Origin: Streptosporangiales bacterium
GTDB taxonomy: Bacteria > Actinomycetota > Actinomycetes > Streptosporangiales > Streptosporangiaceae
Length of the DNA stretch: 32,883 nucleotides
Direction of reading: 5' to 3'
Assembly (NCBI GenBank): GCA_009380095.1
Contig: WHSL01000042.1
Coordinates: 1-32,883 of the forward strand
Under the pieces are notes generated by a model. It made no database searches and was not told the origin of the DNA. It saw nothing but the letters and a program-made list of their open reading frames with translations. Of the stretch, positions 1-32,883 are shown piece after piece; position 1 is the stretch's first letter, and each line of letters begins with the position of its first letter. Both the position numbers and the translations under genes were made by a program.

Positions 1-30
1 CACCTGCGCCGGTAGCACCTGCGCCGGTAG
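1..30. repeat. 15-bp tandem repeat, two exact copies
   Basis: Two exact copies of a 15-bp unit (cacctgcgccggtag) are followed by a degenerate third unit to about 45. On the minus strand they encode the pentapeptide ATGAG inside the low-complexity tail of the truncated protein. The array may extend beyond the window edge. Confidence 0.8.
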
Positions 31-1030
31 CACCCGCCCCGGGGGTGCCAGGGGCGCCGGCGTCGGCGGCGGGCTGGACGGGGAAGCCACCGGTGTTCGG
101 AGGGCCGTGCGCGGCCGCCGGTGCCTGAGGGGGCGCGCCGGCTGAGGTCCCCGGTTGCGGTGCGTCGGAGGTGGCAGCCGCGGGGGACTCCGTTGAAGTC
201 GTCGCCGGGTCGCCGGGTCGGCGTCCGGGGAGGTCGCTGCCCTCTTGGCCGGGCTCGGAAAGGTGCGGCGGCCGAGGGTGATCACGCTCCGCCTCGACGG
301 CAGCGGGGCGGGGGTCGCCGTGCTCCGGGTGAGGGTCGTCGGTGGCGGGGCGGGTTTCGCGGGCGCCCCGGGGACCGCCGCGGCTGGGGGCTGTGGCCCA
401 AGCGGTTTCCGGGGGGCTGGCGGCGTCGGGGGCGCGGTTGGGGTCGGTGGCCCCGGCGATGTCGGCGGCGTCTGCGGTGGCGGTGAGGAGGCGGGCCACG
501 GCGGAGCGTACGTCTTCGGGTGCCGAGTCGGGCATCCAGTCGGCGATGATGCGTGCGGCGCGCATGAGCTCGGCGTCCGGGCGTCGTACCGGAGTGGCGG
601 GCAGGCGGTCGATGACCTCGGCGAAGACGGTGTCGATGACCCGTGCCGGATCGCTGCCGGGACCGAAGGCCCAGTCGGCGATGTCGGACGGCCGCAGCCG
701 CAGCAGTTCCTCCCAGCCCGCCACATGCCCCGTGACCACGTCGCGGACCTCCGCGGGCCACTTGGGCAGCCCCGGGTCGACGGTCACCACGTGCAGCGCG
801 GGCACCAGGTCGGTGAGCGGCAGGTGCTCCCACTCGCGCAGGGCGAGTGTGGCCAGCGCACCGCTGACGCGCTCGGCGCCGACGGTGGCGAGCGCGCGGG
901 CGAGGGGTTCGGACAACCACCAGTTCTCAGGCAGCCGGGCATCGCCGAGGGCTTCGGCGGTGTTGCGGGGATGCGTCCAGCGCAGGGCGGGGACGAGATC
1001 GCTCAGGCTGACGGGGGCGGCGGAGTCCAT
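1..1030 (-). CDS. Unknown protein, C-terminus cut off by window edge
   Basis: An open frame runs from an ATG at 1030 (MDSAAPVSLS) off the left edge without a stop, giving 343 complete codons. A GGAAGGAGG stretch lies about 12 nt upstream of the ATG. The first ~180 residues look like a folded, mainly helical domain with many Trp residues. From about residue 185 onward the chain is rich in Pro, Ala, Thr, Glu and Gly, and ends in the window with repeated Ala-Thr-Gly-Ala-Gly units. I do not recognise the family. The low-complexity part may be a linker to a C-terminal domain beyond the edge. Codon use fits the neighbouring genes, and other frames here give only Arg/Pro/Gly-rich translations typical of shadows. 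Confidence 0.7.
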   Translation of the reverse strand, partial: MDSAAPVSLSDLVPALRWTHPRNTAEALGDARLPENWWLSEPLARALATVGAERVSGALATLALREWEHLPLTDLVPALHVVTVDPGLPKWPAEVRDVVTGHVAGWEELLRLRPSDIADWAFGPGSDPARVIDTVFAEVIDRLPATPVRRPDAELMRAARIIADWMPDSAPEDVRSAVARLLTATADAADIAGATDPNRAPDAASPPETAWATAPSRGGPRGARETRPATDDPHPEHGDPRPAAVEAERDHPRPPHLSEPGQEGSDLPGRRPGDPATTSTESPAAATSDAPQPGTSAGAPPQAPAAAHGPPNTGGFPVQPAADAGAPGTPGAGATGAGATGAG

Positions 1031-1307
1031 CGGTAAGGTCGGCCTCCTTCCGGAGCACCGTGGGGGACTGCTGGCGGCCGGGTATTACGTCGAGACCTCA
1101 GATCACCAGCGCCCCCTGATCGATCCTGCGACCGAATGCGACTGAAGTCGACAACCCGGTCCAATGCGTCGAAGCTTGCTCAGCCCGCATTCCATCATGG
1201 ATTACCGGTGCCGCGCATGGGTCCCCCATACGTAACCCGACGACTTCGGGCGCATCGGTGACCAGGTGTGAGGCGTTCACCTCGGACGGTCACGGCGCTT
1301 CCGGCCG

Positions 1308-2318
1308 TCAGACCCGGCGGTAGAACGGCTCCCGCTCGTCCCGGATCCATTCGTCCACCGTCATCGCCCCGCCGCAGCCGCCACCGCAACAGCCCTCGCC
1401 GCACCCGCCGGACGCGACGTCCGCTTCAGGCCCTTCGCCGCACACGCACGCCCCCGCGCCGCACGCGCATCCACCCTCGGCCGTCGCCCCGGCCGCGGTG
1501 AGCGTCAGGGCGGTGGGCTGGGGCGGGAGGAAGACGACGTCGACGGGGTGCTCGGGGCGTACGTCGATGACCGCGCCCTCCACCGCGTACAGCGCCGCCT
1601 CCTGCTCGGCCGGGTCGTCGGGGTGGTCGAGCCCGACCCCCACGATGAGCCCGGCCTCGCCGTCGACGGTCACCCACGCGTCGGCGGCGCTGTGCGCCTG
1701 GGGCACCCGCGCCAGCTCGGTGCTCAGCGCGGCACGCAGCGCGGCCGGCTCGGGATCCGGTACGGCGACGGTCACGCGCGGCTCGGCCGGCGGCTCCTCG
1801 TCCATACCTACCGCGCCCGCCCCGTCCGTCTCCGTGCCGTCCGGTCCGGAGACCAAGCCGCCCGCGGCATGAGCCCCTTCCGCCTCCTGCGCGCGCTCGG
1901 CGAGCTCCGCGTCCTCGGCGGCCAGCGCCTCCTCGTCGACATCCACGGTACGGATCACCGCGACGCCCTCGGGGTAGACGGGCACGCTTCCCTCACCACC
2001 GGGGTTGAGTGCGAGGCCGAACTCGTCGGGCAACAGCCGCACCAACTCGAAGCCGCGCACCACGGCGCAGCTCAGGTTGGGCGCACTGTGCTCCAGCTGA
2101 CCCATGGAGGTGTAGGCGGGCACGAACGTCGTCGCGTCGTACTCGAGCGTGGGGAGGCTGATGCCGTCATCCTCGGCGCCGTCCGGGAGCGGGATCCACA
2201 GCCGCGCCTCGGCGAGCGCGGCCAGTAGCGCGTCGGTCGCGGAGTGGTCCGCGATCGCGGACTGCAGGGCTCGCTCGGCCGGATTGGCGGGGAAGACGGG
2301 CGCCGAAGGAGAGGTCAT
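1308..2318 (-). CDS. SseB-family protein with cysteine-rich tail
   Basis: A 336-aa protein starting MTSPSAPVF. The first ~130 residues match the SseB N-terminal domain: a helical start, then the pattern WIPLPDG and the stretch VPAYTSMGQLEHSAPN, with a later hydrophobic GLALNPGG turn that is characteristic of the family. The acidic linker at about 150-190 leads to a second SseB-like C-terminal domain (about 195-275). SseB proteins were named for altered serine sensitivity in E. coli; their biochemical role is not known. Residues 284-315 carry eight cysteines in CxC, CxC and CC groups embedded in glycine, which is unusual for the family and suggests metal binding or disulfides (inference). The longer open frame upstream is rejected because its translation is shadow-like before this Met. 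Confidence 0.85.
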   Translation of the reverse strand: MTSPSAPVFPANPAERALQSAIADHSATDALLAALAEARLWIPLPDGAEDDGISLPTLEYDATTFVPAYTSMGQLEHSAPNLSCAVVRGFELVRLLPDEFGLALNPGGEGSVPVYPEGVAVIRTVDVDEEALAAEDAELAERAQEAEGAHAAGGLVSGPDGTETDGAGAVGMDEEPPAEPRVTVAVPDPEPAALRAALSTELARVPQAHSAADAWVTVDGEAGLIVGVGLDHPDDPAEQEAALYAVEGAVIDVRPEHPVDVVFLPPQPTALTLTAAGATAEGGCACGAGACVCGEGPEADVASGGCGEGCCGGGCGGAMTVDEWIRDEREPFYRRV

Positions 2319-2419
2319 GCACCAAGTCTGCCGCCTCCCGACCCCTCCTTCGAACACCGTCACGTGCGCGCCCTCGTACATCGGCGGCCTCGGTGAGGAG
2401 GCGCCGCGAGGGCCCCGGC

Positions 2420-3169
2420 CTAGGGGCGGGTCTCCTCGGCGAGGAGGGCCGCGAGGTCGCCGGGGCGGGAGAACATGGGCCAGTGCCCGGTGGGCAGCTC
2501 GGCGAACCGCCACTCCGGTGAGTCGAGCGCGGCGAACATCGGGTGTCCGGTCTCGATCATCTCTTTGACCTGGGCGAGCGGGAACGAACTGCTGATCAGC
2601 GTCTTGGGCAGGCTCTCCCAGTCGGCACCGAGCCGCGGCGCCTGGCGCACCGTGCCCACGGGCTGCGGCGCCGCGAGCCGGGCGAACCGCTCCCGGCCCG
2701 CCTCGTCGATCCCGTCCAGGCTGCTCCCCATGGCCTCGAGCTCGTCCCACGGCGGCAGTGGCAGGCCGGTTCCTCCGCCGGGCCCGGCGATGAGCAACTC
2801 CACGGACTCCCGCTCGGCGTCGTCGAACATGTCCAGCCAGGCCACCCCGTCGGCGGGCGGTCCGCTGTCCACGTACACGACGCGTGCGACGCGGTCGGGA
2901 AGCCGGTCGGCGGCCACGGTGACCGGCGCACCGCCCCCGCTGTGCCCCACGAGGATCACCTCGTCCAGGTCCTCGCCGCGGATCACCCCGAGGATGTCCG
3001 CGACGTGGGTCTCCAGGTCGATGCCCGGCCCCGCGAGGTGGGCGCGCTCACCGAGCCCGGTGAGCGTCACCGGGTACACGTCGTGCCCGAGGCCGCGCAG
3101 CTCGCGGGTGACGTCGCGCCAGGCCCAGCCGCCCAGCCAGAACCCCGGTACGAGAACAAAGGTGGACAC
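2420..3169 (-). CDS. Alpha/beta hydrolase
   Basis: A 249-aa protein of the alpha/beta-hydrolase fold. It starts at a GTG (VSTFVLVPGF) with an AAAGGA Shine-Dalgarno about 9 nt upstream. The first strand VLVPGFWLGGWAW carries the oxyanion turn. The nucleophile elbow is GHSGGG with Ser77. The C-terminal catalytic His is probably His229 in TGHWPMFS. It resembles salicylate esterase/EstC-type small hydrolases that are common in actinomycetes, but the substrate cannot be told. The gene stands alone on the minus strand, about 100 nt upstream of the SseB-family gene and 131 nt downstream of the unknown 290-aa gene. The apparent longer open frame upstream is not coding. Confidence 0.88.
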   Translation of the reverse strand: MSTFVLVPGFWLGGWAWRDVTRELRGLGHDVYPVTLTGLGERAHLAGPGIDLETHVADILGVIRGEDLDEVILVGHSGGGAPVTVAADRLPDRVARVVYVDSGPPADGVAWLDMFDDAERESVELLIAGPGGGTGLPLPPWDELEAMGSSLDGIDEAGRERFARLAAPQPVGTVRQAPRLGADWESLPKTLISSSFPLAQVKEMIETGHPMFAALDSPEWRFAELPTGHWPMFSRPGDLAALLAEETRP

Positions 3170-3300
3170 CCTGTGGTCCTTTCGTGAGTGGAGACGGGGC
3201 ACGGAACCGCGCCGCCTCGATGGGTACGAATCTAGAGGCCGATGCGGACAGCTCGCGTCCGCGATGGTCTCCGGCCTGTGTGAACTCGGTCTCGCTACGG

Positions 3301-4173
3301 TCACAGCTCCAGGCCGAGCTTCTTGTAGACGGAGAGCGGGATGGATCGGTGGACCGCCAGCGAGACCCCGCCGAGCCGGTACAGCCGGCCGTACGCGCCC
3401 AGTACCAGCGCGGCGCGTGGCCCGGTGAGCGTGCGCCGGTCCGGCATCGCGACCGTGGCCTGTTCGAAGAAGGTCTCGGCGAGGAGCAGCTCCCAGAGCT
3501 TGGTGATCCACGCGTCGTCGATGTCGAAGCCGGCCACCCGCATGGATTCGCCGACCTCGCCGTCCGGCAGGTGCACGAGCCGGGCGCGGTACTCGCCCTT
3601 GTGCGGCACGACCCCGATCGTGAAGGCGGGCCCCTTGCGCCCGGGCGCGCTCCGCGCCCAGCGGTAGCGCATCGCCACCTGGTCGGGCGGGGCGTCCCGC
3701 CAGACGGGCTGGGCGAACTCCCGCTTGGTCTCCTCGATCCGGTGCCACACCTTGGCGGGCACGGCGGCCCGTACGGCGAGCACGGCCTCGTACGCCTTGC
3801 GGCCGGGGGTGGCGCGGCCCTCCATCGTGTACTCCCGGCCGCCGATCGTCACCAGCACCTGACCGTGCGGGTACCCCTCGGTCTGGAGCGTCTCGTGCGG
3901 GACGGCCCGCAGCGGCGGGGCGGGCTGCGTGCTCATCACGCCGAGGCGGGAGAGCCGGTCCAGGCAGCGCGCGCGGGCGAGCTGCCCGACCCGGAAGCCG
4001 AAGGGCCAGCGGGGGTCGCCCGCGTATCCCGGGCGATAGACCACGCGCCCTTCACGGTCGGGTTCGATCGTGATGTCGTAGCGGTCGTAGGGCTCCACCA
4101 TCCTGCCGGTGTCGAGGCCGGCCTGAATGCGAATCTGGCCGGTTTCCGGCGCGGTTTGTTTTTGCACGCGCAC
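3301..4173 (-). CDS. Conserved-looking protein of unknown function
   Basis: The protein is about 290 aa if it starts at the GTG at 4173. A GTG at 4167 (288 aa) or an ATG at 4101 (266 aa, MVEPYDRYD) are alternatives, and none has a good ribosome binding site. I do not recognise the family. The chain has balanced composition with several Trp/Tyr/Arg-rich motifs (RYRWARSAPGRKGP, DDAWITKLWELLL) and no obvious membrane segment or signal peptide, suggesting a soluble globular protein. The region upstream of 4173 is AT-richer than the genes around it and is taken as intergenic. It holds a long palindrome, listed separately. Confidence 0.65.
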   Translation of the reverse strand: MRVQKQTAPETGQIRIQAGLDTGRMVEPYDRYDITIEPDREGRVVYRPGYAGDPRWPFGFRVGQLARARCLDRLSRLGVMSTQPAPPLRAVPHETLQTEGYPHGQVLVTIGGREYTMEGRATPGRKAYEAVLAVRAAVPAKVWHRIEETKREFAQPVWRDAPPDQVAMRYRWARSAPGRKGPAFTIGVVPHKGEYRARLVHLPDGEVGESMRVAGFDIDDAWITKLWELLLAETFFEQATVAMPDRRTLTGPRAALVLGAYGRLYRLGGVSLAVHRSIPLSVYKKLGLEL

Positions 4174-4217
4174 AGACAACCAGCATTGATGGCGAATCGA
4201 CGGAGAATTGAAAAGTG

Positions 4218-4264
4218 AAGCTGGAATCCAAACTCGCGATATCGCGAATCTGGAATTCCAGCTT
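4218..4264. promoter_or_regulatory. 47-nt imperfect palindrome, terminator or operator
   Basis: Two ~23-nt arms, starting aagctggaat and ending attccagctt, pair with a few mismatches around a perfect 14-bp centre, tcgcgatatcgcga (4234-4247). It lies downstream of the EAL/CBS gene stop (4391) and just upstream of the unknown gene start. On the minus strand it is followed by CACTTTTC, so it could end the upstream transcript. Its symmetrical centre would also suit a dimeric regulator. Confidence 0.55.
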
Positions 4265-4390
4265 GGGGGTTTGGCGGGGAAATTGTTTCCGAATTGGCGT
4301 GATGGGTCCTTTTCGTCCCGCCGGCCGTCAAAGGAACGACGTCCGGACATCCGGTCATCCGACGGCGGGACGCCCGGCTTTCGAAGCCCC

Positions 4391-5593
4391 TCAGGCGTCG
4401 CCGAGCCGGCGGATCAGATCGCCCACCCGGACCACGCCGAGGCACCGGCCGACCTCATCGGTGACCACCAGGTCGTCGTAGACCCGTTCGGTGTCCCGGC
4501 CGGCCGCCTGCAGGGCCGCCACGGCGGGGACCGTACGGGGCACCAGCCGTGGCGGGGCGGCGAGCCGGGCCGCGGGGCGCCGGGCGTGCAGCGCGTGCCC
4601 GTACGGGCCGCTGACCGCGAGCAGGAAGCGGTTGCGGTCCAGCGCGGCGGCCGGGCGCTGCCACGCGTCGAGCAGGATCACGCTGGTGGCGTCCTGCCGT
4701 GCGCTGAACAGGTCGAGCACCTGTTCGGCGGTGGCGGACTCGGGGAGTGTGACGGCCGGGACCAGGCATTCGCCCACCCGGGGGCCGATCCAGCGCTGGG
4801 TCTGGTCGCGTTCCGGCGGGGCGGTGGCGGGGAGGTTGACGCCCTGGGCCGGGCGCCATTCCAGGGGGGCGAACCAGGGGCCTTGCGCGAGTCGTACGCC
4901 CGCCCGGGCCAGCGCGTGGAGCTGTGCCTCGTCGGTGACCTGCGTGGCCAGTAAGCGGCCGCCGATGCGTTCGCACAGGTCGGCGAGGGTGGTGAGGACG
5001 GCGCCGGCGGCGTCCTGCGCGCCGGCGCGGGTGGTGAGCTCCGGCTCCAGCCTGATCAGGTACGGCTCGATCTCCGCCACCAGGTCGATCGGGACGCTCG
5101 CGGTGCCGAGTGCCACGAAGTAGCCGTACGACCGCAGGCGTGCCACCGCGGTCAGCAGCGCGCGGCGGTCCGCGGCGCCGACCCGGCCGCCGACGCAGAG
5201 GATCACCTCGCGAGGGCGGCGGCCCATCCGCCGTAGCGCCTCGTGCACCAGGTCGAGCTGGGCGGGGGCGTGCGCGACGGTCAGCGCGTCGAGGCCGAGG
5301 AGCAGGGCCTCGTGCCGGGCGGCCTGCTCGGCGGCCTGGGCGGCGAGGGCGGCGTCACGGCCCTGCGGGGGAGCGGCCTCGATGCCCGCCTCCACGAGTA
5401 CGGCCGCCCCCGCGTGCAGGTCGACCACCGGCCGGAACACGGTGCGCTCGGCCCCGTGGGCGCCGGCGGGCGCGGGCGTGGACGGGGGCGCGTGAATCGC
5501 GCCCTGCGGGGGTGCCGCGGGCGGGTGTACGTGACCCGGGTCCGCCGAGGGCGCCGGCGGCGGGTACTCGGATGAGGGGATCGAGGGGCGCAC
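4391..5593 (-). CDS. Degenerate EAL domain plus CBS-domain protein
   Basis: A 400-aa protein from a GTG start. Residues 1-50 are a Pro/Ala/His-rich leader. Residues ~52-265 align by eye with the c-di-GMP phosphodiesterase EAL fold: FRPVVDL stands for the usual QPIVDL, VEAGIE sits where EAL is expected, and ATQVTDEAQLHALARAGVRLAQGPWF matches the AEGVET...QGYLF segment. The EAL triplet is EAG, and the KxD and AEGVE catalytic motifs are altered, so it is probably catalytically dead and may bind nucleotide or protein instead. Residues ~275-400 look like a CBS pair (VTLPESATAEQVLDLF and DLVVTDEVGRCLGVVRVGDL), usually adenine-nucleotide sensing. No GGDEF domain follows, unlike the common EAL-CBS-GGDEF arrangement. 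Confidence 0.8.
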   Translation of the reverse strand: MRPSIPSSEYPPPAPSADPGHVHPPAAPPQGAIHAPPSTPAPAGAHGAERTVFRPVVDLHAGAAVLVEAGIEAAPPQGRDAALAAQAAEQAARHEALLLGLDALTVAHAPAQLDLVHEALRRMGRRPREVILCVGGRVGAADRRALLTAVARLRSYGYFVALGTASVPIDLVAEIEPYLIRLEPELTTRAGAQDAAGAVLTTLADLCERIGGRLLATQVTDEAQLHALARAGVRLAQGPWFAPLEWRPAQGVNLPATAPPERDQTQRWIGPRVGECLVPAVTLPESATAEQVLDLFSARQDATSVILLDAWQRPAAALDRNRFLLAVSGPYGHALHARRPAARLAAPPRLVPRTVPAVAALQAAGRDTERVYDDLVVTDEVGRCLGVVRVGDLIRRLGDA

Positions 5594-5879
5594 GCCGGCG
5601 AGTCTGCCGGAGAATCGTCCCCGATGCGTCTGAACTGGGGCGACTTGTCGTGATGTTCATGGAATGTTCGCCCCTGCGTACGCCACCCTCGCGCCCCGCG
5701 GCCTCTCCGCCACGCCATGTGATCACGCCTCACGAAGCGAACGCGGGCCACGCGCCACCCGCGTCTGGGCCCGGGGTCGCGGGAGCGCGTGAAAGACATT
5801 AGGAGGCGATGCGGATCGGGCGCGGTGTCCGGGTGGGTCGGGCAGGATGAGCGGGGTTCGTGTCGGAGGAGGGCGGCTG

Positions 5880-6509
5880 ATGGAACGTGACCTGGAGGTG
5901 CCGCCCGAGCGGATCGGACGGTGGCTTTCCGGTTTCGCGGAGCGGCACGGTGGTCCGCCGGAGGCCGTCCCCGCCCCCGGCGGGGTCCGGTTCACCGCGC
6001 CGGACGGCGCCGTCGCCGACTGCCGGCTGCCGTTCCCGCCGGAGGAGGCGCCCGCCGACGCGGCCGGGCTGGAGGCGGCCGCGCGTACCGAACAGTGGGT
6101 GGGGGTGGTGCTCGCGCGGCTCGGCGGGCACGCCGTCGGCGTCTTCCACGGCGACCGGCTCGTCGCCTCCAAGGTCGGTTCGCGGCACGTTCAGGGCCGT
6201 ACCGCGGCGGGCGGCTGGTCCCAGCAGCGGTTCGCCCGGCGCCGGCAGAACCAGGCACGGGAGGCGCAGGCCTCGGCCGCCGGGACCGCCGCGCGGGTGC
6301 TGTCGCCGTACCGGGAGCGGCTGCGGGCGGTCGTGCTGGGCGGTGACCGCCGGTCGCTGGCCACGGTCTCGGCCGACCCGCGACTCCGCTGGATGGAGCC
6401 GATGCTCGCGGAGCGGGTGCTGAACGTCCCCGACCCGCGGCACGCCGTCCTCGCCGCCACCCCCGCCGACTTCCGCGCCGTCCGCATCCACCTGACCGAA
6501 CCCGAATAG
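5880..6509 (+). CDS. acVLRF1-family peptidyl-tRNA hydrolase (Vms1-like release factor)
   Basis: A 209-aa protein starting MERDLEVPPER, with GGAGGAGGG about 5 nt upstream; this start is preferred over the ATG at 5847. The central segment has the hallmark of the actinobacterial Vms1/ANKZF1-like release-factor fold: a GSRHVQGRTAAGGWSQQRF stretch at about 106-124 followed by a basic ARRRQNQ. Family members release nascent chains from peptidyl-tRNA on obstructed large ribosomal subunits, in ribosome quality control. The conserved Gln in the GGWSQQ loop takes the place of the GGQ glutamine of release factors. The gene is monocistronic, with a 5' gap of 286 nt. Confidence 0.88.
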   Translation: MERDLEVPPERIGRWLSGFAERHGGPPEAVPAPGGVRFTAPDGAVADCRLPFPPEEAPADAAGLEAAARTEQWVGVVLARLGGHAVGVFHGDRLVASKVGSRHVQGRTAAGGWSQQRFARRRQNQAREAQASAAGTAARVLSPYRERLRAVVLGGDRRSLATVSADPRLRWMEPMLAERVLNVPDPRHAVLAATPADFRAVRIHLTEPE

Positions 6510-6613
6510 CCCACGCCGAACGACCGGACCCGGAATGGCGCGCGCCCGGTGGCCCCAAGGCGGGCTCTCCGACTCCGAATTGCCGTGGCCGATGGTGAAG
6601 GTCTGCCGATCGG

Positions 6614-6653
6614 AATGCGAATGGCGGAGAGGTGCTTCTCCGCAATGCGAATG
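6614..6653 (+). promoter_or_regulatory. Hairpin flanked by direct repeats
   Basis: A perfect 7-bp stem (gcggaga/tctccgc, loop ggtgct, 6624-6643) is bracketed on both sides by the identical decamer aatgcgaatg (6614-6623 and 6644-6653). It lies 30 nt before the small gene that starts at 6683. It could be a regulator-binding site or a 5' leader structure. Confidence 0.5.
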
Positions 6654-6682
6654 AGCGCGGACGGGCGGGGCAGGGGTCGGGG

Positions 6683-7006
6683 ATGACCGAACCTGAACCC
6701 GTCGTACGGGCGATCTGTCTCGGTGGTCCCGCCGACAGCGAGGTCCACGACGTGAGCCGTGCGGAAATGCAGGCCGGCATCATGATCGAGAAGGAGATGC
6801 CCTGGCCGGAGCAGGGGGAGCCGTCCGGCCAGGCCGTGAAGCGAGTCCGCGAGCTCTACCGTGCGCACGCCGTCGACCTGCCCGGCTACCGGCTGCACGT
6901 ACTCGTGCCCGAGGAGAGCGGCGACCCCGGCGCGACGATGGCCCGCCGCGTCATCCACCCGGACCTGCTCGACCTCCTGGTCCCCGTCCGCCCCGGCCCA
7001 GGCTGA
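6683..7006 (+). CDS. Small protein of unknown function
   Basis: A 107-aa protein starting MTEPEPVVRAICLGG, with a GGGGTCGGGG stretch just ahead of the ATG. The open frame begins earlier (6632), but that leader is hairpin sequence and not convincing as protein. It has no membrane segment and no cysteine cluster. Short beta-strand-like segments (VVRAICLGG, YRLHVLVPEE) alternate with helices (EMQAGIMIEKEMPWPEQ, GQAVKRVRELYRAH). I do not recognise it. It converges with accD across a hairpin terminator. Confidence 0.65.
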   Translation: MTEPEPVVRAICLGGPADSEVHDVSRAEMQAGIMIEKEMPWPEQGEPSGQAVKRVRELYRAHAVDLPGYRLHVLVPEESGDPGATMARRVIHPDLLDLLVPVRPGPG

Positions 7007-7022
7007 GCCGCCCCGGACGTGG

Positions 7023-7053
7023 CAGGAGCCCCCCGGAAATCGGAGGGCTCCTG
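7023..7053. terminator. Stem-loop between convergent genes
   Basis: A 12-bp stem with one mismatch (arms 7023-7034 and 7042-7053) and the loop ggaaatc sits between the small plus-strand gene and the accD stop at 7079. It has no long T-tract, as is common for actinobacterial terminators, and could serve both strands. Confidence 0.65.
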
Positions 7054-7078
7054 ACAAAGGACGGCGAATGGAACGGGT

Positions 7079-8515
7079 CTAGAGCGGGATGTTCCCGTGG
7101 TTCCCCCGCGCCGGCGGCGCCTCCGCGATCGCCCGTGCGATCGCCGTACGCGTCTCCGCCGGCTTGATGACCTCGTCGACCACGCCGAGCTCGACGGCCC
7201 GGTCGAGCCCGCCGACGGTCTCCTCGTACTCGGTGACGAGCCTGGCCTCCAGCGCGGGACGCTCCTCCTCGGGCACCGCCGCGAGCTTCTTGCGGCCCAG
7301 CACCCGCACCGCCGCCGGCGCGCCCATCACGCCGATCGTGGCGGTCGGCCAGGCGAACACGCGGGTCGCGCCGAGCGCCCGGGAGTTCATCGCGATGTAC
7401 GCGCCCCCGAACGACTTCCGCGTCACCAGCGTGATCCGCGGCACCGTGGCCTCGGCGAAGGCGTGCAGCAGCTTCGCGCCGCGGCGCACCACACCGCCGT
7501 GCTCCTGGCCGACCCCCGGCAGGTAACCGGGCGTGTCCACGATCACGACCAGCGGCACGCCGAACGCGTCGCACATCCGGACGAACCGCGCGGCCTTCTC
7601 GGCGGACAGCGAGTCGAGGCAGCCCCCGAGCCGCAGCGGGTTGTTGGCCATTACGCCGACCGTACGGCCGCCGAGCCGGCCCAGCAGGGTCACCATGTTC
7701 GGCGCCCACTTCTGGTGCAGCTCCAGGCCCGGCTCGTCGAGCAGGTCGTCGATGAGCGGGTGCACGTCGTACGCGCGCCGCGGCGACTCCGGCAGCACGT
7801 GCGCCATGTCCACGTCGGAGACCTCGGCCTGCCGCAACCGGCCCTGGTGCCCGAGCAGCACCGCGAGCCGCCGCGCGCGGGCGACGGCCTCGGTGTCGTC
7901 CTCGGCGACCATGTGCACGACGCCGCTACGGCGGCCGTGCGGCTCCGGCCCGCCGAGGCCGGCCATGTCGATCTCTTCGCCGGTGACGCTCTTGACCACG
8001 TCGGGGCCGGTGACGAAGACGCGCCCGCCCTGGGACATGATCACGATGTCGGTGAGCGCGGGGCCGTACGCGGCGCCGCCGGCGGCCGGGCCGATCACCA
8101 CCGAGATCTGCGGCACCACGCCGGAGGCGCGGGTCATCGCGGCGAACACCTTGCCCACCCCGTGCAGGCTCTCCACGCCCTCGGCGAGCCGCGCGCCGCC
8201 GGAGTGCCAGATGCCGATGACCGGCACCCGCTCGCGCACCGCGGCGTCGTACGCGCTCTCGATGGCCTCGCAGCCCGCGGCGCCCATGGCACCGCCCTGG
8301 ACCCGCGGGTCGCTGGCGAAGGCCACCGCCGGCGTGCCCTCGATCCGGCCGGACCCGGCGAGCGCGCCGCTTTTGTCCTCGGCCGTCAGCGGCCGGAACG
8401 TACCGTCGTCGAACAGGGTCTCCAGGCGGATCCGCGGAGCGCGCGGATCGGCGGGCTCCTCAGTGGACAGGGCGCGTGCGGACCCGGTCGCCGTGCGGTT
8501 GTCGATCACGGTCAC
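7079..8515 (-). CDS. accD: Acyl-CoA carboxylase carboxyltransferase beta subunit (AccD6-like)
   Basis: A 478-aa biotin-dependent carboxyltransferase. It transfers CO2 from carboxybiotin to acetyl- or propionyl-CoA, making malonyl- or methylmalonyl-CoA for the adjacent fatty acid genes. Both crotonase-fold halves are present: the N-half with HSGGARLAEG and GPAAGGAAYGPAL, the C-half with VDTPGYLPGVGQE and KSFGGAYIAMNSR, which supply the oxyanion holes. There is no N-terminal zinc finger, unlike E. coli AccD, so it is the single-chain actinobacterial type. It starts at a GTG with GGAGGA upstream, 15 nt after the fabF stop. Placement at the end of the fab operon parallels accD6 of mycobacteria. 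Substrate preference cannot be read by eye. Confidence 0.93.
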   Translation of the reverse strand: MTVIDNRTATGSARALSTEEPADPRAPRIRLETLFDDGTFRPLTAEDKSGALAGSGRIEGTPAVAFASDPRVQGGAMGAAGCEAIESAYDAAVRERVPVIGIWHSGGARLAEGVESLHGVGKVFAAMTRASGVVPQISVVIGPAAGGAAYGPALTDIVIMSQGGRVFVTGPDVVKSVTGEEIDMAGLGGPEPHGRRSGVVHMVAEDDTEAVARARRLAVLLGHQGRLRQAEVSDVDMAHVLPESPRRAYDVHPLIDDLLDEPGLELHQKWAPNMVTLLGRLGGRTVGVMANNPLRLGGCLDSLSAEKAARFVRMCDAFGVPLVVIVDTPGYLPGVGQEHGGVVRRGAKLLHAFAEATVPRITLVTRKSFGGAYIAMNSRALGATRVFAWPTATIGVMGAPAAVRVLGRKKLAAVPEEERPALEARLVTEYEETVGGLDRAVELGVVDEVIKPAETRTAIARAIAEAPPARGNHGNIPL

Positions 8516-8530
8516 CTCAGGCTCCTCCGA

Positions 8531-9760
<1,230 letters not shown>

Positions 9761-9874
9761 GATCCGTACTCCCTCGTCATGCTTCTGGTCCGCCGGCCGA
9801 CGCGGCGGACGGAACGCCGTTGTCCCGCCCGCGCGGGTCGTTCGAATGGCCCGTCAAAGGGCCGTCCCTGAGGA

Positions 9875-10114
9875 TCAGGCCTGAATGAAGTTGATGACGT
9901 CCTTGACCGTCTTCAGGTTCTTCAGCTGGTCATCGGGGATCTCGACGCCGAACTTGTCCTGCGCCGCGACCGCGATCTCCACCATCGACAGGGAGTCGAT
10001 GTCGAGGTCGTCGACGAAGCTCTTCTCGGGCGTCACTTCGTCGGCGGGGACCCCGGCGATCTCGTTGACGATCTCGCCGAGGCCGCTCAGAATCTCCTGC
10101 TCCGACATGGCCAT
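9875..10114 (-). CDS. acpP: Acyl carrier protein
   Basis: A 79-aa acidic carrier protein with the phosphopantetheine site DIDSLSMVE (Ser41). It carries growing acyl chains between the FabD, FabH and FabF enzymes encoded alongside. A strong AAGGAG lies 9-10 nt ahead of the first ATG; a second in-frame ATG two codons later (MSEQE) is an alternative start. It lies 76 nt after fabH. The length and four-helix pattern are normal for AcpP. Confidence 0.97.
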   Translation of the reverse strand: MAMSEQEILSGLGEIVNEIAGVPADEVTPEKSFVDDLDIDSLSMVEIAVAAQDKFGVEIPDDQLKNLKTVKDVINFIQA

Positions 10115-10190
10115 GTGGGTGTTCTCCTTGTTTCTCCGGACTTGCTTTGGGTCGTTCGCGTCCGCACGCCGGAAGGCGCGCCGACGTCGG

Positions 10191-11147
10191 TCAGGGCACC
10201 TCGATCACCTGCGCGGCGTACGTCAGCCCGGCCCCGAATCCGAGGATGAGGACCTTGCCGCCGGAGGCGATCTCGCCGCGCTCCAGCATGCGCGAGAGCG
10301 CCAGCGGGATCGAGGCGGCCGAGGTGTTGCCCGCGGTCACGATGTCACGCGCGACGACCGCGTCGGTCGCCCCGAGCTTGCGGGCAAGTGATTCGACGAT
10401 ACGCAGGTTGGCCTGGTGCGGCACGAAGGCCGCCAGGTCCTGCGGCGACACGCCGGCCCTGTCGAGGGCGTCGTTGGCGGCCGCGTTGAGCTGCGTGGTG
10501 GCCCAGCGGAAGACAGTCTGGCCCTGCTGGGTGAGGTACGTGTCGCGCGAGGCGATCGAGATGGCCTCGTGCTTGTCGCCCGCGCTGCCCCAGACCACGG
10601 GGCCGATCGCGGGCGTCTCCGACGGGCCGACCACGGCGGCGCCGGCGCCGTCCGCGAAGATCACGCAGGTGGTCCGGTCGGTCCAGTCGAGCCACTGGGA
10701 GAGCTTCTCCGCGCCGATCACCAGGACGTGCCGCGCGGACCCGGCCCGTACGGCGTCGGCCGCGACGCTCAGTGCGTAGCAGAAGCCGGCGCAGGCGGCG
10801 TTCACGTCGAACGCGCCGGGGGAGGCGATGCCCATCCGGTCCGCCACGGTCGCCGAGATGTTCGGGATCGGCGTCTCCGGCGTGCAGGTCGCCACGACCA
10901 CCAGGTCGATGTCGCCGGCCTCCAGGCCGCTCGCGGCCAGCGCCTTGCCCCCGGCCGCGGTCGCCATGTCCTGCAGCGACTCCTCGGGGCCGGCGACGCG
11001 CCGCTCGGCGATGCCGACCCGGCTCTGGATCCACTCGTCGGTGGTGTCGATCTTCTCGGCGAGGTCCTCGTTGGTGACCACGTTGCTCGGCTGGTGGCCG
11101 CCGAAGGACAGGATGCGGGCTCCGGCGGAGCCGCTGGGCAGCATCAT
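10191..11147 (-). CDS. fabH: Beta-ketoacyl-ACP synthase III
   Basis: A 318-aa enzyme that starts fatty acid synthesis by condensing an acyl-CoA primer with malonyl-ACP. In branched-chain producers the primer is often isobutyryl- or isovaleryl-CoA. The catalytic set is intact: Cys119 in NAACAGFCY, His244 in VPHQANLRI and Asn274 in TAGNTSAAS. The start is ATGATG; the first ATG overlaps the fabD stop by 4 nt, so translation is probably coupled. GGAGG lies 7 nt upstream, inside the end of fabD. Confidence 0.97.
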   Translation of the reverse strand: MMLPSGSAGARILSFGGHQPSNVVTNEDLAEKIDTTDEWIQSRVGIAERRVAGPEESLQDMATAAGGKALAASGLEAGDIDLVVVATCTPETPIPNISATVADRMGIASPGAFDVNAACAGFCYALSVAADAVRAGSARHVLVIGAEKLSQWLDWTDRTTCVIFADGAGAAVVGPSETPAIGPVVWGSAGDKHEAISIASRDTYLTQQGQTVFRWATTQLNAAANDALDRAGVSPQDLAAFVPHQANLRIVESLARKLGATDAVVARDIVTAGNTSAASIPLALSRMLERGEIASGGKVLILGFGAGLTYAAQVIEVP

Positions 11148-12097
11148 GCGGAGGCCTCCTGCTCGGTGGTGCCGGCGTGCTCGGCGATGAGCTCCCGCGC
11201 CTTGTCCAGGTCGTCCGGTGTCTTCAGGGCGAGCGTCGCGACGCCGGGCATGCCGCGCCGGGCCAGGCCCACCAGGGTGCCCGCGGGCGGCAGCTCGATC
11301 AGCGCGGTCACGCCGAGCCCGGTCAGCGTCTCCATGCAGGAGTCCCAGCGGACCGGGGCGCCGACCTGGTCGACGAGGCGCTGGAGGTACTCCGTACCGG
11401 AGGAGACCACGGCGCCGTCCCGGTTGGACAGCAGCCTGATGGCCGGGTCGGTGACCGGTACGCCCGGGGCGAGGCTCCGCAGGTGCCCGATGGCGGGGGA
11501 CATGTGCTCCGTGTGGAAGGCGCCGGCGACCTGCAGCGGCCGCAGCCGCGCCTTCTCCGGCGGGTTGTCCGCGAAGCCGCGGAGCTGTTCGAGCGTGCCC
11601 GCGGCGACGATCTGCCCGGCGCCGTTGTCGTTGGCGGGGGTGAGGCCGGCCTTCTCGATGGCGGCGAGGACCTCGTCGCGATCCCCGCCGAGCACGGCGG
11701 TCATGCCGGTCTCGGTGACCGCGGCGGCCTCGGCCATGGCCCGGCCGCGCTCCCGTACGAGCACCAGGGCCGCCTCCGGGGTCAGTGCGCCGGCCATCGC
11801 GGCGGCGGCGAGCTCGCCCACGCTGTGCCCGGCGACCGCGCCGGCCGTGTGAGACACCCGGTCCAGACCTCCCGCGAGCTCGCTCGCGGCCGCGAGCGCC
11901 GCGCTCACCAGCAGCGGCTGGGCGACGGCGGTGTCACGGATCTCGTCCGCGTCGGCGGTCGTGCCGTAGCGCGCGAGATCAAGGCCCGTCACCGCGGACC
12001 ACCACGCGAAACGCTCGGCGAACGCGGGGAGTTCGAGCCAGGGGGAGAGGAATCCGGGGACCTGGGCGCCTTGGCCCGGAGCGACGATAACGAGCAC
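11144..12097 (-). CDS. fabD: Malonyl-CoA:ACP transacylase
   Basis: A 317-aa protein starting at a GTG (VLVIVAPGQGAQ). It loads malonyl groups onto AcpP. The nucleophile is Ser92 in AGHSVGE, the catalytic His is His195 in AGAFHTEHM, and the N-terminal APGQGAQ motif is the usual start of this family. It is the first gene of the fab operon; the 153-nt gap to fasR holds the probable promoter and operator. The longer open frame upstream of the GTG enters the AT-rich promoter region and is rejected. Confidence 0.96.
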   Translation of the reverse strand: MLVIVAPGQGAQVPGFLSPWLELPAFAERFAWWSAVTGLDLARYGTTADADEIRDTAVAQPLLVSAALAAASELAGGLDRVSHTAGAVAGHSVGELAAAAMAGALTPEAALVLVRERGRAMAEAAAVTETGMTAVLGGDRDEVLAAIEKAGLTPANDNGAGQIVAAGTLEQLRGFADNPPEKARLRPLQVAGAFHTEHMSPAIGHLRSLAPGVPVTDPAIRLLSNRDGAVVSSGTEYLQRLVDQVGAPVRWDSCMETLTGLGVTALIELPPAGTLVGLARRGMPGVATLALKTPDDLDKARELIAEHAGTTEQEASA

Positions 12098-12165
12098 GCC
12101 TTCCACCCTGCACTGTAGAGACCCGCTAGTTGGATGCGGACGAGCACGAAGTTTTTTCGCGATCC

Positions 12166-12184
12166 TTTGTGCGAGTCCTACAAA
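12166..12184 (-). promoter_or_regulatory. Candidate FasR operator / fab operon promoter region
   Basis: Between fasR and fabD the minus strand reads TTTGTAGGACTCGCACAAA, an inverted repeat with 5-bp arms (TTTGT/ACAAA) and a 9-nt spacer, about 70 nt before the fabD start. It is followed by an AT-rich GAAAAAACTT. FasR-type PucR regulators are known to bind upstream of fabD in Streptomyces. Assigning this repeat as the site is inference. Confidence 0.5.
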
Positions 12185-12250
12185 CGCTGGGTCCCGTGCG
12201 GTGAGCCAGATCACGATTGTCGCAGAGCCGGACGGCCGGGTGGCACAGGG

Positions 12251-13438
12251 TCACGACTCCTTGGCGGCCGCGCGGTCACGGAGCCGTCCGCAGGTGAGCG
12301 CGATCTGCAACGCGTACGCGGACCGGCCCTCGGAGGGGACGTACCCGGTCAGCTCGGCGATCCGGCGCAGCCGGTAACGCACCGTGTTCGGGTGCACGAA
12401 CAGCATCCGGGCGGTGGCCTCCAGCGAGGCGCCGTGCTCCAGGTACGCGGTCAGCGTGTCCAGCAGGGGGGAGCCGGCGCGGCCCAGCGGCTCGTACGCG
12501 GTCTCGATCAGCTCCTCGCGCGCCTCCGTGTCGCCGTCCAGGGCGCGCTCCGGCAGCAGGTCCTCGGCCAGCACCGGGCGCGGCGCCTCCGGCCAGCCGG
12601 GCGCGGCGCGCAGCCCGTTCACCGCGATGCGCGCGGACAGCGTGGCGGACTGCAGGTCGGGCACCTGCGGGCCGATCACCACCGGGCCCGGGCCGAAGTG
12701 CCCCACCAGCGGCAGCACCGCCTCCTCCGGCTCGTCCGTGCCGCCCACGATCACGATCAGCCGGCTGCCCTGCGCCCCGGCCAGCACGTCGAGCCGGGCC
12801 TTCCGGGCGGCGGAGCGAACCTCGTCGACGAGCAGCTCCGGGTCCTCCTCGGGCATGTGCCCGGCGATGGCCAGCACCGGCGTGGAGGACCAGCGCAGCG
12901 CGGCCGCCCAGGACTGCAGGCTCTCCCCGCCCTCGCCGCGGACCAGGGCGTCCACGATCAGCGCCTCCAGGCGGGCGTCCCACGCGCCGCGGGACTCGGC
13001 CGCGCGGGCGTAGACGTACGCGGCGGAGAACGCGACCTCGCGGGCGTACCGCAGCACCGCGTCCAGCAGCTGCCGCTCGCCGCCGGGCGCGGCGAGCTCC
13101 GTGACCTGCGTCTCCACCACATCGATGACGACGCGGACCATCTCCACGGTCTGCTGCAGGGTAACCGCGCGGGTGAGCTCGCGCGGCGCGGTGCCGAACA
13201 CCTCGCCGGTGATGGCCGGGCGGCCGCGGCCGGGGTGCTTGAACCAGTCCACGAAGGCGGCGATGCCGGCCTGCGCGACCAGGCCGACCCAGGACCTGTT
13301 CTCCGCGGACATGGTGCGGAACCAGGGCAGATGCCGCTCCATGCTCACGGTCGCGGCGGTGCCCAGCGTGCCCATGGCGCGCTCCAGCCGGCGGGCGGTC
13401 TCCTCCCGCGTGGCCGCCTCCTGTGGTGTCTCCTGCAC
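12251..13438 (-). CDS. fasR: PucR-family activator of fatty acid synthesis (FasR-like)
   Basis: A 395-aa regulator with a C-terminal PucR helix-turn-helix at about 330-385 (ATARMLFVHPNTVRYRLRRIAELTG). A long N-terminal effector region without a recognised cofactor site and a central GGDEF-like PucR segment complete the family layout. Its position directly upstream of fabD and in the same direction matches FasR (SCO2386) of Streptomyces coelicolor, an activator of the fab operon, and the regulator Rv2242 of M. tuberculosis. The GTG start is immediately preceded by GGAGGT, so initiation may instead occur at the ATG at residue 22. It diverges from the PHP gene across 69 nt. Confidence 0.9.
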   Translation of the reverse strand: MQETPQEAATREETARRLERAMGTLGTAATVSMERHLPWFRTMSAENRSWVGLVAQAGIAAFVDWFKHPGRGRPAITGEVFGTAPRELTRAVTLQQTVEMVRVVIDVVETQVTELAAPGGERQLLDAVLRYAREVAFSAAYVYARAAESRGAWDARLEALIVDALVRGEGGESLQSWAAALRWSSTPVLAIAGHMPEEDPELLVDEVRSAARKARLDVLAGAQGSRLIVIVGGTDEPEEAVLPLVGHFGPGPVVIGPQVPDLQSATLSARIAVNGLRAAPGWPEAPRPVLAEDLLPERALDGDTEAREELIETAYEPLGRAGSPLLDTLTAYLEHGASLEATARMLFVHPNTVRYRLRRIAELTGYVPSEGRSAYALQIALTCGRLRDRAAAKES

Positions 13439-13465
13439 ACCTCCAGACTGCCAGGTCTTCCGGCG

Positions 13466-13497
13466 GTACCCGGGAAGGTGTCACCCCCTGCGGGTAC
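13466..13497. promoter_or_regulatory. Nested inverted repeats in divergent fasR/PHP promoter region
   Basis: Outer arms GTACCCG (13466-13472) and CGGGTAC (13491-13497) enclose the palindrome GGTGTCACC (13477-13485). They sit in the 69-nt gap between the divergent starts of fasR and the PHP gene. This is a plausible operator for one or both genes. Confidence 0.4.
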
Positions 13498-13507
13498 GGT
13501 CGTGGCT

Positions 13508-14530
13508 ATGACGCCGGAGGAGGCGCTGGGCAGGATCGCGTTCCTGCTCGAGCGCGCGCTTGAACCGTCGTACCGGGTGCGGGCCTTCCGCAAGGCCGCG
13601 GGGGTGGTCGCCGCCGTGCCCGAGGAGCAGCTGCGCGCCCGCGCCGCCGCGGGCACGCTGACCGCGCTCAACGGCATCGGCAAGGTCACCGCCACGGTGA
13701 TCACCGAGGCGCTGAACGGCGAGGTCCCCGTCTACCTGCGGCGGCTGGAGGATCTCCCCGATGAGCCGCTGGACGAGGCGGCCGGCGGGCTGCGCGCGGC
13801 GCTCAAGGGCGACCTGCACTCGCACTCGGAGTGGTCCGACGGGGGCAGCCCGATCCGGGAGATGGCGGAGACGGCCCGCGCGCTCGGGCACGCGTACCTC
13901 GCGCTCACCGACCATTCGCCGCGGCTCCGGGTGGCCCGCGGGCTGTCCGCCGAGCGGCTCGTGGAGCAGCTCGACGTGGTCGCCGCGCTGAACGAGGAGC
14001 TCGCGCCGTTCCGCATCCTCACCGGCATCGAGGTCGACATCCTGGAGGACGGCACGCTCGACCAGCGGCCCGACCTGCTCGACCGGCTCGACATCGTCGT
14101 CGCCTCGGTGCACTCCAAGCTGGCCATGGGCCAGCGGGACATGACCCGGCGGATGCTGCGGGCCATCGCCGACCCGCACGTCGACGTGCTCGGCCATGTC
14201 ACCGGCCGGCTCATCAAGGGCGAGCGGGGGCGGCGCGGGGAGTCCCAGTTCGACGCGGCGGCGGTGTTCGCCGCCTGCGCCGAGCACGACGTGGCGGTGG
14301 AGATCAACAGCAGGCCCGAGCGGCTCGACCCGCCGAAGCGGCTGCTCCGGCTGGCCGTCGAGGCGGGCTGCGTGTTCTCCATCGACTCCGACGCGCACGC
14401 GCCCGGTCAGCTCGACTGGCAGCGCAACGGCTGCGAACGCGCGGTCCGCTGCGGCGTCACCGCCGACCGCGTCATCAACACCCGCGGCATGGAGGATCTC
14501 CTCAAGATCACCCACACCGCCCGCGCCTGA
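13508..14530 (+). CDS. PHP-domain phosphoesterase with N-terminal helix-hairpin-helix
   Basis: A 340-aa protein. Residues 1-75 form a DNA polymerase beta-like 8-kDa/HhH domain (AFLLERALEPSYRVRAFRKA, then the hairpin LTALNGIGKVTATVI). Residues ~100-335 form a PHP domain with a full metal-ligand set: His104/His106 in DLHSHSEWSD, Asp135-His136 in LTDHSP, Glu175, His202 in SVHSK, His230 in LGHVTG, and Asp295/His297 in DSDAHAPG. This is the outline of family X polymerase (PolX) from Gram-positives with the polymerase core removed, which suggests a 3'-end trimming or DNA-repair phosphoesterase (inference). It is convergent with the methyltransferase, 16 nt apart. Confidence 0.88.
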   Translation: MTPEEALGRIAFLLERALEPSYRVRAFRKAAGVVAAVPEEQLRARAAAGTLTALNGIGKVTATVITEALNGEVPVYLRRLEDLPDEPLDEAAGGLRAALKGDLHSHSEWSDGGSPIREMAETARALGHAYLALTDHSPRLRVARGLSAERLVEQLDVVAALNEELAPFRILTGIEVDILEDGTLDQRPDLLDRLDIVVASVHSKLAMGQRDMTRRMLRAIADPHVDVLGHVTGRLIKGERGRRGESQFDAAAVFAACAEHDVAVEINSRPERLDPPKRLLRLAVEAGCVFSIDSDAHAPGQLDWQRNGCERAVRCGVTADRVINTRGMEDLLKITHTARA

Positions 14531-14546
14531 CGGGCTCGGGCTCGGG

Positions 14547-15359
14547 TCAGGGCTTGCGGGCGACGGCGCCGTAGGCGTCGAGGGGGACGACCTCGTCGGT
14601 GCCGGGGCGCCACTCGGTGATGGGGACCAGGCCCGGGGGCACGAGCTCCAGGCCCTCGAAGCAGGTGGCGAGCTCCTCGGGAGAGCGCAGCAGGTACGGG
14701 ACGCCGCCACTCTCCACGAGCTTGTCCCCGCCCTCGACGACGGCCTCGCCGGTGGCGGTGCCGTCCCACAGCACCAGGTGGCTGCCGGACGGCATCGGCG
14801 CCATCGTGCGGGAGACGATGGACCGCATCTCCTCGAGGGTGGCGCAGTAGCCGAGCACGCCCATGAACATCACCGCGACGGGCCTGTTCAGGTCGAGCAC
14901 GTTGATCGCGTCCGACAGGACCTGCTCCGGATTGTGGAAGTCGGCGTGCACGTAGGTGGTGACGCCCTCCGGTGTGGTGTTGACCAGCAGCGCGCGGGCG
15001 TGGGCGAGCACGAGGGAGTCGTGGTCCACGTACACGACCTTGGACTCGGGGGCGATGCGCTGGGCGACCTCGTGGGTGTTCTGCATGATGGGCAGGCCGG
15101 TGCCGAGGTCCAGGAACTGGCGCATCCCGGCCTCTCCGGCCAGGTACTCGACGACGCGGATCAGGAACCGGCGGGACTGCCGGGCCATGACCACGATGTC
15201 GGGATAGACCTCGGCCACGGCGTCGCCTGCGGCGCGATCGGCGGCGAAGTTGTCCTTGCCGCCCATCCAGTAGTTCCAGATGCGTGCGGCGTGCGGGGTG
15301 AAGTCGTCGATCTCGGCCGATGGCCGGGAGGTGGCCGACGGGAGAGGGGGGTCGGTCAT
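14547..15359 (-). CDS. SAM-dependent methyltransferase (PF04672 type)
   Basis: A 270-aa protein starting MTDPPLPSATS, with GGGGACC upstream. Near the N-terminus PHAARIWNYWMGGKDNFAADRAAGD is the signature of an actinobacterial methyltransferase family that is expanded in Streptomyces and relatives (DUF574/PF04672). The SAM site follows as FLDLGTGLPIMQNTHEVAQ, with an acidic strand-2 end VVYVDHDSLV. The substrate is unknown. A further in-frame ATG exists upstream (15434), but the interval is shadow-like. Confidence 0.9.
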   Translation of the reverse strand: MTDPPLPSATSRPSAEIDDFTPHAARIWNYWMGGKDNFAADRAAGDAVAEVYPDIVVMARQSRRFLIRVVEYLAGEAGMRQFLDLGTGLPIMQNTHEVAQRIAPESKVVYVDHDSLVLAHARALLVNTTPEGVTTYVHADFHNPEQVLSDAINVLDLNRPVAVMFMGVLGYCATLEEMRSIVSRTMAPMPSGSHLVLWDGTATGEAVVEGGDKLVESGGVPYLLRSPEELATCFEGLELVPPGLVPITEWRPGTDEVVPLDAYGAVARKP

Positions 15360-15596
15360 GGCAGGTCCCCGATGGAGTCTCGATGCGGAGCGGAGGGGCA
15401 CGCGACATGCCCGCGAGGGACGTGCGCAGGGCACGCGCGTGGAAGGTGATTCTAGGCGTACGGCCTGCGTCGAAAGGCGCGGATGCGCGGCCGTGTCGAA
15501 CGAATCGGCGGCCGGCTCGCCCGGCGCGCCCGGCGTCGTCCCTCGGGTGTGGGCCTCAGGTGTGGCCCTCAGGTGTCGTCGCCCTCGACGTCGTCT

Positions 15597-16205
15597 TCAG
15601 GCGTCGTCGAGGAGCTGTTCGAGGGTGGCCGGGTCGGCGAAGCCGTTGACCTCGACGGTGCCGTCGGGGCGGACGCGGAGCTCCAGGCGGTTCGGCAGGG
15701 TGGTGAGGTCGAGGTCCGCGTAGCGCGGGGTGAGGTGGTGGAAGCGCTGGTTGGCCGAGCCGACCCAGGGCCGTTCGCGTTCCGGCAGGTCCGCCCGGTA
15801 CGGGCCGTCGACGAGCAGGTCAGTGGCATCGAGCAGCGCGTCGTAGTCGGCTCGGCCGGCCGACCGCAGGTCCTCGAGCACGTGCCCGGTGAACGTCATC
15901 ACCGACAGCCCGTCGCCCCGGACCCGCGCGGCCACGACGGCGAGCGGGCCGGCCTGGTCGAACGGCTCCCCGCCGAGCAGCGTCACGCCCTCCACCCCGT
16001 GCTCTTGGGCCGCCGCACGCACCCGACCGGCCAACTCCTCCGGTGTCACCGGCTCGCCGCCGCGCGGCGACCAGGTGTGCGGGTTGAAACAGCCGGGGCA
16101 CCGGATGGAACAACCCTGCGTCCACACGGCACTCCGCAACCCCGGCCCCTCCGCCGCACTCACGGCCAGGAACCGGTTGACCCACACGACCGCCCTCCCC
16201 GTCAT
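15597..16205 (-). CDS. NrdG-like radical-SAM / 4Fe-4S single-cluster protein
   Basis: A 202-aa protein starting MTGRAVVWVNRF. The CxxxCxxC iron-sulfur motif is C32-SIR-C36-PG-C39, preceded by EGPGLRSAVWTQG and followed by the SAM-binding LLGGEPFDQ, as in glycyl-radical activases such as NrdG. The C-terminal 60 residues go beyond the usual NrdG length. No glycyl-radical enzyme (nrdD, pfl) is in the window, so the partner is unknown. It is the last gene of the five-gene cassette, starting 7 nt after the stop of the HhH membrane protein gene, so it is probably co-translated. Confidence 0.88.
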   Translation of the reverse strand: MTGRAVVWVNRFLAVSAAEGPGLRSAVWTQGCSIRCPGCFNPHTWSPRGGEPVTPEELAGRVRAAAQEHGVEGVTLLGGEPFDQAGPLAVVAARVRGDGLSVMTFTGHVLEDLRSAGRADYDALLDATDLLVDGPYRADLPERERPWVGSANQRFHHLTPRYADLDLTTLPNRLELRVRPDGTVEVNGFADPATLEQLLDDA

Positions 16206-16212
16206 CCGCGCA

Positions 16213-17127
16213 TCAGGTATCGACGATGCGAGGGCCGGTCTCGGGTGGGCCGGGGGAGCGCCGTGGGCCGGGCGGGGACCCGTGGAGCGGGCCGGCGACG
16301 ACCTGGTCGCGGAGGCGGACGATCTGGTGCGGGGCCAGGCCGAGGGTACGCCCGAAGTCCTCGGCGTCGGCGAACCCACGCCGCCGCTGCCGCTCGGCCA
16401 CCGCCCGCTGCGCCAACGCCAGGTCCATCCCCGGCAAACCCGCCAACTCCTCGGCCGACGCCACGTTCAGGTCCACAGGCCCCGCGGGCCCGGCCCCCGC
16501 CTCGAGGAACTGGCCTGCCCCCCCGATCCCGGAGGCCGTGTGCGCCGCAGGTGCGCCCCCGACCGGCGAGGCGGCGCCGGGTGGCCACGGGGCGGCGGCG
16601 GAGTGCGCCGAGTGGTTCGGCTGCCCGGGGTAGGCGGTGGGGTGCGCCGAGTGGTCCGGCTGCGCGGGGTGGTGCGGCGGTGCCGGGTAGGTGGCGGGGT
16701 GGCCTGGGGCGAGGTAGGCGGTGGGGGGTTGGGCCAGGGGGGTGCCGGAGGCGGCGAAGCCGGGGTGGCTGTGGGTGCCCTCGAGGGCGCGGAGGCGTAG
16801 GCGTTCGGGGATGAGGGCGAACGCGTGCACGGCGGGGACGAGCCAGGCGGCCAGGAGGAGGATGGCGGCCGCACCCTCCAGCGGGGTCAGCTCGTCGTCG
16901 GGCCCCTCCGGTGCGATCGACAGCACGGTGACGGCCGCGACCGTCAGCGCCAGGTAGCCCGCCGCGAACAGCAGCCAGGAGCGCCGGTGCGCGCGGACGC
17001 CCACGTAGAGGAACGACACCCAGCCGAAGAAGCCGAGCAGGAACGTCGGCAGGATCCAGAGGCTGTGCAGGATCCGCCAGCCGACCCCCTTGCCGGCCAG
17101 CGCCCGCGCACCCTCCACGGATCTCAT
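16213..17127 (-). CDS. Three-helix membrane protein with ComEA-like HhH domain
   Basis: A 304-aa protein. Three membrane segments lie at about 19-45, 50-72 and 85-106. A His/Pro/Ala/Tyr/Gly-rich linker follows (about 120-205), including a 13-residue repeat (QPDHSAHPTAYPG, then QPNHSAHSAAAPW). Residues ~218-277 form a helix-hairpin-helix pair (VDLNVASAEELAGLPGMD, then GFADAEDFGRTLGLAPHQI) like the C-terminus of ComEA. The HhH would place a DNA-binding or protein-binding domain on one face of the membrane. No signal peptide or competence genes are nearby. Its ATG overlaps the DUF2997 stop by 4 nt. Function unknown. Confidence 0.85.
   Translation of the reverse strand: MRSVEGARALAGKGVGWRILHSLWILPTFLLGFFGWVSFLYVGVRAHRRSWLLFAAGYLALTVAAVTVLSIAPEGPDDELTPLEGAAAILLLAAWLVPAVHAFALIPERLRLRALEGTHSHPGFAASGTPLAQPPTAYLAPGHPATYPAPPHHPAQPDHSAHPTAYPGQPNHSAHSAAAPWPPGAASPVGGAPAAHTASGIGGAGQFLEAGAGPAGPVDLNVASAEELAGLPGMDLALAQRAVAERQRRRGFADAEDFGRTLGLAPHQIVRLRDQVVAGPLHGSPPGPRRSPGPPETGPRIVDT
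16603..16669 (-). repeat. 39-bp tandem repeat in linker of HhH membrane protein
   Basis: Two 28-nt matches starting gtgcgccgagtgg (16603-16630 and 16642-16669) differ at two positions and are spaced 39 nt apart. This gives the 13-residue repeat in the His/Pro-rich linker. Confidence 0.7.
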
Positions 17128-17381
17128 CGTCCCTGCTCGCCGACATCCCGGGCGGGCGTCCCGGCCTCCGCCGTGACCGTCCGGTCCGTCGTGGCGGACC
17201 GGTCGTCGGCCGCCACGCGGTGGTAGTCCTCCGTGAAGTTCGACTCGACGGTGGTGGCGTCCAGCAGGTCCTCCAGCAGCGCCACGTCGTCGAGGCAGGC
17301 CGAGCCGAAGACGCCCTTGGTCTCGGCGCGCACGGTGCCGTCCCGGCCGACCGTGATGATGAGTCGTTTGACCATGGTCAT
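17124..17381 (-). CDS. DUF2997 family protein
   Basis: An 85-aa protein starting MTMVKRLIITV. The first 55 residues match DUF2997: a beta strand RLIITVGRDGTVRAETKG, then GSACLDDVALLEDLL with a conserved Cys29. The tail of 30 residues is polar and probably disordered. DUF2997 proteins are small and uncharacterised; in cyanobacteria they are found next to DUF1257 (Ycf35) genes. The ATG overlaps the preceding gene's stop by 4 nt, and the stop overlaps the next gene's ATG by 4 nt, so all three should be translated together. The longer frame upstream is shadow sequence of the DUF1257-like gene. Confidence 0.85.
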   Translation of the reverse strand: MTMVKRLIITVGRDGTVRAETKGVFGSACLDDVALLEDLLDATTVESNFTEDYHRVAADDRSATTDRTVTAEAGTPARDVGEQGR

Positions 17382-17824
17382 CGCCCCTCGGCGAGCACGA
17401 GCGTCACCGACCTGTCGACGTTGACCTGCTCGGATTCGACCACCATGCCGACGGATCCGGCCCGCTCGCGGACTCGGCGGCACAGCTCGCGCTGCACGAT
17501 CTCGGCATACGCCGCGTCCACCGCGAGGATCAGCTCCTGGGCGCGGGCGAGGTCGTAGCCCGAACCCTCCACATGGGCCATCATCGCCCCCGACGGGTGC
17601 GGCGTGAACGCCACGGTGACGCCCTGCCAGGCCGCCACCAGCGCGTCGCCCCGCTCGGTGACCTCCGCCTCCTGGGCGGTCAGCGCCTCCGCCAGCAGGT
17701 GCCGGTGGCGCATGCGGGACCGCACGGTCACGGCGTGCTCGGGGGCGTCGCCCTCCGCCAAGGCGGCCCGCACCGCGGCGCCCGCGGCCAGCGCGGCGGG
17801 GATCAGCAGGATCGAGATGCTCAC
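17378..17824 (-). CDS. DUF1257/Ycf35-like protein
   Basis: A 148-aa protein from a GTG start that overlaps the AAA ATPase stop by 4 nt. A hydrophobic N-terminal stretch (about 3-24, ISILLIPAALAAGAAVRAAL) could be a membrane or packing helix. The C-terminal ~85 residues follow the DUF1257 pattern: GVTVAFTPHPSGAMMAHVEG, a helix with AYAEIVQRELCRRVRERA, then the final strands GMVVESEQVNVDRSVTLVLAE. The match is by pattern only and is divergent from chloroplast Ycf35. It is supported by neighbours that are typical partners of this family (Ycf46-like AAA and DUF2997). Function unknown. Confidence 0.72.
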   Translation of the reverse strand: MSISILLIPAALAAGAAVRAALAEGDAPEHAVTVRSRMRHRHLLAEALTAQEAEVTERGDALVAAWQGVTVAFTPHPSGAMMAHVEGSGYDLARAQELILAVDAAYAEIVQRELCRRVRERAGSVGMVVESEQVNVDRSVTLVLAEGR

Positions 17825-19476
17825 AGGTCCAGCCTCCGTCCGCCCCGGGTGGAGGTGACCTCGCCCGTCGGCTCGGCGGGCGCGGCCGGCCCGGCCGCCT
17901 CCTGCCCGTCGAGGTCGGCGATCGCGGTCGCGCTGACCGCCCGCGTGTCGGCCCAGCGGCGCAGCGCCAGGATGTCCTCCGACTGGGTCACCGAGAGTGG
18001 GACCGTGTTGGTCAGCGCGCGTAGCAGGTCGTCGCGGCGCAGCGGGCGGTGCTCGGCGAACGCGTCGAGCAGCCCGGCCACCACCGCCTGCTCGATCTCG
18101 GCGCCGCTGTAGCCCTCGCTGCTCTGCGCCAGCTCGTGCAGCAGCTCGTCGGTGACCGGCAGCTCGGAGGCCACCCAGTCGTCGGTGAGCCGGCGGCGCA
18201 GGTGGACCCGCCAGATCGGGACCCGCTCGGTGGTGGTCGGCAGGTCCACGAAGAAGATCTCGTCGAACCGGCCCTTGCGCAGGAACTCCGGCGGCAGCGT
18301 GCCGATCTGGTTGGCCGTCGCGATCACGAAGACCGGCGCCGTCTTCTCCTGCAGCCAGGTCAGGAACGTGCCGAACACGCGCCGCGCCGTGCCGCCGTCA
18401 CCGCCCTCGCCGCCGACCCCCGCGAAGCCCTTCTCGATCTCGTCGATCCACAGCACGCACGGGGCGATCGCCTCGGCCGTGCGGATCGCGGTCCGCATGT
18501 TCTGCTCGCTGGAGCCGACCAGCCCGGCGAACACCCGGCCGATGTCGAGCCGGAGCAGCGGCACCCGCCACAGCCCGGCCGTGCGCGTCGCGGAGAGGCT
18601 CTTGCCGCAGCCCGGCACCCCGGTGAGCAGCAGCCCCTTCGGGGTGGACAGGTTGTACCGCCGCGCGGCCGCGCCCCAGACGCCGGTGCGCTTGGCCAGC
18701 CAGCGCTTCAGGTTCTCCAGGCCGCCCACGTCGTCGAACCCGGCCCGCGGCTGCACCACCTCGAGGATGCCGGAGCGGAGCACGGCCTGACGCTTCTCCT
18801 CCACGACCACGGCCACGTCGTCGGCGTCGAGCCGGCTGCCGGTGACCAGGGCGCGGGCGAAGGCGTTCTCCGCCTCCTGCAGGGTGAGCCCGCGGGCCGC
18901 CTGGATCAGCCGCTCCCGGTCGTCGCGGGTCACCGCGATCTGCACGCGGCCGGTGCTCTGGTTGGCCGCGACCATGCTGTCGAGCAGTTGGGCGATCTGG
19001 TCCTCGCCGGGCAGGTCGAAGGGGAGCACCGCGATGTCGCGCTCCAGCTCCACCGGGATGCTCAGCACCGGCGCCAGCAGGATCACGCAGCCCGGCGCGG
19101 GGGCGACCTTCAGCTGCGCCGCCACGTCGCGCAGCCGCCGCACCACGGTGGCGTCGGCGTTGCGCCCCTCGGTCCCGCCGAGCAGGGGATGCAGGTCCTT
19201 GAAGACGAACACCGAGGGCTGCATGGGTTGCATGGCCCGCTCCAGGGCCAGCGCGGGGTTGCGCGAGTCGGGTGCGGGCGGCGCGCCCATCGGCGCCAGG
19301 CCGGTGGTGGCGGACCACACGTGCACGCCCCGCACGGTCGGCATCTGCGTGGGGTCGCCCGCGACCGCGCAGATCTCCTGTACGGCCCGCTGTTCCTCAT
19401 GCGTCTCGATGTAGATCAGCGGGTATCGGGCGCGCAGCAGCTGTGCCAGCCGCTCACGGAAACCCGAGGTGGCCAC
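17821..19476 (-). CDS. Ycf46-like AAA+ ATPase
   Basis: A 551-aa protein starting at a GTG ([10 protein letters not shown]) with GAGGAGG 7 nt upstream. Residues 1-235 are the Ycf46-type N-domain ([20 protein letters not shown]). Residues ~245-500 are a classical AAA domain: [15 protein letters not shown], Walker A GVPGCGKS (286-293), Walker [10 protein letters not shown] (Asp345, Glu346), sensor-1 Asn389 and arginine fingers in FLRKGRFDE (Arg400, Arg403). All catalytic residues are present, so it should hydrolyse ATP, probably as a hexamer. The C-terminal tail of ~35 residues is Ala/Pro/Thr-rich. It is first of a five-gene coupled cassette. Ycf46 is known from algal plastids and cyanobacteria; its substrate in actinomycetes is unknown. 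Confidence 0.93.
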
Positions 19477-19527
19477 GGCGGTGCCTCCTCGCTTCGGCCT
19501 GGGGGTGGATCCGGGTGACTCGATCGT

Positions 19528-19588
19528 AGGGCCCTCGTGGCAGTGCGGCAGTAGGTCAGGCCCTACCTCTGGCCTAGGGACGTCCCTA
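19528..19588. promoter_or_regulatory. Cluster of palindromes upstream of the AAA cassette
   Basis: Within the 113-nt gap before the AAA gene are AGGGCCCT (19528-19535), an inverted repeat with 8-nt arms TAGGTCAG/CTGGCCTA, one mismatch and a 9-nt spacer (19552-19576), and a perfect 14-bp palindrome TAGGGACGTCCCTA (19575-19588). All share a TAGGG/CCCTA core. This is a likely operator array controlling the cassette. Confidence 0.55.
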
Positions 19589-19589
19589 C

Positions 19590-20201
19590 TCAGGGCTCGG
19601 TACGCGGCTTGCGCCCGGTCACCGTGCGGACCGGTGGGAAGACCGGACCGTATGGCCGGGAGCGGCGCACCTCGCGCAGTCCCGCAGCGCGCGCGTCGGC
19701 GGCGTACTGCCGGGTGTGCGTGAAGTCGAGGATCAGCAGCCGCCCGCCCGGCCGCAGCACCCGTACGGCCTCCGCCACCGCCGCCCGCCGGAGCGCCCGG
19801 TCCCGCAGCGTCTGCACCGACAGTGAGGCCGTCACCAGGTCGAACGAGGCGTCGGGGAACGGCAGCGCGGTCATGTCCGCGGTGGCCACCCGGACCCGGT
19901 CCGAGACGCCGAGCGCGGCGGCGTTGGCCAGGCAGGTGCGCGGGTCGGAGCCGCGCTGCTGCCAGGCCAGCCACCGGTCCACCCCCACCGCGTGTCCGTG
20001 CGGCAGCAGCGTGCCCGCGGTCACCAGCATGACGCCGCTGCCGCAGCCGAGGTCCAGCATCCGTTCGTCGCCGCGCAGCGCGAGCCGCCGCAGCAGCGCG
20101 CGGGCCAGCCGCGCCTTTCCCCAGCGCGAGCCGCACACCAGCAGCAGCGCGCAGAGACCCCCGGCCGCGGTGGCGGACACCCCGATGCGTACGGCCTCCA
20201 C
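19590..20201 (-). CDS. Membrane-anchored class I SAM methyltransferase
   Basis: At least 203 aa from the GTG at 20201. The SAM motif is MLDLGCGSGVMLVTAG with the strand-2 acid in HAVGVDRW, motif II LPFPDASFDLVTASL and the post-motif VLRPGGRLLILDF. The frame stays open upstream to 20375 and encodes a second hydrophobic stretch (LRLFLAVAAAGLALVAYGL), so the true N-terminus is probably further out, giving two membrane helices before the catalytic domain. No ATG, GTG or TTG exists in that extension; a GTT at 20319-20321 lies 5 nt after GAGGAG. It is 113 nt upstream of the AAA gene on the same strand, so it may be in the same transcription unit or end at the palindromes. Confidence 0.82.
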   Translation of the reverse strand: MEAVRIGVSATAAGGLCALLLVCGSRWGKARLARALLRRLALRGDERMLDLGCGSGVMLVTAGTLLPHGHAVGVDRWLAWQQRGSDPRTCLANAAALGVSDRVRVATADMTALPFPDASFDLVTASLSVQTLRDRALRRAAVAEAVRVLRPGGRLLILDFTHTRQYAADARAAGLREVRRSRPYGPVFPPVRTVTGRKPRTEP

Positions 20202-20484
20202 GGCGCCGGCCGCGAGCCCGTACGCGACGAGCGCGAGCCCGGCCGCCGCGACGGCGAGGAACAGGCGCAGCGCGGGGGGAGCGTCAAGCCCGAAGTCGGG
20301 CCGGGAACCGGGGGAGGGAACCGTGACTCCTCGACGGGGCCAAACAGGGGGGAATGCGGGGGAATGCCCGTCACTCTAAAGGCTCCCGCCCGGACCGGCG
20401 GTGGGGACCGCGGGGGAGGATCGGGCCGGTGGCGGGCGCCCGCCGGTGTTCCCTCTCCGGCCCCGCGCGTGCAGGATGGAACGC

Positions 20485-22068
20485 GTGAACCCAGGCACAC
20501 CACATCCCCAGACCACACACCACGCCCCGGCCGGCATGGTGTGCAGCATCGACCACCTCGCGTCCGCGGCCGGCGTGGCGGCGCTGCGGGCCGGCGGCTC
20601 CGCGGTGGACGCGGCCGTCGCCACCAACGCCGTGCTCGCGGTGACCGCCCCGTTCGCCTGCGGGCTCGGCGGCGACCTGTTCGCGCTGGTGCACGAGGGT
20701 GGCACGGCGCGGCCCACGGCGCTCAACTCCTCCGGAAGGGCCGGCTCCGGCGCGGACGCGGAACGGCTGCGCGCCGAGGGCGCCACCACCATGCCGTTCC
20801 GCGAGGACGTCCGGAGCGTCCCCGTGCCCGGCTGCGCCGACGGCTGGCTGGCGATGCACGAGCGGTACGGCAGGCTGCCCCTCGCCGACCTGTTCGCCGC
20901 CGCGATCGGCTATGCGGAGGACGGCTTCCCCGCCTCACCCAACCTGGCCGCGACGGCCCACCTGATCGCCGGGCGCCCCGGCGCGGAGGCGTTCACCCCG
21001 CCGCCCGCACCCGGCGACCGGGTCCGCCGGCCCGGCGTGGCCCGCGCGCTGCGGGCGATCGCCGCTGACGGCCGCGACGGCTTCTACCTGGGCGAGTTCG
21101 GGCAGGGGCTGCTCCGGGTCGGGGACGGCGAATACACCCGCGCCGACCTGGAACGCAGCCAGGCCGAGTGGGTGACGCCGCTGCGCCTGCGCACGTACGG
21201 GCACGACGTCTGGACGCTGCCCCCGAATTCCCAGGGCTACCTGCTGCTGCTGTCCCTCGGCATCGGTGAGGGCCTGGACCTGCCGGAGGACGCCGACGAC
21301 CCGCTGACCGCGCACCTGATGGCGGAGGCGGCGCGGCTGGCCGCGTACGACCGGCCGGCCCTGCTGCATGAGGGCGCGGACCTGTCCGGGCTGCTCACCG
21401 AGGAGGAGTTCGCCCGCCGCCGCGCCTCGATCTCCCCGGACAAGCGGGCCGACGTGACCGATCTGGTGAGCGACGGGGACACCACGTACCTATGCGCGGT
21501 GGACGGCGACGGCATGGGCGTGTCGGTGATCCAGAGCAACGCCTCCGGGTACGGGAGCTGGCTGTTCGAGCCCTCGACCGGCATCAACCTGCACAACCGG
21601 GGCCTCGGGTTCTCCGTCGCGGCCGGCCACCCGGCCGAGTACGCGCCCGGCCGCCGCCCGCCGCACACGCTCGTCGCCACCGTCGTCACCCATCCGGACG
21701 GTTCGCTGCGCGCGGTGGCGGGCTCGATGGGCGGCGACGCGCAGCCGCAGATCGTGCAGCAGGTGCTGACCCGGCTGCTCAAGTACGGGGCCTCCCCGGG
21801 CGAGGCGGTGGGCGCGGTGCGCTGGCGGGCGGCGTCCATGAACGGCTTCGACACCTGGGACTCCGGGGACGCCGCGGCCGTGGCCGGGCTCCAGGTCGAG
21901 GAGGCGGCGAGCGATCTCCTGATGGAGGGGCTGGCCGAGCGCGGCCACCCGGTGGCCCGTACGCCCGACGCCATCGGCCACGCGCACGTCATCGACATCG
22001 GCCCGGACGGCATGCGCGCCGCCGCCGCCGACCCCCGCGCCAAGGTCAGCGCCGCCGCCGGCCACTAA
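20485..22068 (+). CDS. Gamma-glutamyltransferase family protein
   Basis: A 527-aa Ntn-hydrolase. The N-terminal half has the family pattern (HLASAAGVAALRAGGSAVDAAVATNAVLAV, FACGLGGDLFALV). The autoprocessing site is GDTTYLCAVDGDG, in which the first Thr (about 333) should become the N-terminal nucleophile of the small subunit. The C-terminal half has the ...IVQQVLTRLLKYGASPGEAV region. The family transfers or hydrolyses gamma-glutamyl groups, e.g. of glutathione, but many members are acylases. No signal peptide is visible, so it is likely cytoplasmic. The GTG at 20485 has AGGA 9-10 nt upstream; an ATG at 20476 is the alternative. It converges with aceE. Confidence 0.9.
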   Translation: MNPGTPHPQTTHHAPAGMVCSIDHLASAAGVAALRAGGSAVDAAVATNAVLAVTAPFACGLGGDLFALVHEGGTARPTALNSSGRAGSGADAERLRAEGATTMPFREDVRSVPVPGCADGWLAMHERYGRLPLADLFAAAIGYAEDGFPASPNLAATAHLIAGRPGAEAFTPPPAPGDRVRRPGVARALRAIAADGRDGFYLGEFGQGLLRVGDGEYTRADLERSQAEWVTPLRLRTYGHDVWTLPPNSQGYLLLLSLGIGEGLDLPEDADDPLTAHLMAEAARLAAYDRPALLHEGADLSGLLTEEEFARRRASISPDKRADVTDLVSDGDTTYLCAVDGDGMGVSVIQSNASGYGSWLFEPSTGINLHNRGLGFSVAAGHPAEYAPGRRPPHTLVATVVTHPDGSLRAVAGSMGGDAQPQIVQQVLTRLLKYGASPGEAVGAVRWRAASMNGFDTWDSGDAAAVAGLQVEEAASDLLMEGLAERGHPVARTPDAIGHAHVIDIGPDGMRAAAADPRAKVSAAAGH

Positions 22069-22078
22069 CCAAGATCAA

Positions 22079-22145
22079 CAAATTGGGGGAAGGATTTTGA
22101 AGGGCCGACCTGCGGGTTCTCCCTCAAAATCCTTCCCCCAATTTG
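22079..22145. terminator. Perfect 22-bp inverted repeat between convergent genes
   Basis: Arms 22079-22100 and 22124-22145 are exact reverse complements over 22 bp with a 23-nt loop; after a one-base bulge the stem extends into the loop (ggg/ccc). It starts 10 nt after the gamma-glutamyltransferase stop and ends 13 nt before the aceE stop. A bidirectional terminator is the simplest reading. It is AT-richer than its surroundings. Confidence 0.8.
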
Positions 22146-22158
22146 CGGTTGGGGGCCG

Positions 22159-24936
22159 TTACGCGTCGCCGCCGGACTCTTCGATGCCGGCTACGGCGAT
22201 GCTCACGGGCTCCATCAGCTGGTACTTCTCCAGGGAGGTGGTGAGCACCTCGGGCTTGAGCTCGCCGCGCCGGACCAGCTCGGTGAGCACGGCGTGCACG
22301 ATGGCGCGCGCGTCCACGTTGAAGAACCGGCGCGCCGCCGCCCGGGTGTCGGAGAAGCCGAACCCGTCGGTGCCGAGCGAGGTGTAGTCGCCGGGGACCC
22401 ACCGCGCGATCTGGTCCGGCACCGCCCGCATGTAGTCGGTGACCGCGATCTTCGGCCCGGCGTGCCCGTCCAGCGTGCGGGTCACGTACGGCACCCGCTG
22501 CTCCTCCTCCGGGTGCATCAGGTTCCACTCGTCGCAGGCCATGGCCTCGCGCCGCAGCTCCGTCCAGGAGGTGGCGGACCACACGTCGGCGGCCACGCCC
22601 CAGTCCGCGGCGAGGATCCGCTGCGCCTCGACCGCGTCCGGCATGGTCACGCCGGAGGTGAGGATCTGCGCGCGCGGCACCTCGCCGTCGGCCTGCACCT
22701 CGGGCGCCCCCTGGTAGCGGTACAGCCCCTTGAGGATGCCCTCCTTCAGCCCTTCGATGTGCGTGGGCTCGGCGGGCTGGCCGACCGGCTCGTTGTAGAC
22801 GGTGAGGTAGTAGTAGACGTTCTCGCCGTCCGGGTGCTCCTCGGTGGAGCCGTACATCCGCTGCAGCGCGTCCTGCATGATGTAGGAGATCTCGTACGCC
22901 CACGCCGGGTCGTACGACACGCACGCCGGGTGCGTGGAGGCGAGCAGCGGCGAGTGCCCGTCCGCGTGCTGCAGCCCCTCACCGGTCAGCGTGGTCCGGC
23001 CGGCCGTGGCGCCGAGCAGGAAACCCCGCCCCATCTGGTCGCCGAGCGCCCACATGAAGTCGCCGGTGCGCTGGAACCCGAACATCGAGTAGAAGATGTA
23101 CACCGGGATCATGTGCTCGCCGTGCGTCGCGTACGACGTGCCGGCGGCGATCACCGAGCCCATCGAGCCGGCCTCGCTGATGCCCTCGTGCAGCATCTGG
23201 CCCTGCTCGGACTCCTTCCAGGAGAGCAGCAGCTTGCGGTCCACGGCCTCGTACGTCTGCCCGTGCGGCGAGTAGATCTTGGCCGTGGGGAACAGCGAGT
23301 CCATGCCGAAGGTGCGGAACTCGTCCGGCGCGATCGGTACGAACCGGGCGCCGATCTCCTTGTCCTTGATCAGGTCCTTGAGCAGCCGTACGAACGCCAT
23401 CGTCGTCGCGACCTGCTGTTTGCCGGACCCCTTCTTGAGCTCGGAGTAGACCGGGTCGCCGGGCAGCTTGAGCGGCTTGGCCCGCACCACACGCTTGGGC
23501 AGGAACCCGCCCAGCGCCGCACGCCGCTCCATCATGTACTGGATCTCCTCGGACTCCTGCCCGGGGTTGTAGTACGGCGGCAGGTCCTTCTCCAGCTCGG
23601 AGTCGGGGATCGGCAGGTAGAGCCGGTCCCGGAACTCCTTCAGCTCGGCCTTGGTGAGCTTCTTCATCTGGTGCGTCGCGTTGCGCGCCTCGAAGTCCTT
23701 GCCGAGCGTCCAGCCCTTGATGGTGTGCGTGAGGATCACCGTGGGCTGGCCTACATGCTCCCTAGCCGCCTTGAAAGCCGCATACACCTTGCGGTAGTCG
23801 TGCCCGCCGCGCGACAGCTTGCGCAGGTCGTCGTCGGAGAGGTGGGCGACCATCTGGCGCAGCCGCGAGTCGTCGCCGAAGAAGCGCTCGCGGATGTAGT
23901 CGCCGCTCTCCACGCCGAACGTCTGGAACTGGCCGTCGGGCGTGGTGTTCATCTTGTTGACCAGCACGCCGTCGACGTCCTGGGCCAGCAGCGGGTCCCA
24001 GTCGCGGCCCCAGATGACCTTGATGACGTTCCACCCGGCGCCCCGGAAGAACGACTCGAGCTCCTGGATGACCTTGCCGTTGCCCCGGACCGGACCGTCC
24101 AGCTGCTGCAGGTTGCAGTTGATGACGAAGGTCAGGTTGTCGAGCTCCTCGCGGGCGGCCAGCCCGATGGCGCCGAGCGACTCAGGCTCACCCATCTCAC
24201 CGTCGCCGAGGAACGCCCAGACGTGGCTGCGCGAGGTGTCCTTGATGCGCCGGTTCAGCAGGTAGCGGTTGAACCGCGCCTGGTAGATCGAGTCCAGCGC
24301 GGCGAGGCCCATGGAGACCGTGGGGTACTCCCAGAAGTCGGGCATCAGCCGGGGGTGCGGGTACGACGGCAGCCCGCCACCGGGGTGCGACAGCTCCTGC
24401 CGGAACCCGTCGAGCTGGCTCTCGCCGAGCCGGCCCTCCAGGAAGGCGCGCGCGTAGATGCCGGGCGAGGCGTGACCCTGGATGAACACCTGGTCGCCGG
24501 ACTCGCCGTGGTCCTTGCCGCGGAAGAAGTGGTTGAAGCCCACCTCGTACAGCGAGGCGCTGGACGCGTACGTCGCGATGTGCCCGCCGACGGACAGCCC
24601 GGGACGGTTCGCGCGGGACACCATGACCGCGGCGTTCCACCGGATGTACGCGCGGATGCGGCGCTCGACGTACTCGTCGCCGGGGAACCAGGGTTCCGAC
24701 TCCGGCGGAATGCTGTTGATGTAGTCGGTGCTCCGCAGGCCGGGGACGCCGACCTGCTGCTCGCGGGCACGCTCGAGCAGCTTGAGCATGATGTAACGGG
24801 CGCGTGTGCGACCCTGGGCTGACACGATGGAGTCGAACGACTCCATCCACTCCTGGGTCTCACTGGGGTCGATGTCAGGCAACTGGCTGGGTAGGCCGTC
24901 GCTGATGATCGAGAAACGCTGACGTCCGGAAGCCAC
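22159..24936 (-). CDS. aceE: Pyruvate dehydrogenase E1 component, homodimeric type
   Basis: A 925-aa thiamine-diphosphate enzyme that decarboxylates pyruvate and acetylates the lipoyl domain of E2 to make acetyl-CoA. The TPP-binding motif is [10 protein letters not shown] at 244-253, followed after the expected spacing by [20 protein letters not shown]. The N-terminal [24 protein letters not shown] active-site His segment and the C-terminal transketolase domain are intact. Length is normal for AceE (about 890-930 aa). It starts at a GTG ([10 protein letters not shown]) with GAAGGTG upstream. E2 and E3 genes are not in the window. Proximity to fabD/fasR and DUF3052/ahpE recalls the mycobacterial locus. 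Confidence 0.97.
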
Positions 24937-25260
24937 GGGACACCTTCGCTCTTGACGAAATTCGTTGGTTTTTCTCTGCCGACTCGTAGTCACTCTCCAG
25001 AGTAATCGTGATACGTCGGCGCTGAATCCGCATCTCTACCCGTCGGTAACGATGCGGCGACCGTCCCTCTTCCGCGTCGTACCCGGGGCATCCGCGCTGA
25101 TCACACGGTATGCCCGGGAGTTCGCGGGGGCGGGAAAACGAATCCGTGGCCCCGATCCGGCCTTCCCTCCCGCCGCGCGAGGGCTCAACCTGGAGGTAGA
25201 GCGTTCCCGCGGTCCGTCCCCGGGGCACACGAGCCCCTGGCACGCGAGGAGGTCGAGGTC
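24937..25260. other. Intergenic region between divergent aceE and DUF1918 genes
   Basis: The gap should hold promoters for both directions. It is AT-richer near aceE and contains the short inverted repeats ACGAAATTCGT (24955-24965) and ACTCTCCAGAGT (about 24993-25004) in the probable aceE leader. No clear -35/-10 pair, small ORF or RNA gene was recognised. Confidence 0.6.
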
Positions 25261-25455
25261 ATGAAGGCGGCGATCGGCGATCGGCTGCACGTTCACGGCA
25301 AGACCGTGGGGGAGCCGGATCGCATGGGAGAGATCATCGAGGTACGCGGCGACGAGGGTGCGCCGCCGTTCCTCGTACGTTTCGACGACGGCAATACGCG
25401 GCTCGTCTTTCCGGGCGCGGACGCCGTCGTCGAGCCGCGGCGGCCGGTCGACTGA
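25261..25455 (+). CDS. DUF1918 family small protein
   Basis: A 64-aa protein starting MKAAIGDRLHVHGKTVG. The sequence follows the DUF1918 pattern: a beta strand IGDRLHVHG, then GEIIEVRGDEG and PPFLVRFDDGNTRLVFPG, ending in a polar tail. It looks like a small SH3-like barrel. Family function is unknown, although members are frequent near stress genes in actinobacteria. A strong GAGGAGG lies about 8 nt upstream. It is followed after 55 nt by the YjbQ gene, and the two may form one transcript. Confidence 0.9.
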   Translation: MKAAIGDRLHVHGKTVGEPDRMGEIIEVRGDEGAPPFLVRFDDGNTRLVFPGADAVVEPRRPVD

Positions 25456-25510
25456 GCCCGGGCGCGCCGGGGTTCGCCGCCGGGCCCGATCTCGGGTAGG
25501 AACCGGGGGC

Positions 25511-25927
25511 ATGAGGACCCGAGTCATCGAGGTACGGACCGGCGGCCGCGACACCGTGCACGACATCACGGGGGAGTGCGACGCCTTCGCCGGGGAGGCC
25601 TCCGGCGGAGGCGACGGACTGCTCAACGTGTTCGTGCCGCACGCGACCGCCGGCGTGGCGCTCATCGAGCTGGGTGCCGGCAGCGACGACGACCTGCTCG
25701 CGGCGCTCGGCGAGCTGCTGCCCGCCGACGACCGGTGGCGGCACCGGCACGGCTCGCCCGGGCACGGCCGGTCGCACGTGATGCCCGCACTGGTGGCGCC
25801 GTACGCGACGGTTCCCGTGATCGGAGGGCGGATGGCGCTCGGAACATGGCAATCCGTGGCGCTCGTCGACCTGAACGCCGACAACCCGGAACGGAAGGTG
25901 CGGCTGTCCTTCCTCGCGGGTACATGA
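25511..25927 (+). CDS. YjbQ/UPF0047 family protein
   Basis: A 138-aa protein of the YjbQ family, members of which have low thiamine-phosphate synthase activity; the physiological role is unclear. The signature segments are present: FVPHATAGV (His44), the histidine-rich RHRHGSPGHGRSHVMP (78-91) that lines the metal site, and GRMALGTWQSVALVDLN near the C-terminus. It starts at an ATG after GGGGGC; the open frame further upstream is the DUF1918 shadow. The next gene begins 180 nt later. Confidence 0.9.
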   Translation: MRTRVIEVRTGGRDTVHDITGECDAFAGEASGGGDGLLNVFVPHATAGVALIELGAGSDDDLLAALGELLPADDRWRHRHGSPGHGRSHVMPALVAPYATVPVIGGRMALGTWQSVALVDLNADNPERKVRLSFLAGT

Positions 25928-25979
25928 GCGCTGCCGCATTCCTTGTTGATCGCGTATCGATTACGTGCCGTGGCGCCCG

Positions 25980-26067
25980 TTGACGCGCCCCGGTCCCAGA
26001 GTGTGGACTAAGCCAGCAATACCGGCGTCCGCCGGATCGACCGTGGGGCTGTGTCCTCGACGGACAC
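25980..26067 (+). promoter_or_regulatory. Possible promoter and hairpins ahead of DUF3052-ahpE
   Basis: A TTGACG at 25980-25985 lies 18 nt before TGGACT (26004-26009), a weak promoter match. Two GC-rich palindromes follow: CCGGCGTCCGCCGG (26022-26035) and GTGTCC-TCGAC-GGACAC (26051-26067). They lie 40-85 nt before the DUF3052 start and may form a leader structure. Confidence 0.3.
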
Positions 26068-26107
26068 GCCTCGATGGGCGCGCAGAAAAGGAGCGAGGAG
26101 GATTTTC

Positions 26108-26548
26108 GTGAGCGCGACCGCGGGCCAGGCGCAGGACGAGCGCAGCCTGGCCGAGCGACTCGGATTCAAGCCGGGTCAGGTGGTGCAGGAGATCGGCTAC
26201 GACGACGACAGCGACGCTGAGCTGCGTGAGTCGATCGTCGAGGTCACCGGCAACGAGCTTGTCGACGAGGACTACACCGATGACGTCGTCGACGTCGTGC
26301 TGCTGTGGTGGCGCGAGGACGACGGCGACCTCTTCGACGAGCTCGCCGACGCGGCCCCGCCCCTTGCCGACGGCGGCTGTATCTGGCTGCTGACACCCAA
26401 GGCCGGCCGCGAAGGCCACGTCGAGCCGAGCGACATCGGCGAGGCCGCGGTGACCGCGGGCCTGTCCCAGACGCGTACCGTCAGTGCGGCGCGCGACTGG
26501 TCAGGGACCCGCATGGCCCGCTCCTCCGGTGGTGGTTCCAAGAGGTAG
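26108..26548 (+). CDS. DUF3052 family protein
   Basis: A 146-aa acidic protein from a GTG start with GAGGAGG 6-7 nt upstream. The family pattern is clear: LAERLGFKPGQVVQEIGYDDDSD, VDEDYTDDVVDVVLLWWREDDGDL and GCIWLLTPKAGREGHVEPSDIGEAA, with the C-terminal LSQTRTVSAARDWSGTRM. No biochemical function is known. In mycobacteria (Rv2239c) and streptomycetes it lies beside ahpE, as here, with 3 nt between the stop and the peroxiredoxin start. This suggests a linked role in redox stress (inference). Confidence 0.95.
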   Translation: MSATAGQAQDERSLAERLGFKPGQVVQEIGYDDDSDAELRESIVEVTGNELVDEDYTDDVVDVVLLWWREDDGDLFDELADAAPPLADGGCIWLLTPKAGREGHVEPSDIGEAAVTAGLSQTRTVSAARDWSGTRMARSSGGGSKR

Positions 26549-26551
26549 CGC

Positions 26552-27019
26552 GTGGATCTTCCTAACGCGTCCCTCGAGGCCGGCGCACCGGCGCCGGACT
26601 TCGAGCTACAGGACCAGCATGGGGTCTCCGTACGCCTGTCGGAGTTCCGCGGGCGCCGGCGGGTGCTGCTGGTCTTCTATCCGCTCGCCTTCTCCGGTGT
26701 GTGCACCGGAGAGCTGGGCGAGCTCGGCGCGCTGACCGGCGACGAGGATCTGGCCGTGCTGGCCGTCTCGGTGGACTCGGTCTTCGCCCAGCGGGTCTTC
26801 GCCGACCGGGAGGGGTACGGCTTCCCGCTGCTGTCGGATTTCTGGCCGCACGGCGAGGTGGCGCGCGCCTACGGGGTGTTCGACGAGAAGATGGGCGTCG
26901 CCGTACGCGGTACGTTCCTGATCGACAAGGCACAGGTCGTGCGCTGGAAGGTCGTCAACCCGATCTCCGAGCCGCGCGACCTCGATGCCTACCGCGCCGC
27001 GCTCGTCGAGACGGCCTGA
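26552..27019 (+). CDS. ahpE: One-cysteine peroxiredoxin (AhpE-like)
   Basis: A 155-aa AhpC/TSA-fold peroxidase that reduces hydrogen peroxide, organic peroxides and peroxynitrite. The peroxidatic site is FYPLAFSGVCTGEL with Cys51; no second cysteine occurs, so it is a 1-Cys enzyme needing an outside thiol (mycothiol or mycoredoxin in known AhpE). Further matches are VLAVSVDSVFAQRVF and VRGTFLIDK. The GTG start is 3 nt after the DUF3052 stop, with AAGAGG upstream. The gene ends 52 nt before a GC-rich hairpin. Confidence 0.93.
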   Translation: MDLPNASLEAGAPAPDFELQDQHGVSVRLSEFRGRRRVLLVFYPLAFSGVCTGELGELGALTGDEDLAVLAVSVDSVFAQRVFADREGYGFPLLSDFWPHGEVARAYGVFDEKMGVAVRGTFLIDKAQVVRWKVVNPISEPRDLDAYRAALVETA

Positions 27020-27070
27020 CCGGGCTGACCGGCTGATCGGCCGTTGAGGCGAACGCGGAGCACGAGGTGG

Positions 27071-27108
27071 CGGCCGTCCGGTTGCGGACGGCCGGCGACG
27101 ATCGCCGG
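27071..27108 (+). terminator. Two overlapping GC-rich hairpins
   Basis: A perfect 10-bp stem with loop gttg (CGGCCGTCCG/CGGACGGCCG, 27071-27094) shares its last three bases with a second perfect 7-bp stem (CCGGCGA/TCGCCGG, 27092-27108) that abuts the ribosome binding site of the zinc-ribbon gene. The first may end the ahpE transcript. The pair could also be a mutually exclusive switch. Confidence 0.55.
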
Positions 27109-27116
27109 AGGGGGAG

Positions 27117-27443
27117 ATGCCCTGCTATCGCTGCGGGGCGCGGCAGAGTGATCCGGTCCGGGGCGCCAGCCCGTGGAAACGCGGGGTGCGCGACGACCGG
27201 CAGGTGCTCGTATGCCCCGAATGTCAACGGGTGCACGACTGGACGTCCGACCTGGACCGCTGCGCGGGGTGCGGTTCCACGGCGCTGAGCTGCCGGCTCG
27301 GTGAGGTGGAGTGCCGCGACTGCGGGTCGGTACGTGACCAGCGTGCCGCCGGGTCGGCCGCCGACGCCGCGACGGCCGGGCTGTCCGACGAGGTCGGCGC
27401 CGCGATCGCCCGCGTGCTCAGGGGGCCCCGGGTCCGGGAGTGA
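27117..27443 (+). CDS. Zinc-ribbon protein of unknown function
   Basis: A 108-aa protein starting MPCYRCGARQ directly after GGAGGGGGAG. Nine cysteines form four CxxC pairs (3/6, 33/36, 49/52, 66/69) that fit two zinc ribbons. The C-terminal 35 residues are Ala/Asp-rich and probably helical. It resembles small nucleic-acid-binding or partner-binding ribbons but has no specific family mark I know. Cys59 is unpaired. It stands between the ahpE operon and the decayed SDR. Confidence 0.8.
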   Translation: MPCYRCGARQSDPVRGASPWKRGVRDDRQVLVCPECQRVHDWTSDLDRCAGCGSTALSCRLGEVECRDCGSVRDQRAAGSAADAATAGLSDEVGAAIARVLRGPRVRE

Positions 27444-27570
27444 GGCCGGGCCCCGGGGTCGCCGGTCGAGAGCAGCGGTTTGCGGCGTCTGACCCGATCT
27501 TCAAGCGGGTTGCCCGCACCATGGGGGAGCATCGACACGTGGGTGCGTACCGGGTGGTGAGGGAGGCGGG

Positions 27571-28193
27571 GTGAACAGGTTCGACCACCGGAGAATTCTG
27601 GTGACCGGGGGCGGCTCCGGCATCGGGCAGGCCACGGTGCTGCGGCTGCTCGCGGAGGGCGGCCGGGTCGTGGCCGCGGACGTGAGCGAGCCGGGCCTCG
27701 CCGCGACGGCCGCGCGGGCGGACGGCGACGGGACCGGCGAGCGGCTGGAGACCGTACCGATCGACGCCTCCGACGAGGAGGCCGTGCGCCGTGGGGCGGC
27801 GGCGGGGTGATCAACTTCAGCTCCACCTCGGCGGCGTTCGCGCATCCGTACATGGCGGCGTACGCGGCCGGCAAGGGAGGCATCCAGGCGTTCACGCACG
27901 CGATCGCGCTGGAGTACGCGAAGCGCGGGCTGCGCGCGGTGTGCGTGGCGCCCGGCTCGATCAGCAGCGGCATGACCGACGGCAGCGGCAGCAGCGCCCT
28001 CAACGCCGGCCCCGGCTTCCCTGAGGGCACGGACTTCTCGCTGCTGGCCAAGCTGCTCCCGGCCCTGCGCCGTACGGACAACGGCTTCGCCGGCCCGGAG
28101 ACGGTGGCCGGCGTCGTCGCCATGCTCGCCTCCGACGACGGCGCCTTCATCACCGGCACCGAGCTCCGCATCGACGGCGGAACCCACATGTAA
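27571..28193 (+). pseudogene. Short-chain dehydrogenase with internal deletion and frameshift
   Basis: The first part (GTG start after GAGGGAGGCGGG) encodes a normal SDR N-terminus, ILVTGGGSGIGQA with the NAD(P) GxxxGxG motif, up to about residue 74. It then stops in frame after a GC-rich junction near 27793. The second part, in another frame from 27807, gives INFSSTSAAFAHPYMAAYAAGKGG with the catalytic Ser-Tyr-Lys, then GTELRIDGGTHM at the end. Compared with the usual ~255-residue SDR, some 60 residues including the NNAG region are missing. It cannot make a working enzyme as written, unless the assembly is collapsed here. Confidence 0.85.
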
Positions 28194-28198
28194 ACCCC

Positions 28199-28849
28199 GC
28201 CACCCACACCGCGCCGGGCTTCGAGACGACCTACCGCCAGCAGCGCCCGAACCCGTACGCCGCCGTCCAGCGAGGCGGGGTCGAGCTGCACTTCTTCGGC
28301 CTCGAGGAGTTCGATCCCGAAGAGTCCATGGGCAGCGTGGTGCTGATCGTCCCGGATCCTGGGGTCGTGCACACGGAGTTCGCCGCGGGGCTGCGCGCGG
28401 CGTACGGCAAGATCCCGGTCTCCGGGCTGCCGCGGATGACCCGGCCGCGCCGGATGCAGGGCACCGCCGGAGGGTTCTCCGTGGTGGACCCCGGCGGGAA
28501 CTGGCTCCGGATCACCCCGGGCCACGAGGTCGACGAGCCCGACCCGTCGGAGGGCCGGCTGGCCCGGGTGGTGGCCGGCGCGGCGCGCATGGCCGACTCC
28601 CACGGAGACGAGGAGGCCGGCATCCGGATGCTGGTGAACGGGCTGTCGCGGCACGCCGGCGCGCCCGCCGTGCAGCGCCTTCCCGCGCTCGTCTACCTCG
28701 CCGAGCTGCGGGTCCGTACGGGAGACCCGGACGCCGCGCGGGCACTGCTCGCCGAGGTCGCCGCGCTGGAGCCGACCGACGACGACCGCCGCGCCGTCGC
28801 CGAACATCTGCGGACCGCGGCCGAGCTCACCGCCGAGATGCCCTCCTGA
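28199..28849 (+). pseudogene. Glyoxalase/bleomycin-resistance fold protein lacking its 5' end
   Basis: Directly after the SDR stop an open frame without a start codon enters a VOC-fold protein: GFETTYRQQRPNPYAAVQRGGVELHF, later VSGLPRMTRP and the closing GGFSVVDPGGNWLRI. The first ~15-20 residues with the first metal-site strand are absent. The first ATG, at 28328, would remove a further large part of the fold. After the domain comes a helical C-terminal region of ~105 residues (RLARVVAGAARMADSHGDEEAG). It is probably a truncated remnant. A 173-aa product from 28328 is possible but would not fold as a VOC enzyme. Confidence 0.75.
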
Positions 28850-28867
28850 CCGGCCCGCTCACCGGAC

Positions 28868-28886
28868 GGCCCGGCCACGGCGGGCC
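28868..28886. terminator. Weak stem-loop between convergent genes
   Basis: GGCCCG (28868-28873) and CGGGCC (28881-28886) form a 6-bp stem with a 7-nt loop between the VOC remnant stop and the TetR gene stop, which it overlaps. Confidence 0.35.
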
Positions 28887-29482
28887 TACGGCGCGGGTGG
28901 GGCGACGCGGTCGAGGAAGCGGGTGAGGGTGGCGCGTGCGCGCGCGACCGGTGCGCCGTAGAGGGCGACATCGGAGCCGAGGCCGCGGGCCAGGGTCCAC
29001 AGTGCGTACCCGTCGAGCTCGGGGTCGATGTCGGCGCCCGTACGGCCCGTCGCGCGCGCCTGGGCGACGACCGCGACGCACAGCGCGAGGATCTCGTCGT
29101 CGCCATCGGTCAGTACGGCCGCCGTCGGGCCGTCGACCTCGCGTGCGGCGAACGCGGCGTGCACCCGGATGGCGTCGCGGGTCTCGGGGTGCTCGCCGAG
29201 CAGCTCGTCCAGGATCGCCACGAGCACCTCGCGCTCGGCGCCGCCGGTCTGCTCCAGCCGGGCCTCGATCCGCTGCTCCATCCGGCGATGGGCGTGCTGG
29301 AGCCCGTACAGCAGCAGGTCGTCCTTGGTGGGGAAGTAGTACTGCACCCGCCCCATGGAGACGCCGGCCTCGGCCGCGACGGAGCGCAGCGAGACCGCTT
29401 CCACGCCGCCGCGGGCGACGAGCCGCCAGACGGCGTCGGCCAGCGAGGCGCGCCGGGCGTCGTGGTCGACCGTACGAGGCAT
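28886..29482 (-). CDS. TetR-family transcriptional regulator
   Basis: A 198-aa protein starting MPRTVDHDARRASLADAVWRL. The N-terminal helix-turn-helix (about 28-52) reads VEAVSLRSVAAEAGVSMGRVQYYFPTKDDLL, a typical TetR DNA-binding domain. The C-terminal ligand domain is helical. A perfect 7-bp-arm palindrome lies 15 nt upstream of the start, so it probably represses itself. Targets are unknown; the two decayed genes beside it may once have been controlled by it (inference). The longer open frame upstream contains operator sequence and is rejected. Confidence 0.92.
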   Translation of the reverse strand: MPRTVDHDARRASLADAVWRLVARGGVEAVSLRSVAAEAGVSMGRVQYYFPTKDDLLLYGLQHAHRRMEQRIEARLEQTGGAEREVLVAILDELLGEHPETRDAIRVHAAFAAREVDGPTAAVLTDGDDEILALCVAVVAQARATGRTGADIDPELDGYALWTLARGLGSDVALYGAPVARARATLTRFLDRVAPPAP

Positions 29483-29496
29483 GCCGCCCAGCTTAG

Positions 29497-29512
29497 CAAT
29501 GCGTCCGCATTG
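29497..29512. promoter_or_regulatory. TetR operator candidate
   Basis: CAATGCG-TC-CGCATTG is a perfect inverted repeat with 7-bp arms and a 2-nt spacer, 15 nt before the tetR start. On the minus strand it lies between TTGTCA and TAAGCT, a plausible -35/-10 pair, where a bound dimer would block transcription. Confidence 0.7.
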
Positions 29513-29557
29513 ACAAACGTGCCCTGCTCGAACGGGGGAAGCGGTCCGCCGCCTGAA

Positions 29558-29595
29558 AACGTGCAGGCCGGCCCAGCCGGGCCGGCCTGCACGTT
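29558..29595 (-). terminator. katG terminator
   Basis: A perfect 17-bp GC-rich stem (29558-29574 with 29579-29595) with a 4-nt loop lies 12 nt past the katG stop. It is followed on the minus strand by TTTT, so it meets the form of an intrinsic terminator for katG. Confidence 0.88.
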
Positions 29596-29607
29596 GAGGG
29601 ATCGGGA

Positions 29608-32630
<3,023 letters not shown>

Positions 32631-32883
32631 ATGAGCACGGGGACCCTGGTCCTGCCTGGTACTGATCGTGGCCGCCGTCGTCGTCACGGTGGTCGCGCTG
32701 GTGCTCGTCGGGGCGGCGCGGTACTGGCTGCCTCGCGCGCTGGTCGTGCACGCGGCGCTCAGGAAGGACGGGCTCGGCTGGCGCGTCCCGCTGGTCCACC
32801 GTACGGCGCGGCTCGCGATGCCCGTACGGCTGACCGGCGGCGTACATGGTCTTCCACCCGGTCTACCTGCAGCTGTGGGTGCG
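32631..32883 (+). pseudogene. Membrane protein gene start with two apparent frameshifts
   Basis: A GAGGAGG ribosome binding site precedes ATG (MSTGT). The frame of the ATG then becomes Arg-rich. The next frame, from about 32647, reads a good membrane helix (CLVLIVAAVVVTVVALVLVGAARYWL) and RKDGLGWRVPLVHRTARLAMPVRLTGG. From about 32840 the third frame gives YMVFHPVYLQLWV to the window edge. Each change is +1. The composite looks like one small membrane protein. It is either a pseudogene or carries sequencing errors. I do not recognise the family. Confidence 0.5.

Follow-up and report, generated by a model that had tools for sequence, protein, structure and literature searches.

A five-gene cassette joining Ycf46-type AAA+, DUF1257-like and DUF2997 proteins with a radical-SAM protein in a Streptosporangiales bacterium

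Proteins of the families Ycf46, DUF1257 (Ycf35) and DUF2997, for which no biochemical role is known, persist in plastids, cyanobacteria, phages and plasmids, and a bacterial locus that couples all three to an HhH protein and a radical-SAM (rSAM) protein raises the question of what they might do together. We analyzed such a locus at positions 15597–19476 of a 32,883-nt stretch (hereafter the window) of contig WHSL01000042.1 from a Streptosporangiales bacterium (assembly GCA_009380095.1).

Cassette layout and protein families

All five open reading frames are encoded on the minus strand, and none is interrupted by a stop codon. In order of transcription, the features are:

19484–19490, minus strand: ribosome-binding site GAGGAGG, preceding the first gene's GTG start codon
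17821–19476, minus strand: Ycf46-type AAA+ ATPase, 551 aa, GTG start
17378–17824, minus strand: DUF1257 (Ycf35)-superfamily protein, 148 aa
17124–17381, minus strand: DUF2997 protein, 85 aa
16213–17127, minus strand: predicted transmembrane and HHH_3 (HhH) protein, 304 aa
15597–16205, minus strand: NrdG-like rSAM protein, 202 aa

The successive 4-nt overlaps described in an earlier note on this DNA (17821–17824, 17378–17381, and 17124–17127) are exact, as is the start of the last gene 7 nt past the end of the fourth, and this layout supports the note's view that the five genes are made together, making co-expression probable. Its family assignments were also borne out, with DUF1257 reached through relatives only.

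The AAA+ protein matches Pfam AAA (94 bits, 1.1e-26) and, over residues 5–518 with the N-terminal domain included, the full-length profile of phrog_8638 (1e-141), and is 43–45% identical to cyanobacterial plasmid proteins. "Ycf46-type" here denotes membership of the phage, plasmid, and cyanobacterial family phrog_8638 rather than orthology to plastid or chromosomal Ycf46 (Slr0374). By inspection, the first AAA-like domain (residues about 1–232) has no P-loop; it aligns with the second from Walker B onward (76% probability, E 2e-5), and the second is of the active type (Walker A GVPGCGKS, Walker B LWIDEIEK, and RKGRFDE). Assignment to IetAS anti-phage defence was rejected (65.9 bits against 510 for the IetA equivalog, over the ATPase domain only, and with no protease partner in the cassette).

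The 85-aa protein was placed in DUF2997 (PF11211) by HMM, as anticipated (49.7 bits, cut-off 24.1), and is modeled as a beta-hairpin followed by a helix (pLDDT 72.5). The corresponding placement of the 148-aa protein in DUF1257 (PF06868) failed for a plain HMM search with the protein itself, alone and in its own genome, but stands at the profile level: five of its 11 homologues match DUF1257 (best 4.7e-5), and profile–profile comparison of its family with DUF1257 (hhalign) gives 95–96% probability over about 115 columns, with a score of 55; none of 200 column-shuffled controls scored above 23.6. Judged by profile comparison, it is a divergent DUF1257 relative. Its AlphaFold2 model reaches pLDDT 80 and pTM 0.71, and it carries a hydrophobic N-terminal segment (residues 5–23) that ordinary DUF1257 proteins, and also that of Amycolatopsis, lack. 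Foldseek searches with models of the DUF1257-like and DUF2997 proteins returned no match under 0.001, and solved-structure searches with their profiles gave nothing convincing. A likeness to adaptin-platform and KA1 folds (VIA-align Z up to 8.9; 79 residues, 1.9 Å) was set aside as no greater than a common arrangement would give.

The HhH protein has three predicted hydrophobic segments (residues 19–98; hydropathy), connected by a linker rich in His and Pro to a C-terminal HHH_3 domain (residues 217–276; 41 bits, cut-off 27). The "membrane-bound target" proposed earlier does not generalize: in Amycolatopsis, the N-terminus of the HhH protein differs and shows no clear membrane segment. This variation among lineages weakens any single localisation. 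Similarity of the Amycolatopsis protein to EF-Tu/IF-2 was too weak to retain (E 0.012–0.15).

The rSAM protein matches Fer4_12 (117 bits, 7e-34) and Radical_SAM (45.6 bits) and carries the cluster motif CSIRCPGC (CxxxCxxC), GGEP, and GSANQR. Its score against TIGR02491 (NrdG), 101.8 bits, is under the equivalog cut-off of 126.1. Searches of the host genome (97% complete) found neither NrdD (TIGR02487) nor a glycyl-radical domain (PF01228), while controls were detected, and the protein is thus not NrdG by role. "Activase-like" holds for its family, but a glycyl-radical partner is not detectable in the genome.

Conserved linkage and mobility

The five families also occur together in Amycolatopsis, in Bacillales, and on plasmids of Arthrobacter and Rhodococcus, so that the neighbourhood, whose absence from relatives the earlier note took as telling against a joint system, is conserved across unrelated genera. 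Gene order is shared by the window, Arthrobacter, and Rhodococcus (AAA-148-2997-HhH-rSAM; numbers denote the 148-aa, DUF1257, and DUF2997 genes) and differs in Amycolatopsis (AAA-2997-rSAM-148-HhH), in Bacillales (rSAM-148-HhH-AAA-2997 and rSAM-HhH-AAA-2997-1257), and in locus L047 (HhH-rSAM-AAA-1257-2997); locus L048 holds a natural DUF1257–DUF2997 fusion. The ATPases of all five-gene loci form a single clade (SH-aLRT 99), and no sixth family common to all five-gene groups was found. Four-base overlaps are common in actinobacteria, which would favor a chance operon of unrelated genes, but the recurrence of the same five families in several orders, in two phyla and on plasmids, already refutes that explanation, and its probability is negligible.

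Sixty further genera of the host's family showed no such set, and five relatives retain the same chromosomal segment with the cassette missing (aceE served as the synteny anchor, relatives showing no synteny for the flanking methyltransferase). Both observations point to horizontal acquisition, and the host probably gained the cassette in this way. The sequences further indicate that the five-gene set has moved as one unit between soil bacteria and plasmids. AAA+, DUF1257, and DUF2997 constitute a wider core that recurs in phages, plasmids, and cyanobacteria; of 80 viral AAA loci, 10 also carry an rSAM of the same type. In the window, the chromosomal genes around the cassette have housekeeping functions.

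Candidate substrate, proposed mechanism, and alternatives

Four smaller features bear on how the proteins could interact:

17824–17838, minus strand: RRLDL tail of the AAA+ protein, with the motif R-x-hydrophobic-D/E-hydrophobic-end
16216–16230, minus strand: RIVDT at the C-terminus of the HhH protein, which matches the shared tail motif imperfectly
17295–17306, minus strand: GxxC site of DUF2997 (Gly26, Cys29)
15600–15707, minus strand: C-terminal extension of the rSAM protein (residues 167–202), resembling the first hairpin of DUF2997

The AAA+ protein ends in RGGRRLDL, and AAA+ and HhH proteins share the tail motif, which in HhH relatives takes the forms GRVIDY, GRIIDF, GVRQLDI, and GRRLEF. 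Among the fetched loci it closes 43 of 123 AAA frames, 25 of 27 HhH frames, and 7 of 5904 other frames. Across the broader AAA family, only about one member in three has it, and a pattern search of the host genome hit nine places, including the end of a GyrB-like frame, so the pattern is not specific genome-wide.

In an alignment of DUF2997 proteins (n = 35), G15 and C29 are invariant and G26 exceeds 90%. Gly26 is present in all 31 aligned proteins from rSAM-bearing loci and lost in 2 of 25 without a nearby rSAM, a difference that is not significant. The GxxC is also kept where no rSAM is nearby, and the motif must therefore have an rSAM-independent role. The rSAM extension, in which E175 and G188 are invariant across 22 sequences, aligns with DUF2997 by hhalign (88.9%; the score of 31.6 compares with a maximum of 16.2 across 300 column shuffles); the match is confined to 23 columns around a D-G turn and may have arisen by convergence. 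Together, the shared sequence features suggest that the rSAM substrate is one of the small proteins.

Our preferred reading, put forward tentatively, is that the cassette spreads horizontally as a module that modifies and remodels proteins at the expense of ATP. The AAA+ protein, whose first domain is inactive and whose second is active, would form a ring, as expected from its family, and the AAA+ and HhH tails may act as a common docking motif for the same pocket, which the DUF1257 protein perhaps provides. DUF2997 would be the substrate of the rSAM protein's SAM-derived radical chemistry, with the GxxC as the likeliest site, and the DUF2997-like hairpin of the rSAM protein would help to retain this partner; the modified DUF2997 would then be loaded, released, or unfolded by the AAA+/DUF1257 pair. 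In most lineages the HhH protein may position the assembly at the membrane; in Amycolatopsis it may use a different scaffold. Linkage despite changes in order, the single ATPase clade without a shared sixth family, the recurring phage and plasmid core with its occasional rSAM, the L048 fusion, the invariant Cys, the rSAM tail, the shared AAA/HhH tail, and a host genome lacking NrdD and glycyl-radical domains speak for such a module; the rSAM-independent retention of GxxC, the short tail match, the tail's restriction to a third of AAAs, and its imperfect HhH form speak against it. A bolder version, in which the rSAM makes a crosslink or cofactor at the GxxC, the Ycf46-type AAA+ with DUF1257 loads or removes DUF2997, and the Ycf46/Ycf35/DUF2997 set of cyanobacteria and plastids represents the rSAM-free branch of the same machine, seems rather unlikely. 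The module would tie the three families to one radical enzyme, with a likely substrate and residue marked and with the shared tail as a handle testable by pull-down; being compact and from culturable soil bacteria, it could be rebuilt in a laboratory host.

The cassette might instead belong to biological conflict. FtsH ternary systems contain tandem AAA+ proteins whose first domain lost its P-loop, and their radical-SAM protein has been proposed to modify a peptide from a separate gene (Kaur et al. 2020, PMC7159879). As a stripped relative, the cassette would use its AAA+ protein to restrain or release an effector and its rSAM to activate a peptide effector, DUF2997, upon invasion or stress. 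The patchy, mobile distribution is consistent with this, and a same-family genome (G464) holds the closest full-length AAA (46%) with DUF2997 and rSAM, and the surrounding 28 kb also encodes DUF1257, a fragment of a MoxR-like ATPase, a vWA-like protein with DxSxS, and an eCIS_core protein. However, these MoxR- and vWA-like proteins have no relatives in the window or the other fetched loci, no MoxR or vWA genes were recognised in the 32.9-kb window, PADLOC detects nothing beyond a generic likeness of the ATPase domain to IetA, and the housekeeping surroundings and the core's occurrence in phages and cyanobacteria also count against a conflict role, which we consider somewhat unlikely. Its difference from the module lies more in purpose than in mechanism.

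Two further readings concern the chemistry. An rSAM acting as a true glycyl-radical activase on DUF2997, a minimal stand-alone glycyl-radical protein (YfiD-like in idea) with its radical at Gly26, would agree with the full-length NrdG likeness, GSxNQ included, and with the 31 of 31 Gly26 count; we judge it very unlikely given the missing PF01228, the greater conservation of Cys than Gly, the non-significant Gly26 difference, and the lack in DUF2997 of the R-x-x-G-Y context usual for a glycyl-radical site. Repair under iron–sulphur or redox stress, a task that the cyanobacterial cousins may also have, would let AAA+/DUF1257/DUF2997 act on damaged proteins, whether Fe-S proteins or others, while electrons or radicals come from an Fe-S partner (Fed7 in cyanobacteria, rSAM here). 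This reading draws on the conserved cyanobacterial cluster DUF2997-ycf35-fed7, whose ferredoxin Fed7 is required for tolerance of iron limitation and oxidative stress (PMC4284462), on the marine versus freshwater habitat that both ycf35 and ycf46 follow in red algal plastids (PMC5940233), and on the reduced EcaB carbonic anhydrase activity upon Ycf46 loss in Synechocystis, as cited in PMC7496141. Carriage of the core by phages and conjugative plasmids argues against it, and Ycf46 and Ycf35 are not known to be directly linked in function; we regard it as distinctly unlikely.

Relation to known systems

The combination, called unexplored in the earlier note, is so only in part, since the cyanobacterial cluster (PMC4284462) and the FtsH ternary systems (PMC7159879) had been described. 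Cyanobacterial and plastid Ycf46, Ycf35, DUF2997, and Fed7 share the three core families and an Fe-S protein beside DUF1257/DUF2997 (PMC4284462, PMC5940233), but the cyanobacterial cluster has ferredoxin in place of the radical-SAM protein and no AAA or HhH protein. The phage families phrog_8638, phrog_20456, and phrog_23133 (AAA, DUF1257, and DUF2997; labelled "unknown function") are the same families, often adjacent and sometimes with the same rSAM, but mostly lack the HhH protein and span broader AAA lineages. NrdG, the activase of class III ribonucleotide reductase, resembles the rSAM over its full length, with CxxxCxxC, GGEP, and GSxNQ, whereas the window protein has an extra C-terminal hairpin, scores below the equivalog cut-off, and comes from a genome without NrdD.

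Among described systems, the FtsH ternary conflict system (vWA-MoxR subsystem 3) comes closest. Both have tandem AAA+ proteins with a P-loop-less first domain, a radical-SAM protein adjacent to the AAA+, a separately encoded small protein, and a presence in actinobacteria. The names DUF1257 and DUF2997 do not appear in PMC7159879, and the five-gene loci, which carry no MoxR or vWA, add an HhH protein with the shared tail.

Families, gene order and phylogeny of the cassette

The cassette is a real, mobile and monophyletic five-gene variant of a widespread, uncharacterized AAA+/DUF1257/DUF2997 machine, and what is said here of its mechanism is a proposal. The five minus-strand genes lie where the earlier note placed them, with the 4-nt overlaps and the 7-nt gap exact, and Pfam assigned the AAA+ (94 bits), DUF2997 (49.7 bits), HHH_3 (41 bits) and radical-SAM/Fer4_12 (117 bits) proteins directly. 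The DUF1257 assignment of the 148-aa protein held only through its homologues: the protein itself has no Pfam match, and the PF06868 (DUF1257) profile matched nothing in the host genome, but 5 of 11 homologues match DUF1257 directly (best 4.7e-5). A profile of these homologues aligned with one of annotated DUF1257 proteins over ∼115 columns at 95–96% probability, scoring 55 vs ≤ 23.6 among 200 column shuffles. These comparisons place the 148-aa protein in DUF1257 as a divergent member carrying an additional hydrophobic N-terminus. In its AlphaFold2 model (pLDDT 80.3, pTM 0.71), which is confident except for residues 6–23, one helix leads into four strands, followed by a long helix and two further strands.

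Searching one genome per species with the radical-SAM protein as query returned 23 loci. Nine Amycolatopsis species carry all five families together, as do Bacillus, Neobacillus, Robertmurraya, Paenibacillus and Saccharibacillus, and plasmids from Arthrobacter, Paenarthrobacter and Rhodococcus hold them in the window's gene order, bearing out the conserved neighborhood anticipated from the sequence. Gene order varies between groups, and no sixth family common to all groups of five-gene loci was seen. Of 102 ATPases placed in a tree, 14 come from five-gene loci, labeled by gene content inside the fetched flanks; these 14 form one clade (SH-aLRT 99) spanning Actinomycetota, Bacillota, plasmids and one IMG/VR contig (L047), which may be bacterial DNA. 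In Bacillus sp. PS06 the cassette is directly followed by another HHH_3 protein (L015:12070-12933), which carries a GYF_2 domain and ends in GRGRIIDF.

Conjugative typing was positive for the Arthrobacter and Rhodococcus plasmids carrying the five-gene set. Among a first set of 60 relatives, DUF2997 was detected in the host alone, and in a phylum sample it was found in 3 of 396 genomes including the host, one of the three below the cut-off; a full-length AAA relative occurred in one of 60 other same-family genera (genome G464, 46% identity). The AhpE–DUF3052–aceE … pucR–fabD segment is kept in five relatives without the cassette, and their aceE–pucR interval is variable (about 3.5 to 9 kb). 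The simplest reading is that the module inserted into this interval. In the window, at 12134-14530 (+), a 798-aa ORF runs partly antisense to a PucR-type regulator frame (12251-13438); its actual gene is likely the PHP-domain part near 13472-14530.

The wider AAA+/DUF1257/DUF2997 core

AAA+, DUF1257 and DUF2997 also co-occur on plasmids of cyanobacteria, Bacillus licheniformis, Candidatus Manganitrophus and Rhizobium. Relatives of the ATPase are encoded in 382 viral-contig stretches; among the best 80 of these loci, DUF1257 and DUF2997 are both present in the fetched flank of 28, and 10 of the 28, three of them near copies, also carry the radical-SAM gene. In contig L048 a single reading frame joins DUF1257 to DUF2997, possibly through sequencing error. 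PHROGs annotates all three families as "unknown function".

Several related loci have other neighbors. On the Pseudanabaena galeata plasmid pPg_01 (L029), DUF1257 and DUF2997 genes belong to a gene run that also encodes two ATPases, GrpE and a protein of the Hsp70 family. A separate ATPase lineage on Comamonas and Komagataeibacter plasmids and Streptococcus satellite phage Javan368 (L037, L038, L033) is preceded by two or three similar-sized hypothetical genes (about 160, 570 and 185 aa), which looks like another module. On the Treponema succinifaciens plasmid pTRESU01 (L030, 56578-70017), a radical-SAM gene and a Ycf46-type AAA gene immediately precede one for phage baseplate assembly protein V, a hint that the setting may be a contractile injection system.

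Shared tails, membrane segments and the radical-SAM extension

The AAA+ and HhH proteins share a C-terminal motif, R-x-hydrophobic-D/E-hydrophobic, seen in ATPase tails such as GGRTIDF, GRTIDV and GGRRLDL and in HhH protein tails such as GRVIDY, GRIIDF, GVRQLDI and GRRLEF; the window's HhH protein has a variant, RIVDT. Counted over stop-to-stop frames of ≥ 80 aa, many rows being near copies and most background frames not genes, the motif ends 25/27 HhH frames, 43/123 AAA frames and 7/5904 others. Two Paenibacillus loci (L019, L020) encode a membrane protein that has no visible HhH domain and retains the tail. Three of the seven other frames lie in the ATPase's own gene neighborhood:

L044:5711-6439, tail-bearing protein near the ATPase, RALDL
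L099:7094-7486, tail-bearing protein near the ATPase, RKMDI
L052:8127-9089, tail-bearing protein near the ATPase, RKLEI, matching DUF6744

Other AAA+ rings have C-terminal docking tails. By analogy, a natural guess is that the AAA+ and HhH tails would bind one common partner.

The membrane anchor proposed in the earlier note fits the window's HhH protein, with three hydrophobic segments, and most Bacillales and plasmid relatives, but not Amycolatopsis: in the species checked, the HhH protein begins with a different N-terminal sequence and, apart from a marginal linker stretch in L010, lacks a membrane segment. The Amycolatopsis DUF1257 protein likewise lacks the hydrophobic start. The two features covary in this single comparison, suggesting that both serve localization.

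The radical-SAM protein is NrdG-like along its full length and scores under the NrdG cut-off; neither NrdD nor a glycyl-radical domain was found in the host genome, where control profiles matched. Members of its family carry a C-terminal extension in which Glu175 and Gly188 are invariant (22/22 aligned); the profile of this extension matches the first DUF2997 hairpin, scoring 31.6 vs 16.2 for the best of 300 shuffles and 16.5 for the reversed profile. Because the match covers only 23 columns, convergence is possible. Across 35 DUF2997 sequences, whether or not a radical-SAM gene lies nearby, Gly15 and Cys29 never vary and Gly26 is conserved in over 90%; a structure model of modest confidence gives a hairpin and a helix.

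Relation to published systems

FtsH ternary systems contain a tandem AAA+ that has lost the P-loop from its first domain, and some include a radical-SAM protein, the proposed modifier of a separately encoded peptide (PMC7159879). The window's ATPase shares the tandem architecture: its first domain has no P-loop and aligns to the second from Walker B on. Alongside AAA+, radical-SAM, DUF2997 and DUF1257 genes, G464 (L155 and L167; G464:C79:24000-52000) encodes a fragment of a MoxR-like ATPase, an eCIS_core protein, repeated propeller-like proteins and a protein whose vWA-like DxSxS motif reads DASPS. Three of these genes run DUF2997–radical-SAM–AAA, and the region probably encodes a system of the FtsH-ternary-like kind. 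From the architecture and the G464 locus, we infer that the published FtsH component belongs to the cassette's AAA family. Unlike FtsH ternary systems, however, the five-gene cassette had no MoxR or vWA relatives found nearby, and we do not class it as one. Cyanobacteria have a DUF2997–ycf35–fed7 cluster (PMC4284462). The five-gene cassette may work like part of an FtsH ternary system.
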